From positions 1 to 57,523 of the forward strand of contig JAJRZP010000072.1 in assembly GCA_024275195.1 (NCBI GenBank): DNA of 57,523 bases. The letters are read 5' to 3'. A program made the translations under genes and the position numbers. The notes beneath the pieces are model-generated. The model was not told where the DNA came from, did not search any database, and worked only from the letters and a program-made list of their open reading frames with translations. The stretch's first letter is position 1. Every line of letters begins with the position of its first letter. Shown piece by piece: positions 1-57,523 of the stretch. This stretch comes from Chloroflexota bacterium (GTDB taxonomy: Bacteria > Chloroflexota > Dehalococcoidia > Lucifugimonadales > Lucifugimonadaceae).

Positions 1-873
1 GGACCGAACGGCGCTGGCAAGACGACCACGATGCGAGTAGTCACAGGATTCACACCTCCTACTGAAGGTGATGTAACCGTGGGCGGTTACGATGTCGTAT
101 CCCACTCTCTCGATGTCCGACGGCATATCGGCTACCTTCCCGAGACCGTTCCGTTGTACCTAGATATGACGGTTACGGACTATCTCAGCTACATGGGCGA
201 GATTCGCGGCATGAACTCCTCGTGGGTGAAAGAACGCTTGCCGAAGGTCATCGACATGGTAAAGCTCGGTGAGTACCGAAACACGCTTGTTGGTCGACTC
301 TCGAAGGGCTACCGTCAGCGCACCGGTATCGCGCAGGCAATCCTGCACGAGCCCGACGTGCTCGTGATGGACGAACCGACAATTGGCATCGACCCGATTC
401 AGGTTGTCGAAACACGTGAGTTGATCAGTAATTTGGGAGCGGAGCACACCATGCTTCTTAGCTCTCACATCCTCCCTGAGGTCAGCGCAATATGTAAAAG
501 AGTGCTTGTGATCCACGATGGTCGAATTGTTGCTGATGACAAGCCAGATGATCTATCCGAGAAGCTGCAACATGCAGAACGAATTGAAATCAGCGTCCGA
601 GGCGCAGAATCACCCGCGTTCATCAATGCGATGCGTGATCTTTCAGTCGTGGTAGACGCACGATCTGACCAGCGGGTGTCGGTAGTTCAACGATCTGAAC
701 GGGAGGATTATTCACCGTTCATTGTTGATGCACGCCCAAATGCTCAGGCTTCTGAGCAAATTGCGAAAATCATCATCGAGAATGGTTGGGGGCTGGCAAA
801 TCTGACACCACTTCCTATGACTCTCGAAGAGATTTTCCTTGAATTGACAACCGAAGAGAGTTTAGGCGAGTAG
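1..873 (+). CDS. ABC transporter ATP-binding protein (GldA-like), 5' end cut by window edge
   Basis: Nucleotide-binding subunit of an ABC-2 type exporter. The window opens inside the Walker A motif: the first nine codons read GPNGAGKTT, in frame with the rest, so about 30-40 N-terminal residues lie outside and the ATG at 31 is internal. The signature is a divergent LSKGYRQ (about residue 100), Walker B is VLVMDEP (about 120), and the H-loop SSHI follows. The last 100 residues form the extra C-terminal domain common in GldA/CcmA-type ATPases. The TTG of the next gene starts 3 bases after the stop, so it is translated together with the permease, the GldG-like protein and the DUF4340 protein. 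The substrate cannot be read from the sequence. Confidence 0.93.
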   Translation, partial: GPNGAGKTTTMRVVTGFTPPTEGDVTVGGYDVVSHSLDVRRHIGYLPETVPLYLDMTVTDYLSYMGEIRGMNSSWVKERLPKVIDMVKLGEYRNTLVGRLSKGYRQRTGIAQAILHEPDVLVMDEPTIGIDPIQVVETRELISNLGAEHTMLLSSHILPEVSAICKRVLVIHDGRIVADDKPDDLSEKLQHAERIEISVRGAESPAFINAMRDLSVVVDARSDQRVSVVQRSEREDYSPFIVDARPNAQASEQIAKIIIENGWGLANLTPLPMTLEEIFLELTTEESLGE

Positions 874-876
874 GAA

Positions 877-1638
877 TTGCGTTTCATAGCCGTCATAGCG
901 ATCAAAGAGATTCGCACATACTTCGCCTCACCGATGGCCTACGTGGTCTCGGCAGCATTTCTAGCAATAACTGGATTCTTCTTCGTTGCTTCGGTTTCCG
1001 ATGCTTTCGCTGAAGCAAGCATTCGCGGCTATCTGGCAGGCGCTATTTTCTTCATGATTTTCATGTCCCCTGCGCTCACGATGCGGCTTATCGCAGAAGA
1101 GCAAAAACTCGGCACCCTCGAACTGCTGCTCACTTCACCACTCCGTGAAGTTGAAATCGTGTTAGGAAAGTTCATCGCGGCGTTCGTAACGACTCTGGTG
1201 ATGATCAGTCTGTCGCTCTATTTTGTTGTCGTCTTGTTCGTGTATGGCGATCCGGACATCGGTCCGTTGCTGACCGGCTTGTTCGGCCTGGCGATGTACG
1301 CAAGCGCTACCCTCGCCGTGGGTCTATTTGCCTCATCGCTGAGCAGCAACCAAATTGTCGGGCTCGTTGTTGGCTCAGGGATTCTGACTGCCCTGACAAT
1401 TATCGATTTCGTGAGTGCCCGTCTCTCAGGTGCTGCTTCCGAAATACTCGATGCCATACAGCTTGGCGCTTCGTTCTCTGTGTTTGACCTTGACAGTTTT
1501 GGAGTTGCCGAAGGTGGGAACTTCGCAGATTTCGCACGTGGCATTATCTCGATGACAGATATTGCCTATTACATTTCATTAACAGCAGTGTTCTTGCTTC
1601 TCACGGTTCTCGTGCTTGAAGCAAGGCGATGGCGCTAG
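877..1638 (+). CDS. ABC-2 type permease (GldF-like)
   Basis: Membrane subunit pairing with the upstream ATPase. The protein has 253 residues and about six hydrophobic segments, the first near residues 15-40 after the short cytoplasmic start RFIAVIAIKEIRTYF, which is typical of ABC-2 permeases of the GldF/NosY kind. It has the conserved cytoplasmic stretch EEQKLGTLELLLTSP after the second helix, where these permeases contact the ATPase. The start is TTG at 877, 3 bases after the upstream stop; no ATG lies nearby in frame. Its place between a GldA-like ATPase and a GldG-like protein supports the family call. Substrate unknown. Confidence 0.9.
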   Translation: MRFIAVIAIKEIRTYFASPMAYVVSAAFLAITGFFFVASVSDAFAEASIRGYLAGAIFFMIFMSPALTMRLIAEEQKLGTLELLLTSPLREVEIVLGKFIAAFVTTLVMISLSLYFVVVLFVYGDPDIGPLLTGLFGLAMYASATLAVGLFASSLSSNQIVGLVVGSGILTALTIIDFVSARLSGAASEILDAIQLGASFSVFDLDSFGVAEGGNFADFARGIISMTDIAYYISLTAVFLLLTVLVLEARRWR

Positions 1639-1646
1639 GCCGATAG

Positions 1647-3404
1647 ATGTCAACAGATCAGCAAAAAAGCCCCGAAAGTCGGCCATCACCCGATTCCATG
1701 CGCGAAAAGACTCCCATTCTTGAGAGTCTGAAGAACAACACGAATTCGATCAGGCAAGCTCTCGCACTCGTAGGTGTTGGTGCGATCGTCATCGGTGTAT
1801 TGATATGGATATTCCTTCGGGGTCTTGAAGGTCCTGCGTTCATCGTCGCCGGCGTTGGATTCGTTTTACTTGTGCTCGATGCCATCATTTCGCTGGCGAC
1901 CGTCCGAAAGGCAGTGTTCGGACGAAGGGGACGCTACGGACTCAATACCGCCATCGTATTTCTCGTATTTCTCGCAATCGCGGTTACGGTCAATTTCACG
2001 CTTGTCTGGGCTGTTGATCGACCGAATCCTGCAGGCTGGCTTCGTATTGACACGACCGCCAACAAACAGTTTCTTCTCGAAGAGCAAGTTGTAAACACTC
2101 TGGAGAATTTGAAGGAGCCGGTAAAAATAACCGCTTTCTTCACAACCGACACTGCAGCCGATGCCGCTGCGTGGCGTAACACCGAAGACATGCTTAGCGA
2201 GTTCCGACGCCGCTCGGGTGATTTTGAACTCAACTACGTCCGTGTCGACCCGGAACTGAACCCCAACGTTGCAGCCGGCCTTGGCGTTACTCAGTTTCCA
2301 GCGCTTGCCATCGAAGGCGTCGAGAGTCGACGAACTGAAATTGTTGTCGGCTCGGATCCGAGCAACGGACCCAACGTTTTTACTGAGCAGCAAGTGGTAA
2401 CTGGTCTGCTGGTGATCAACCAGATAGTGCAGAAGAAGATCATCTTCATAGCAGGTCACTCGGAACGTGATGTGACCGATATTAGGACCAACACGAGTCT
2501 CGGCCTGGCGGGTCGGGCTCTCAACCGTGAAAACTATGTTGTATTGAGTGAGACCCTTCAGGAACTCAGCACGCGGATGGCAAGCGGTGACCCACAGGAG
2601 ATTCCTGCTGCGATAGTGTTCGCCGGGCCAACTCAGGATCTGTTGCCGATCGATCAGCAGGCGCTGTTGAACTACGCACGATTCGGTGGAAATATTCTGT
2701 TCATGTTCGAGCCTGACCAGACTCCCGATACCTTCAAGCAATTCCTGTCACGGTACGCAATTTCCGTAGGTGATGGCGAAACTGCGGATATTGCAAGTTT
2801 CGTTGCGCCTAACCCGACGTTTATCCAGGTGAAGAAGAGCAATGGTCAGATTCCGCCGCATCCGGTGACAACCGGTTTCGAGGTTCTTTACATGCCCGGT
2901 TCGACGTACTTCGGTTGGGCTATTGATCCGTTATCGATACCGCTGGTTGATGAGAACACTCCGTTGGTCCGACAGGGGATACTTGCCTCAACCACTCTCA
3001 GCAGTTGGGCTGAGACGAATCCCGACGAACTTGATTTTGACATCGACACCGAGGTGGCAGGACCTCTTCCGGTCGCTATTCTCGTCGAAGCGGTCGGTGA
3101 AGTGGCTGGTGGTGTCTATTCCGATGGCGAACAGTTGGTCACAGTGAACATGATTTTGATTGGTGACACAGACTTCGCGACTAATAATTACTTCGGTTCG
3201 GCCAACAACTCAGATTTGTTCGTGAACGCGGTGAACTTCCTTGCTAAGGATTTCGAACTGATCTCGATCCGTGCGAAGGTCGAGACAAATCGCCAGTTGT
3301 TCCTGACCAAGAATGAACGTGACTTCGTTCGATGGTCAGGCTGGCTATTGATGCCGTCTCTGATCAGTATTTTCGGGTTCTGGACCTGGTGGAGAAGGCG
3401 CTAA
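1647..3404 (+). CDS. GldG-like auxiliary protein of ABC exporter
   Basis: A 585-residue membrane protein with two N-terminal hydrophobic segments (about residues 38-85 and 103-125), a long extracytoplasmic part and a C-terminal anchor ending WSGWLLMPSLISIFGFW followed by basic residues. The middle has features of the GldG/IFT52-like domain (LEEQVVNTLENLKEPVKIT near 145-165; IIFIAGHSERD near 265). In this family it is the third part of a GldAFG exporter, which is widespread also in bacteria that do not glide, so no gliding motility is implied. The ATG at 1647 lies 8 bases after the permease stop. The next gene follows after 4 bases. Confidence 0.85.
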   Translation: MSTDQQKSPESRPSPDSMREKTPILESLKNNTNSIRQALALVGVGAIVIGVLIWIFLRGLEGPAFIVAGVGFVLLVLDAIISLATVRKAVFGRRGRYGLNTAIVFLVFLAIAVTVNFTLVWAVDRPNPAGWLRIDTTANKQFLLEEQVVNTLENLKEPVKITAFFTTDTAADAAAWRNTEDMLSEFRRRSGDFELNYVRVDPELNPNVAAGLGVTQFPALAIEGVESRRTEIVVGSDPSNGPNVFTEQQVVTGLLVINQIVQKKIIFIAGHSERDVTDIRTNTSLGLAGRALNRENYVVLSETLQELSTRMASGDPQEIPAAIVFAGPTQDLLPIDQQALLNYARFGGNILFMFEPDQTPDTFKQFLSRYAISVGDGETADIASFVAPNPTFIQVKKSNGQIPPHPVTTGFEVLYMPGSTYFGWAIDPLSIPLVDENTPLVRQGILASTTLSSWAETNPDELDFDIDTEVAGPLPVAILVEAVGEVAGGVYSDGEQLVTVNMILIGDTDFATNNYFGSANNSDLFVNAVNFLAKDFELISIRAKVETNRQLFLTKNERDFVRWSGWLLMPSLISIFGFWTWWRRR

Positions 3405-3408
3405 AAAA

Positions 3409-4422
3409 ATGAACTTGCGTCTACTGCTGGTACTTATTACGGTTTTTTCCTATGTAGCGATTGGTGTGACGTGGTTTCTCATGAACCCTGCTGATGCGCT
3501 TGAGGAACCGGATCCCCCATTCTTCTACACGCTCTCCCCAGACGATCTGCGGAATATTAAACTCGATACAGGCGAGGCTGTCTCGAGTTGGTCGTTGCGT
3601 GAAGATGAACGTCGCTGGTATTTCGATGAGTTGAACGACATCCCCGCCGATCTTTTTCGTTGGGGTGGTATCACTCAACTGTTGGGTGGACCGCGTACTC
3701 AAAGAGTGCTGGCGCAAGAAATAGATGATGTTGCTCTTTACGGCCTGGATACCCCGAGCGCCAAGTTCTCCGTAACACTGCGTGATGGCTCGGTTGTTAC
3801 TCTTCTACTGGGTGACCAAACTCCAGATGGCGAAAATAACTACGCACGCGTTGAGGGCTTCCCACAGTTGGTTCTCGTCGATTCGTCGTGGGGAACGGTT
3901 CTTGAACGTCTTGTTTCAGAACCTCCGTACCCCGACTGGTACTACACGCTTGACGGTCAGGTACGCGAGATCATTTTGTTCAACAACAACGAAGTGATTC
4001 GAGCCTATGGTTGGGATAAAGATTCAGATAGCTGGTTCGTTTGTGATATTCCTCTTGCCACTGACCCATGTTCAGGCTCACAGAAGGCAGATAGTGCCGC
4101 TATTGCTGCTGAACTCGAGCACTTCGGAAACCCCAAGATCATCGGTGCAGTGGCGTTGAATCTCGGTGAAGATGATGAATATGAGCCTTACGGAACGGTG
4201 ATCGACTCGCCATACATCGCCGTTCGAATCGAAAACTTCATTGAAGAGACGAGAGTTACCGAGGTTACGAGGCTGACGATGACCATCGGCGACAAGACGA
4301 GTGATGGGACGACCCGTTACGCTGTCGCCAACGAAACCTCGGACGTGATCGAAATCGACGCCGTCTGGGCAGATCGGGTACTGGACCTGTTCTTTGGCGA
4401 CCTGCTAGTCGACAACAGCTAA
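3409..4422 (+). CDS. DUF4340 domain-containing protein
   Basis: A 337-residue protein with one N-terminal membrane segment (residues 3-25) and an otherwise soluble, acidic and beta-rich extracytoplasmic region. DUF4340 proteins contain repeated beta modules and are usually encoded next to GldG-type genes, as here: the ATG is 4 bases after the GldG-like stop. Motifs typical of the family are visible, such as LYGLDTPSAKFSVTLRDGS followed by LLLGDQTPDGENNYARVEG. Its molecular role is not known; it is inferred to be an envelope partner of the exporter. It closes the operon and is convergent with the VWA gene. Confidence 0.82.
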   Translation: MNLRLLLVLITVFSYVAIGVTWFLMNPADALEEPDPPFFYTLSPDDLRNIKLDTGEAVSSWSLREDERRWYFDELNDIPADLFRWGGITQLLGGPRTQRVLAQEIDDVALYGLDTPSAKFSVTLRDGSVVTLLLGDQTPDGENNYARVEGFPQLVLVDSSWGTVLERLVSEPPYPDWYYTLDGQVREIILFNNNEVIRAYGWDKDSDSWFVCDIPLATDPCSGSQKADSAAIAAELEHFGNPKIIGAVALNLGEDDEYEPYGTVIDSPYIAVRIENFIEETRVTEVTRLTMTIGDKTSDGTTRYAVANETSDVIEIDAVWADRVLDLFFGDLLVDNS

Positions 4423-4495
4423 CGTTCTCAGTTTCAATCCCGGTTCTCAAGCATGGTGTCAGACACCGGCTCCGTGGAAGAAGAACGAAAGCGCG

Positions 4496-7400
4496 CTAGG
4501 TCGTCAGGTTACGGTAGAGCTGCGGTAAGCGCTTTGGTAGCAGGCTGATGTCGGAAAGCACTTCGTAGCTGAACTCATCCATCATAGTTTTCATATAATC
4601 ATGGCCCGCTTTGTCCACCGTCAGGCAGAACGGGGTGATGCCCATCTGGCGGGCTTCGATGAGTGACTGGCGGGTATCGTGTACTGCGTACTCTTTCTCG
4701 ACACCCTCACGTGAGTAGCCACGATCCTGTGGTCGTCCGTCAGAGATCAAGAACAGGAACCGCGAACGAGCCTCAGCCTCAGCCAGTTTTGCCGCGGTGT
4801 GACGAATCGCCGGACCCATCCGCGTTGCATGGAGTGGTGCGATACGATCGATTCTACGCGGAACTATTTCGGTGAATTTTTCGTCGAGATCCTTGATCGT
4901 GTAGAACTCAACGTTCTCGCGACCGTATCCAGAGAACCCGTAAATTCCGTACGTGTCGCCAAGCATTTCAAGCGAGTTGACCAGAAGGGTTATCCCTTCC
5001 TTCTCAACGTCAACGATCCGCTTATAGGTGCGGCGCAGACCCTCCGACCGTCGTGAGCGCAACCAGACCATGTATTCAACAGGATCGTCGGGGGCTCCCC
5101 AATCGTCAGAAGGTTTCTTGGCTTCATCGATCGCCTCGGCAGTCGATGCCGACAGATCAAGGAGGAACGCAACAGCGACCGAGCGTTCGTTCTTGTTCCT
5201 GCGCCAGAACAGCTTTTCGTCAGGCGAGACACCCACCCTCAGGTCAATCAGCGCCTCAAGGACAGCGTCGAGATCATGCTCTTCGCCGTCTTCGAGTCGT
5301 TTCTGCTTCCGATACATCTCAGGGATGACCAGTTCGAACTGTCGTTTTATCTGGGCGACCAGCCCTGAATTTTCAGCGAGGGTCTCACGAAAGAAGTTTG
5401 GCTCCCCATCGGCCATGACCTTTTCGTGAATCATGCACCAGTTGGGTTTGTACTCGTTCGCTCTGAAATCCCACTCAGGGTAGGTGTACGTGTCGGGTTC
5501 GGTCGCGGTGAGTGGACCACCGTCTTCGTCTATATGCTGTGATGGACCCGGCTGGAACTGCTGATTTTCAGGATCGCGTTTCTGCAATTCCTTCATCAAG
5601 TTTTCGATCATCTCCGAAACTTGCTGATCGCCGCCTTCCTCGCCTTCGGCCTGTTCCATCTCCATCTCAGGCGCGTTCTTCATCATTTCCTCGAGCTGTT
5701 CCTGAGTAATCGGCTCCATCTCGCCGGTCTCGGACATCTCGCCACTTTCCATCATCTGCATCTGGGAAAGCAGTTGCGAAAGCTCAGGCTTGAACTCGCC
5801 ACGGTAGTCAACTTCCTGGGGTGACGAATAGTCTTCTTCGCCCTGGTCGTCGAACTCTTGATTGTCTGATTCGTCTTGCTGATCGTCGCCCTCGCCCTCA
5901 CCGTCGGGGGAAGGTTGGCCCATGAACTGTTGGATGACGTCTTCCGGGTTTACTACGTCTTCGTCATCCGAGTCGGCAGAATCTTCCTCTTCTTCCGGTT
6001 CGAGTTGTTCGTAGTCATCATCTTCAAGCTCTTCATTCTTGATATCGATCAGAATCGAGTAGCCACGGATAGCAGCTTCGGCTGCGTCTTCAACCCGAGC
6101 TTCGATGCTGGTAACTCGCCTGATCAACCTGCGAAGTTTACGTGCCGCTTCCTTGTGCTCTGTTGGGACAAGCATCTCGTCAATCTGTCCGAGACTAACG
6201 CGAATCATGAACTCAACGAGCGCCTCTCGAGCGGGCAACTCGGTCACGGCAGGGCGTGAATCGAGTGCTGCCCTGCGCACCACTTCGTACATCGCCATAA
6301 TGCCGGGATACATCTCCTCGACATGACCATCCACTCTTGAGCTTTCGACTACGGTAAATACGTCGAGGGCCAATCGCCGCTCTTGAAACAGATCAAAGAA
6401 GCGGCTCATATCGGTCAAAAACTCGGACGACTGATCTTCAGCCGCTGGTACGCTCTGCACTTCAACTCGTTCTTCGGCTGTTTCGTGTCCGAAAACTACA
6501 ACCTGTGGTTTCTCAGCAGCCTTCTTTTTTGCTTCCTCTTCTGCCGCCTTCGCTGCCTGTAGTTCAGTGGCACCCGGAAGTCTTGGGCGGAGATCATCAA
6601 AGAGGTTCGACTGGATACCGAAATCGAACGCGAACGAACCGAATTCGATATGACCGATCTGGTGGGTTGATATCACCTTGAAGAAGCCGAAGTTCTCCTC
6701 TTTGGTTGTGTATCGATTGATCACTGAGGGCATGTAGATAGTCGTGCCCTCTGTCGTCGGCAGTTCGCCCTGGAACCATCCGATGTTCTTCTCTGCCAAC
6801 TGTTGGGCGGCTTGAACATCGATGGTGCGACCGGTAAGCGCGAGGCAGTACATCTGGATAATGTCTCGAACTCTCGAAAGTTCGATTGATGACGACAGTG
6901 AATCGAGCATTTCCTGCGAACTCGGTGATTCGAGTTTGAAGTAATTGACTGCCGCTTCATCACTCTCGCGAGCGTTTCGAATGCCTTCTGCCTGCCACTG
7001 GTCCATCTGTTCGAAGGTCACTCGTTCGAGAACTTCCGGGACTATTTTAAGAAATTCAGGTGCGGCCGGAGCCGACACGGCGGCGATTCCATCGGTCATT
7101 TCCAACAAGCGATCCCTGGTATCGGATGGAACTCGGTTTACGGTGTTCGCACCATCCCGTAGCACACCGGCTGCGTCGCTGACTCCGGTGATGACGAGTC
7201 GTCGGGCAAGTGAAATCAGCGGGGCACGGTGTGGCGCACCAAGTTCGACCAACGACGCAGTTGCTGAGTCGAACAGCACTGCGGTTTCACGCCACGATTT
7301 TTCAGCGACGATCTGTGCAAGATTTATAAATCGATCAACATCGCCGGTGATTTTTGGGAAGAGATCAATCCCGGCACTTAAAGCATCGCCGGCCTGATCG

Positions 7401-7960
7401 TAAGAACGGCGGGACAGTATTTCGAGAAACTCCCCAAAATGACAGAACTCTTCGAACGACAACGTTTCGAGCAGGGCTGGAGTCGCCTCGAATAGGCGAC
7501 ACGCCAGTGCAGATGACTTCCATGTGCCGCGGTAAAGTGCCCGGCACACGTTTGCCCAGTCATCGATGTAACGCGGGCGCAGACGAAGCATCGATTTCGG
7601 TGACGATTTGAAGTATGCGACCGCCAACGATGGCGAGTCCTCACATAACGATGTGCCGGTCTTCGCCCATTTGAGGAATTGGCCGGAAGGCAGTTGGCGT
7701 TGCACCGCGACTGAAGCGTCGAAAAACTCTGCCGCTGCCTCCCATGACCTCACAGTCTTCCGTGCGATCTCCAGGCCTTCAAGCGCCCATTGCTGACAGG
7801 ATTCATCGGCGAGACGTCCCGACAGTTTCTCAAGGGCTACCTCGTAACGTTCGAGAACAGGCGCTGGGAACTCGGCCAGTTCTTTCTTGGCAATCTCAAA
7901 AACATCCTGGTTTGATTTATCGGAACTGGTCAATTCCTGCTCTTTTTCAGAATCTGTCAT
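4496..7960 (-). CDS. Large VWA-domain protein of the NorD/CbbO type
   Basis: A 1154-residue soluble protein. The C-terminal 230 residues form a von Willebrand A domain with a MIDAS motif DLSAS at about 934-938, then a conserved threonine region (HATRMGPAIRH) and the aspartate in LISDGRPQDRGY. NorD/CbbO proteins work with a NorQ/CbbQ AAA+ ATPase to remodel a metalloenzyme. Residues about 640-715 are an extreme Asp/Glu/Gln-rich linker, and the first 600 residues are helical and of no family I can name. The start ATG overlaps the stop of the Nudix gene (ATGA), and the NorQ-like ATPase lies just upstream, so all three are co-translated. No RuBisCO or nitric oxide reductase gene is in the window, so the client is unknown. 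Confidence 0.85.
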   Translation of the reverse strand: MTDSEKEQELTSSDKSNQDVFEIAKKELAEFPAPVLERYEVALEKLSGRLADESCQQWALEGLEIARKTVRSWEAAAEFFDASVAVQRQLPSGQFLKWAKTGTSLCEDSPSLAVAYFKSSPKSMLRLRPRYIDDWANVCRALYRGTWKSSALACRLFEATPALLETLSFEEFCHFGEFLEILSRRSYDQAGDALSAGIDLFPKITGDVDRFINLAQIVAEKSWRETAVLFDSATASLVELGAPHRAPLISLARRLVITGVSDAAGVLRDGANTVNRVPSDTRDRLLEMTDGIAAVSAPAAPEFLKIVPEVLERVTFEQMDQWQAEGIRNARESDEAAVNYFKLESPSSQEMLDSLSSSIELSRVRDIIQMYCLALTGRTIDVQAAQQLAEKNIGWFQGELPTTEGTTIYMPSVINRYTTKEENFGFFKVISTHQIGHIEFGSFAFDFGIQSNLFDDLRPRLPGATELQAAKAAEEEAKKKAAEKPQVVVFGHETAEERVEVQSVPAAEDQSSEFLTDMSRFFDLFQERRLALDVFTVVESSRVDGHVEEMYPGIMAMYEVVRRAALDSRPAVTELPAREALVEFMIRVSLGQIDEMLVPTEHKEAARKLRRLIRRVTSIEARVEDAAEAAIRGYSILIDIKNEELEDDDYEQLEPEEEEDSADSDDEDVVNPEDVIQQFMGQPSPDGEGEGDDQQDESDNQEFDDQGEEDYSSPQEVDYRGEFKPELSQLLSQMQMMESGEMSETGEMEPITQEQLEEMMKNAPEMEMEQAEGEEGGDQQVSEMIENLMKELQKRDPENQQFQPGPSQHIDEDGGPLTATEPDTYTYPEWDFRANEYKPNWCMIHEKVMADGEPNFFRETLAENSGLVAQIKRQFELVIPEMYRKQKRLEDGEEHDLDAVLEALIDLRVGVSPDEKLFWRRNKNERSVAVAFLLDLSASTAEAIDEAKKPSDDWGAPDDPVEYMVWLRSRRSEGLRRTYKRIVDVEKEGITLLVNSLEMLGDTYGIYGFSGYGRENVEFYTIKDLDEKFTEIVPRRIDRIAPLHATRMGPAIRHTAAKLAEAEARSRFLFLISDGRPQDRGYSREGVEKEYAVHDTRQSLIEARQMGITPFCLTVDKAGHDYMKTMMDEFSYEVLSDISLLPKRLPQLYRNLTT

Positions 7961-8538
7961 GCGGCATTCATAACGATGTTGATGGTGTTTCGAATGATTC
8001 GTGCGGAAGCACCCCAGATTATTCGGTCCTCATACGCATACGCATCCATACTGCGGACAGTCCCGTTTCGGATGAGGGTTATCGTCCGTTTCGAAACGTC
8101 GTCTATAAACACCCTGACCGGGACATTCAAAACTTCGGCAACTTCAGCGGGCTCGGGTTTCAGTGCCACCTCATCGATCACACGACCGGCGTAAGGCCAA
8201 ACTTCGAATCCTGTGGAGGTATCGACCGGTGACATTTGGCACCAGATGTCGATTTGATCAGGATCAATGCCCAGTTCTTCATTTGTTTCTCGCAACGCAG
8301 CATGCAACGCCGAGTCGTCCGAATCTTCGATCAACCCGCCGGGAAACGCCCATTCACCACTGTGGTGCGACAGTGACGCTGCCCGTTTGATCATAAGCAC
8401 ACACGGCTCACCGTTTGTGACGCTGAATAGAACGCTCACGGCCGCGGGGACACTGCTACCCAGTGCCTGATGGCTCGTACCTGAATACGATCTCAGGGTA
8501 GTTTCGAGCCGGTTGATCGTAAGAATGGAAGTTTTCAC
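7957..8538 (-). CDS. Nudix hydrolase, CoA diphosphatase (NudL/UPF0035) type
   Basis: A 193-residue Nudix protein. It carries the family-specific run GEWAFPGG followed by the Nudix helix ALRETNEELGI, matching the CoA-pyrophosphatase subgroup, which cleaves CoA to 3',5'-ADP and phosphopantetheine. The usual first glutamate of the generic Nudix box is shifted, as in other members of this subgroup. It overlaps the NorQ-like ATPase stop/start by 4 bases upstream and the VWA gene by 4 bases downstream. With coaE, which makes CoA, at the head of the same operon, a role in CoA turnover is likely, though the substrate is inferred from motif only. Confidence 0.85.
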   Translation of the reverse strand: MKTSILTINRLETTLRSYSGTSHQALGSSVPAAVSVLFSVTNGEPCVLMIKRAASLSHHSGEWAFPGGLIEDSDDSALHAALRETNEELGIDPDQIDIWCQMSPVDTSTGFEVWPYAGRVIDEVALKPEPAEVAEVLNVPVRVFIDDVSKRTITLIRNGTVRSMDAYAYEDRIIWGASARIIRNTINIVMNAA

Positions 8539-9419
8539 GCGAAGATCGAAGTTACAACCTCGTCAATACTGCGTTGTACCTGTGGGTCGTCAGTGATTCC
8601 CCAGGTCACAGAAACCTGGCATGCACGACGGTGGGACACGCCTTCCTTGATCAGTCGACCTGCATAGATGAGCATTCGAGTGCTTGCACCTTCTTCAAGT
8701 CCGTGTTCGCGCAGATTTCGAATTTTCAGTCCGAGTCGTGCCAACCGTTCTGCTGTATCGGTGTCGCACCCGGATTCGTGAGCGATGATCTGCGCCTCAT
8801 GTTCTTCATCCGGGAAATCGAACTCCAGCGCAACGAATCGCTGGCGAGTGGAGTGCTTTAAGTCTTTGAGTGCATTCTGGTAACCGGGGTTGTAAGAGAC
8901 AACCAGCAGGAAACCATCGGCTGCGTCGATGGTCGATCCAAGTTTATCGATCGTGAGTGAACGACGGTGGTCGGTCAGTGGGTGAATGATGACGGTCGTG
9001 TCTTTCCGCGCCTCGACGATCTCATCGAGATAGCATATTCCACCATATTTCACGGCTCGGGTGAGCGGGCCGTCGATCCAGCGCGTTCCCTCAGCATCGA
9101 GAAGATACCTGCCAACAAGATCGCTGGCAGTGAGATCTTCATGACATGCCACGGTGATCAGCGGGAGTTTGTCACCTGCGCCGTTCAGGGCTTTGCCGCC
9201 GGGACTCCGAGCGGTAAGCCCTTCGCTCAGTCGCCACGCCATATGCTCGACAAATCGGGTTTTTCCAGTTCCCGTCGGCCCCTTCAAAAGAATCGGTACG
9301 CGCTGACGATAGGCTGATTCAAAAATCTCGATCTCATCCGAAGTCGAAACATAATACGGCTCTTCCGCTATGTAATACTCTTCGATATTCCGTTCGTTGT
9401 ATTTCTGTTCTGTGCCCAT
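8535..9419 (-). CDS. AAA+ ATPase of the NorQ/CbbQ family
   Basis: A 294-residue MoxR-class AAA+ ATPase. Walker A is GPTGTGKTRFVEHMAW, followed by the family's highly conserved ITVACHEDLTASDLVGRYL, and the Walker B / DEVVEARKDT equivalent appears as CYLDEIVEARKDTTVIIHPL. The C-terminal part matches the CbbQ_C lid. Such ATPases act as hexamers with a VWA partner of the CbbO/NorD type, here encoded two genes downstream. Start ATG at 9419; it sits 47 bases after coaE on the same strand. The inserted Nudix gene between the ATPase and its VWA partner is unusual. Confidence 0.92.
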   Translation of the reverse strand: MGTEQKYNERNIEEYYIAEEPYYVSTSDEIEIFESAYRQRVPILLKGPTGTGKTRFVEHMAWRLSEGLTARSPGGKALNGAGDKLPLITVACHEDLTASDLVGRYLLDAEGTRWIDGPLTRAVKYGGICYLDEIVEARKDTTVIIHPLTDHRRSLTIDKLGSTIDAADGFLLVVSYNPGYQNALKDLKHSTRQRFVALEFDFPDEEHEAQIIAHESGCDTDTAERLARLGLKIRNLREHGLEEGASTRMLIYAGRLIKEGVSHRRACQVSVTWGITDDPQVQRSIDEVVTSIFA

Positions 9420-9466
9420 TAGTACTCGTGCCCTGACGGCATTTCCTCACCATATTTGAAGGTGAA

Positions 9467-10081
9467 CTATTTCGGAATTGAACCCGGTCTACCGGGGATC
9501 GTTTCCCAGATTTTTCTTACTCGATCCTGCAGTTCGTCTATTGTCGTGTCGTTCTCGATTACTCTATCGGCGATTGCGACCCGCTCTTGCCTGGACATCT
9601 GGGCATCAGACCTTGCCTTGATGTCTGACTCACTCCATCCTGACCGTTTTTCCAAACGCCGGACGACCACGTCCTCTGGTGCCTCGACTGTCCACACGGT
9701 ATGGACCATTCCGTCCCAACCAGCCTCATACAGCTTTGGAACCTCGATCACAACAGTTTCTGTTCCGCGCTTCTCCTCTTCCGCAAGACGGGCCGTAATC
9801 CATTTTTTTACGGCTGGCCAGACAATCGACTCAAGCTCGCTACGTCGACCAAGGCTGGCAAACACTATCTCATCGAGCCGAGTTCGATCAACAATCCCGG
9901 AACTATCCAGAACGGTGTTCCCGAACTGGCGACTTATCTCTCGGTGCGCCGTCGTTCCTGGCTCATATGACAGATGAGCAACCTTGTCCGATTCGATCAC
10001 CACCGCGCCCAGTTCACGAAGAACATGTGCAACTTCGGTTTTTCCGGTACCGATGCCTCCGGTTAGGCCGATCACAAACAC
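9467..10081 (-). CDS. coaE: Dephospho-CoA kinase
   Basis: A 204-residue P-loop kinase that phosphorylates the 3'-hydroxyl of dephospho-CoA, the last step of CoA synthesis. The N-terminus reads GLTGGIGTGKTEVA (Walker A), the substrate region is IESDKVAHLSYEPGTTAH, and the lid region holds RSDAQMSRQERVAIADRVIEN, all typical of CoaE. The start is GTG at 10081, giving the usual 3 residues before the GLTGGIG strand. It is first of a minus-strand operon that leads into the NorQ-like ATPase, the CoA diphosphatase and the VWA protein. It is divergent from selA, with a 199-base gap. Confidence 0.95.
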   Translation of the reverse strand: MFVIGLTGGIGTGKTEVAHVLRELGAVVIESDKVAHLSYEPGTTAHREISRQFGNTVLDSSGIVDRTRLDEIVFASLGRRSELESIVWPAVKKWITARLAEEEKRGTETVVIEVPKLYEAGWDGMVHTVWTVEAPEDVVVRRLEKRSGWSESDIKARSDAQMSRQERVAIADRVIENDTTIDELQDRVRKIWETIPGRPGSIPK

Positions 10082-10280
10082 TCGTGCTCCCAGTTATAAA
10101 AGTGGCGAACCGAGTAATCTTACGCTCTCATGTCTGAGATAGCTGTGCATATTTCAGATAGATTCCAACTCAGTAGTAGTAAACTTCTGACTCCAGTGTT
10201 GCCCAATAGTTATTGGTGGCATTCGTAGCACCGATCTCTGGCGGACGCACAGCCGGAACCACGCATCTAGGAGAGTTCGC

Positions 10281-11663
10281 TTGGCCGAATCTGCATATCG
10301 AGCGCTGCCATCGATTGACTCACTTCTTCAATCAGGGGAAATTTCCGACCTGCTTCAAAACTACTCCCACGACGCAGTGGCAGGAGTCGCCCGAGACGTT
10401 CTGGGAAAAGCGCGTGCTGAAGTTGCCTCCACGGGAATTGTACCGTCGAGAGATCGCTTGATCGAGGAAATCGTACACAGGGCAAATCGCGCCTGGGGTA
10501 CGTGGCCTAGAGAAGTGGTGAACGCAACAGGGGTCGTGTTGCATACAAACCTCGGAAGGTCCCCACTGAGCGATAAGGTTGCGAAGGCTGCCGGAGATTC
10601 GGCATCTAACTATTCCGATCTCGAGTTTGATCTCGATGCCGGGAAACGTGGATCACGCAACGCTCATATCTCCGATCTTCTGTCGCAAGTAAGCCGGGCT
10701 GATGCCGGGATTGCGGTAAACAACAATGCAGCTGGAGTTCTATTGACCCTTGCCGCCCTCGTTAGCGTCGATCCAAATAAGACAGAAGTGATCGTCTCCC
10801 GTGGCGAGGCTGTGGAAATTGGCGGAGGGTTCCGGGTTCCAGACGTGATGCGCCAATCAGGTGCAAAACTCGTTGAAGTCGGAACCACGAATCGAACTTA
10901 CGTAGCCGACTACGAATCGGCGATAACTCGATACACCGCAGCGATTCTGAAAGTCCACCCGAGCAATTTTGTGGTTGAGGGATTCACACATGTGGCCGAT
11001 CTCGCCGATCTTGTCGATGTGGGAGGCCGGCATGGCATTCCGGTGATCAACGATCTGGGCTCAGGTTGCCTGGTCGACACTCGAAAATATGGGCTTGATC
11101 CGGAACCAACGGTGCAGGACTCTGTATCAACGGGGGCAGCACTGACGCTGTTCTCAGGCGACAAGCTTCTGGGAGGACCGCAGGCCGGGCTGATAGCAGG
11201 CGGAACGAACTGGGTCGATCTCGTGTCGAAGCATCCTCTGGCTCGGGCAGTCAGAATTGATAAAATGACCCTATCGGCGATAGCAGCAACGCTTGTTTCG
11301 TACCTGAAAGGCGCTCATGAGGCGGAAATTCCGATCTGGAAAATGATTTCGATGAGCGAGTCGAGTATCGCCACACGTGCGCAGAGATGGAGCGATGAAA
11401 CAGGTGTTGGAAGTATTGAACGCGCTCGATCGGCGATCGGTGGTGGGTCGCTCCCCGGTCAAACTCTGCCAACCACCGTCATGGCCATCGAACCCACGGG
11501 CAGTGCCGACAAGTTTGCAGCGGATCTTCGGCGCAGCCCGGTTGCAGTAGTTGGCCGGATAGAAAACGACCGGGTTCTGCTTGATCCACGCACCGTCATG
11601 CCCGAGCAGGATACTGCCGTGGTCGAGGCGATCAAGTTCGCGATCAGACAAACGACCAGATGA
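10281..11663 (+). CDS. selA: L-seryl-tRNA(Sec) selenium transferase
   Basis: PLP enzyme that turns seryl-tRNA(Sec) into selenocysteinyl-tRNA(Sec) using selenophosphate, in the cytoplasm. The protein has 460 residues, the usual bacterial length. It has the N-terminal helical domain, NATGVVLHTNLGR near residue 80, the conserved GAVEIGG-like stretch (REAVEIGG appears as GEAVEIGGGF), and FSGDKLLGGPQAG with the PLP lysine at residue 295. The start is TTG at 10281, preceded by an AGGAGA ribosome site at about 10269. The stop overlaps the Smr gene start by 4 bases. Its presence means the organism most likely makes selenoproteins; selB, selC and selD are not in the window. A candidate client is encoded at 39393-40916. 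Confidence 0.95.
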   Translation: MAESAYRALPSIDSLLQSGEISDLLQNYSHDAVAGVARDVLGKARAEVASTGIVPSRDRLIEEIVHRANRAWGTWPREVVNATGVVLHTNLGRSPLSDKVAKAAGDSASNYSDLEFDLDAGKRGSRNAHISDLLSQVSRADAGIAVNNNAAGVLLTLAALVSVDPNKTEVIVSRGEAVEIGGGFRVPDVMRQSGAKLVEVGTTNRTYVADYESAITRYTAAILKVHPSNFVVEGFTHVADLADLVDVGGRHGIPVINDLGSGCLVDTRKYGLDPEPTVQDSVSTGAALTLFSGDKLLGGPQAGLIAGGTNWVDLVSKHPLARAVRIDKMTLSAIAATLVSYLKGAHEAEIPIWKMISMSESSIATRAQRWSDETGVGSIERARSAIGGGSLPGQTLPTTVMAIEPTGSADKFAADLRRSPVAVVGRIENDRVLLDPRTVMPEQDTAVVEAIKFAIRQTTR

Positions 11664-12052
11664 GTCCACGACGTCGCAGACGCCCCAAGCCGGCCAGTGA
11701 GCAGAGTTGGGCTCCCGGCTCTTCACGCGGTATTGACCCGGTTGAAATCGAGATCGATCTCCACGGTATGAGGGCTTACGAGGCCGAGTCGTCGATCAAA
11801 ATACATCTGCAGAGGTGCCACAATGCACGACTGCACATTGCCAGGATCAATCACGGTCACGGCACTGGAGTCCTGAAGCAACTTACCCGAGACACTCTCA
11901 CGAAAAGTGATCTGGTTGTCCGGCATTATCCCGCATCGTACGGCGATGGTGGTGATGGCGTTACGATAGCCGAACTGAACTACGGCGGACACAAGGCATA
12001 CAACCGTCGAGCCAACAATTCGATAGTGCCCAGTGCTCTGCCCAGAAAATAA
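11660..12052 (+). CDS. Smr domain protein
   Basis: A 130-residue protein made almost wholly of an Smr domain, after a basic, proline-rich start of about 30 residues. The family marks are visible: IDLHGM (the LDLHG motif), HGHGTGVL (the HGxGTG motif) and GGDGVTI near the end. Stand-alone Smr domains resemble the C-terminus of MutS2 and are endonuclease-like; they act on DNA junctions or on mRNA in stalled-ribosome rescue. Which applies here cannot be told. The start ATG overlaps the selA stop in ATGA, so it is translationally coupled to selA, perhaps by chance of operon layout. Confidence 0.85.
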   Translation: MSPRRRRRPKPASEQSWAPGSSRGIDPVEIEIDLHGMRAYEAESSIKIHLQRCHNARLHIARINHGHGTGVLKQLTRDTLTKSDLVVRHYPASYGDGGDGVTIAELNYGGHKAYNRRANNSIVPSALPRK

Positions 12053-12134
12053 CTGATGCCAACATTCGTGGTCGTTTGACATCTCAATGGCGTAACCTGT
12101 GCACCAGCGGAGTTGCAACTGAGATCACCTACTC

Positions 12135-13487
12135 TTGAAGCTCGATATGACGCTATTTGACCGCCGAAAAAAAGAACTTCAAGATCGCATAGCTCCTCTC
12201 GCTACACGGATGCGACCGACAACGCTCGATGAGTACGTCGGTCAAAAACACATCCTGACACCGGGCAAGGTACTTCGAAGGGCGATTGACGAGGACCGAT
12301 TGCCGTCGATGATTCTCTGGGGGCCGCCGGGGAGCGGTAAAACAACTCTCGCACGATTGGTGGCCGGTGCAACCAATTCACATTTCGAGCAGTTGAGCGC
12401 TGTCACCTCAGGTGTGAAAGATGTACGGGCTGTGATGGCATTAGCGGGTGATCGGCTTGGTCAGACCGGGCGACGCACAATCCTGTTTATCGATGAGATT
12501 CACCGATTTTCCAAATCACAACAGGATGCGCTACTCCCGCATGTTGAGGATGGCACGGTAACGCTAATTGGCGCTACGACTGAGAATCCTTCATTTGAAG
12601 TGATATCCCCGCTGCTATCTCGAACGCGGGTCTACACACTGGAGCCGCTGCAGGACGACGATATCACTGAGATTGTCGCGAGAGCGATCAGCGACGAAGA
12701 TCACGGCCTCGGTCGCGATCGGGTTTCTCTTTCGGATGATGCCCTTCATTTTCTGGTACGTGTTGCCAACGGAGATGCGAGGTCGGCTCTGAACACCCTC
12801 GAACTCGCGGTCGAATCCACCGGGCGAGACGATTCAGGAAAGATAGTCGTTGAAGTCGAGACGATGGAAGAGTCTGTTCAGCGCCAGTCGCGATACGACC
12901 GACTGGGAGACATGCACTACGACACGATCTCGGCATTTATCAAGACTATTCGCGCCTCTGATCCTGACGCAGCTCTCTATTATCTGGCGAGAATGATCGA
13001 CGCTGGCGAAGATCCGGTGTTCATTGCCCGGCGTCTCGTGATTTCGGCTGCTGAAGACATTGGGCTTGCCAACCCGAACGGTCTCGCGGTGGCGATGGCG
13101 GCACAACAAGCGGTCAGCTTCGTCGGCATGCCTGAGGGTCGCATCCCACTTGCTGAGGCGACGATTTACCTTGCGACAGCTCCGAAATCAAACTCGGCGT
13201 ACAAGGCTATCGACAAAGCGTTGGAGCACGTGCGTAGTTCACGTGACGAGCCGGTTCCACAGCACCTGCGAAATGCGCCAACCCGCCTCATGAAGGAACT
13301 CGGGTACGGTGAGGGCTACGAGTACCCGCATGACAAGCCGGGACATTTCTCACAATCGGACAATCTTCCCGAAGCCATCAAGAACGAACGGTTTTACGAG
13401 CCGGGAGAACTGGGGAGCGAGCAGGCGATACGAGATCGATTGCTCGGTTGGTGGGGTGACCGCTACAGTAAGCCGACCGACAGTTGA
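12135..13487 (+). CDS. rarA: Replication-associated recombination protein A (AAA+ ATPase)
   Basis: A 450-residue clamp-loader-like AAA+ ATPase of the RarA/MgsA/WRNIP1 family, which acts at stalled replication forks. Near the start are PLATRMRPTTLDEYVGQKHIL and Walker A GPPGSGKTTLARL, then Walker B LFIDEIHRF and the sensor GATTENPSFEV. The C-terminal tetramerisation domain includes YYLARMIDAGEDPVFIARR and GYGEGYEYPHD, typical of the family. The longest frame starts with TTG at 12135; the ATG at 12147 (MTLFDRR) is an equally good start, and no clear ribosome site decides between them. It is convergent with the permease gene 8 bases further on. Confidence 0.93.
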   Translation: MKLDMTLFDRRKKELQDRIAPLATRMRPTTLDEYVGQKHILTPGKVLRRAIDEDRLPSMILWGPPGSGKTTLARLVAGATNSHFEQLSAVTSGVKDVRAVMALAGDRLGQTGRRTILFIDEIHRFSKSQQDALLPHVEDGTVTLIGATTENPSFEVISPLLSRTRVYTLEPLQDDDITEIVARAISDEDHGLGRDRVSLSDDALHFLVRVANGDARSALNTLELAVESTGRDDSGKIVVEVETMEESVQRQSRYDRLGDMHYDTISAFIKTIRASDPDAALYYLARMIDAGEDPVFIARRLVISAAEDIGLANPNGLAVAMAAQQAVSFVGMPEGRIPLAEATIYLATAPKSNSAYKAIDKALEHVRSSRDEPVPQHLRNAPTRLMKELGYGEGYEYPHDKPGHFSQSDNLPEAIKNERFYEPGELGSEQAIRDRLLGWWGDRYSKPTDS

Positions 13488-13495
13488 GCTTACAC

Positions 13496-14737
13496 TCAGT
13501 CGGACTGCCGGAGCGCTCCCCACACCGCGCGCAGGCTCATCCGCTGGCCGTAAAGAAGAAGGCCCGCTCGGAACACACGTGCGCTCAACCAGAGCAAGAA
13601 CACACCTGCGAGCGCAGTAACAAGCAGACCGATCACGACTTCGTACAGGCGATCGGTATCACCCGCGATGCGCATCATCGATGCCGTTGGTGCAGTCAAG
13701 GGGAAGAACGTGAGCACCCTGGCAAGCAATCCATCGGGATTCGGGATGATAATCGCCGACACGTATATCGGCACGATCGCGGGAACCATCACGATCGCTG
13801 ATATCTGGCTCGCTTCACGCACACTCGTCGATGCCGCGCCGATCGATGCCATGAGTGCAGCGAACACGAAGTATCCAGCAAAGTAGAAGGCAATCAACAG
13901 AATGACCAGATCGGCTTCGAGTGACAGCGAGGCCAGTCCTGAAAACTGATCGCTTATCTGTGGGACAGAGACCGATGCCACCGCCAACCAGATGGCGATC
14001 TGAAGCAATCCTGCGGCTCCCAGTCCGAGAATCTTTCCGAGCATGATCGACATCGGAGACGTTGATGTCACCAACATCTCGACCATGCGGTTCTCCTTCT
14101 CTTCCGACACACTTTGCAGAAGTGAGCCCGAACCAACAAAAATCGAAATCATCAAGAGCATGGCAAATATAAAAGCCGGGGCCGCTCTGGCTATTTCATC
14201 GCTAATGGTTCCTGAGGAATCGGGGCGACCGAAATCATCGACCTTAAATAAGGTGTATGTAGCAGGGTGGAGTATCCTCGCAATGAGTTCGTCGGAGAGT
14301 GATTCGTCGGCAACAGCCGTTCGCAACACGCTGAAAAACGCATTCCCAGTGCCATCTTCAGAAGCAAGACCCGACCCGGTTCGATACCAGTCGACCCGGC
14401 CAGTTTCGATGTAATCGTCAGGGATTACAAAAAGTGCTTTTATGTCGCCATCGACCAGTGCCTGCGTACCTGTGTCCAGTCCATCCAGCCGCATCAGACC
14501 GGGAATCGAATCAAGTGAGTCAGTCACGCCGGAATGGTCGATAAACCCGATCGTGTCCCGGGGTTGCTCATCATCGCCAGCGGTAGAAAAATAGTCGGTG
14601 AGCAACGGCACGATAAACGCGGCGATCAGCATCAGCAACGGAACACCGACAGTAAATATTCTCCAGCCGATCCGTCTGGTCTGGCGCGCAAATTCTTCTT
14701 CGAAGATAATGCGGGCGTCAGTTGTGTTGCCGAGCAT
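13496..14737 (-). CDS. ABC-2 type permease (NatB-like)
   Basis: A 413-residue membrane subunit of an ABC exporter. One N-terminal membrane helix (about residues 22-44) is followed by an extracytoplasmic domain of about 130 residues and then five or more helices. The stretch EEKENRMVEMLVTSTSPMSIMLGKILG, between helix 2 and the next one, is the hallmark of NatB/YhaP-type permeases. The ATG at 14737 lies inside the last codons of the ATPase gene (20-base overlap), so the two are coupled. NatAB-type pumps export Na+ or small molecules; the substrate here is unknown. Confidence 0.9.
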   Translation of the reverse strand: MLGNTTDARIIFEEEFARQTRRIGWRIFTVGVPLLMLIAAFIVPLLTDYFSTAGDDEQPRDTIGFIDHSGVTDSLDSIPGLMRLDGLDTGTQALVDGDIKALFVIPDDYIETGRVDWYRTGSGLASEDGTGNAFFSVLRTAVADESLSDELIARILHPATYTLFKVDDFGRPDSSGTISDEIARAAPAFIFAMLLMISIFVGSGSLLQSVSEEKENRMVEMLVTSTSPMSIMLGKILGLGAAGLLQIAIWLAVASVSVPQISDQFSGLASLSLEADLVILLIAFYFAGYFVFAALMASIGAASTSVREASQISAIVMVPAIVPIYVSAIIIPNPDGLLARVLTFFPLTAPTASMMRIAGDTDRLYEVVIGLLVTALAGVFLLWLSARVFRAGLLLYGQRMSLRAVWGALRQSD

Positions 14738-15623
14738 TGCTCACCTCCTCGATGAAGATGTCGTTCAGCGATGGCAGAACCTGCTCGAATCTCGAAAGAA
14801 CTATTCCGCTGGATGAATAGGCTTTGAGGATAGTCTCAGGTGTCAGCCCGTCATCGAGTCGGTACTCGACTCGGCCACCCCGACCTGCATACCTTTGTGC
14901 GCCGGGAAGGTCGCCGGGGTGTGAGGGGGCTTCAACCACCACTGCGTTTGCACCACGAGATCGACGGATCTCGGCGAGATCGCCGAACAGGATTAATCGA
15001 CTGTCGGCAATGAGTGCAACACGTTCACTCATCTCCTCGACATCGGAAAGCACGTGCGTACTGAAGATCACCGTTGCGCCACGCGTCTGTTCCCCGGCGA
15101 GTATCTCTTTCATCAGTTGGACGTTCAAAGGATCAAGTCCGGCAAACGGTTCGTCCAAAATGATCAGATCTGGACGATGAATTAGTGCCGCAACGAACTG
15201 CACAAGTTGGGTCATTCCTCGGGAAAGTCCTTCGACTTTCTTATCTCTGTGTTCATAGAGACCCACCCGGTGTAGGAGTTCGAGGCCCCTATCAAGCGCA
15301 TCCGCCTTCGAAAGCCCACGTAGCCGCCCAAGATAGCGGAGGATGTTCGATACTTTCTCTTTTCGGAGAAGCCCACGTTCCTCCGGCAGGTATCCGACGC
15401 GTGGCATTGCCTCGGATGCGGTCAGACCGTCGAGCAACCTGACCTCACCGGCATCTTGGCGAAGTATTCCGAGTGCCGTTCTGATGGTCGTGGTCTTTCC
15501 TGATCCGTTCGGGCCGAGAAACCCAAAGACCTCACCTTCGTCGACGGTAAATGAAATATCATCGACTACCGTTTTGTTGCCAAAGCGTTTTGTCAGGTTT
15601 TTGATTTCGAGCGCGTATGCCAT
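14718..15623 (-). CDS. ABC transporter ATP-binding protein (NatA-like)
   Basis: A 301-residue ATPase, partner of the overlapping NatB-like permease. Walker A is GPNGSGKTTTIRT at about residues 38-50, the signature region is a divergent LSRGMTQLVQF, Walker B is LIILDEPFAGLDP, and the H-loop is STHVLS. The C-terminal 80 residues form the extra domain found in NatA/YhaQ ATPases, ending FEQVLPSLNDIFIEEV. The ATG is at 15623. The threonine aldolase gene on the same strand ends 36 bases upstream of this start, so it may be read from the same transcript. Confidence 0.92.
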   Translation of the reverse strand: MAYALEIKNLTKRFGNKTVVDDISFTVDEGEVFGFLGPNGSGKTTTIRTALGILRQDAGEVRLLDGLTASEAMPRVGYLPEERGLLRKEKVSNILRYLGRLRGLSKADALDRGLELLHRVGLYEHRDKKVEGLSRGMTQLVQFVAALIHRPDLIILDEPFAGLDPLNVQLMKEILAGEQTRGATVIFSTHVLSDVEEMSERVALIADSRLILFGDLAEIRRSRGANAVVVEAPSHPGDLPGAQRYAGRGGRVEYRLDDGLTPETILKAYSSSGIVLSRFEQVLPSLNDIFIEEVSNARQHN

Positions 15624-15659
15624 ATTTCCGAATCGGTGCGATATCGCACAAGCTTCACG

Positions 15660-16694
15660 TCAGGCTATTTCTTTCATCACTCGGTCGAGCACGGAGATCG
15701 TGAACTCGTAATCTTCGGCAGAAACCCCATAATGAGTCACGATGCGTAAATCGGAATCTCCACCGTTGATGTAAACGCCTTCTTCTTTCATTCGGGAGGC
15801 GATCTTGTTGCCGGTGTGTGCCGGTACCCCAAACCTGATGATATTGGTTTGGATGTGCTCGGGATCGACAGAGATGCCTTTCATCTCTGCCATCCGCGAC
15901 GCAATGTGGCGTGCGTGATCGTGGTCTTCCTGCAGACGGTCGATCATCGAATCGAGCGCAACCAACCCGGCCGCAGCCACGACCCCAACCTGACGCATGC
16001 CCGACCCGAGCATCTTGCGCCAACGGTCGGCCTCTTCGATAAAGTCTTTCGACCCCACCACGATCGAACCAATCGGACATGAGAGCCCTTTCGAGAGGCA
16101 GAATGTAGCTGTATCAACATCCTGAGTTAGATCAGATGCTGGCACGCCCAGCGCGACGGCAGCATTGAATATTCGGGCGCCATCGAGGTGGACATTCAGT
16201 CCTTTTTCGTGGCCAGCATCCGCCATTGCTTTCATCTGCTCAGAGTTCAGCGCTCGACCGCTGGAACCGTTATGGGTATTTTCGAGAGTGAGCAGCCGGG
16301 TTGGCGGCTTGTGGTAGTCCCGTGGCTTCACCGCCTGCTGAATCAAGGTCGGCTCTAAATATCCGAAATCGTTGGTTTTGATCGGAAACAGCACCACGCT
16401 GCCCAACACCATTGTGCCGCCTGCTTCGCTGAGCATGATGTGACACTGATCGCCAACCAGAACTTCATCACCACGTTGTGCCTGCGCCAGAACCGACACC
16501 AGATTTCCCTGCGTACCTGACGAAACAAACAGGCCTGCTTCTTTGCCGAGCATATCGGCAGCACGCTCCTGAAGTTCGTTGACTGTTGGGTCGTCACCGT
16601 ACACATCATCACCAAGTTCGGCTTCGTACATCGCCCGTTTCATCTCGGGGCTGGGATGTGTGACAGTGTCGCTTCGTAGATCGACTCGGATCAT
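15660..16694 (-). CDS. ltaE: Low-specificity L-threonine aldolase
   Basis: A 344-residue PLP enzyme that cleaves L-threonine or L-allo-threonine to glycine and acetaldehyde. The N-terminus [20 protein letters not shown] and [15 protein letters not shown] are classic for the family. The PLP lysine is in [12 protein letters not shown], and the aspartate that holds the pyridine nitrogen is in [13 protein letters not shown]. Start ATG at 16694, giving the usual short leader before the SDTVT motif. It sits upstream of the NatA/NatB-type exporter on the same strand, with no evident functional link. The upstream gene lspA is divergent. Confidence 0.93.
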
Positions 16695-16861
16695 GCCGCT
16701 GACTCTCCAGTATTGACTCGTGCTTGTCTCAACAATCGATACCGACCGTGGATTCTATCGGTCAGATGACTCCACGCATACGGTCTATACGTATACTCGA
16801 ATAGGACTTTACGAACGCACGTCGTTCGCATACACGGCAACAACCCGGAGAAATCCCTACT

Positions 16862-17437
16862 TTGAACAACAATGACGCCGATAGCGGGTCTGTCGGACAC
16901 CGTTCCAAATTTGCCGATCCGCTGCCGTGGATCATGATGTTCTCCGCGCTGATTGTCGATCAGTTCACTAAGTGGATGGTCATCGAGAACCTGGCTCGCG
17001 GTGAATCCTGGCCCGCTACGGGGTTTTTCCGAATCACCCACGCATGGAACACCGGCAGCGCGTTTTCGTTGTTTCAGGGACAGAGTGACATTCTGACCTG
17101 GGTGTCTCTTGCAGCAGTTGGAGTGTTGACGTTGATCTATCGGTCGATAGATCGCCCTTCATGGGTGCTGAAAGTAGCGTTTGGGCTGCAGTTCGGTGGT
17201 GCGCTTGGCAACATCGTTGATCGCGTTCGGCTCGGTCATGTTACCGATTTTCTTGATGTCGGTCGGTGGCCGATATTCAATCTTGCAGATTCTTCGATAG
17301 TAGTCGGAATCGGTCTGATGATCGTTTACTTCTGGTTCCTCGATCAGGGTTCAAAATCGGATACTCATTCAGATGACAAACCTGACGAAGTTATTGATAC
17401 AGCGACCAAAAGTCCCTCGCTCGATCCACAAGAGTAG
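16862..17437 (+). CDS. lspA: Lipoprotein signal peptidase (signal peptidase II)
   Basis: A 191-residue inner-membrane aspartyl protease that removes signal peptides from prolipoproteins. It has four hydrophobic segments after a polar start of about 20 residues and a 40-residue polar C-terminal tail. Conserved boxes are present: DQFTKWMV, NTGSAFSLF, the first catalytic aspartate in GGALGNIVDRVRLG, and the second in FNLADSSIVVG. The start is TTG at 16862, with a CGGAGA ribosome site about 8 bases before it. The RluD-type gene begins 16 bases after its stop, the same lspA-rluD order seen in many bacteria. Confidence 0.94.
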   Translation: MNNNDADSGSVGHRSKFADPLPWIMMFSALIVDQFTKWMVIENLARGESWPATGFFRITHAWNTGSAFSLFQGQSDILTWVSLAAVGVLTLIYRSIDRPSWVLKVAFGLQFGGALGNIVDRVRLGHVTDFLDVGRWPIFNLADSSIVVGIGLMIVYFWFLDQGSKSDTHSDDKPDEVIDTATKSPSLDPQE

Positions 17438-17453
17438 TCACTGAGTTCTTGCT

Positions 17454-18365
17454 ATGAACGTCTTCACAGTGACTGATGACCAGTCGGGAAAACGATTGGA
17501 TGTGTTCCTGATCGACAGTTGGGAACAGGCGAAGTCGAGATCCGACATTCAACGAGCTATCAAGGCTGGTGAGATCTCGATAGACGGAAAGCCCACTTAT
17601 CGTGCATCGATCAAGGTTCACGATAATCAGGTCATTCGTGTCACACGAGGTGCTGAGGCAACACCCGACTTGATCGTACCCGCCAACATCCCGTTGAATG
17701 TAGATTACGAAGATGACGACATAGCGGTGATCGATAAGCCGTTCGGGATGATCGTCCACCCCGGAGCAGGGCATACCTCCAACACACTTGTGAATGCGGC
17801 GGCCCACCTGTGGCCCCGAATAACAGAGGTTGGAGAACCAGACAGGCCAGGGATCGTTCATCGACTCGATCGGGATACGAGCGGCCTGATGGTCATCGCC
17901 TTGAATGATGGGGCCTACGCAAAACTATCGGAGATGATCCGAGATCGGAAGATCACCCGCATTTACACGGCGCTGGTACACGGGATTCCTGAGCCTTCAG
18001 AGGGCGTTGTTGATGCCCCGATCGGACGTGACCAACATCACCGGACGCGACAGGCCATTAGCGAGGCGGGCCGACCGTCTCGCACGCACTATCGAGTCGA
18101 GTACGAGTTAGGCGAATTGGCGTTTCTTGAAGTTCGACTTGAAACCGGTCGTATGCACCAGATCAGAGTGCACATGGCTGCGGTCGGCCATCCCGTAGTC
18201 GGCGACCAGACCTACGGCAAGCGAAATAATTCCGCTGATTTGAATCGCCAGTTTCTGCACGCCTCGAAGCTTGAATTCGATCATCCGATATCGGGTGAGC
18301 CACTATCGTTCGCGTCTGAACTGCCTGACGACCTTCAACAAGCACTTGATACGTTCCGCAACTAG
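17454..18365 (+). CDS. rluD: RNA pseudouridine synthase, RluD/RluA family
   Basis: A 303-residue enzyme with an N-terminal S4 RNA-binding domain (about residues 10-75, beginning GKRLDVFLIDS) and a pseudouridine synthase domain. The catalytic aspartate lies in VHRLDRDTSGLMVIA, and the second family box is ETGRMHQIRVHMAAVGHPVVGD. RluD in other bacteria modifies 23S rRNA helix 69; the exact target here is inferred. Start ATG at 17454, 16 bases after lspA. The next gene, gltX, begins 62 bases downstream and has its own likely promoter. Confidence 0.93.
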   Translation: MNVFTVTDDQSGKRLDVFLIDSWEQAKSRSDIQRAIKAGEISIDGKPTYRASIKVHDNQVIRVTRGAEATPDLIVPANIPLNVDYEDDDIAVIDKPFGMIVHPGAGHTSNTLVNAAAHLWPRITEVGEPDRPGIVHRLDRDTSGLMVIALNDGAYAKLSEMIRDRKITRIYTALVHGIPEPSEGVVDAPIGRDQHHRTRQAISEAGRPSRTHYRVEYELGELAFLEVRLETGRMHQIRVHMAAVGHPVVGDQTYGKRNNSADLNRQFLHASKLEFDHPISGEPLSFASELPDDLQQALDTFRN

Positions 18366-18427
18366 AATGCTTCGTTGAGGGGCGTGATGCATTTCTTCTG
18401 CTGACGGTCACTGCTAAAGTTTTTCTA

Positions 18428-19942
18428 ATGACAAGTCCAACCTCACCGGTTCGAGTCCGCTACGCGCCAAGTCCAACCGGTATCCCTCACATCGGCAATA
18501 TTCGTACGGCTCTTTTCTGCTGGGTACTCGCCAGACAGACGAATGGCCAGTTCATAGTCCGGATCGAAGACACGGATCGAAGTCGGTATGATGCTGATGC
18601 CGAAAAAGCGATATTCGAGTCACTGGACTGGCTCGGCCTGGATTGGGATGAAGGCCCCGGCAAAGGTGGCCCGCACAGCCCGTACGTCCAATCTGAGCGG
18701 CAAGAGACTTACGTTGCTGCCGCAATGCAACTTGTGGAGTCTGGTCATGCCTATTTTGACGACACCACACCGGAGCAGTTGCACGCCCTTCGGGAGCGCC
18801 AGCGCGCTGCCAAACAACCGCCGAGGTACGATGGCCGGGGCCGACACCGCAGCCCTCAAGAGATCGAGGAGTCTCGGCAGGCAGGATTGCCGATCACGGT
18901 TCGGTTGAAAGTCCCAGATCATGGCTCGGTCTCATTCATCGATGCAGTGCGTGGCAAGATCACGTTCGAACTGAGAGAACTTGATGACTTCGTGATTCTC
19001 AAATCCGATCAGATGCCGACATACCATCTGGCACACATCCTCGACGATCACGCGATGGGTGTGACTCACGTGATACGGGGAGACGAGTGGATATCCAGCA
19101 CACCTCGGCACCTTCTGATTCACCAGGCGCTTGGCATCGATCCACCCACGTACGTTCACGTGCCACTCATCCTCGGCAAGGATAAGGCAAAGCTCAGCAA
19201 GCGCCACGGTGCGACATCTGCACTTGAATACCGTGACCAGGGATTTCTCGCTGATGCCGTGTTCAATTTCATGTGCCTTCTCGGTTGGTCACCCGGTGAC
19301 GACACTGAAATCATGACACGCGAGCAGATTGTCGAACGGTTCAGCATCGACCGAATCAACGACTCCCCCGCGATATTCGACTCAGAGAAGTTGGAGTGGT
19401 TGAACGGCGTTTACATTCGCAATATGGACGAACAATCGCTCATGGCGCGGTTACTGCCTTTCATGGAACGTCCAGAGGCTGAGGGTGGACTTTCCGACAC
19501 TGTCGAACGGCCCATCGACCGCGACTATCTAATGCGGCTTCTACCCCTCGTCCATGAGCGTTTGAAGCTGTTGACCGAAGGCACGGAAACACTCGACTTC
19601 TTCTTTGCCGACAACGTCAGCCCTGCTGCCGAAGACTTGCCGGGTCGAAAGATGGATATGGAGATGACTGGGCGTGCGCTTGCTGCTGCTGCCGAGCTTT
19701 GCCGGGTCACCACCCCGTTCGAACCCGAGCAGCTCGAAGCTGAATATCGTGCGCTTGCTGAGAAGATCGAGATGAAGCCGGGCCAACTCTTCTCTCCAAT
19801 CCGTGTTGCCATAACTGGAAAGACGTTCGCTCCACCGTTGTTCGACACGATGGCAGCGATTGGTCAGGAGCGATGCGTGGCACGAATCGAAAACGCTCTC
19901 AAGATCCTGCGTTCGTCCACGGTGGCGCCCGCTGAGCAGTAG
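18428..19942 (+). CDS. gltX: Glutamate--tRNA ligase
   Basis: A 504-residue class I aminoacyl-tRNA synthetase charging tRNA(Glu), and possibly tRNA(Gln) for later amidation. The HIGH signature appears as PHIGNIRTA near residue 20, and the KMSKS signature as KLSKRHG near 254-260. The catalytic domain has ARIEDTDRSRYD and the helical anticodon-binding domain follows to the C-terminus. The ATG at 18428 is preceded by no clear Shine-Dalgarno site; instead a TAAAGT hexamer at 18415-18420 would place a transcription start almost on the ATG. It is followed by the rpsU promoter. Confidence 0.96.
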   Translation: MTSPTSPVRVRYAPSPTGIPHIGNIRTALFCWVLARQTNGQFIVRIEDTDRSRYDADAEKAIFESLDWLGLDWDEGPGKGGPHSPYVQSERQETYVAAAMQLVESGHAYFDDTTPEQLHALRERQRAAKQPPRYDGRGRHRSPQEIEESRQAGLPITVRLKVPDHGSVSFIDAVRGKITFELRELDDFVILKSDQMPTYHLAHILDDHAMGVTHVIRGDEWISSTPRHLLIHQALGIDPPTYVHVPLILGKDKAKLSKRHGATSALEYRDQGFLADAVFNFMCLLGWSPGDDTEIMTREQIVERFSIDRINDSPAIFDSEKLEWLNGVYIRNMDEQSLMARLLPFMERPEAEGGLSDTVERPIDRDYLMRLLPLVHERLKLLTEGTETLDFFFADNVSPAAEDLPGRKMDMEMTGRALAAAAELCRVTTPFEPEQLEAEYRALAEKIEMKPGQLFSPIRVAITGKTFAPPLFDTMAAIGQERCVARIENALKILRSSTVAPAEQ

Positions 19943-19960
19943 AACGAGATAATTTCCAGA

Positions 19961-19990
19961 TTGACCTTGCGTCAGGCTTCTACCTATACT
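19961..19990 (+). promoter_or_regulatory. Sigma70-type promoter for rpsU
   Basis: TTGACC (19961-19966) and TATACT (19985-19990) are separated by 18 bases, close to the sigma70 consensus. The transcription start would be near 19997, leaving about 77 bases of leader before the TTG start of rpsU. This is one of the best promoter matches in the window. Identified by sequence only. Confidence 0.65.
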
Positions 19991-20073
19991 GGAAGGTAGC
20001 GCATCTGCTTTTCAGATGAATAAATGACAGGTCACACCACTAATGTGACTCAAACTATGAATCAGGATCACCG

Positions 20074-20268
20074 TTGGTAGAACTACGAATCAACGAAGGC
20101 GAGAGCTTCGAAGGCTTTCTCCGACGCTTCACCAAGCGTGTACAGCAGGAATCGATCATTTCCGAGGCTCGACGACGACAGCACTTCGAGCCACCCAGCA
20201 TCACTCGCAAGAAGACTGCCGCTGCAAAACGACGGAAGAGCGTCAAAGCAACATTGAAGAATATGTAG
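20074..20268 (+). CDS. rpsU: 30S ribosomal protein S21
   Basis: A 64-residue basic protein of the small ribosomal subunit, involved in initiation. The sequence VELRINEGESFEGFLRRF near the start and the lysine/arginine-rich C-terminus with KKTAAAKRRKS are typical of S21. The start is TTG at 20074; the family's second residues line up with it and no ATG is available in frame. It stands alone as a single-gene unit between a good promoter (19961) and a strong terminator (20314). Confidence 0.93.
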   Translation: MVELRINEGESFEGFLRRFTKRVQQESIISEARRRQHFEPPSITRKKTAAAKRRKSVKATLKNM

Positions 20269-20313
20269 TCAACGATCGAGATTCCGCAACTGATCTCTGA
20301 CTTGACGTCATGA

Positions 20314-20351
20314 GCACCTCGGTAATTTATTCCGGGGTGTTTTTATTTTTT
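20314..20351 (+). terminator. Rho-independent terminator after rpsU
   Basis: A 9-bp stem GCACCTCGG / CCGGGGTGT (two G-T pairs) with a 9-base loop at 20323-20331 is followed directly by TTTTATTTTTT. It lies 46 bases after the rpsU stop and ends that transcript before purQ. Confidence 0.85.
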
Positions 20352-20433
20352 CGTGAGTTGCCATCGATGGTGTCACCACTGTCTTAATATTCACAACGGG
20401 TTAACGAAAAGACCTGTCTGCTTCGTGATTTTG

Positions 20434-20452
20434 TTGTCGGGAGAGGCGACAA
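20434..20452 (+). other. Small hairpin upstream of purQ
   Basis: TTGTCG (20434-20439) and CGACAA (20447-20452) form a 6-bp perfect stem whose 7-base loop is GGAGAGG, a purine stretch like a ribosome site. It lies about 60 bases before the purQ start in an otherwise featureless leader. No known riboswitch family was recognised. It may be chance. Confidence 0.25.
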
Positions 20453-20514
20453 TAAACGGGCCATTCGCGGAGCGAACTGTTTTCAGGAATTAGTCCCTTG
20501 AGGGAGCACCAAAA

Positions 20515-21216
20515 TTGAAGTTCGGGATTGTTGTCTTCCCCGGAACATGGAGTGATAAAGACACCCACCACGCAGTCAACGGTGTTCTGGGTCAAGATGC
20601 CGAATACATTTGGCACGGGGATGAAACGCTCGACGGGTACGATGCAATCGTTCTCCCCGGCGGGTTCTCCTACGGCGACTTCCTCCGATGTGGAGCGATC
20701 GCCAGATTCTCGCCGGTGATGGAGGCAGTTCGGGCTTTCGCCGACCGTGGTGGCCCGGTGGTTGGGATTTGCAACGGATTTCAGGTCCTGTGCGAATCTG
20801 GCCTTCTCCCCGGGGTTCTTATGCGCAACGACCATCTTGAGTTCCGGTGTATCTGGACTGATCTCAAGGTTGTCAACGCCTCGACGGTGTTCACCTCTGC
20901 AGCCACGGAAGGGCAGACACTAAGAATCCCGATGTCGCACGGTGAGGGAAATTTCCAGGCGGATGCTGCGACAATCGAACGACTCGAAGGCAATGGGCAG
21001 GTAGTGTTTCGCTACGCCGACGGCGCTGGAAACGTGACTCCCGAGATCAATCCCAATGGCTCAATCAACAACATCGCCGGCATCGTCAATGAGCGTGGCA
21101 ATGTGATGGGAATGATGCCTCACCCGGAGAAAGCCTGTGAAACGCTGATCGGTGGTGACGATGGAAACGTTATTTTTAATTCGATGATCGACAACATCGT
21201 CGCTTCAATGGCGTAG
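20515..21216 (+). CDS. purQ: Phosphoribosylformylglycinamidine synthase, glutaminase subunit
   Basis: A 233-residue class I glutamine amidotransferase that supplies ammonia to PurL in the fourth step of purine synthesis. The N-terminus KFGIVVFPGTWSDKDTHHAV, the glycine-rich GGFSYGDFLRCGAIA and the nucleophilic cysteine in GICNGFQVLCESGLLPG are classic. The catalytic His/Glu pair lies in MPHPEKACE. The start is TTG at 20515 with GAGGGA about 9 bases before it. purL follows after 52 bases. The small third subunit PurS, usually encoded just upstream, is absent here. Confidence 0.96.
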   Translation: MKFGIVVFPGTWSDKDTHHAVNGVLGQDAEYIWHGDETLDGYDAIVLPGGFSYGDFLRCGAIARFSPVMEAVRAFADRGGPVVGICNGFQVLCESGLLPGVLMRNDHLEFRCIWTDLKVVNASTVFTSAATEGQTLRIPMSHGEGNFQADAATIERLEGNGQVVFRYADGAGNVTPEINPNGSINNIAGIVNERGNVMGMMPHPEKACETLIGGDDGNVIFNSMIDNIVASMA

Positions 21217-21268
21217 CTGAAGCCCTGTAATTTTAGCCATTCCTCAGAAAACGGAACGAATAATCTCC

Positions 21269-23479
21269 ATGACGGTCAGCCAGGAAACACTTGATGAAAT
21301 CGCACTGAGTCGCTCGGAATACGAGGCGATTGTGGATCGACTCGGTCGAGAGCCAGAGCCGTTGGAGCTTGGCCTGTTTGGTGCGCTCTGGTCCGAACAT
21401 TGCGGTTACAAGCACACTAAGGCCCTGCTACGTACGCTGCCCTCCTCTTCTGATCGACTGTTGGTGGCTCCCGGTGCTGAAAACGCCGGTGTGATCGACC
21501 TGGGTGACGGGCTTGCTGTCGCATTCAAAATCGAATCGCACAATCACCCATCGGCGGTCGAACCGTTCGAGGGTGCCGCAACGGGTGTCGGTGGCATCGT
21601 TCGCGACATTTTCGCGATGGGTGCTCGACCAATCGCCCTTCTCAATTCGCTCCGGTTCGGCAAGCCAGACGATGCCAGAACCCGCTACCTGCTGAACGGG
21701 GTCATTGGCGGTATCTCTTCGTACGGCAATTGCATCGGCATTCCCGACGTTGGCGGTGAAATATTCTTCTCCGATACGTACAAGGGCAATCCGCTGGTAA
21801 ATGCCATGTGTGTTGGGTTGATCGAAAATGGCAAGATGGCGAGTGCATCTGCAAAAGAACCCGGAGACCTGCTACTGCTTGTCGGTGCCGATACCGGCCG
21901 GGATGGCATCCATGGTGCATCGGGACTCGCTTCACGTGCATTCGAGGAACAGGCCGAGCTGCGATCTGCGGTTCAGGTTGGAAATCCGTTCCTTGAAAAG
22001 ATCCTGATCGAGGCCTGCATTGAATCGCTAGACCTACCCGGGGTCGTCGGTTTACAGGATTGCGGAGCTGCCGGAATCACTTCCGCTGCGATCGAGATGG
22101 CAGAACGCTCGGGCATGGGGCTGAAGCTACTGATCGACAAGGTACCAAGACGTGAAGAAGGCATGACCCCGTATGAAGTCATGCTTTCGGAATCTCAAGA
22201 ACGGATGCTTCTTGCCGTGACTCCGGGCAAAGAAGGGCCTGTGTTCGACCTGTTCGAAAAATGGGATCTCGATGCCACGATAATCGGCGAGTTCGAACTG
22301 GGTGAGAATGTCCGCATCTACGACAATGGCGAGCAAGTCAGTTCAACACCTGTCGTTACGCTAACCGATGCCCCTGAGTACAAGTTCACCGGTGTTAAGC
22401 CTCAGTGGCTAACAGACCTCCAGAACGTCGATCTTGGAACGGTTCCGGTTCCCACCGAGTCGCCATCGGAAGTTCTATTGAAAATGCTGGCTGCGCCCAA
22501 TATCGCCTCCCGCTTTCCGATCTACCGACAGTATGACTACCACGTGCAGACGAATACGGTGATCGAGCCCGGCGGCGATGCCGCCGTCCTTCGCCTCAAA
22601 GGTTCAAAACGTGGGATCGCAGTTTCTACGGACTGCAATGGACGAATCTGCTATCTCGACCCAGAGGTCGGCACAGCCATCGCAGTTGCTGAGGCATGTC
22701 GCAACCTCTCGGTGACCGGTGCTGAACCTGTGGCGCTAACTGATGGTCTCAACTTTGGAAATCCTGAGACTCCGGACGTCCAGTTTCAACTGACTGAGTC
22801 GATTGCGGGAATGGGCCGTGCCGCCGAGGCGTTCGGTATCCCAATAGTCAGCGGAAACGCGAGCTTGTACAACCAGTCGGCAGGTACTGATATTTTCCCA
22901 ACACCCATAATCGGCTCACTCGGTTTGCTCGAAGACGTTGAGAAGCATTCGACCGTTGGCTTCAAGTCGGTAGGCGATTTGATCGTACTCCTCGGTACTG
23001 CTACAACATGGGACTGTGTCGAGGGACTCGCCGGAAGCGAGTATCTCGAATTGATACACGACCAGATCGCCGGGCAACCTGCTATTGATCTCGACCTCGA
23101 GGTTCGTACTCAGGCAGTTTGCCGAGAGGCGATCGCCAGAGATATGGTCGCTTCCGGACATGATGTTTCTGATGGCGGTGCGGCCGTTGCAATTGCCGAG
23201 AGTGCGATAATCGGTGGAATCGGCGTCGCTATTACCGAAGAGCCCGGCGACCGCTGGGATGCTGCCATGTTCGGCGAGTCGCAATCTCGCATACTCTTGA
23301 GCATCTCGCCTGAACATCTGGACGAGTTGAAGGAACTGACTAAAGCGAAAGATGTACCGATAGTCGTTATCGGGACGGTTGGGGGTGACTCGCTAGTCTT
23401 CGGAAACTCAATCTCTGTACCTCTTGTAGATGCCGATGATGCCTGGAAAAACGGTTTCAGCCGCGCAATTTCCGACTGA
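21269..23479 (+). CDS. purL: Phosphoribosylformylglycinamidine synthase, synthetase subunit
   Basis: A 736-residue ATP-dependent enzyme converting FGAR to FGAM. The length marks the short PurL type that works with separate PurQ and PurS. Conserved boxes include LWSEHCGYKHTK near residue 40, FKIESHNHPSAVEPFEGAATG near 90, and the second-half repeat DGLNFGNPE with SGNASLYNQS. The ATG at 21269 follows purQ by 52 bases in the same operon. The C-terminal domain ends at 23479; a HAD hydrolase gene begins 6 bases later. Confidence 0.96.
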   Translation: MTVSQETLDEIALSRSEYEAIVDRLGREPEPLELGLFGALWSEHCGYKHTKALLRTLPSSSDRLLVAPGAENAGVIDLGDGLAVAFKIESHNHPSAVEPFEGAATGVGGIVRDIFAMGARPIALLNSLRFGKPDDARTRYLLNGVIGGISSYGNCIGIPDVGGEIFFSDTYKGNPLVNAMCVGLIENGKMASASAKEPGDLLLLVGADTGRDGIHGASGLASRAFEEQAELRSAVQVGNPFLEKILIEACIESLDLPGVVGLQDCGAAGITSAAIEMAERSGMGLKLLIDKVPRREEGMTPYEVMLSESQERMLLAVTPGKEGPVFDLFEKWDLDATIIGEFELGENVRIYDNGEQVSSTPVVTLTDAPEYKFTGVKPQWLTDLQNVDLGTVPVPTESPSEVLLKMLAAPNIASRFPIYRQYDYHVQTNTVIEPGGDAAVLRLKGSKRGIAVSTDCNGRICYLDPEVGTAIAVAEACRNLSVTGAEPVALTDGLNFGNPETPDVQFQLTESIAGMGRAAEAFGIPIVSGNASLYNQSAGTDIFPTPIIGSLGLLEDVEKHSTVGFKSVGDLIVLLGTATTWDCVEGLAGSEYLELIHDQIAGQPAIDLDLEVRTQAVCREAIARDMVASGHDVSDGGAAVAIAESAIIGGIGVAITEEPGDRWDAAMFGESQSRILLSISPEHLDELKELTKAKDVPIVVIGTVGGDSLVFGNSISVPLVDADDAWKNGFSRAISD

Positions 23480-23485
23480 ACTCTG

Positions 23486-24067
23486 GTGCTACCAACAAGA
23501 ACCGAAATTTCTTATCTGATCGATCAGTACGATGCGTTGTTCCTGGATTCGTACGGCGTTCTTGTTGACGGGGTCAACCCGCTTTCTGGTGCCATCGAAC
23601 TTATCGACAGGATGAACGAAGAAGGCGTGAGCTACTTTGTTGTTACCAACGACGCCTCTGTGTCGCTCGAATCTCGAGTCAGAACACTCGCGTCGCAGGG
23701 TCTTCAAATCGATGTCGATCGCATCATAAACTCTGGTTCGTTGCTGCCGGGGTACTTCAGCGCACACGATCTGCAGGGCAGTCCGACACTCGTACTCGGC
23801 ACACAGGACTCAAAGGATTACGCAGAAGCAGCGGGCGGGCGTTTAGTAGATTTCGATGATGATTCCGAGCCCGATGTTGTGGTGGTCAGTCACAGTGGCC
23901 CTCACGATTGGGAACAGACCCTGAAAATACTGCTGGAGCTACTCAGCCGTAGATTCCAGCACAACGATCCTATCCATTTAGTTCTGCCGAATCCTGATTT
24001 TATCTACCCGAACGGTCCTGCGAGGTTCGGATTCGGAGCTGCGGCGTTTGTGAATTTGCTGGAGTAG
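23486..24067 (+). CDS. HAD class IIA hydrolase, N-terminal part (ends at an in-frame TAG)
   Basis: 193 residues of a NagD-like HAD phosphatase. Motif I is FLDSYGVLVDG (DxYG form, as in the TIGR01459 type), motif II is VVTNDAS, and the cap domain follows. The frame stops at TAG (24065-24067) inside the conserved region after FGFGAAAFVNLLE, and continues in the same frame for another 90 residues that hold the rest of the catalytic core. So this is one gene interrupted by a nonsense codon, not two genes. As a separate protein it would lack motifs III and IV and be inactive. GTG start at 23486, 6 bases after purL. A CAG to TAG change would explain it, as would a sequencing error. Confidence 0.75.
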   Translation: MLPTRTEISYLIDQYDALFLDSYGVLVDGVNPLSGAIELIDRMNEEGVSYFVVTNDASVSLESRVRTLASQGLQIDVDRIINSGSLLPGYFSAHDLQGSPTLVLGTQDSKDYAEAAGGRLVDFDDDSEPDVVVVSHSGPHDWEQTLKILLELLSRRFQHNDPIHLVLPNPDFIYPNGPARFGFGAAAFVNLLE

Positions 24068-24070
24068 GCG

Positions 24071-24343
24071 TTGGAACGACTTCATGGATCGCACGAGGCT
24101 CTCATCGCGGCAAAGTTGGGCAAGCCGTACTCACCAATTTTCGCCGCGGCAGTGCAACGGGCCGGCACTGAAAATGTGATTATGATCGGCGATCAACTTG
24201 AGACCGATATTCTGGGTGCCAACAATGAAAGCATCGATTCTGCTGTTGTGACGACTGGAATCAATCGACGATCAAGCCCTGAACAGTTCGAAGATGTCGC
24301 AGATGAACTGTCTCCACGGTATATCCTTGCTTCACTGGTATAA
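24071..24343 (+). pseudogene. HAD class IIA hydrolase, C-terminal part beyond in-frame TAG
   Basis: 90 codons in the same frame as the upstream part, separated only by TAG GCG. It holds the HAD motif III lysine in KLGKPYSPIF and motif IV IGDQLETDILGA, so it is the missing half of the same phosphatase. A TTG at 24071 could start translation, but no ribosome site is visible and the fragment would lack the nucleophile. The strong terminator at 24374 shows that the transcription unit still covers this part. Confidence 0.75.
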
Positions 24344-24373
24344 AATCAAAAGATAGTTCAGTAGTAAATCCTC

Positions 24374-24404
24374 ACGCGAGTGCCCCGGCGCTCGCGTTTG
24401 TGTG
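24374..24404 (+). terminator. Rho-independent terminator after the HAD gene
   Basis: A perfect stem with one T-G pair, ACGCGAGTGC (24374-24383) with GCGCTCGCGT (24388-24397), has a 4-base loop CCCG and a short T-rich tail TTTGTGTG. It lies 31 bases after the end of the split HAD gene and would end the purQ-purL-HAD transcript. The T tail is modest. Confidence 0.65.
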
Positions 24405-24426
24405 TCGTTCCAAACTCGTTACAAAG

Positions 24427-24789
24427 ATGCCAACTTACGTTTACAAGTGTGCCGAAAACGGCCACATTTTCGAGATAGTTCAAAAGTTCAGCGATGAACC
24501 GGGGGCGAACTGCCCGACATGCGACAGCGAATCGAAGCGTCAGATCTCAGCGCCGACGGTTATCTACAAGGGCTCGGGCTTCTACACCACCGACTATGGA
24601 TCCGGTTCGAGTCCCAACAGCAAGCCTTCGAACGGCGGTTCTTCGAGCAACAAGGACAACTCGACGGGAGATTCCGATTCGTCGAGCTCCTCGACTTCGG
24701 ATTCGAAAAAGTCCGATACCAGTAGCAGTGACTCTCATTCGCATGGCGGTGCGAGTCATTCGCACGGCGCTGGCAGCCACACCCACTGA
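24427..24789 (+). CDS. FmdB-family zinc-ribbon protein with Ser- and His-rich tail
   Basis: 120 residues from the ATG at 24427 (MPTYVYKC, the family's usual beginning); the frame is open 27 bases further up but that start is less likely. FmdB proteins are small putative regulators with a CxxC...CxxC zinc ribbon. Here the first pair is C-A-E-N, so the second cysteine is replaced by asparagine, while CPTC is intact. Residues about 60-100 are almost all serine, aspartate, lysine and asparagine, and the last 20 contain many histidines (HSHGGASHSHG, HTH), which suggests metal binding. It lies between a terminator and dtd. Function not established. Confidence 0.82.
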   Translation: MPTYVYKCAENGHIFEIVQKFSDEPGANCPTCDSESKRQISAPTVIYKGSGFYTTDYGSGSSPNSKPSNGGSSSNKDNSTGDSDSSSSSTSDSKKSDTSSSDSHSHGGASHSHGAGSHTH

Positions 24790-24803
24790 AGCTCCAGACG
24801 TAA

Positions 24804-25304
24804 ATGCGCTCTGTAATACAACGAGTTAACCGGGCTTCGGTAAGCGTCTCAGGCAAGACGACTGGTTCGATTGGCCGCGGTCTGTGTCTGTTGGTCGGGA
24901 TCACCCACTCCGACACAGAAGACGACCTAATGTACATTGTCGACAAGACGCTGAACTTGCGAATTTTCCCCGACGAGTCTGGAGACTCAGGTTTCGACCA
25001 GTCGGTCGTCGACGTGGGTGGCGGGTTACTGCTGGTCAGTCAGTTCACTTTGTATGCAACCACTCGAAAGGGTCGAAGGCCCGGGTTCGTCGATGCCGCT
25101 CGACCAGAACAAGCCGAGCCAATATTCGATCAACTGGTCGACTCATTCCGACTGAATAGCGGACTGCGTGTCGAGACCGGAGTGTTCGGTGCATCAATGA
25201 GTGTCGAGATCGAGAACGCCGGACCGGTCACGATCGTTCTTGACTCTGCCGATAGGAACACTCCACGGCGGGGTAAACCGCCTACTGCGACAACCACAGA
25301 CTAG
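24804..25304 (+). CDS. dtd: D-aminoacyl-tRNA deacylase
   Basis: A 166-residue enzyme that removes D-amino acids (and glycine from tRNA(Ala)) wrongly attached to tRNA. It begins MRSVIQRVNRASVSV as in other Dtd proteins; the active-site box SQFTLYA is near residue 78, and the Gly-cisPro loop GPVTI near 141. It has about 15 extra residues at the C-terminus (NTPRRGKPPTATTTD). The ATG at 24804 is 14 bases after the zinc-ribbon gene. Its stop codon overlaps the stop of nadC on the other strand in a shared CTAG. Confidence 0.95.
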   Translation: MRSVIQRVNRASVSVSGKTTGSIGRGLCLLVGITHSDTEDDLMYIVDKTLNLRIFPDESGDSGFDQSVVDVGGGLLLVSQFTLYATTRKGRRPGFVDAARPEQAEPIFDQLVDSFRLNSGLRVETGVFGASMSVEIENAGPVTIVLDSADRNTPRRGKPPTATTTD

Positions 25305-26161
25305 GCGTTCCTGGTCTCGTACTCCAGTGAGATGTCGAGCGCCTGAGGTGAATGGGTAAGCGCGCCGATCGAGATAATATCCACACCGCTGCGGGCGATG
25401 GCAGCCACATTGTCGAGTGTAATCCCGCCGGACGCTTCTACGATGCAGTTTGCGGCTATCTGATCGACAGCCGTTCGCATATCCTCTGGTGACATATTGT
25501 CGAGCATTACGATGTCAGCCCCTGCGGCCGACGCTGCAAGAGCCGCCTCGATCGATTCGACCTCAACTTCGATCTTCACAGTATGCGGCGCTCGTGCCCG
25601 AGCGCGCTTGATCGCCTGCCCAAGGCTCACGCCTTCACCTGCAAGTGCGGCGAGATGATTGTCCTTGATTAGAACACCGTCAGTCAGGTTCATTCGATGA
25701 TTGCGACCACCACCGATTGAAACAGCATATTTGTCGAGCAGGCGAAGCCCAGGGACCGTTTTTCGTGTGTCGACGATCGACGCTGTGGTGCCATCTATCG
25801 CTTTCACGTATTGATCGGTGAGTGTCGCAATACCGCTCATGCGTTGCAGAAAGTTGAGGGCGGTTCGCTCGGCTGTGAGGATCGACGTCATCGCCCCCGA
25901 GATCGTGGCAATCGCCTCGCCGCCCTCGACTCTATCGCCATCCAGTAATTTTTTCGCGAATACAAGGTCAGGGTTTATTCGCTGAAAAACGGCACTGGCG
26001 ACATCAAGCCCTGCAAGTATTCCCGGCTCCTGTGGAACCAACGACGCACGGGCTTGAAGGTGGGGTGGGATGAGTGCGGAGGTAGTGACATCAGCACTTA
26101 CTGAATCTTCGTCCAGCTCACGGCCAATGTACGCATCGAGTTCACGTGGAGTAAGAAGCAT
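25301..26161 (-). CDS. nadC: Nicotinate-nucleotide pyrophosphorylase (quinolinate phosphoribosyltransferase)
   Basis: 286 residues from the ATG at 26161 (MLLTPRELDAYIGREL). The frame stays open upstream to 26356 but that part has no family likeness and overlaps nadA, so the shorter start is chosen. The enzyme makes nicotinate mononucleotide from quinolinate and PRPP. Visible boxes are DVTTSALIP, RTALNFLQRMSGIAT, the substrate lysine/arginine region DTRKTVPGLRLLDKYAV with GGGRNHRMNLTDGVLIKDNH, and VEVES. It follows nadA by 43 bases on the same strand. Its stop overlaps that of dtd. Confidence 0.95.
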   Translation of the reverse strand: MLLTPRELDAYIGRELDEDSVSADVTTSALIPPHLQARASLVPQEPGILAGLDVASAVFQRINPDLVFAKKLLDGDRVEGGEAIATISGAMTSILTAERTALNFLQRMSGIATLTDQYVKAIDGTTASIVDTRKTVPGLRLLDKYAVSIGGGRNHRMNLTDGVLIKDNHLAALAGEGVSLGQAIKRARARAPHTVKIEVEVESIEAALAASAAGADIVMLDNMSPEDMRTAVDQIAANCIVEASGGITLDNVAAIARSGVDIISIGALTHSPQALDISLEYETRNA

Positions 26162-26204
26162 GCTATATATCCGAAACCTGATTGCGGGATCTTGGAAACA
26201 CAGC

Positions 26205-27419
26205 CTATCCGGCGACTTCAAGCATCCGTTCGAGAGCCACCAGAGCATTACGCTGTGTTTCAGGCTCAACCTCGATTCGATTGATCGCCAGACCCGCCAT
26301 GATGCCTTCAAGAACCCAGAGTACATACGCCGGGTGAATTCGATACATCGTGGCACATGGGCAAACCACCGGGTCGAGGCAGAAGATATCTTTATCAGGA
26401 TTCTCAGCAGCCAGCCGACGAACCATGCTGATCTCAGTTCCTACACCCCACGAAGACCCTGCAGGCGCATCGGTGATTTTCTGGAGTATCAGTTCTGTAG
26501 AGCCGTACATATCGGCAGCCGCTACGACCTCCTGAGTGCATTCAGGATGAACTATGATCGTCGTTTCTGGGTTGCGTTCACGTGCGGCATTAATTTGGTC
26601 TACTGTGAATCGAGTATGAACTGAACAGTGACCCTGCCACAGCAATACTTTTGCGTGCCTGATCTCGTCATCTGAAAGACCACCCATCGGCAGGAATGGA
26701 TTCCATACCGCCATTTCTGATTCAGAGATACCTCTTGCGATGGCTGTATTCCGTCCGAGGTGTTGATCGGGTAAAAACAGGATCTTTTCACCCCGTTCAA
26801 ATGCCCAATCGAAGGCTTTATCGGCGTTCGAAGAGGTACATACGAGTCCACCGTTCTTGCCACAGTGAGCCTTGATCGCCGCTGCCGAGTTCATGTATGT
26901 GATCGGGATGACGCTCGATGTCGTGCCGAGAACTGAATCGAGATCGTCCCAGCAGTCGCGCACATCGGAAACGGTCGCCATATCGGCCATCGAACAACCG
27001 GCTGCCATGTTCGGAAGCAGCACGTTCTGGTCTTTGGAGGTAAGAATATCGGCAGTTTCAGCCATGAAATGAACGCCACAGAAGATGATCCACTTCGCGT
27101 CTTTTGTAGCTGCCGCCATTTTCGAGAGCTTGTACGAGTCGCCAGTGAAATCGGCGTATCTGATTACGTCGTCACGCTGATAGTGGTGCCCAAGCAGTAC
27201 GGCTTTTTCACCGATTTCGTTTCGGGCGAACTCGATACCTTCCGCGATCTCTTCGGGTGTCAGTTTCAAGTAGCGGGTTGGCACTTTCTGCCATCGCACA
27301 CCAGCCTTGAACTCTTCCTCAAGGGTTTTTGTCCGCAGATTGCCGTCAGTCTGGCAAAAAGCCGACTGCTCCAGTTCCGTTATTGGGACAGTTGTCTGCT
27401 TGGTGAACGCAGTCGTCAT
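26205..27419 (-). CDS. nadA: Quinolinate synthase
   Basis: A 404-residue [4Fe-4S] enzyme that condenses iminoaspartate with dihydroxyacetone phosphate to quinolinate. The three cluster cysteines are visible in FCGVHFMAET, HPECTQEV and PVVCPCATMYRIHP. LGHHYQRDDVIRYADFTGDS near residue 78 is typical of the long NadA form. The start ATG overlaps the miaB stop by 4 bases, so nadA is coupled to miaB upstream and followed by nadC. The iminoaspartate would come from NadX, encoded divergently at 29002. Confidence 0.95.
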   Translation of the reverse strand: MTTAFTKQTTVPITELEQSAFCQTDGNLRTKTLEEEFKAGVRWQKVPTRYLKLTPEEIAEGIEFARNEIGEKAVLLGHHYQRDDVIRYADFTGDSYKLSKMAAATKDAKWIIFCGVHFMAETADILTSKDQNVLLPNMAAGCSMADMATVSDVRDCWDDLDSVLGTTSSVIPITYMNSAAAIKAHCGKNGGLVCTSSNADKAFDWAFERGEKILFLPDQHLGRNTAIARGISESEMAVWNPFLPMGGLSDDEIRHAKVLLWQGHCSVHTRFTVDQINAARERNPETTIIVHPECTQEVVAAADMYGSTELILQKITDAPAGSSWGVGTEISMVRRLAAENPDKDIFCLDPVVCPCATMYRIHPAYVLWVLEGIMAGLAINRIEVEPETQRNALVALERMLEVAG

Positions 27420-28750
27420 ACGACCGATACCTTTTCCCTTATCACCTCGGAATTAACCTCTGTTGTCACAGCTTCGAGTGACCACGGTGAACTATCGGTT
27501 ATCTCAACCTGAACAGTTTGACCCGGTTTTGCTTCGATTGCACCCGGTTCATCTCTCGGATTTATATAAATAAGTTTATCGCCTCGATTTCGACCGTGCA
27601 GTCTACCCCGCTTGCGACCTTCGACAAGTACATCGAACTTCAGTCCGAGGAGATCAGCATTGTTCCTGCTCTGAATTTCCTGCTGAAACTCATCGACCGT
27701 TGCTTTACGAGCCTTCTTGACAGCTCGCTCGATATCGTCGTTCATGTTTCGCGAGGCGAATGTTCCCTCTCGGTACGAATACTCGGATGTGTGAACCTTC
27801 GAGAATTCTACCGCCCGAAGAACATCCATGGATCGTTCAAACTGAGCATCAGTTTCACCTGAGAATCCGACGATGAGGTCGGTAGTCAGAGTCACATCTG
27901 GAATCATCTGCTTAATCAGGGCGATCTTGTCGAGATACTGGCTACGCGTGTATCCACGGCGCATGTTGGCAAGAACAGAGTCATCGCCAGCCTGAAAAGG
28001 AAGGTTGATCGATTCGCATACCTTCGGGAGGTCGCGAACCGCTTCGAGAATCCGAATCGACATGTCATTGGGATGTGATGTCAGGAATCTGATGCGCTCA
28101 AGACCGTCGATCTCGTGCATCTGTGTAAGCAGATCGGCAAGATCGATTCTCGGACGGAGATCGTGACCATAAGAATCAACGTTCTGTCCCAGAAGTGTTA
28201 TCTCTCGCACACCGCGAGCAACCAGCAACTCCGCCTCATGAACGATCTCAACCGCCGTTCGGCTGTTTTCCCGACCGCGTCGATACGGAATGATGCAAAA
28301 GGTACAGAACTTGTCACAACCGTGGACAATCGGGATGAACGATGCAACGTTGGGGTTTTCTGGGACTGACCCGTTAAGGCAGCCCTCTGGATCAAGTCCG
28401 TGCCTCATTCCGGCAGTTTCCAGAATCGGCTCGAACTCCTGCGGTCTTGCCCACACGTCCACATACGGGAAGCGTCTTCTCAGGTCGGCTTGCTCGGGTC
28501 CGACCATGCAGCCCATCACCGCGATCATGCGATCGCTGTTGCCCTTCATCTTCTTCCCGAGTCGACCAATCAGTCCCGTCGCCGTGTCCTCAGCAGACTG
28601 TCGTACGACACAGGTATTCAATACGACGACATCGGCATTCGCCATATCGTCGGTTGAATCGAACCCCATTTTCGAAAATCCGCTGGACAGCCGCTCAGAA
28701 TCAGATGCGTTCATCTGGCAACCGACGGTCCAAACGTGGTAACTAGGCAA
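27416..28750 (-). CDS. miaB: tRNA-2-methylthio-N6-dimethylallyladenosine synthase
   Basis: A 444-residue radical-SAM methylthiotransferase that adds the 2-methylthio group to A37 of tRNAs. It has the N-terminal UPF0004 domain with its own cluster cysteines (VGCQMNASDSERL and LNTCVVRQSA), the radical-SAM triad in CDKFCTFCIIPYRRG near residue 145, and a C-terminal TRAM domain ending about residue 440. Reads as MiaB rather than MtaB or RimO because of GCQMN and IIPYRRGRE. The start is TTG at 28750 with no ribosome site; a possible promoter lies immediately upstream. Confidence 0.93.
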   Translation of the reverse strand: MPSYHVWTVGCQMNASDSERLSSGFSKMGFDSTDDMANADVVVLNTCVVRQSAEDTATGLIGRLGKKMKGNSDRMIAVMGCMVGPEQADLRRRFPYVDVWARPQEFEPILETAGMRHGLDPEGCLNGSVPENPNVASFIPIVHGCDKFCTFCIIPYRRGRENSRTAVEIVHEAELLVARGVREITLLGQNVDSYGHDLRPRIDLADLLTQMHEIDGLERIRFLTSHPNDMSIRILEAVRDLPKVCESINLPFQAGDDSVLANMRRGYTRSQYLDKIALIKQMIPDVTLTTDLIVGFSGETDAQFERSMDVLRAVEFSKVHTSEYSYREGTFASRNMNDDIERAVKKARKATVDEFQQEIQSRNNADLLGLKFDVLVEGRKRGRLHGRNRGDKLIYINPRDEPGAIEAKPGQTVQVEITDSSPWSLEAVTTEVNSEVIREKVSVV

Positions 28751-28762
28751 TGGTCAGGCAAT

Positions 28763-28792
28763 ATTGTCCGAGTCCCTGACCGTATTCGTCAA
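28763..28792 (-). promoter_or_regulatory. Possible promoter for miaB-nadA-nadC
   Basis: Reading on the minus strand, TTGACG (28792-28787) and GACAAT (28768-28763) are 18 bases apart. The expected start of transcription is about 28756, only 6 bases before the TTG start of miaB, which would give an almost leaderless mRNA. The -10 box departs from consensus at its first base. Confidence 0.4.
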
Positions 28793-29001
28793 AATGCGAC
28801 CAGCCCGAGCTCGGCTTCAATGATTTCTATTTACTGTGAAGTACAAGGATAGCTCGACTATCGATCGCAGACCAGATTCAACGCAAAGATTCTGCTGTGC
28901 CAGTTATCATCTACCGTCGAAGTAAATCAAGAGTTGTGGTCAGGCAGCTTGCAAGCTGTTCAGGTGCAACCCACTGACCAACGGATGGAGTTACACATAC
29001 A

Positions 29002-29841
29002 TTGCCAGAACAAGTGAACGTAGGGCTGATCGGCTGCGGAGCAATGGGTTCGGAGCTAGCGCGGGCTGTGCTAAAGGGAGACGCAGGCTCAGCTCGTATC
29101 GTTGGACTCTTCGATGAATACCATCCCAGCCGAGAATCTCTCGCCGCTGAACTCGGGGCCGGTGCCGAGGAAGTGCCGACAACGGTCAACACGGTCACAG
29201 AACTCGTGAATCTTCCGAATCTCGATCTGGTGGTTGAATGTGCGTCACAGGCCGCCGTTGTGGCCCATGCTGAAACTGTGTTGTCGGCAGGTAAATCACT
29301 GTTGGTGATGAGTTCAGGCGCCATGATTTCCCCCGATTTCATGAAAACCGTCTCCACTGCCGCACAGCGGTCGGGAGCCTCGATCTATATCCCATCAGGT
29401 GCTGTCGGCGGAATCGACGCGCTGCGGGCGTCCAGAGCACTTCTTGAAGAGGTAACGATCGTCTCTACGAAAAAACCGATCTCGTTGAGTGGCGCACCCG
29501 GTTTCGCTGACTGGGAAAACAAAGAAATCACTGAACCGACTGTAATCTATGAAGGTTCGGCGACCGATGCTGTCGGTTTGTTCCCGGCGAACGTTAACGT
29601 CGCGGCGACGGTGAGTTTGGCGGGGATTGGACCTGACGCCACCAGGGTCAGAGTCGTCGCAGACCCTGATTCGCCCGGAAATGTTCATGAGATCAATGCT
29701 GTTAGCAAGGCGGGGAAATTCTCGTTCAGGTTCGAAAATATGCCGCATGAGACTAATCCGAAAACAAGCTTCCTTGCGGTGCTGGCAGCGATCGAAACGC
29801 TTCGGTCGATTTGCGACCCGGGGCTGCGAATCGGAACCTGA
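29002..29841 (+). CDS. nadX: L-aspartate dehydrogenase
   Basis: A 279-residue NAD(P)-dependent enzyme oxidising aspartate to iminoaspartate, the substrate of NadA; it replaces the FAD oxidase NadB. The Rossmann motif is GLIGCGAMGSEL at residues 8-19. The family boxes VVECASQAAV, IYIPSGAVGGIDAL, FPANVNVAATVSLAGIG and the C-terminal NPKTS are all present. The start is TTG at 29002, with GGATGGAG about 12 bases before. It is divergent from miaB-nadA-nadC with a gap of 251 bases, so the four genes make a local NAD synthesis locus. Confidence 0.93.
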   Translation: MPEQVNVGLIGCGAMGSELARAVLKGDAGSARIVGLFDEYHPSRESLAAELGAGAEEVPTTVNTVTELVNLPNLDLVVECASQAAVVAHAETVLSAGKSLLVMSSGAMISPDFMKTVSTAAQRSGASIYIPSGAVGGIDALRASRALLEEVTIVSTKKPISLSGAPGFADWENKEITEPTVIYEGSATDAVGLFPANVNVAATVSLAGIGPDATRVRVVADPDSPGNVHEINAVSKAGKFSFRFENMPHETNPKTSFLAVLAAIETLRSICDPGLRIGT

Positions 29842-29962
29842 ACGCTACGCCCTCTCCACCCGGGAATGCTCTCGCATCAAGTCTGGCTTGCCAGTTGACC
29901 GATGAAAACGATGGTCTTGATTGGATTGGGCAAGATCGCTCCAGCACTCTACGCCCGCAGAT

Positions 29963-29976
29963 GACCGATATCGGTC
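29963..29976. repeat. 14-bp perfect palindrome
   Basis: GACCGATATCGGTC reads the same on both strands. It lies in the 207-base gap between nadX and the tRNA-Ser gene. No T run follows on either strand, so it is not a typical terminator. It could be a protein-binding site or chance. Confidence 0.3.
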
Positions 29977-30048
29977 GTTAAGCATGCATACAGAGGGAAC
30001 GACGCAACGTGGCACAGTGACGAGCGAGGTGGCGCATCAGGTAAATGG

Positions 30049-30138
30049 CGGAGGGTGCGGGATTCGAACCCGCGAGGAGGCTCAACACCCCCAACCCGCT
30101 TAGCAGGCGGGCGCACTAGGCCACTATGCGAACCCTCC
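30049..30138 (-). tRNA. tRNA-Ser (anticodon GCT)
   Basis: A 90-base class II tRNA read on the minus strand. The acceptor stem pairs GGAGGGT (30138-30132) with ACCCTCC (30056-30050), followed by discriminator G at 30049. The anticodon stem CCCGC/GCGGG encloses the loop CTGCTAA, so the anticodon is GCT (30104-30102), reading AGC and AGU. The long variable arm typical of serine tRNAs lies at about 30074-30094, and the T arm is GCGGG TTCGAAT CCCGC. CCA is not encoded. It is not tRNA(Sec), which would need a UCA anticodon and a longer acceptor arm. Confidence 0.96.
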
Positions 30139-30167
30139 GCGAAGGATGTGCCAGTGCGAACCACTTC

Positions 30168-30197
30168 AATATATCTTCACGCTCCTTACTCGGTAAA
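30168..30197 (-). promoter_or_regulatory. Promoter for tRNA-Ser
   Basis: On the minus strand TTTACC (30197-30192) and TATATT (30173-30168) are 18 bases apart. Transcription would start near 30161, about 23 bases before the mature tRNA. The -35 box lies within a small inverted repeat, CTCCTT/AAGGAG at 30182-30201. Confidence 0.5.
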
Positions 30198-30241
30198 GGA
30201 GATTTGCATGAGTCTCAACGGATATCACACGACTTGCGGCG

Positions 30242-31027
30242 TTATTTGATGAGCCGTCGACGAAGCAGATAGACAGCAGCAGGCCACATCAGCGCAGTTA
30301 GGGCCACAACGTAGATCGCTGCCCAGAGATGTGTGATGTCCAGGTTTCCCAGAGCGAAACCCCGGGCGATATGAACTCCGGGTGTCAACGGCATCGCCCA
30401 CGCGATGGGTTGAACCCACTCCGGCAGGATAGATATTGGGAAGAACGCTCCAGAGAAAAAGTAGAGCGGTGTTGCAACCAGCGTGAATACCAGTGTTAAG
30501 AAGGTTGTATGTGGCGCCACCGCCGAAAACAGGAAGCCCATTGCCCCGAACAACGCACCCATCATCACAGCCGGTATCAGTATCCCAATTGCCAGCCAGC
30601 CATCGATCCAGCCGAATATCACAGCAACTATGGCAACACCAATCGTAGTCATCAGCGCTCTGGTGATAGCCCAGAGTATGTCGCCCAGAGTTACCTCCAG
30701 CACCGTTATTGGTGTGGTCAAGGCGGTTTCGTACACATCGTTGTCGATGCGGTTGTAGGCGTTCCATGATGTTTCGAATAAGGCATGGAACATCGCCGAG
30801 CCCATTATCAGCCCCGGTGTCACGAACTCTGCATACGATTCTGCACCCTCGACTTCAGTTACGAGTTTGCCGATGCCAAACCCCACTGCCACAAGCGCGA
30901 CAACAGGTTCAATAAGTACCCAGGTAATCACGAATTTCCAGTAGCGAACAAACGCCACCGCGTGCCTTAGCCAGAGACCGGTGATGCTCCTACGCCGAAT
31001 ACCTGGTGTCGGAATCGCGAAGTTCAT
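30242..31027 (-). CDS. ABC-2 type permease (NodJ/DrrB-like)
   Basis: A 261-residue inner-membrane permease with six hydrophobic segments. The run PGLIMGSAMFHALFETSWNAY and the later GAMGFLFSAVAPH are typical of the NodJ/DrrB group of ABC-2 exporters, which move polysaccharides, lipids or drugs. The end LRRRLIK is basic. The start ATG at 31027 follows the ATPase stop by 2 bases, so the two subunits are co-translated. Substrate unknown. Confidence 0.92.
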   Translation of the reverse strand: MNFAIPTPGIRRRSITGLWLRHAVAFVRYWKFVITWVLIEPVVALVAVGFGIGKLVTEVEGAESYAEFVTPGLIMGSAMFHALFETSWNAYNRIDNDVYETALTTPITVLEVTLGDILWAITRALMTTIGVAIVAVIFGWIDGWLAIGILIPAVMMGALFGAMGFLFSAVAPHTTFLTLVFTLVATPLYFFSGAFFPISILPEWVQPIAWAMPLTPGVHIARGFALGNLDITHLWAAIYVVALTALMWPAAVYLLRRRLIK

Positions 31028-31029
31028 TT

Positions 31030-32007
31030 TTAATCTCTGAGTTCTCTTCCAGTTATCGCCAGGAACACGTCTTCGAGATTGCCGGCACGATAGGACGTGC
31101 GTACGCCATCGACATCGTTAAGCCCTGAAAGATCGGGACGGTCGCCGTTAAGACCGGTTACGCTCACAAGCGCGCCGACTTCGCGAAACGTGATTTCTCG
31201 CTGTGTCAGGTACTCTCGAACAATTCTTAGCGAGGCAGGTAAAACTCTGAGTTGCGCCACTTCTTTCGGGGCGTGACGCTCTATCATCTGGTCGGGAGTG
31301 CCTTCGTCGAGGATCTTGCCGTTATCCAGAATCGACAGTCGATCACACAGTACCGTCGCTTCTTCCATGTAATGCGTCGATAGCAGCACGGTCACACCTG
31401 CCTCCTTGAGAACCGCAAGCTCCTCCCATACCCGGTTGCGACTTTGGGGATCCAGTCCTGTCGATGGCTCGTCCATCACAATAACCCTGGGGCTGATCAT
31501 CATCGAGCGCGCTATCGCGAGCCGTCGCTTCATCCCGCCTGACAACTCGTACACGTTCGATTTCGAACGATCGCGCAGGCCGAAAAACTCGAGTACCTCG
31601 TGAGTTCGGTTCTTCGCGTGTTTCCGGGAAAGGCCAGCGAGAAATCCGTACAGGATTAAATTTTGAAATACGGTGAGGCCGCCATCCAGGCCATCGTGCT
31701 GGGTTACGACACCCATCACTTCTCGGACCGCTCGACTGTCTTTCACCACGTCGATACCGGCGACTGAAATAGTGCCAGAGTCGACCGGTGCCAGCCCACT
31801 GAGCATCCGCATTGTCGTGGTTTTCCCCGCTCCGTTCGGGCCCAGCAGGCCGTAAGTTTCACCGGGCTGTACGCTAAACGTAATCCCATCAACCGCGGCG
31901 ATACCGCCATACAGCTTACGAATACCCTCAACCTGAATGATCGGATTGCGAGGACTGGCGGCGGCGGCGTTGGGGTTGGATTCTTCAGTCACGTCACCTC
32001 TTCCCAT
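31030..32007 (-). CDS. ABC transporter ATP-binding protein (NodI/DrrA-like)
   Basis: A 325-residue ATPase for the adjacent NodJ-like permease. Walker A is GPNGAGKTTTMRML at about residues 58-71, the signature is LSGGMKRRLAIARSM, Walker B is VIVMDEPSTGLDP and the H-loop STHYMEEA. The C-terminal domain of about 90 residues, ending AGNLEDVFLAITGREL, is characteristic of DrrA/NodI. The first 20 residues are polar and variable. Start ATG at 32007; the moaD-moaE gene ends 41 bases upstream on the same strand. Confidence 0.93.
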   Translation of the reverse strand: MGRGDVTEESNPNAAAASPRNPIIQVEGIRKLYGGIAAVDGITFSVQPGETYGLLGPNGAGKTTTMRMLSGLAPVDSGTISVAGIDVVKDSRAVREVMGVVTQHDGLDGGLTVFQNLILYGFLAGLSRKHAKNRTHEVLEFFGLRDRSKSNVYELSGGMKRRLAIARSMMISPRVIVMDEPSTGLDPQSRNRVWEELAVLKEAGVTVLLSTHYMEEATVLCDRLSILDNGKILDEGTPDQMIERHAPKEVAQLRVLPASLRIVREYLTQREITFREVGALVSVTGLNGDRPDLSGLNDVDGVRTSYRAGNLEDVFLAITGRELRD

Positions 32008-32048
32008 CGTTTATTCCGGTGGTGCAGACTAGCAATTAAGGCTCGAGG

Positions 32049-32777
32049 CTATTCCGTCGGTGGTGGCGAATCACTGCCGGCACCAGGCGATTCGCCGACC
32101 CACAGTTCCCCACCCTCAAAAAGTTCCTTTTTCCAGATTGGAACAATCTCTTTGAGTCGGTCTACGAAATACAACGCCGATTCAAAGGCCGGTCGCCGGT
32201 GTGCGGACCCAACGGCAACCACCATGCTGGTTTCGCCGATATCGACACGGCCCGTCCGGTGAGCGATCGCGATCTTGCCCAGATCCCATTGATCCCGCAT
32301 CTCGCCGATAATCTCGGCGATTTTGTTTTCAGCCATCGGCTGATACGCCTCGTAATCGAGCCGAACAACTGCCCTGCCCTCGTTGTGATCTCTGGTCACA
32401 CCCAGAAACGTCACAACCGCGCCATCGACCGCTGTTGTCACAAACTCAGTCAGCGGAGTTGGGTCTAACCTTTCAGCTGTGATAAATATCCAATCGGTTT
32501 GAGTTTTTATGTCGCCCATACCGCCGCTGACAGGCGGAATCAGGGCAATTTCATCGCCAGCGCTTACCGTCTGGTCGCCCGCAACGTACTCGCCGTTCAG
32601 GGCCAGCATCACTGTTGAGCCGGGTTCCGGGTCGCTTGGTGCAGCAGCTCTACCTGCAAGTACCGCGTCGTCAACTGTCATGCCCTCGACCACAGGAATA
32701 CGAACACTGCGCGTACCTGCACGTTCACGCAGCGCTGCGAAGAAAAGTATCGTGATTTGTAGTTCGTCGGTAGTCAA
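32049..32777 (-). CDS. Molybdopterin synthase, MoaD-MoaE fusion
   Basis: 242 residues joining both subunits of molybdopterin synthase, which adds two sulfurs to cyclic pyranopterin monophosphate in molybdenum cofactor synthesis. Residues 1-86 are the MoaD ubiquitin-like fold ending in LIPPVSGG; residues about 95-225 are MoaE, with RTGRVDIGE, GSAHRRPAF and the lysine box DRLKEIVPIWKKE. MoaD must normally expose its C-terminal Gly-Gly to carry the sulfur, yet here it is followed directly by MGDIKTQ. The mycobacterial MoaX fusion is known to be cleaved at this point, and the same is inferred here. TTG start at 32777. No other Moco gene is nearby. Confidence 0.9.
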   Translation of the reverse strand: MTTDELQITILFFAALRERAGTRSVRIPVVEGMTVDDAVLAGRAAAPSDPEPGSTVMLALNGEYVAGDQTVSAGDEIALIPPVSGGMGDIKTQTDWIFITAERLDPTPLTEFVTTAVDGAVVTFLGVTRDHNEGRAVVRLDYEAYQPMAENKIAEIIGEMRDQWDLGKIAIAHRTGRVDIGETSMVVAVGSAHRRPAFESALYFVDRLKEIVPIWKKELFEGGELWVGESPGAGSDSPPPTE

Positions 32778-32955
32778 TGAATATTCAGTTAGGGCTCATC
32801 GGGAGTTTGTCGATATTCGTGTGCAAATCAGGTTACTGCCGAACCGTCGCGACTGGGGAAGGTCCGTGTCACCAGAAGTAGTGAGGTTTGTGCCCGAATT
32901 CGAGATCCAGGATCGGTAAGTGGCTCGATAACGTCCCTACCGCATCCGAATCACT

Positions 32956-32984
32956 TTGACCTACTGCTCTGCGGCAAATACAAT
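32956..32984 (+). promoter_or_regulatory. Sigma70-type promoter for the rpsP operon
   Basis: TTGACC (32956-32961) and TACAAT (32979-32984) are 17 bases apart, the ideal spacing. Transcription would begin near 32991 and run through rpsP, khpA, rimM and probably yebC. It is the closest match to the consensus in the window. Confidence 0.7.
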
Positions 32985-33003
32985 TTGAGGTCGATTGTGT
33001 TGA

Positions 33004-33024
33004 ACTCTCGCGAACCGTGAGAGT
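33004..33024 (+). promoter_or_regulatory. Hairpin in the rpsP leader
   Basis: ACTCTCGCG (33004-33012) pairs with CGTGAGAGT (33016-33024), a 9-bp stem with one G-T pair and the 3-base loop AAC. It starts about 13 bases after the predicted transcription start and about 57 bases before the rpsP start codon. No T run follows, so it is probably an mRNA leader structure or operator rather than a terminator. Function not known. Confidence 0.4.
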
Positions 33025-33080
33025 CTGGCTTCCTCGTTATTCTGCCGTCTTCTTAGTTACGGCACGGAGTGATTTCACGA

Positions 33081-33344
33081 ATGGTTCGAATCCGTCTTAA
33101 ACGCGTTGGTGGCAAGAAGCACCCGTTCTACCGTGTGGTTGTGGCCGATCAGCGTGCAGCACGCGATGGTGCCTTCATTGAACAGATCGGCACCTACGAT
33201 CCTTTTCCAGACCCACCAGAGATCAAGATTGACGAAGAAAAAGTCAACAAGTGGATCAAAGATGGCGCACAGCCTTCTGAATCTGTCGTGAGTCTGCTCC
33301 AGACAGTCGGGATTCTCCCGAAAGTAGTTACTTCCAGTGGCTGA
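33081..33344 (+). CDS. rpsP: 30S ribosomal protein S16
   Basis: 87 residues from the ATG at 33081, beginning [21 protein letters not shown], the typical S16 N-terminus. A GTG 12 bases upstream also lies in frame but would add residues the family lacks; the GGAG at 33066 is 11 bases before the ATG. It heads the rpsP-khpA-rimM unit found in many bacteria. Its last codons overlap the start of khpA by 8 bases. Confidence 0.95.
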
Positions 33345-33633
33345 GCGCGACGATGAATCGGTAGTTGACGATGTTGAAGTCGAAGATATGTCGCCGATCG
33401 ATTCAATGCGGGAGATGATCGAATACATCGCCCGCGCTCTCGCCTCTAATCCGGACGCAGTATCGGTTACCGAAGAGGATGATGGCGAGCGCATCTTCCT
33501 GCATCTCTCTGTTGACGATCAGGACAAAGGCAAAGTTATAGGCCGTGACGGTCGCGTTGCACAGTCCATGCGCTCTCTCCTGAGGGTTGCGGCAGTAAAG
33601 GCCGACACCCGCGTCAGCCTCGAAATCGACTAA
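33337..33633 (+). CDS. khpA: KH-domain RNA-binding protein KhpA
   Basis: A 98-residue protein with one type II KH domain in its last 75 residues; the RNA-binding GxxG loop is GRDG in [18 protein letters not shown]. An acidic start of about 25 residues ([13 protein letters not shown]) is unusual for the family. KhpA proteins (formerly YlqC) bind RNA and help control cell elongation in Firmicutes. The start is GTG at 33337, inside the end of rpsP. The position between rpsP and rimM is the conserved one. Confidence 0.92.
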
Positions 33634-33660
33634 TCGTCACCTGACAGGTCTTCCTCCATC

Positions 33661-34206
33661 ATGACGGCCCCAATCACTCGTTCCGAGATTTCGGATGAAG
33701 ACCTTGTGGCTGTTGGGCGCGTGCGGCGACCGACCGGAATAAAAGGCGCAGTACTTGTTGAGGTCTACTCTGGCCTACAGGATCGCTTTTCTGTCGGTGA
33801 CATTCTTGTCGCGAACGGTCTTGAGTACCAGATCGTCGAGACAGGTAGATCGGGCAATGCGGCAAAGCTGACGTTTGCCTCCGTTGACTCCATCGAGAAA
33901 GCTGATGAGTTGAGGGGGCTGGAGCTTTTCGTTCCGATCGAGTCGCTCCCCAAAAACCCACCGGGGGTCTACTACCACTACGAGATTGTCGGTATCGATG
34001 TCGTGACTCTGGCAGGGAAACAGTTGGGGACTCTTACCGAAATCCTTGAAACCGGGAGCAACGACGTATTCATCATCACTCCGAAATCAGTTGCTGGTAA
34101 GAAGGCTTCAGCCGAAATTCTTATCCCGGTGCTGAAGGGTGTAATCGTCGAGGTCGACAGTGAGAATGGCGTAATGAAGATCGACCCTCCTGCTGGATTA
34201 CTCTAA
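33661..34206 (+). CDS. rimM: Ribosome maturation factor RimM
   Basis: A 181-residue protein needed for 30S subunit assembly, which binds S19. The N-terminal domain begins VAVGRVRRPTGIKGAVLVEVYS, and the PRC-barrel domain contains VYYHYEIVGIDVVT and the family-typical VLKGVIVEVDSENGVMKIDPPAGLL at the end. ATG at 33661, 27 bases after khpA. trmD and rplS, which often follow rimM, are not here; yebC comes instead after 76 bases. Confidence 0.93.
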   Translation: MTAPITRSEISDEDLVAVGRVRRPTGIKGAVLVEVYSGLQDRFSVGDILVANGLEYQIVETGRSGNAAKLTFASVDSIEKADELRGLELFVPIESLPKNPPGVYYHYEIVGIDVVTLAGKQLGTLTEILETGSNDVFIITPKSVAGKKASAEILIPVLKGVIVEVDSENGVMKIDPPAGLL

Positions 34207-34282
34207 GAGCATCTCATTCGGTAAAATGAGGGCTCGAATCGAACGATTCCCTGGAAACTTCGTACACAGGATGGAAGTCTGA

Positions 34283-35044
34283 ATGTCAGGTCACTCTAAA
34301 TGGAGCACTATCAAGCACAAGAAGGGTGCGGCCGACGCCAAGCGTGGTCAACTCTTCACCAAGCTTGCTCGGGAAATCATGGTCGCTGCACGGGGTGGCG
34401 ACCCTAATCCGGAGATGAACTTCCGCCTGCGACTCGCTATTGACAATGCAAAGTCGCTCAACATGCCCAAAGAGAACATCGACCGGGCGGTTGCACGCGG
34501 CTCCGGTGTCGGCGGCGATTCGGCTGTGCTTGAGGAGATCAGCTACGAGGCTTATGGTCCGGGTGGTGCTGGAATCATAGTTCAGGCCATGACCGACAAT
34601 AAAAATCGCACGGCTGCAGAGGTTCGAGCGCAGATAACCCGGGCTGGTGGAAATCTTGCCGGTGCAGGGGCGGTGTCGTGGAATTTCGAGAGCAAAGGTC
34701 TGATTACAGTCGAAGTTGACGAGGGCGACCCGGACGATGTCGCACTTGAGATAGTCGATGCCGGTGCGGAGGATGTCGAGGTAGACGGCAGCACGGTGCA
34801 GGTCACGGCTCCATATGAAGATTTCGCACAGGTGAAGACCAGCGTCGAGGCTCTTTCGGGAATAAGGGTTGAGAGCGGTGTGCTGGCCCTCGTGCCGACC
34901 ACGCTGGTGCCTCTTGACGACAAGGGAGCGATGCAAACACTACGCCTCCTCGACGCGCTTGAAGAGCTTGATGACGTTTCGAAGGTCTACTCAAATGGTG
35001 ATTTCCCCGACGAAGTCCTTGAAAAGTACGCCTCCGCCGACTAA
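34283..35044 (+). CDS. YebC/PmpR family protein (TACO1 type)
   Basis: A 253-residue protein of the YebC family, described as DNA-binding regulators and as translation factors that help ribosomes through proline runs. The N-terminus MSGHSKWSTIKHKKGAADAK and the following FTKLAREIMVAAR are diagnostic. All three domains are present, to DVSKVYSNGDFPDEVLE at the end. A TAAAAT box at 34222 could serve its own promoter. ruvC, often next to yebC, is not here. Confidence 0.94.
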   Translation: MSGHSKWSTIKHKKGAADAKRGQLFTKLAREIMVAARGGDPNPEMNFRLRLAIDNAKSLNMPKENIDRAVARGSGVGGDSAVLEEISYEAYGPGGAGIIVQAMTDNKNRTAAEVRAQITRAGGNLAGAGAVSWNFESKGLITVEVDEGDPDDVALEIVDAGAEDVEVDGSTVQVTAPYEDFAQVKTSVEALSGIRVESGVLALVPTTLVPLDDKGAMQTLRLLDALEELDDVSKVYSNGDFPDEVLEKYASAD

Positions 35045-35199
35045 CTCGCTTTCTCGCCAACTGAGGCGTGTGTGGCGCTGTCGATACAAATATCCCCTAC
35101 TCTTCTTCGTTGCTTCAAACGTGCCGGTCGGCGTACATTTCAATCGTCGCAATATTTCTGGTGTAACTGTCAACGCACTACGAGCGGAGTAACAATCTG

Positions 35200-35886
35200 G
35201 TGACGGCTGCAATAAGCACGATAGGGCTTACGAAATTCTATGGTCAACACCGAGGAGTTCTGGATGTAAATCTCGATATCCGAGAGGGCGAGGTATTCGG
35301 TCTACTCGGCCCCAACGGTGCGGGAAAAACCACCTGCATCCGGGTGTTCCTCGACTTCATACGTGCGACGTCAGGCACGGCGACTGTGCTGGGGTTGAAC
35401 TCGCGGACAGACTCACTGAAAATTCGACAAAAGGTCGGATACCTGCCGGGCGAGTTTGTTACTTATGAAAAACTGACCGCCCATGAACTGCTTGAGTATT
35501 TCGCCAATCTTCGAGATCACACCCTCGAAAGAGCGAAAACACTTGCGGATCGGTTCAATTTAGATCTGTCGCGCAAGATCGGCGAGCTTTCGCGAGGCAA
35601 TCGACAGAAGGTCGGACTTATCCAGGCGTTCATGAGCGATCCTGAGTTGCTCATTCTTGATGAGCCGACGACTGGCCTCGACCCGCTGCTCCAGCAAGAG
35701 TTTCATGAGGTGGTACTAGAAGAGGCAAAAGCGGGAAAGACGCTTTTCATCTCCTCCCATGTGTTGTCCGAGGTAGAAATCATTTGTGATCGTGTCGGGA
35801 TAATTCGCGAGGGTTCCCTCGTGGCGGTCGAAGAGATCTCGGCACTGCGAGAACGTGCGCTGACCAGAGTGGAAATTGTGTTCTAA
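35200..35886 (+). CDS. ABC transporter ATP-binding protein, truncated by an in-frame TAA
   Basis: 228 residues holding the complete nucleotide-binding core: Walker A GPNGAGKTTCIRV at about 40, signature LSRGNRQKVGLIQAF, Walker B LLILDEPTTGLDP and the H-loop SSHVLSE. The frame ends at TAA (35884-35886) after RVEIVF, but continues in the same frame for 80 more codons that encode the usual C-terminal domain of CcmA-type ATPases. The catalytic core may still work without it. GTG start at 35200. The permease follows at 36119. Confidence 0.85.
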   Translation: MTAAISTIGLTKFYGQHRGVLDVNLDIREGEVFGLLGPNGAGKTTCIRVFLDFIRATSGTATVLGLNSRTDSLKIRQKVGYLPGEFVTYEKLTAHELLEYFANLRDHTLERAKTLADRFNLDLSRKIGELSRGNRQKVGLIQAFMSDPELLILDEPTTGLDPLLQQEFHEVVLEEAKAGKTLFISSHVLSEVEIICDRVGIIREGSLVAVEEISALRERALTRVEIVF

Positions 35887-35889
35887 GAT

Positions 35890-36129
35890 GCCGTTTCTAC
35901 CGTTGATTTCGAGGGCGTCGACGGTGTGATCGATGTCGTTGTGGACGAACATAAACTTACCTGCCATGTAACCGGCAGTGTCGATTCCCTTATAAAGACA
36001 GCCGCCAGGCACACGGTTCACAAAATCCAGTCTGGCCAGCCAGGTCTCGAGGAGGTGTTTCTGAAGTTTTACGACAATCCCGAGGTGTCGGAGACACTGG
36101 AGCCAAAGGAGGTTTCGGATGCTGAGTAA
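35890..36129 (+). pseudogene. C-terminal domain of the ABC ATPase beyond an in-frame TAA
   Basis: 79 codons in the same frame as the upstream ATPase, directly after its TAA and GAT. The end QPGLEEVFLKFYDNPEVSE is the standard C-terminal signature of these ATPases, so this was once, or still is, part of that gene. No start codon with a ribosome site precedes it. It overlaps the permease start by 11 bases. A single base change (GAA or CAA to TAA) or a sequencing error would account for the break. Confidence 0.75.
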
Positions 36130-36916
36130 CATCTACCTGAAGTCTCTCAGGGATTCAAAACGATCTATCTTCTTCTACTCACTTGGCTCAATCGCGTTGG
36201 GTATGTACGTCACGCTGTTCTATCCAACGATCCGCGATGCGACCGGATTCGCCGATTTTCTGGAGCAGCTTCCTGATGCGATTCAAGCACTGATCGGTGA
36301 CGTAGAGACATATACCACGGCAGAAGGTTTCCTGAACGCCGAGGTGTTCAGTTTCATGGGCCCAATGGTGTTCGGGATATTTGCGATAACTGCCGGAATG
36401 GGGGCAATAGCCGGTGAAGAAGAATCTCACACCCTCGATCAACTGCTGGCAAACCCTGTGTCGCGTATGTCCGTCTTGCTCCAGAAGATCGGGGCAATGC
36501 TAACGGGTTTGCTCGGTATTTCAGTCGCTCTGTGGGTCGGGCTCGTCGGAGGTTCGAAGATTGCCGGGTTCGATCTGTCTGTCTCTGGAACGGCACAGGC
36601 GATCCTCAGCCTGTACGTGCTCGGAGCGGTATTAGGGCTCATTGCCCTTTCACTCGGCGCTTCAACCGGTAGAAAAAGTCTTGCGGGTGGGATAGCGGCC
36701 GCGGTAGGAGTCGTTGGGTTTCTCCTCGATACGTTCCTTTCGGTAGTCGAGTTGCTCGAACCGGCACGTTTCATCTCAGTTTTCTACTACTTCAACAACA
36801 ATGATGTGATCCTCAATGGGATTAACCCTGTCCATTTCCTGGTGTTGATAGCGACTGCAGCGGTCGCCATATTAGTCGCTATTTGGAAATTTGAACGCAG
36901 AGATCTGGCAAATTAG
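36119..36916 (+). CDS. ABC-2 type permease
   Basis: A 265-residue membrane subunit with six hydrophobic segments. It begins MLSNIYLKSLRDSKRSIFFYSLGSIALG and carries AGEEESHTLDQLLANPVSRM, the ATPase-contact stretch of this permease group (the ABC-2 family that includes lipo- and antibiotic exporters). ATG at 36119, overlapping the last codons of the ATPase C-terminal domain; that overlap supports the view that the ATPase originally ended at 36129. Substrate unknown. Confidence 0.9.
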   Translation: MLSNIYLKSLRDSKRSIFFYSLGSIALGMYVTLFYPTIRDATGFADFLEQLPDAIQALIGDVETYTTAEGFLNAEVFSFMGPMVFGIFAITAGMGAIAGEEESHTLDQLLANPVSRMSVLLQKIGAMLTGLLGISVALWVGLVGGSKIAGFDLSVSGTAQAILSLYVLGAVLGLIALSLGASTGRKSLAGGIAAAVGVVGFLLDTFLSVVELLEPARFISVFYYFNNNDVILNGINPVHFLVLIATAAVAILVAIWKFERRDLAN

Positions 36917-36995
36917 TTTCGTCAGAATTCAGGTGGCAGTACAATTCCAAGGTTATTGCCGCTTTTAACTAGGACAGAATGGACACTACTACCAG

Positions 36996-37196
36996 ATGTG
37001 CAGATCTACCGCGGCCCCTTTGCTGGCGATTGTGGGTGTTGCGGGCACGGCAGCCGGGGTTGGTCTCGCGGTTATTCGCGACCGACTCGATAGGCTAGCC
37101 GATTCTCGCGCAGCAAAAGAGGCAAACGACGCGAAACGTGAAAGCGAACCACGCGAATCAGTCTCAACTGATTCGAACAACAAAGACAATGATTAG
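36996..37196 (+). CDS. Small putative membrane protein
   Basis: 66 residues: one hydrophobic segment (about residues 7-27, [20 protein letters not shown]) and a charged tail rich in Arg, Asp, Glu and Ser, as expected of a small single-pass membrane protein. I recognise no family. ATG at 36996; no strong ribosome site. Its last 4 bases overlap the end of yyaL on the opposite strand. The amphipathic ordering supports a real gene, but it could be a chance frame. Confidence 0.45.
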
Positions 37197-39253
37197 CCGA
37201 GTTGCTCGATCATCTCTTCAACTCTCGTAACGGGTAGTTTGCACGTGTAGTTCTCACACACGTAAGCGGTTGTCTTTCCATTAATTCGTGTTCTACCTAC
37301 TAACAGCGGCGAACGCTCATCCGACCCCAGATCTCCGGTGATTCCTGCCAGCACGAGGTTCGGCAAGAACGTACTGTTGACCGCGTGTTTCATCTCGCTC
37401 AGCACGTGATCATCCGGATCGCCAAGTAGCACCACTTCCTGTTTATCTGAACACATGAAATCGACTGCCGCCAGCCAAGAAGTGACAGACGCAGGGGTCT
37501 GCTCGAATAGCGGGATCATTGCCTTCATAGAAGTCTCAGCTTTTTCAACAAATCCTGTCTCACCCGTAAAGATGCTCAACCGCTGGAGCGCCATTGCAGC
37601 GACTGCCCCACCCGACGGCACAGCGTTGTCGAGAATATCTCGCGGTCGTACGAGCAGATTTGAATGCTCACTTGAGGTGTCGTAGAACACTCCCCGGTCG
37701 GTATCCCAGAATTGTTCGATCATCTGGTCGGCCAGTTCTCTAGCCTCGTCAACGTATGAGTAGTCGAAAGTCGCTTCATACAGCGTCAGTAGACCATCAA
37801 TCAAACAGGCGTAGTCGTCCAGATATCCCGGGATTCGGGCATCGCCCTCTGAATCGCTTGTCGCCTTCCATGTGTGAAGCAAGCGACCTTCAGAGTCTCG
37901 TATCTGAGTGAGTAGCAAGCGTGCGTTTTTTTCTGCGATGGCAATCCAGCCTGCGTTATCCAGCACGGCTCCAGCCTCGGCAAATGCCTTGAGCATGAGC
38001 GCATTCCAGGCGACAAGTATTTTATCGTCAATGTTGGGAGCAACCCTCTTCGATCGTTCGTTGAGGAGAGTCGCACGAATCCGTTCAATGTCGCCGAGTA
38101 GCGCTTCCTGATTTTGCGCCGAACGAGACAGAAATTCCGCCTGTGACAGTGGCAAGTACAGAATATTCGCGCCTTCGAAGTTTCCATCTTCGGTCACGCC
38201 CCAGTAAGCCCGGGCAAGTGCAGAATCTGTGGCATCGAGAACAGCATCGATTTCGTCAGCAGTCCAGACGAAGAATTTGCCTTCGACTCCTTCTGAATCC
38301 GCATCGGATGCCGAATAAAATCCGCCGGCGGAGTGGGTCATCTCACGGGTGATGTACTCCAATGTCTCTCGTACGATACGCCGGAACAGAGGTTTGCCGG
38401 TCGCTTGATAGGCGTGCAGATACAGCGACACCAGTTGAGCATTGTCATAGAGCATCTTCTCGAAATGCGGAACGAGCCATTTTTCATCGGTCGAATATCG
38501 TGCAAATCCACCTCCGACCTGATCGTAAATTCCACCATGAGCCATCTTTTCGATAGTGAGGTTCACGATATCCAGAACTTGCGAGCTTCCTGTTCGCTTC
38601 CAGTACCTCAACAGGTGTTCGTAGACCATGGGTTGTGGAAATTTAGGTGCGCCCTGAGTACCGCCATTTTCTAGATCAGCATTACCGACAAGCTGAGTGA
38701 AGCTACCGAACAACAGCGACTCATCGATAGCGCCTTCGTTCTTCTGCGGTATCGACTGCTCTTTGATCATATCGACGACCTGCTGGGAATTATCAAGCAA
38801 CCTCTGACGGTTGTTCGCGTAAGCATCGCTCACTGCTGCCAGAACCCGCGGAAATCCGGCCATGTTGTGCCGATCATCGGGTGGAAAGTAGGTCCCACCA
38901 AAAAACGGATGCCCGTCGGGAGTCATGAACACTGTCAACGGCCAGCCACCAGACCCGGTCATCGCCTGAACAGCCATCATGTAGATCGAGTCGATATCCG
39001 GCAACTCTTCCCGATCGACTTTTATATTCACGAATCCTGCGTTCATCGCTGCTGCTATCGATTCGTTCTCGAACGATTCATGCGCCATCACGTGGCACCA
39101 ATGACACGCGGAGTACCCGATCGAGAGCAATATCGGCCTGTTTAGCAGCTCCGCTGCGGCCAACGCCTCATCACCCCACGGATACCAGTCGACAGGATTG
39201 TCTTTGTGCTGGAGTAGGTACGGACTTGTTTCATTGGCTAAGCGATTGGGCAT
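37193..39253 (-). CDS. yyaL: YyaL/DUF255 thioredoxin-domain protein
   Basis: 686 residues from the ATG at 39253 ([23 protein letters not shown]), which is preceded by AGGAAA; an in-frame GTG 27 bases up is less likely. The first 160 residues form the DUF255 thioredoxin-like domain with the CxxC in SACHWCHVM, and the rest is an alpha/alpha-barrel like that of N-acyl-glucosamine epimerases ([28 protein letters not shown]). The eukaryotic homologue is spermatogenesis-associated protein 20. The biochemical role is not established. It lies 139 bases downstream of the NHL-thioredoxin selenoprotein candidate on the same strand, so two thioredoxin-fold proteins may share a transcript. Confidence 0.93.
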
Positions 39254-39392
39254 GGTTTTCCTGGCATTGTTGACACGCACGGTGATTCTTCGTTTGCATA
39301 CGACCAGAGCACTCGACGATATGATGTTGTGACGTGGCTTTCCGGTACCCCGGCTTTGGCCTCACCCGACATCGGCCGGTTTGCAATCTGAA

Positions 39393-40916
39393 TTAGATCA
39401 TCGGACTACGAAGGCCGCTCAAAACCAAATCGTAGACTTCATTCGAATCGAGCTCGATGACCTTGATCTTGTGATTGTTGGTATCAGCGACGTAGATGTG
39501 GTTGCCGACCTTCACAAGACCGGCGGGTTCGCTAAACTCGGCGACCGTTGCGTAGCCATTCTTATCGCCCGGTTTCCCAGACCCAGCGACGGTTCTTACC
39601 TGCAACGATCCAATGGCGACCGACTTAATCTTATTGTTGTATGAATCAGCGATGTAGATGACATCGTTGTGAACAGTCAGGCCCTGGGGATGCTGGAGCA
39701 ACGCCTCTTTCCCGACACCGTCGTGATCGCCAAAATCGAACAGCCCCTTGCCGACAAGGGTAACGACCCTTCCTTCTTCGGCAATTGCCGAAACCCGCAG
39801 AGCACTGGTTTCGCTATCGATAAAAAAGACGGCATTGTTTGATACTTCAATACCGTAGGGCTGAGCAAGACGCGCCGAGTCCTTGAGATCATCGACGATA
39901 TCCTCCTCCCCATCACCTGCGAACGGGGTAACAGATCCGTCTGAAATATCCATTGACCACAATTGGTGGAACCCTGCCATTGCGATGTACAGGATTCCAT
40001 CGTTCAGCGAGAGATCGTAAGGTGAGTTGAGCGGGACGCTGAGCGCATCTCCTCCCTTGTGGCGATACAGCGATTGCTCGCCTGTACCGGCGATCGTACT
40101 GGCAGTTCCAGCGACGAGGCCTACCCTGACTATCGTGTGTGTCCCGGCATCGGCAACATAGAGGTTATCGCCATCGATGACCACCCCCTGCGGGTTGTCG
40201 AACAATGGTTGGTCGAACTCTTTTTCGACGATCACCTCGTTGTTTTCGTCTTCACGCAGTGGCGATTCACCGTTGCCGATGACGAGTTCGACACCACCTT
40301 CGAGATCACTGACGATAAGGCGATGATGATTCGAATCGGAGATGACCAGCCACTCGCGCTCTGCGTCGGCCGTGATCTTCCCCGGAAACAAGAGGGGTGA
40401 ATCAGATCGAGACTCTGGTCGGAAGGTCAGTGCCCCCCGCTGGAACAGACCAGATGATTCATGCTCTTGGATCATCCCCGCTATCACAGTGTCAAGAGCA
40501 TCGAGTGGGAATTCACCCTCGTGACGGCCGATAACTTTGCCTGACGGATCGAGAAATATCAGTGTCGGCCATACGCGCACTGCGTAAGATTTCCATATTG
40601 CAAAATCCAGATCGTTTACGACAGGATGTTCGATCCCGTACCGGCGTACAGCCTCACGCAGGTTCTCGGACGATTTCTCGGCGTTGAATTTTGCCGAGTG
40701 GACACCGACAACTGTCAGGATATCGGCGTACTTCTTCTCCAGCTTCCGCAACTGCGGAAGTACATGCATGCAGTTAATTCAGCAGTATGTCCAGAAATGG
40801 AGGATTACCAATCGACCACCCAGATCGGTAAGTGTGAGGGGCGATTCCGTGTTGAACCATTCCAACCCTTCCGGGAACTGTGGTGCGTGGATGGTGCCTT
40901 CGTATCGCGTCGCCAT
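39393..40916 (-). CDS. NHL-repeat thioredoxin-like protein, candidate selenoprotein with in-frame UGA (U-I-N-C active site)
   Basis: 507 residues if the UGA at 40779-40781 is read as selenocysteine (residue 46). From ATG 40916, with GAGGGA just before, the frame encodes [15 protein letters not shown], then [10 protein letters not shown], then UGA, then [15 protein letters not shown]2-like proteins have FWTYCCINC here, so the UGA replaces the first cysteine of the C-x-x-C redox pair. Residues 1-140 are a thioredoxin fold; residues about 155-505 hold six NHL repeats (for example [37 protein letters not shown]) forming a propeller. Reading only from ATG 40769 would lose the active site. A hairpin follows the UGA and selA is in the window. 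The alternative is a nonsense mutation or sequencing error. Confidence 0.8.
40743..40760 (-). promoter_or_regulatory. Candidate bacterial SECIS hairpin
   Basis: On the minus strand, CTTCCGC (40760-40754) pairs perfectly with GCGGAAG (40749-40743) around the loop AGTT. It begins 18 bases after the UGA at 40781-40779, and the loop begins 25 bases after it. Bacterial SECIS elements are hairpins directly after the UGA, inside the coding frame, with a G among the first two loop bases; the AGUU loop meets this and has the GU pair important for SelB in E. coli fdhF. The hairpin also codes for the conserved LPQLRK segment. Confidence 0.65.
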
Positions 40917-41027
40917 TTCATCCCTCGCAATTGCCACAGTTCCTGAGTAATCGTCTTGCTGATTATTTCATGTCAGCCGGACGATGTATCCGTCCAGTTT
41001 CACCCAAGAATGTCTTGTGTGGGTAGA

Positions 41028-41954
41028 TTACTTCGACGAGTCGATGAACACTGGCTGGGTCCATGCGCGACCGCCTCTCGACGAGTACACGGTTGCGCGG
41101 ATATAGCGGTCCAATCGGCTTGGTTTGTAGCCGGGAGAGTTGCTGGTCGATTCGTAGAGCGTAGTGCCGTTCGAACCGGAGAACACTGTCGTGTATTTGG
41201 CTTTGGTGCCGTTTGCGTGAGTTTCGACATCGATATCAATCTTGATTTCACGGGTATTCGAAACCATGTCGCCGATCGTAACGCCGGTCGAAGCGTAAAA
41301 TTCTCCAACTGACAACGCTTCCAAAATATCCTGTTGCGTAAGAGATGCTGATTTCACCTGCACCCATCCTCGACCTGGATTCGAACGATCTACGTGGAAT
41401 TCACCGGTGTAGTTATGCGAGTCGTCCACGGCCAATCCCCAGACCTGACGACCTCTACTCAGTAGTCGATCCCAGATACCGATGGAACTGGCCTTGCCAC
41501 CCCCGCCCGAGTTGTGCGTATCAGGATGACCATTGAAGATCTCCATAAACTTGTAGCCTTCAACCTGCATCATCGCGCCATCATCGAACGCCCAGCGAAA
41601 GTTCGGGTGATTGATCGAGGCCATGCCACCGGCGGCGATGATTCGATCAACATTCTCACGCATGGCGTCTATGACGTCGGGAGAGTCGGAAGCTTCCACG
41701 AGTTCGGTCACTCCGTACCCGTTGACATGGACAGCGTTTCGGGATGTGACTTCCTCACCACGTACAAGCAGCGGCCATCTGGCCTTCTCAGCATCACTAC
41801 CTTCAAGGATCGTGAGATGATTATGGTCCGAGAGGCAAAGCCAGTCGTAACCATGATCGTGATACCACTCAGCGACGTGTTCAGGCGATTCATCGCCATC
41901 GCTGTTGGTCGTGTGAGTGTGAAGGTTGCCTTTGAGCCAGGATTTAGAAGTCAT
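41028..41954 (-). CDS. PHP-domain metal-dependent phosphoesterase
   Basis: A 308-residue protein of the polymerase-and-histidinol-phosphatase superfamily. The metal-binding motifs are seen in order: NLHTHTTNSDG near residue 10, CLSDHNHL near 40, GEEV near 67, INHPNFRWAF near 114, and AVDDSHNYTG near 196. The C-terminal 80 residues are beta-rich. No signal peptide is seen. It lies upstream of the NHL-thioredoxin gene on the same strand with a gap of 111 bases. The substrate is not known. Confidence 0.85.
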   Translation of the reverse strand: MTSKSWLKGNLHTHTTNSDGDESPEHVAEWYHDHGYDWLCLSDHNHLTILEGSDAEKARWPLLVRGEEVTSRNAVHVNGYGVTELVEASDSPDVIDAMRENVDRIIAAGGMASINHPNFRWAFDDGAMMQVEGYKFMEIFNGHPDTHNSGGGGKASSIGIWDRLLSRGRQVWGLAVDDSHNYTGEFHVDRSNPGRGWVQVKSASLTQQDILEALSVGEFYASTGVTIGDMVSNTREIKIDIDVETHANGTKAKYTTVFSGSNGTTLYESTSNSPGYKPSRLDRYIRATVYSSRGGRAWTQPVFIDSSK

Positions 41955-42273
41955 GCCGCGATGTTACAGACCATTTCTGCGGTCTGAGTAGGTGAGGATC
42001 GTTGACATCGGACAATCATGACGACAGATTCCGGCGATAACGCAGTCTGATTTGTTTTAGCAGCCTTCACGCGCCAGGCCCTGCACTCCGATACTCGGAG
42101 CAGCGTCGGCTGAATACTTGCGCAGTTGAGTGAAATCGGATGAATCATCGAGATTGGCAGGGCGGACATTGGCAAGTTGATGCAGTGGTCAACAGAAAGC
42201 CGCCTCGCATTAAACTAACTCGGGGGAATTTCAGCAGACGGAGTGATCAGTCTAGTATCAGGAGTATCAGTTC
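41955..42273. other. Divergent intergenic region, no gene seen
   Basis: 319 bases between the PHP gene (minus) and the epimerase gene (plus). There is no credible coding frame or RNA gene. It should hold two divergent promoters; a TTGACA at 42002 (plus) has no good -10 partner. The only firm signal is AGGAG at about 42260, the ribosome site of the epimerase. Confidence 0.5.
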
Positions 42274-43188
42274 ATGGCAAAACGAAGAGTTCTAATGACC
42301 GGCGCCAGTGGATACATAGCGTCATTGATGCTCCCAACGCTGCGCGAACGCTTCGATCTGACTCTCGCCGATGTGTCTAACACTGATCGGGACGGCAACA
42401 AGATCGACGGTATTCACCTCGCCGATTTCATCGATCCTGACAGATCGAGGTATGCCCATCTGTTCGAGGGTATCGATTCCGTGATTCATCTTGCTTTCAA
42501 GCCTCATTCGCCACGTGGAGTTGAGTTCCAAAAGGCGCCAATTGACCGGTTCGCCAACGAACATGAAAACGTGCAGATGGCAAACAATATCTACCGCTCG
42601 GCGTACGATTCAGGTGTGCGTCGACTCGCCGTGGCAAGTTCGAATCATGCCGCTGACTGGTACGAGCACTCGCTGATTCACGAACGAAAAATGGATATGG
42701 TCCGTCCCACGGATTTTCCTGTTTCGGACAACTTTTACGGTTGGGCAAAAGCGGCATATGAACTGCTGTCATTTCCGTACGCATGCGGTGCTTTCGGGAG
42801 AAAACTCGAAACCGTAATGTTGAGAATCGGTTTCACTCGCCCGATTGTGGCTGCAGACTATCTATCTGACACACCAATGTCCGAGCAGACCAGCGGCGGG
42901 CTTGCAGAGTTCAAACGGAATCTCGGTGCGTACATCAGCCCACGCGACATCACCCAGCTATTCACCAAAGCAGTTGAGGCGCCAAATATCGAGAACGAGC
43001 ACGGTGTGCCGTTCGTGATCGCGTATGGATGCAGTGACAACACTCGAAGGTTCTGGTCGCTCGAATCCGGGAGAAAGTATCTCGACTATCAGCCGCTGGA
43101 TGACACCGAGGTCATCTACTCAGAAGATATTGCACAACTAATTACTGGAGAAGGGACTAATGTTCGTGGCGGGAAGGTCGGGATTTAA
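42274..43188 (+). CDS. NAD-dependent epimerase/dehydratase family protein (extended SDR)
   Basis: A 304-residue Rossmann-fold oxidoreductase. The cofactor motif is TGASGYIAS near residue 9; DGIHLADFID follows the second strand, and IHLAFKPH the fourth. The catalytic part has ASSNHAADWYEH and the Tyr-x-x-x-Lys pair in FYGWAKAAYE. The SSNH stretch resembles the uronate dehydrogenase branch, but the exact substrate cannot be told. The ATG at 42274 is preceded by AGGAG 10 bases up. A single gene, convergent with the DEAD-box helicase. Confidence 0.88.
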   Translation: MAKRRVLMTGASGYIASLMLPTLRERFDLTLADVSNTDRDGNKIDGIHLADFIDPDRSRYAHLFEGIDSVIHLAFKPHSPRGVEFQKAPIDRFANEHENVQMANNIYRSAYDSGVRRLAVASSNHAADWYEHSLIHERKMDMVRPTDFPVSDNFYGWAKAAYELLSFPYACGAFGRKLETVMLRIGFTRPIVAADYLSDTPMSEQTSGGLAEFKRNLGAYISPRDITQLFTKAVEAPNIENEHGVPFVIAYGCSDNTRRFWSLESGRKYLDYQPLDDTEVIYSEDIAQLITGEGTNVRGGKVGI

Positions 43189-43380
43189 CGCCGGGAGTTC
43201 GGGTGCGAAGTGGGTGTGATTGTTCGGGGTGAGATGGACGGATTTCGCCAGCTACGGCGTACTTGCGGGGGGGATCCGTACTACGGCTGGGCGGAGTCCG
43301 GTGAGGTCCCTCGAATTCCTCGGGAAGTCGGAGTGGCTGTGCGGTGACTTCGGGGTCTGGCGTGCCGTTCGTGAGATCGA

Positions 43381-44976
43381 CTAGTAGAACGAGAACTGGC
43401 GTTTGATCATCTTTTCTTTGCCGATTTTGATGACAATCTGCTCATGCAACTCGAAATCCCATTCTCCGATGAAACTGATGGCCGTTCCCCGCTTGCCCAT
43501 GCGGGCGGTACGTCCGATACGATGGACGTATTCCTCGATGTTCTCGGGCATGTCGTAGTTGATGACATGCGAGATGTTCGGGATATCAAGTCCGCGGGCC
43601 GCAAGGTTGGTTGCAACCAGCATCTTCAGGCTCCCGTCCCGGAAGGCATTCATCACACGGTTCCGCTCTGACTGTGACATTCCGCCGTGGATACCTTTTA
43701 TGGCGAAACCTTCACCAGTGAGACCTTTTGAGAGACGGTCGACGCCAACCTGCATCTTCCTGAAAATCAGAACCTGTGAGCCTTCCTCGATATCATCGAG
43801 TATCTCCATGATGCCGTCAGCTTTGTCCTGTGAGGCAACGTCATAGAAAATTTGATCGACTTCGTCGACAGTTTCTATTCCCTTCGAACTCGAAACCAAC
43901 TGGATCCAGCGCGGATCGTCGAGATATCGGCGAATGAGGCCACGGATGAACCCCGGAATGGTTGCCGAGAAGAGAGCCGTTTGGCGCGTACTCGGGGTGC
44001 GCTTGAGAATGAACTCCATATCATCGGCAAACCCGATGTCGAGCATCTCATCAGCTTCGTCCAGCACCGCCATTCGCACATAGCCTAAATCAAGAATTCT
44101 GCGGTTCATCAGATCCTTGAGACGTCCGGGGGTCCCGACGACAATCGACATGCCGATTTCAAGCGCTCTGATCTGTTTCGCTATTGGTTCTCCGCCATAA
44201 ACGGCAACCACACCAATTCCACGTTCCCGACCAATCAGGGACAACTCACGCTGAACCTGCTGCGCAAGTTCTCGGGTTGGGACCAATACCAGACCTTCGA
44301 CATCCCGCGAATCGGGGTTCACAAGGTTGGTCATTGGAATGCCGAACGCCGCTGTTTTGCCGGATCCGGTCACAGCCTGTGCCACGACATCACGATCGTC
44401 GAGCAGCCACGGGATAGACGCTTCCTGAATTTCCGACGGCTTGTTGTAACCCATGTTCAGGATCGAATCCACGATGGACCTGTTTAACTCGAGTCCGCCC
44501 CACATTTCCGTCTCGTGCAGTTCCTTGCGATCGGCGGGCTGGGACTGCGGCTCCTGCTCTCGATCACGCCGTCTGGTTGGGCGACCGCGTACCGGTGTTC
44601 GTCTGGCTGACGACGCTGTGCCGCTAGCTTCCTGAGAATCGTCCCGGTTCGCGCGGTACTCGCGGTTCACGTATCGATTGTCGTTTCTTGATCGAGATCT
44701 ATTTTTGTCTTTTATGGGTGAATCTTCCTGTCTGCGATTCACGGGTCGATCGTCACGACGGTCTCGAAAATCTTTGTTTTGCCCGCGATCACTATCACGG
44801 TGTCGCCTATTCTCGCCGCCAAGACTTCGTCCACCACGTGAGTTAGCTCTCGCTGGTGTGCTTTCGCGGCGCGGTTCTGGTCGTCGATCTTGCATGCGAT
44901 CTTCATCTCTTGCGTCACTTCGAGATCGTTCATTGACGCTTCGGTTTTTAGAATCTTCGTCTCGTGAACCTGCCAC
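43381..44976 (-). CDS. DEAD-box RNA helicase with long charged N-terminal extension
   Basis: 531 residues from a GTG at 44976. The first 150 are disordered and rich in Arg, Asp, Ser and Asn; then a complete helicase core: Q motif MGYNKPSEIQEASIP, Walker A AVTGSGKTAA, PTRELAQQ, VLDEADEMLD, SAT, and HRIGRTARMG near the end. There is no DbpA- or CsdA-type C-terminal domain. Such helicases unwind RNA duplexes in ribosome assembly or mRNA decay. The charged composition continues upstream of the GTG in the same open frame for 95 codons, so the true start is uncertain. Confidence 0.92.
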   Translation of the reverse strand: MAGSRDEDSKNRSVNERSRSDARDEDRMQDRRPEPRRESTPARANSRGGRSLGGENRRHRDSDRGQNKDFRDRRDDRPVNRRQEDSPIKDKNRSRSRNDNRYVNREYRANRDDSQEASGTASSARRTPVRGRPTRRRDREQEPQSQPADRKELHETEMWGGLELNRSIVDSILNMGYNKPSEIQEASIPWLLDDRDVVAQAVTGSGKTAAFGIPMTNLVNPDSRDVEGLVLVPTRELAQQVQRELSLIGRERGIGVVAVYGGEPIAKQIRALEIGMSIVVGTPGRLKDLMNRRILDLGYVRMAVLDEADEMLDIGFADDMEFILKRTPSTRQTALFSATIPGFIRGLIRRYLDDPRWIQLVSSSKGIETVDEVDQIFYDVASQDKADGIMEILDDIEEGSQVLIFRKMQVGVDRLSKGLTGEGFAIKGIHGGMSQSERNRVMNAFRDGSLKMLVATNLAARGLDIPNISHVINYDMPENIEEYVHRIGRTARMGKRGTAISFIGEWDFELHEQIVIKIGKEKMIKRQFSFY

Positions 44977-45261
44977 CTGAGATTGGCGTTTACCACGTTG
45001 ACGGTCGCCCCGAGGTCCAGTGCTTTGGCTTGTGCGATTTTTTCGCTTGCGGGGTCGTTCCGTTGACGGGTTGGCAGATTTCGAACCGGTAGATTCGGAG
45101 GATATTGGAGTGCGGTTGACGGCTTTACGTTCGTTAGTTCGTGGATTCGATTCAGCAGATGTTGATTCGCTGTTTTCGTTGCCGCGACCGATCAGACTTT
45201 TCAGTCGGCCTAGAGTGCCCAGTGTTCTGGTGCCCTTCTGATGGTAGGAATTATTGTTGGA
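44977..45261 (-). other. Open frame continuing upstream of the helicase, no standard start codon
   Basis: 95 codons in frame with the helicase, bounded upstream by TAG at 45262-45264. The translation is rich in Arg, Lys, Ser, Asn and Thr (for example TERPRKRKNRTSQSTG, RGDRQRGKRQSQ), like the annotated extension, which suggests it is coding. It contains no ATG, GTG or TTG in frame. The CTG at 45222 (LGTLGRLKSLIGRGNE), with AAGG about 10 bases before, is the best candidate start. The remaining bases to 45326 hold nothing else I can see. Confidence 0.4.
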
Positions 45262-45326
45262 CTATTTTATTTACTTGATTCTAGTGTACGACTTCACGGA
45301 GCAATTACGACACCGACCTAACATCC

Positions 45327-46586
45327 ATGAATGAATCGTTTAAAATCGTTCAACTGCAAACAGGTGGCTTGAGCTTGTTTTTAGCTACGGTTGGCAGCAT
45401 GAGCAACAGCCTGAACATCTCGCCGACCACAGAATCAGTCGATGTTGGAACCAGTCGACCGCGACGTTGGATCAAAATACTTTCTGGCAACTGGATTCAA
45501 TATTCGGTTGTAATCGTGCTGGTCACGATAGCTGTCGTGACAATCGGTTTGTTGACCGGAACTGCCATCGCCGTTCTCTCGACAACTCTGCCAGTGATCG
45601 CCGTTGCAGTTTGGATACATGTGTATCTGACAGGGCAAGCAACGGGTGTTCGCTCCGAACTGCATAGTGCCAGACAGCAACTTCTCAAAGAGGCGAGTGC
45701 AAGCAGAGTTCTTGACGGAATCAAGGCTCTACATTGCAGTGACCCGCTTAGCGCCAACGCCCGGCTGGCAACCGCAGCACGTATGGCTACTGGCTACACG
45801 GCTGCCGTTGTTTTTGATCTACGTGACGCACATGGTGTACTTGCTCCATCGACTTGGAGTTACGACGGACAGCTTTCGCACATTAGAAATGAACTCGAAC
45901 CAGTCGACGCCGATCTGCCCGGCGCGATCGCGGCCAGGCAAGGTTCGGCGATCGTCATTTCAAACATTGACCACGATTCTTTGCATCTGCCGGGATGGGC
46001 TGAGCAGTCGGGGTTTGCCGTGGGTATAGTGGCGCCAGTATCACGTGGATTCGACACTGCCGGAGTGGTCTATGTGCTGAGTAAGAACGCCGTGCTGCCG
46101 ACTCTGAACGAAATTGAACAACTCGAGTTGATCATCAATTTCAGCAACACCGACATGCCGACCGGTGGCCACGACACGCCCGATACTGACAAGCAGCCGT
46201 TCCGGGTTGTTGATAAACCCGGCCGGGGAATCAACAGTCCTTCACCCGTTCCGCCAATTCGCATGACCGGATTCGCCCTGAATCCGGAATCGGAACGGAT
46301 CGAGATGGACGGTACACACGTGTCTCTGTCTCCGACCGAGTTCATGTTGATGCACGCCCTTGCGTCATCGCCCGAGCAACCGGTTTCGCCAGTTGAATTG
46401 ATGGAGCGCTGTTGGATCCATGGATCGAAACCCGCCGACAACGCGGTCGACGTAGCGATATTCCGGTTACGGAAGAAGCTGAACAGGGCAGGTTCGGGCA
46501 AGGAGCTGATCAGAACCGTGAGAGGCAGTGGCTACATGTTCGTCCCACCACAGGTCAATAACGATTCTCCAGCAATAGCCGACTAG
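45327..46586 (+). CDS. Membrane-anchored regulator: two TM helices, GAF-like domain, OmpR-type winged helix
   Basis: 419 residues. Two hydrophobic helices (about residues 57-76 and 79-100, YSVVIVLVTIAVVTIGLL and IAVLSTTLPVIAVAVWI) are followed by a helical stretch, a GAF-like sensor region (about 125-275) and a C-terminal DNA-binding winged helix of the OmpR/PhoB type (about 310-410: LSPTEFMLMHALASS, NAVDVAIFRLRKKL, IRTVRGSGYMF). There is no receiver domain or kinase. This is a one-component layout, with DNA-binding at the C-terminus rather than at the N-terminus as in ToxR or CadC. Start ATG 45327, or possibly ATG 45399. Ligand and targets unknown. Confidence 0.82.
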   Translation: MNESFKIVQLQTGGLSLFLATVGSMSNSLNISPTTESVDVGTSRPRRWIKILSGNWIQYSVVIVLVTIAVVTIGLLTGTAIAVLSTTLPVIAVAVWIHVYLTGQATGVRSELHSARQQLLKEASASRVLDGIKALHCSDPLSANARLATAARMATGYTAAVVFDLRDAHGVLAPSTWSYDGQLSHIRNELEPVDADLPGAIAARQGSAIVISNIDHDSLHLPGWAEQSGFAVGIVAPVSRGFDTAGVVYVLSKNAVLPTLNEIEQLELIINFSNTDMPTGGHDTPDTDKQPFRVVDKPGRGINSPSPVPPIRMTGFALNPESERIEMDGTHVSLSPTEFMLMHALASSPEQPVSPVELMERCWIHGSKPADNAVDVAIFRLRKKLNRAGSGKELIRTVRGSGYMFVPPQVNNDSPAIAD

Positions 46587-46633
46587 CGTGAATTATTTCG
46601 ATTCGCCAACAAGCCCGTAGCCATCGTTAAAAG

Positions 46634-46668
46634 TGAACACCGCACCGAGGCGTTTGGTGCGGTGCTCA
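46634..46668. terminator. Inverted repeat between convergent genes, possible bidirectional terminator
   Basis: CACCGCACC (46638-46646) and GGTGCGGTG (46656-46664) pair perfectly around a 9-base loop, and after one mismatch TGA/TCA extend the stem. It lies in the 142-base gap between the convergent regulator and FtsZ-like genes. Beyond it, on the minus strand, is CACTTTTAAC; there is no strong T run on either side, so the terminator role is likely but not certain. Confidence 0.5.
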
Positions 46669-46728
46669 CATCTGCCGGTCACGCGACCGGGTCCGCCAGC
46701 AAATGTGGTACTAAACAGCTTTCGCCAA

Positions 46729-47787
46729 CTAGCCAGTTGGTAGCAATATGGGACCTCGTGTACGCTTCGGCAGCGGAGTATCGAATATCGAGGCGACTTG
46801 TGGCACGTTGCGAATTGGTGTCTGCATTGTCGGAATTGTTTTGTTTGGGATGTCCTGTTCGTACGTAATTCCGGCAAGAACCAGCGTTACTTTGATCTTT
46901 GAACCCGAACCTATCAGTCGTTCGGTGGAGACATGAACCTGAGCCTCAAGCCCGATCAGCGTGCGTACTTGCATTACTGCTTCTTCCACCTGCCCGGGTG
47001 ACAGTCCGATTCCACCCTCGACGTGGATGATGGCAGTGTTCAGGCTTGCGAGGCAATCCTTCGTGGAAGCGAAGGCATTCGCCACTGCCGTTCTGCCGGC
47101 ATGCAGGTCATACGCCGTTCCTTTGATTACCGCCGACTCGCCTGCCTGTTCGAGCGAGCGTCGCACCGCATCTTCTCTGTGCGAAAAAGAACCAAGCACA
47201 GCAGAAATCGCTCGAACGGTGCTGACTAACTTCTCGTCTGATTCCTGGAACGCGTTGCTCAACGAAGTACCTACCGCACTCACGCTTAGCAGGTCATTGT
47301 TGTTCATCGTAATAACAACGTCGGCCGATTGTTCGAGTTGCTCGTGAGCATCCAACGCCAATTGATTGCGGAAGCGACCTTCGAATTCGAATGGCATGTT
47401 GACTAGCGCAATTGTGAGCGCACCTGATCTCCGCGCGATATCGGCCACCCGGGGTGACAACCCCGAACCTGTGCCCCGCCCAAGTCCGGCGAGGATGATG
47501 ACAACATCGGCTTCATCGACGAACTGTTCCACATGGGATTCAGATTCAAGGAACTTGTTCAATGCCGTCTCGATGTTCCCACCGCTGCCAAGGCCTTCAC
47601 CTATCGTCAAAGTAGCAACGCTGCCGAAGAGAGCCTGTGTTGCGGAACCTGTGTCGATTCCGAGCATCTTTGGAGCGTTAGAAGTACGCTCAACCAGTCG
47701 GTGCAGGGAAGAGCATCCCGCGCCTCCGATACCAATTACTCGAATGTCAGACCTCGTGGCATGGGCCGACTCGCGTATTTTCATCAT
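46729..47787 (-). CDS. Divergent FtsZ/tubulin-family GTPase
   Basis: 352 residues from ATG 47787 (a TTG at 47796 would add three). The N-terminal nucleotide domain reads VIGIGGAGCSSLHRLVER, GIDTGSATQAL and the tubulin signature as LGRGTGSGLSP (FtsZ has GGGTGTG). EFEGRFRNQLALDAHEQL and DVVITMNNNDLL match FtsZ. The T7 loop, NxDxxD in FtsZ, is SHREDA here, lacking all three residues, so GTP hydrolysis between subunits is probably lost. There is no C-terminal FtsA/ZipA-binding peptide. It is probably a second family member, not the main division protein. It is convergent with the regulator and divergent from the MmcB-like gene. Confidence 0.85.
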   Translation of the reverse strand: MMKIRESAHATRSDIRVIGIGGAGCSSLHRLVERTSNAPKMLGIDTGSATQALFGSVATLTIGEGLGSGGNIETALNKFLESESHVEQFVDEADVVIILAGLGRGTGSGLSPRVADIARRSGALTIALVNMPFEFEGRFRNQLALDAHEQLEQSADVVITMNNNDLLSVSAVGTSLSNAFQESDEKLVSTVRAISAVLGSFSHREDAVRRSLEQAGESAVIKGTAYDLHAGRTAVANAFASTKDCLASLNTAIIHVEGGIGLSPGQVEEAVMQVRTLIGLEAQVHVSTERLIGSGSKIKVTLVLAGITYEQDIPNKTIPTMQTPIRNVPQVASIFDTPLPKRTRGPILLPTG

Positions 47788-47966
47788 CAGATCCAACCTT
47801 GTTCGTTTCGGGACGGAGTGAAATCGTTGATCCGTTCCTGTCCGGACATATAAATTAGCACAGCTGTTCTGTTTAGTGAAAGTATTTCAGAACGTATATT
47901 CCGAACGCTTGTGCTTATTCACCTGTTTGCAGGTAGCTGGCAGTCTGGTTGTGAGTTCGAGCCGAT

Positions 47967-48719
47967 TTGATTGATGATCTTGTTCCAACTACCGCAAAGA
48001 TGTTCATGCCCACATTAATCGAAATACCAGAAGATTCTCCTGCGTTCACGAACTTCAAAAATGGGAACGAGACGGAACAGACGTACTTCCTCAAATGGGT
48101 GGCATGGAAGTGGCTCTGGGAGGTAGCCGGATGCCGAACGATCGGCTTTGAAGTGAGACTTGAGGGTCCATTCGGGAGAATCGCAGACGTGGTCGGACTT
48201 GGACCGGAAAATCGGGTTTACCTCATCGAGGTGAAGTCGAGTCGTGCAGATCTGCGCCGGGACGACAACACCGAGCGAGTTCGTTCGAAACTGAGCCGAA
48301 AGGTACAGTCACTTCGCGAGGCTGAAGTATTGACCAAAAGTGTTTTAGCCAGATCGCGGGCAATCAGGGATAACGAAGTGAAGACGCGAGCGGTCGCGAC
48401 TGCCGAATCTGATGTCAGGATGATCGCTCGAAAGACTGAATCGACAGAAAAACGAATCAAAACTCTTTCGACAAAGTTCCACGACCCGGCATATCTAAGA
48501 TGCGCCGACTATCACTACATCATGGCTCCACACCGATTGATTCGAACCACAGAACTGCCCGATCAGTGGGGACTACTGAACGAGCGCATGGCTACTGTGA
48601 TCAAAGCTCCGCTTAAACAGGTCAAGAGAGTCACGCAGCATGTGCTACGGGCCATCGCTCGTGCAAACACCCGTGACCTTATGAAGGCTTGCGATATTCA
48701 CGTTCAGCCAACATCTTAG
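47967..48719 (+). CDS. MmcB-like DNA repair nuclease with helical insertion
   Basis: 250 residues (TTG start; ATGs at 48000 or 48006 are possible). The PD-(D/E)xK fold is seen in GRIADVVGLGPENRVYLIEVKSSRADLRRD, with catalytic D and E-x-K, as in MmcB proteins, which act with mutagenesis-type repair in Alphaproteobacteria. MmcB continues shortly after to a CDRFYFAVP-like strand; here that part (CADYHYIMAPHRLI) comes about 80 residues later, after a highly charged helical insertion (about 95-170). The C-terminus is basic. Convergent with the aminotransferase gene. Function inferred from fold only. Confidence 0.7.
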   Translation: MIDDLVPTTAKMFMPTLIEIPEDSPAFTNFKNGNETEQTYFLKWVAWKWLWEVAGCRTIGFEVRLEGPFGRIADVVGLGPENRVYLIEVKSSRADLRRDDNTERVRSKLSRKVQSLREAEVLTKSVLARSRAIRDNEVKTRAVATAESDVRMIARKTESTEKRIKTLSTKFHDPAYLRCADYHYIMAPHRLIRTTELPDQWGLLNERMATVIKAPLKQVKRVTQHVLRAIARANTRDLMKACDIHVQPTS

Positions 48720-48747
48720 CGCTGCACCCGATCCTGAGACAGTTCTA

Positions 48748-49908
48748 CTAGAGAATTTTCCGCAGACGTTCGATAGCCTCTTTAAGGTTCTCTTGCGAAT
48801 TTGCGAACGATATTCTGATGTAGCCGTCACCGAATTGACCAAACGCCGTTCCTGCCAACAATGCAACTCCAGCCTCGTACATTGCCTTCTCGGCGAACTC
48901 TTGCGAACTCAGACCCGTTCCCGTTATATTCGGGAATGCGTAGAAAGCGCCTTTGGGTGTTGGGCAGGTAACTCCAGGGAGTGAGTTGAGACCTTCAACC
49001 ACGAGATCGCGTCGCTTCGTGAACTCCTCCATCATGGCACCCACAGAATCCTGTGGTCCTTCCAGTGCTGCAATCGCCGCCATCTGGCTAAAAACTGAAG
49101 TGCAGGAAACGCTGTTCGTCATCAGCCGAGTAACTGGCTCTACAAGGAACTCTGGAAATATTCCGTAACCGAGACGCCAGCCTGTCATGGCATAGCTCTT
49201 TGAGAATCCGTCCAGAATCACTGTTCGTTCCCGCATACCGGGAAATTTCGTAATTGATACATGTTTCTGGTCGCCGTAATACATGTCTTTGTAGATCTCA
49301 TCGGCCATAACGGTTATGTCGTTCTCGACAGCCATCTGTGCGATCTGCTTGAGGTCTGACTCTGGAATCACGCTACCGCACGGATTGTTCGGCGAGTTGA
49401 CAATCATTAGCTTTGTACGGGGTGTAATCAGCGAGCGAAGCTTGTCGATATCGGCGTTGTAGCCGGTCTCTTCGTTTAACTGCATGGGAACGGCAGTGCC
49501 ACCCATGTAGTTGATCATCGACTCGTAAATCGGGAATCCGGGATTCGGGTAAATAACCTCGTCGCCCTCTTCGACAAGAGCCATGATCGTGAAGAACATC
49601 ACCGGTTTGCCACCGGGAGTTACAACCACGCTACCCGGCGACACCTCGTATCCCTGTCGCTCGGTCTGGTGCTTTGCGATAGCTTCACGCAGTTCCAGTT
49701 GACCGGCTGAGGCTCCGTAATGGGTAAAGCCGTCATCCAGGGCCTGCTTGGCGGCGTCTCGTATGTGCTCAGGGGTGTCGAAATCCGGTTCCCCGATTTC
49801 GAGGTGGATGATTGATTTACCCTGTCGTTCCAGTTCTTTGGCTTTGGCGAGGGTTTCGAACGCTGTTTCGGTACCCAGATTTGCCTGTCGGGATGCGAGC
49901 TCTGTCAA
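48748..49908 (-). CDS. Pyridoxal-phosphate aminotransferase, class I (aspartate aminotransferase-like)
   Basis: A 386-residue PLP enzyme of the AspB subgroup. Conserved parts are LEIGEPDFDTPEHI near residue 38, VVTPGGKPVMFF, NSPNNPCGSV, MADEIYKDMYY, and the PLP lysine in LDGFSKSYAMTGWRLGYG. The C-terminus has the substrate arginine in IRISFANS. Start ATG 49908. The exact amino-acid partner (aspartate, or another) cannot be told. It stands alone: the gene on its 3' side is convergent and the next upstream gene is divergent. Confidence 0.92.
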   Translation of the reverse strand: MTELASRQANLGTETAFETLAKAKELERQGKSIIHLEIGEPDFDTPEHIRDAAKQALDDGFTHYGASAGQLELREAIAKHQTERQGYEVSPGSVVVTPGGKPVMFFTIMALVEEGDEVIYPNPGFPIYESMINYMGGTAVPMQLNEETGYNADIDKLRSLITPRTKLMIVNSPNNPCGSVIPESDLKQIAQMAVENDITVMADEIYKDMYYGDQKHVSITKFPGMRERTVILDGFSKSYAMTGWRLGYGIFPEFLVEPVTRLMTNSVSCTSVFSQMAAIAALEGPQDSVGAMMEEFTKRRDLVVEGLNSLPGVTCPTPKGAFYAFPNITGTGLSSQEFAEKAMYEAGVALLAGTAFGQFGDGYIRISFANSQENLKEAIERLRKIL

Positions 49909-50157
49909 TGTGGCGTGGCCTATTCAACTATGTCGATCAAGAGCCAATGCGAATCTAAACCTCGATGATCGCTGTCACCAGTCGATCTCGGGCGCTTTCG
50001 AATTCGCAACAAGGTAAAAATTTTCTTCCAGCGCCGTTGGCATGTCAACATCTGATGAGACAATGCCAGTGCGAGTGTGGCTTAGTATATTCATCCGTTG
50101 GGACCTCGTAGTTAAATCTCACCACTGACAGTCGGCAATTCGGAGTTGAAGAATTCA

Positions 50158-50928
50158 ATGGCACAGCTGAAAAAGAACCGTATGAAGAGCCTTATCAAAT
50201 CGGGAAATCCGGCATATGGGGTATCCGTTCAGTTCGCTTCGGCGGAAATTGTGGAGATGATCGGTGAACTCGGATTCGACTGGGTCATGCTCGATGCCGA
50301 GCATGGATCGATATCGCCCGACAATATCGGCCCAATGATTATGGCTGCCGAAATTCGTGGTATTACCCCGATTGTCCGACCTGAATCGAACGATCCTGCC
50401 GTTATAAACAAATATCTTGATCGCGGTGCGATGGGCGTACAGGTGCCACATGTGAATACAGCCGAAGAGGCACGTGCAGTGGTTGAAGCATGCCTGTACC
50501 ACCCGGGTGGGATGCGCGGCCTTGGCGGAGGACGAATGGCGGATTTCGGTTGGGGCTCCCCTACTTCTGAATATGTAGAGGACGCAAACAGAGAGATGCT
50601 TGTCTGTGTTCAGATCGAGGACATTGCTGCGGTCGACAACCTCGACGAAATTCTTGCGGTGCCCGACATCGATGTGTTCTTCATCGGGCCGACCGACCTC
50701 GCGCAGTCGATGGGACATCCCGGCGACAACGGGCATCCTGAAGTTCAGAGAGTCGTCAGGGAAACCTTCGAGCGAATTCATGCGGCCGGACATGCATCAG
50801 GAACACCCGGAGCAGCAGAGCAGGCGTTGAAGAACACTCAGGCCGGAATTCTGTACCACTACACCCACGTTCCAACATTCATGAGTACCTACGGTCGCCA
50901 ATTCATGGAGACTGTTGGCCGCATCTAA
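50158..50928 (+). CDS. HpcH/HpaI family aldolase
   Basis: 256 residues from ATG 50158, with GGAG 12 bases before; the TTG at 50146 is too close to that site. A class II (metal-dependent) aldolase with a TIM barrel: WVMLDAEHG with the catalytic histidine near residue 45, VQVPHVNTAEEA, the metal-binding glutamate in VCVQIED, and the aspartate in IGPTDLAQSMG. Family members cleave 2-keto-3-deoxy acids to pyruvate and an aldehyde. The substrate here is unknown. The neighbouring methyltransferase gene follows on the same strand after 50 bases. Confidence 0.92.
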   Translation: MAQLKKNRMKSLIKSGNPAYGVSVQFASAEIVEMIGELGFDWVMLDAEHGSISPDNIGPMIMAAEIRGITPIVRPESNDPAVINKYLDRGAMGVQVPHVNTAEEARAVVEACLYHPGGMRGLGGGRMADFGWGSPTSEYVEDANREMLVCVQIEDIAAVDNLDEILAVPDIDVFFIGPTDLAQSMGHPGDNGHPEVQRVVRETFERIHAAGHASGTPGAAEQALKNTQAGILYHYTHVPTFMSTYGRQFMETVGRI

Positions 50929-50978
50929 GGGTTTCCAAGGGTGGCCGAAGTAGAATTTTGGAACAGATCGAAGTGACA

Positions 50979-51755
50979 ATGGATTACGTGGCATGGGCAG
51001 AGTGGTACGACATTTTCTATGCTGCCGCCGACCCCGGTGATATCGAGTTTTATCACGGGCTGTGTCGTGCGTCGGGTGGTCCGATTCTGGAGATCGGTGT
51101 CGGTACCGGTCGCATTGCGCTTCCACTTGCACGCGAGGGTATGGAGATAGTCGGTATCGACCTGTTCGAGTCGATGCTCAAAGTCGCCCAGCAAAACGCC
51201 ATGGAAGCGGCACCACTTCAAGGAAGCCTGCGCCTAATTCAGGCGGACATGCGGAACTTCGACCTTAGACGCAAATTTCCTGTTGTGATAATCCCGGCGC
51301 GAACACTGCTGTTGGCAACTTCGGAGGAGGAACAGCTTCAGACACTATGTCGCGCCGCCCAGCATCTGGCTCCAGACGGAACGATGGCGTTCAACCTGTT
51401 CTACCCCGATCCAGCAATGCTGGCTGACGATCCGGATGAGGAGTTCTTGCTGGAAATCGTCGAAAAGCCCGACGGTGGCCGATACGTGTTGACAGCGAAG
51501 AACCACTTCGATCTCGATTCTCAGATAAACAATGGAGTGCAGATCGCTGAAGAGCTTGATCCGAGCGGCAATGTCCTGCGCCGGCAGGAACTCGCGGTCG
51601 TAGTCCGCTACCTCTATCCCGAGCAGATCCTATCGATGTGTGATCGGGTCGGACTTGAAGTGATCGAGATGTGGGGTGATTTCGAGGCTGCGGAACTCGA
51701 TGAAGATAGCGATGAAATCGTGGTGTTGGCTCGCCACATGGACGCGGCTCGCTAA
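50979..51755 (+). CDS. Class I SAM-dependent methyltransferase
   Basis: 258 residues from ATG 50979; a TTG at 50958 would add seven. The SAM motif is ILEIGVGTGRIALPLA near residue 40, followed by the acidic residue in VGIDLFESML and motif II-like QADMRNFDL. The family start YDIFYAAADPGDIEFY, before motif I, is typical of small-molecule methyltransferases. The C-terminal half has an added beta sheet (GGRYVLTAKNHFDLDSQ). The acceptor is not predictable. It follows the aldolase on the same strand. Confidence 0.88.
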   Translation: MDYVAWAEWYDIFYAAADPGDIEFYHGLCRASGGPILEIGVGTGRIALPLAREGMEIVGIDLFESMLKVAQQNAMEAAPLQGSLRLIQADMRNFDLRRKFPVVIIPARTLLLATSEEEQLQTLCRAAQHLAPDGTMAFNLFYPDPAMLADDPDEEFLLEIVEKPDGGRYVLTAKNHFDLDSQINNGVQIAEELDPSGNVLRRQELAVVVRYLYPEQILSMCDRVGLEVIEMWGDFEAAELDEDSDEIVVLARHMDAAR

Positions 51756-51912
51756 GCACAATTTTGGGAGGCGGGAGTAGTTCGTGCAATCGCGCGACCG
51801 ATCTCGCCGAGCAGGCATGATGTTTGCGCCGAGGTCGCTCTACTTCGCTTCGCTGCGATCGGGAAGTCGTGTGGTCGGCATCAGAAGTTTGCTGTAGTGG
51901 CACTAACCTGAA

Positions 51913-52878
51913 TTAGAATCCGGCGGTTTTGTCGCAGATGTTTTCGAGTGGCTCGCCTGCTGCAAACAGGCGCAGATTTGCCTTGAAGGCCTGTCGGCGC
52001 ATCTCGTATAACTCGGGAGTCAGCGCCGATGAGTGAGGCGTCAGTATTACGTTCGGTAAAGTCCATAGACGCGAATCGTCTTCAAGTGGCTCGATTGCCG
52101 TGGCGTCGAGTGCTGCACCAGCGAGGTGCCCTGACTCGAGTGCATCACACAACGCGTTTTCATCGACGATCTCACCTCTTGAGATCACGATGATGTAGCT
52201 GCCTTCGGGCATCATTGCGATACGGCGGGCATCGATCGAATTCCGTGTCGTGTCGAGCACGGGCGCGGCGATCACGAGGAAGTCTGACACCCGAGCCAGA
52301 TCATCTAGCTGATCAAGGTCCCAACACTCCTTGATACTCGCAGGAACGTTCGCGGGTGCCGGGTCGATTGCATATATCGTCGTTCCAAACGCGGCGACTC
52401 GCTCAGCTACTGCCCTGCCAATCGCACCCAGGCCGAAGATACCAACCGTGGTTCCGGTGATCTCGGTAATCCGAGATGCGTACTTATCAGTGTTCCAGAG
52501 TTTTTTCTGGCGATCTTCGAAGGCTTCTTGAAAACGGTGAGTCAGTCCAACCATCGCACCAACGACGTGGTCACCCATCGATGTGACATGAGTTCCCGGT
52601 GCGTTCGTGATCGGTACGTCCGAATCGACAATATTCTGATAGACGACGATTTTGTCGATACCCATTCCCGGGCAGGCTATCCATCTGAGCTGCTGCGCCG
52701 CGGCGAAGGCATCACCACTTGGCCATCCGAAAAAGACATCAGCATCGCGGATTACTTCCACATGATCGGCCGCATCGTAGGCCACAACGAAATCGATCTC
52801 CGGGAATGAATTGATTAGTTCATCGGCATATTGCGTACCAACGTGGTCGGTTCCGATCACAACTTTAATTTCCGCCAT
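51913..52878 (-). CDS. D-isomer specific 2-hydroxyacid dehydrogenase
   Basis: 321 residues from ATG 52878 (MAEIKVVIGTDHVG), with GGAG 7 bases before; a second ATG lies 3 bases upstream. The NAD-binding motif GIFGLGAIGRAVAERV is near residue 143; the catalytic Arg, Glu and His appear in VISRGEIVDE, EPLEDDSRLW and LTPHSSALTPE. Family members reduce 2-keto acids such as hydroxypyruvate or glyoxylate. The substrate is not known. A promoter-like pair is found just upstream. The next gene (DUF402) is divergent. Confidence 0.92.
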   Translation of the reverse strand: MAEIKVVIGTDHVGTQYADELINSFPEIDFVVAYDAADHVEVIRDADVFFGWPSGDAFAAAQQLRWIACPGMGIDKIVVYQNIVDSDVPITNAPGTHVTSMGDHVVGAMVGLTHRFQEAFEDRQKKLWNTDKYASRITEITGTTVGIFGLGAIGRAVAERVAAFGTTIYAIDPAPANVPASIKECWDLDQLDDLARVSDFLVIAAPVLDTTRNSIDARRIAMMPEGSYIIVISRGEIVDENALCDALESGHLAGAALDATAIEPLEDDSRLWTLPNVILTPHSSALTPELYEMRRQAFKANLRLFAAGEPLENICDKTAGF

Positions 52879-52895
52879 CATTGAACTCCGCGTGT

Positions 52896-52923
52896 TGTCT
52901 AGCAAGTGCGCATGGTGTCACAA
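52896..52923 (-). promoter_or_regulatory. Possible promoter for the 2-hydroxyacid dehydrogenase
   Basis: On the minus strand TTGTGA (52923-52918) and TAGACA (52901-52896) are 16 bases apart, leaving a leader of about 10 bases before the GGAG ribosome site and ATG. A moderate match, found by eye. Confidence 0.35.
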
Positions 52924-52971
52924 CAGGCATAATGCGCCAATGGTTTCAGAAGTAAAAAAGTTTGCAAAGCA

Positions 52972-53622
52972 ATGATCCCAGCGACCAGGTTTGAACCCGG
53001 CGATCACATTGTCCTGCGTAATGTGTTTAGGGATCGCGTCCAGACGGTGTTCCCTTCGATCGTTGTTGCCGATACTCCAGAGTTGGTCGTAACGTGGATT
53101 CCACTGGGAACCCCTGTGATGAACGGCGTCACCGATACGGCGGTTTCAAACGATGGCAGGAAAGGTCATTTGAGTATTGAGAGCATGGTCACAAAATCGT
53201 GGACGATGGCGCAAAGAAACTGGCACACTGCAGGTACTTTGCGAATCAAGAACCCGCGCCTGATGTGGTCGCTGTGGGTCTTCTGGGAGCCAGAGATGAC
53301 TGATCTACGCGGCTGGTATATCAACGTCGACGCTCCATACAAAAGGACTCGATTCGGTTTCGATACGTGGGACATGTTTCTTGATGTTTTCGTGCAGCCC
53401 GACCGCACATTGTGGCGCTACAAAGATGAGGATGAATTCGCTGACGCAACCGAAGCGGGTATATTCACCGAATATGAGGCAGAGAAAGTTCTTGTCACTG
53501 CCGCGCAGGCTCTCGAGATCGTGAAGTCCAATCGCCCTCCTTTTGACAATGTCTGGGCAAAATGGCGACCGGACATCCTCTGGGACATCCCACAGCTTCC
53601 TGACGATTGGGAAGAGGTTTAG
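52972..53622 (+). CDS. DUF402 domain-containing protein (FomD/NtdP-like)
   Basis: A 216-residue protein with the DUF402 fold. The core box is GWYINVDAPYKRTRFGFDTWDMFLDV followed by RTLWRYKDEDEF; the acidic residues in it bind metal in FomD and in the nucleoside tri/diphosphatase NtdP, both of which cleave phosphate esters or anhydrides. A phosphohydrolase role is inferred, with substrate unknown. A tryptophan-rich C-terminus (KWRPDILWDIPQLPDDW) is notable. ATG at 52972. It is divergent from the dehydrogenase. Confidence 0.82.
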   Translation: MIPATRFEPGDHIVLRNVFRDRVQTVFPSIVVADTPELVVTWIPLGTPVMNGVTDTAVSNDGRKGHLSIESMVTKSWTMAQRNWHTAGTLRIKNPRLMWSLWVFWEPEMTDLRGWYINVDAPYKRTRFGFDTWDMFLDVFVQPDRTLWRYKDEDEFADATEAGIFTEYEAEKVLVTAAQALEIVKSNRPPFDNVWAKWRPDILWDIPQLPDDWEEV

Positions 53623-53700
53623 GTTGAGTAGGTAGGCTCTTCAATCAGGCAACTGTCATCGCTGATTTAGCGTCAGCCACGACCGCGGTAGAATTCGGGT

Positions 53701-55788
53701 ATGCCAAACACCGAAGGTAGATTCGAAATCGAGGCCAGCTTTCAACCCACGGGGGATCAACCTGCAGCTATTCGCGCGCTCGCTGGCGGATTAAACGAAA
53801 ATCTGCATCACCAGACACTCCTCGGTGTAACGGGTTCTGGCAAGACCTTCACGATGGCGAAGATCATCGAGGAAGTGCAGCGACCTACCCTCGTAATTGC
53901 GCATAACAAGACACTTGCGGCTCAGCTCTCGTCGGAGTTTCAGGATTTCTTCCCACGCAATTCGGTGCAGTACTTCGTCAGCTACTACGACTACTACCAG
54001 CCCGAGGCCTACATACCTCAGTCCGACACTTACATTGAGAAAGAGTCTGATGTAAACGAGGAGATTGACCGGCTACGCCACGCAGCCACACGCGCCCTGC
54101 TCACACGGCGAGACACCCTGATTGTCGCAAGTGTGTCGTGTATCTATGGTTTGGGATCTCCTGAAGAATACCGTTCGGTTGTGTTGAGTCTGCGAAAAGG
54201 CGAGGAGCCCGGTCTACGTAAAGTCGTTCGCAAGCTCATAGACATGTACTACGAGCGAAACGACATGGAGATGGTTCGCGGTCGTTTTCGTCTTCGTGGC
54301 GACACGCTGGAAATCATGCCAGCGTATGAAGAACTGGCAGTGCGTGTGCAGTTCTTCGGCGACGAAATCGAGCGGATCATCGAGCTCGATCCTCTTACCG
54401 GCGAAGTCCTCGCTGAACTCGATCACATCGATATCTTTCCCGGCAAACATTTCGTTACACCGGAAGACGAGTTCAAAGAGGCGCTCAAGGACATCGAGGA
54501 CGAGCTTGGTGGACGTCTCGACATGCTTCGGTCCGATGGCAAATTGCTGGAAGCACAACGCCTTGAGCAACGTACAAATTTCGATCTCGAAATGCTGAAG
54601 GAGACTGGCTCTTGCCCCGGCATTGAGAACTATTCTCGTCCTCTGGGCCGCCGTCCCGCGGGATCAGCACCGTGGACCCTGCTGGATTACTTCCCGGACG
54701 ATTTCCTGATATTCATCGATGAGTCGCACATTACTCTGCCCCAGATCAACGGCATGTATAAGGGCGATCTGGCTCGGAAGACCAGCCTTGTCGACTACGG
54801 TTTCCGGCTGCCTTCCGCAATAGACAACCGACCTCTTGCATTTGAAGAGTTTGAGGAGCGGGTCAACCAGATCATCTACGTTTCGGCAACACCGGGACCG
54901 TACGAGTCAGCGCACGAAGAGCAGCGTGTCGAGCAGGTGATCCGGCCTACGGGTCTGATTGACCCTGAGATCATCCTTGAGCCGACCGAGGGGCAGATCG
55001 ACAATCTTCTTGAGCGGATCCGAGACACGACCGCCAAACACGAGCGTGTACTGGTGACGACCCTCACCAAGCGCATGGCAGAGGAACTCTCTGACTATCT
55101 CCGCGAGTTGGGGATTCGGGTGCAGTACTTGCATTCTGAAATCCAGACGATGGAACGGACTGAGATCCTGCGCGACCTGCGACTTGGCGTGTACGACGTC
55201 GTGGTTGGAATTAACCTGCTCCGTGAGGGACTCGATCTACCCGAGGTCTCGCTCGTCGCAATTCTCGATGCCGATAAAGAGGGTTATCTGCGGTCGAGCA
55301 CCTCGCTCGTCCAGACCATCGGTCGAGCCGCCCGACACGTCGAGGGCAAGGTTGTGATGTACGCCGATAAAGTAACCGCTTCGATGAAGTTCGCCATCGA
55401 CGAAACGCAAAGACGCCGCGAGATTCAGACAGCGCACAATGACGCCAACTCGATCACACCGATGTCCATCGTCAAAGAAGTCCGCGACATCACGACACGA
55501 GTACGACAGGTCGCAGAAACCAAGACGCCATATATCACTCCGGCTGCGCTGCCCAAGAACGATCTCGTTCGCCTTGTGAAAGATCTTGAGCGCCAGATGA
55601 AGAAGGCTGCCCGAGATCTGGAATTTGAGAAGGCTGCATTGCTACGAGATCAGGTAGTTGATCTTCGTAAGGTGCTGGTCGACCTGGGTGACTCGGACAA
55701 CTCGGCCGATCCAGAACCCGAAAGGTCTGTCGACCTCGCACCAGCAGTTGAAGACGGCGTACCTGAGGAACTGGTCGGCGCTGATTAG
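53701..55788 (+). CDS. uvrB: UvrABC excision nuclease subunit B
   Basis: A 695-residue DNA helicase-like protein of nucleotide excision repair. It begins [20 protein letters not shown]; Walker A is [12 protein letters not shown] near residue 43, the damage-probing beta hairpin is [20 protein letters not shown] near 100, and helicase motifs VI and others (QTIGRAARH) follow. The C-terminal UVR domain, which contacts UvrC, is [23 protein letters not shown]. After it come about 30 acidic residues. ATG at 53701; a TAGAAT box at 53689-53694 just upstream suggests a leaderless mRNA. uvrA and uvrC are not in the window. Confidence 0.97.
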
Positions 55789-56210
55789 CTGGCAAGCGAC
55801 TTACTATCGCCAGCACATGTTGCCTGATTGAATTCCAGTGTGGATGCGAAGAACTGGGGAATCGACTGATATCGTCTGCGCCTGTTGCGTTCTTCGGAGG
55901 CGGAATCTCTGTCTCGGTCAAGTTTAATCTGTACCGTCTCACCTTGATGTTGGGCGTTGCCACATCTCGTTCCAGAACATTCGCATGGTGTGTGAGATTC
56001 GCTGAAGACAGGGAATCGGATTGGCTTAATAGTCTTCAGAAGGCCTTCACGTCCGTTGAGAAAGTACGAAACGAAGATCCATCCTAAAAATTTTCCTGAT
56101 TCCTCACGCCAACAATTCCTTACCTCTCTGGTAGACTAAACACACCTTCAATTTGATCTTGATTTGGTGGCCGTGTCGAACTTACCCTTCCATGGCTCAC
56201 GGAGACTGCA
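55789..56210. other. Intergenic region, no gene seen
   Basis: 422 bases between uvrB and the MIP18-type gene. Short frames exist on both strands but none has a ribosome site and a protein-like composition. A 6-bp repeat GCTGGC/GCCAGC just after the uvrB stop (55788-55813) might be a weak terminator; it has no T run. No tRNA or known riboswitch was recognised. Confidence 0.5.
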
Positions 56211-56525
56211 ATGGCTGAAACTGAAGTACTGGAACAGGCAACAGTCATAGAGGCGTTACGCGACGTATACGATCCGGAGATACCGGTGAATGTCGTTGAT
56301 CTCGGGCTGATATACACCGTCGAAGTCGCGGATGGCGATGTACACGTCGAGATGACCTTAACGGCTCCTGGCTGTGGAATGGGCCCATACATCGCCCAGC
56401 AGGCCGAGTGGCGGATTGCAGAGATCGACGACGTTGAAGACGTGCAGGTCGATGTCGTATTCGATCCTCCCTGGACACCAGATATGATTACCGAGGACGG
56501 CAAACGTCTTCTCGGTATCGACTAG
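56211..56525 (+). CDS. MIP18/DUF59 family protein (SufT/PaaD-like)
   Basis: 104 residues comprising a single DUF59 domain, which takes part in iron-sulfur cluster assembly or transfer. It has ALRDVYDPEIPVNVVDLGLIY near residue 15, and the conserved cysteine in TLTAPGCGMGPYIAQQ. ATG at 56211. An Mrp-type ATPase follows 66 bases downstream. In many bacteria the same two domains are fused in one Mrp protein; here they are separate genes, so they probably act together. Confidence 0.92.
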   Translation: MAETEVLEQATVIEALRDVYDPEIPVNVVDLGLIYTVEVADGDVHVEMTLTAPGCGMGPYIAQQAEWRIAEIDDVEDVQVDVVFDPPWTPDMITEDGKRLLGID

Positions 56526-56591
56526 CCAACTAATCACTCAATTAATCACAGTCGTACGGTGTGTCGCGGCTGAAAGCATCAACGAACAAAA

Positions 56592-57410
56592 ATGTCGTCA
56601 CCTCGAAAACTGACCCCACAAGAAGAAGCGCGTCTCGCACAGGTACGAGCAAATTTTCAGGAACGGCGACGCGTTTCCGAGTCTCTCGAAGGCATCGGAA
56701 CCCGGATTGGGGTCTATTCCGGGAAGGGCGGAGTCGGCAAAACAACTGTCGCTACCAATCTGGCGGTGACTCTCGCAGCCCAGAACAAAGACGTCGCACT
56801 ATTCGACTGTGACATCGATTGCCCGAACGTTACGCGTGTGCTTCGCATCTCAGAGAGCCCTGTTCAGAACGGCGAAAAGCTCGTACCCCCCGCTCGATTC
56901 GGTGTGAAGGTCATGTCGATGGCATTCTTCCAGGAAAATGAAGATGAAGCCATCGTCTGGCGTGGACCGATGATTCACAACGCAATAAACCAGTTCCTCC
57001 ACTCCACGGAGTGGGGTGATCCTGACTACATGATCGTCGACCTGCCCCCCGGCACGTCAGATGCGCCATTGACGGTGATGCAGACGCTTAACCTTGATGG
57101 CTTCGTGATCGTCACAACACCACACGAGTTGGCAGTTCTGGATGCCAAACGTTCGATCAACATGATTAAAAAGATGAATCTGAACGTATATGGAGTGGTT
57201 GAAAACCTGTCAGGTGGTGTCTTTGGCACCGGCGGTGGCAAGGCGCTTGCAGAGGAAATGGACCTGCCATTTCTGGGTGCGACCGACATGCGGGCCGACT
57301 ACATGAACTCCCAGAAGCCTGCCGCTCTGGAATCGGATGATGTGGCAGCTGAATACGCCTCGATCGCCGCGGCGCTCGATATCCAGATCGAAGCAGGGAA
57401 ATCTAAGTAA
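56592..57410 (+). CDS. Mrp/NBP35 family P-loop ATPase lacking the CxxC motif
   Basis: A 272-residue ATPase related to iron-sulfur cluster carriers. A 35-residue charged start precedes the deviant Walker A YSGKGGVGKTTVATNLA; DCDIDCPNVTRVL, WRGPMIHNAINQFL and DLPPGTSDAPLTVMQ follow, all typical of Mrp. In most Mrp/ApbC proteins ENMSYF is followed by a CPxC that binds the cluster at the dimer interface; here the text runs ENLSGGVFGTGGGKALAEEM with no cysteine. It may thus have lost cluster binding or bind otherwise. Upstream is the MIP18 partner. ATG at 56592. Confidence 0.92.
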   Translation: MSSPRKLTPQEEARLAQVRANFQERRRVSESLEGIGTRIGVYSGKGGVGKTTVATNLAVTLAAQNKDVALFDCDIDCPNVTRVLRISESPVQNGEKLVPPARFGVKVMSMAFFQENEDEAIVWRGPMIHNAINQFLHSTEWGDPDYMIVDLPPGTSDAPLTVMQTLNLDGFVIVTTPHELAVLDAKRSINMIKKMNLNVYGVVENLSGGVFGTGGGKALAEEMDLPFLGATDMRADYMNSQKPAALESDDVAAEYASIAAALDIQIEAGKSK

Positions 57411-57463
57411 CCGCTAAACCCGGCAATCTCGGTTTTCGGGTGGTCTGTTCTCTGCGAAAACCC

Positions 57464-57523
57464 TTAGATAAGGATCTCCGCGTTAAATCGCGTCTGGCAC
57501 GCGCCGCATTCATAGGTGTAGCC
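57464..57523 (-). CDS. Partial gene at right edge, C-terminal end with CxxC
   Basis: Reading on the minus strand from the window edge, the last 19 codons before TAA are GYTYECGACQTRFNAEILI. The CxxC in an aromatic setting suggests a zinc-ribbon end. Only the tail is visible, so the protein cannot be named. It would be convergent with the Mrp gene, 53 bases away. Confidence 0.4.
   Translation of the reverse strand, partial: GYTYECGACQTRFNAEILI

Follow-up and report, generated by a model that had tools for sequence, protein, structure and literature searches.

The window, i.e., the whole stretch of 57,523 nucleotides that was analysed, is one contig of the 171-contig draft genome of a marine SAR202 bacterium (Chloroflexota, order Lucifugimonadales). 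The features that concern us are the following:

10281..11663, (+): selA, L-seryl-tRNA(Sec) selenium transferase (TIGR00474, 511.6 bits, cut-off 267.9)
37193..39280, (-): YyaL/DUF255 (Thioredox_DsbH) protein, downstream neighbour in a conserved gene pair (Pfam, synteny)
39393..40916, (-): predicted selenoprotein gene, NHLRC2/SOQ1-type thioredoxin plus NHL propeller, 507 aa with Sec46
39417..40406, (-): NHL beta-propeller of six blades, residues 171-500
40455..40886, (-): thioredoxin-fold domain, residues 11-154, whose first helix carries Sec46 and Cys49 at its N-terminal end
40743..40760, (-): candidate bacterial SECIS hairpin, CUUCCGC-AGUU-GCGGAAG, loop 25 nt past the UGA
40767..40769, (-): false-start ATG, as picked by a standard ORF finder
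40779..40781, (-): UGA read as U46, first position of U-I-N-C, aligned with a Cys of SOQ1/NHLRC2
40921..40926, (-): Shine-Dalgarno-like GAGGGA 5' of ATG 40916 (consensus match only)
41028..41954, (-): CehA/McbA-like metallohydrolase, upstream neighbour, conserved within the genus (NCBIfam, synteny)

The frame of the central gene comprises 507 codons, from ATG 40916-40914 to TAA 39395-39393, and its sole internal stop is the UGA at codon 46 (40781-40779). The original prediction described this frame as open save for that one TGA and preceded by a GAGGGA site; translation reproduces it with no second stop, and the site is present at 40926-40921. It also foresaw that gene callers would begin at ATG 40769 and miss the active site, which is what the plain, mechanical ORF list does, yielding a protein of 458 aa. 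When a bacterial SECIS rule set was applied to the 105 TGA-interrupted frames in the window, the Sec46 frame was the only candidate outside other long frames. As judged from the sequence, the gene would encode a selenoprotein in which hairpin-guided SelB inserts selenocysteine (Sec46) at the UGA, the product being an NHLRC2/SOQ1-type oxidoreductase; we assign this reading a probability of about 0.96.

A thioredoxin-like domain and NHL repeats are detected in the protein by Pfam. In phmmer searches it aligns with SOQ1 over residues 11-504 (E 7.6e-106) and with NHLRC2 over residues 5-494 (E 8.5e-99), and residue 46 falls on the second cysteine of CCINC in both. The flanks of the UGA, HFWTYC and INCMHVLP, had been said to fit the family and have the context described, and the placement of the UGA exactly at the first cysteine of C-x-x-C (U-I-N-C) is borne out by the alignment to CCINC. 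An AlphaFold model (pLDDT 92.8, pTM 0.91) superposes on SOQ1 with a Z of 52.8 (1.6 A, 489 residues) and on NHLRC2 with a Z of 49.0 (1.6 A, 482 residues); it has six propeller blades, and U-I-N-C opens the first thioredoxin helix. As in the NHLRC2/SOQ1 family, a thioredoxin fold is followed by a six-bladed NHL propeller in one chain, and the CC(I/V)NC motif of the family appears as C-U-I-N-C, with the putative Sec in place of the second cysteine. The Sec46 protein scores below the cut-off of every NCBIfam model.

Homologues were surveyed in the window's family (76 genomes), order (247 genomes) and phylum (400 sampled genomes). Within the 76 family genomes, nearly all long homologues (51-80% identity) have an in-frame TGA, and it lies at codon 46 in C-U-I-N-C in 30/30 family loci read (the window and 29 more). 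The gene is present in 134 of the 247 order genomes at E <= 1e-60, about 120 of these having an in-frame TGA; eleven order genes span the site without a TGA, and all eleven have Cys there. At E <= 1e-80, 77/400 phylum genomes carry the gene, 20 without a TGA over the site, and the TGA is found in 56/400. A pattern scan of named genomes returned at least 117 stretches. Among the matches listed, the codon at the site of motif-caught loci is TGA in 195, TGC in 22 and TGT in 6, and eight loci that the motif missed, read by alignment, add five TGA and three Cys. This is the mixture of Cys codons and TGA at residue 46 that the original prediction had named as support in an alignment of homologues. 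Cys at +3 is present in 223/223 of the loci listed, thus in 195/195 Sec forms, and Cys at -1 in 193/195 Sec forms. As in bacterial selenoproteins, an in-frame UGA is aligned to the Cys of homologues with the flanks retained.

Among the matches listed, these genes come from Chloroflexota (SAR202/Dehalococcoidia, Thermomicrobia, Sphaerobacter), two Armatimonadota, one Planctomycetota bin, and Methylomirabilota/Nitrospirae bins. Near-identical members of the last group may be partly binning errors. Three such Sec genes (L087, L114, L140), in bins named NC10, Methylomirabilota and Nitrospirae that may be mislabelled, have a different hairpin, CCAGAGC-UGGAC-GCUCUGG. The same in-frame TGA as in the window is present in CP046147.1, the cultured Ca. 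Lucifugimonas marina JH1073, which belongs to the window's own genus (PMC10444878). In a draft genome of which the window is one contig, a sequencing or assembly error that hides a true TGC or TGT might be suspected; however, over 190 loci, drawn from unrelated projects and including closed chromosomes and the cultured strain, share the TGA, so a read error is untenable, and a frozen hairpin lies 3' of the TGA nearly always.

A start codon just past the UGA could also suggest that the stop is obligatory, so that the functional protein would be NHL-only, starting at ATG 40769, and what lies upstream would be dead. Such a pseudogene is very improbable given that divergence is about 0.5-0.6 at third codon positions vs. 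0.04-0.22 at positions 1 and 2 on either side of the UGA, that WTYC before it and the Cys at +3 after it are conserved, that Cys forms read open straight through, and that hairpin conservation is confined to UGA forms. Decay past the UGA in close relatives, which the original prediction had named as a sign against itself, is not seen. Two loci (L155 and L129) have another stop shortly after, perhaps through damage or poor assembly.

The strongest evidence added beyond the original prediction is a bacterial SECIS hairpin, which begins 18 nt 3' of the UGA. In the published bSECIS model (PMC13188914), the stem has 4-16 bp and the loop 3-9 nt, G occurs among the first two loop bases, the UGA and the loop are 16-37 nt apart, and the energy is at most -7.5. 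The hairpin in the window falls within these limits, with a loop of 4 nt (AGUU), a stem of 7 bp, a distance of 25 nt and -10.4 kcal/mol. Among the matches listed, all 7/7 pairs form in 125/141 distinct Sec genes vs. 0/28 Cys genes (Fisher 6e-21), and 133/143 distinct Sec genes vs. 3/28 Cys genes fit the full model, as do 139/2860 (4.9%) synonymous recodings. The paired positions covary, with 22 two-sided cells vs. 5.1 in shuffles (0/500 shuffles as high), and pairs change on both sides from U-A to C-G and G-C, from C-G to U-A, and from G-C to C-G. The covariation score of the Sec set is 0.387, vs. 0.160 shuffled and at most 0.131 when slid; the Cys set gives no covariation signal (0.161 vs. 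0.154). In the window's family, hairpin codons +7 to +12 are 98.8% identical, vs. 33% expected from codon usage and 46.5% in codons downstream. In one relative (L171), QLAE replaces QLRK in the protein, with the hairpin still kept in a shifted register. When the 60 nt from the UGA are folded in isolation, the hairpin is the centroid and not the minimum-energy fold (-11.5 vs. -12.8 kcal/mol; z -0.59), and a search of the window with Rfam at its gathering scores gives no SECIS.

The genome of the window also has the machinery for selenocysteine. In addition to SelA, it encodes SelD, a tRNA-Sec (selC) with anticodon UCA, and SelB, of which the C-terminal winged-helix part is seen at a contig edge; SelB is partial because its contig ends there. 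The original prediction had held that the absence of selB, selC and selD would count against it, and all are present, as is selA. SelD (L247, G000:C68:7699-8628) has its own in-frame UGA in C-A-G-U-A-G-K, so this selenium donor enzyme would itself be a selenoprotein. A further match to the Rfam tRNA-Sec model (RF01852) at window positions 30046-30138 (hit at 30049; 52.3 bits vs. a cut-off of 47) was rejected by its anticodon as a tRNA-Ser(GCT), a false positive that could mislead surveys of the Sec trait. Across the family, a tRNA-Sec match is found in 34/44 genomes with the gene vs. 12/32 without it (Fisher p 0.0008). Ten of the 44 MAGs with a Sec gene, one of them rated 96% complete, gave no tRNA-Sec match even with a second search, and this absence is put down to missing contigs.

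Readthrough as such requires no SECIS, and the UGA might instead be decoded in another way, through genome-wide reassignment to Trp or SECIS-free readthrough. Many of these same genes, however, end in UGA as their terminal stop, the Trp of the motif is TGG, the aligned residue elsewhere is Cys and the genome has the Sec machinery, which leaves this alternative as improbable as a pseudogene; a read error is more improbable than either. Relatives, hairpin and machinery support the claim of a genuine selenoprotein, and selenocysteine at codon 46 of this NHLRC2-type gene is, as far as sequence can indicate, near certain.

A tree of 135 proteins requires at least nine switches between Sec and Cys, six of them forced by well-supported branches; because the tree is unrooted, it does not tell their direction. 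In the phylum family f81, which also has Sec members, three Cys genes (L208, L210, L214) retain six of the seven pairs and the loop GUU, as expected from a recent change from Sec to Cys, and are apparent fossils of a lost SECIS. Cys forms were examined for a strict link to loss of tRNA-Sec, and none was found: 24/28 Cys-form genomes keep tRNA-Sec, so the Cys forms do not simply arise from loss of the Sec trait.

The gene also has a conserved neighbour. Among 112 loci with at least 700 nt beyond the gene, yyaL is the next gene downstream on the same strand in 52, often with a gap of 5-20 nt or an overlap, and with an identity of 47% or more. The YyaL/DUF255 protein has a thioredoxin fold of its own (Pfam). 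In contrast to the seven bacterial genomes in which the NHLRC2 structure paper found no conserved neighbours (PMC6107167), the NHLRC2-type gene of many Chloroflexota has this one. Scans for sigma-70 promoters and terminators around the operon showed no clear excess over shuffles. In three loci of other genera in the family (L082, L083 and L085, in G008, G001 and G004), a second, DipZ/TlpA-like thioredoxin has an in-frame TGA in the motif VDFWTYT-U-YNC (IDFWTYT-U-RNC in L082) and, by its sequence, is likely another selenoprotein; the related thioredoxins listed for the window's genome have no TGA.

The early position of the UGA (codon 46), a start codon within four codons after it and the closeness of yyaL (often within 20 nt or overlapping) raise the idea of a selenium switch built on the selenoprotein, whereby in low selenium the UGA would stop translation, or an NHL-only protein would be made from ATG 40769, and the yyaL operon would be regulated. 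We consider this unlikely, as the inner ATG is not conserved: many relatives have Leu, Val, Ile, Ala or His in place of its Met.

Under the preferred reading of a selenoprotein, a SelB-Sec-tRNA complex, placed by the hairpin 18 nt downstream, would insert Sec at UGA 40781-40779 rather than terminate. The product would probably be a cytosolic selenol-thiol oxidoreductase of the NHLRC2/SOQ1 type, with Sec46 standing for the nucleophilic Cys of C-x-x-C. Sec46 could attack an oxidised group, such as a disulfide, on a client; the client may be bound in the cleft that separates the NHL propeller from the thioredoxin fold, as proposed for NHLRC2. Cys49 would then resolve the intermediate as a selenenylsulfide, a role suggested because Cys at +3 occurs in 195/195 Sec forms among the matches listed; Cys45, present in 193/195 of them, appears usual and not essential. 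A cellular thiol system would re-reduce the enzyme, and the YyaL/DUF255 neighbour is likely to share its redox task. For the SOQ1 domain, redox activity has been called unresolved (PMC10173003). A more tentative proposal, doubtful as it stands, is that in the Chloroflexota NHLRC2 family the Sec form prevails and may be ancestral, and that it forms with YyaL/DUF255 an undescribed selenium-dependent redox pair, which the UGA would tune to selenium.

NHLRC2 is essential in humans, where mutations in it cause FINCA disease, and photoprotection is under the control of SOQ1. To our knowledge, the chemistry of the CCINC site that they share is unsettled. The repeated swap of Cys and Sec at its second cysteine across a bacterial phylum points to that residue as the redox nucleophile, and the Sec form may offer a more reactive version of the site, usable for trapping clients. 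It would also add a selenoprotein family that is apparently unlisted and is common in SAR202, an abundant clade that can now be cultivated; standard gene callers are prone to cut the genes of this family short at the active site.

The original prediction knew of no described Sec form of this family, and the literature and inventory searches found none either. There is no NHL or NHLRC2-type entry in the 2026 inventory of 119 prokaryotic selenoprotein families (PMC13188914), and neither the literature searched on NHL/NHLRC2 and on SAR202 nor three selenium surveys describe a Sec form (subscription papers lay outside the search); fragments may be hidden in generic thioredoxin-like classes of the inventory or of marine surveys. 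The gene is thus apparently an undescribed, and widespread, Sec variant of a known protein family that would operate by a known mechanism.

Several known systems can be set beside it. Bacterial UxxC selenoproteins of the Trx, TlpA and redoxin types likewise have a UGA at the first Cys of CxxC followed by a bSECIS, but Table 1 of PMC13188914 describes none of them as NHLRC2-type or as having an NHL propeller. By sequence, the closest further relative with a thioredoxin fold is the C-terminal domain of Mycobacterium tuberculosis DipZ (2hyx, 5cyy; E 3e-20), a Cys form whose partner domain differs from that of the Sec46 protein. The lumenal domains of Arabidopsis SOQ1 (7djj, 7djk) are the same two domains, with Cys for Sec, in a plant protein that acts in photoprotection and adds a HAD domain and a membrane helix (PMC6107167). 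Human NHLRC2 (6gc1, 6g7w) shares with the Sec46 protein the thioredoxin fold, the six-bladed NHL propeller and the CCINC motif, and differs in having Cys90 where the bacterial protein has the predicted Sec, as well as an extra C-terminal domain (PMC6107167).
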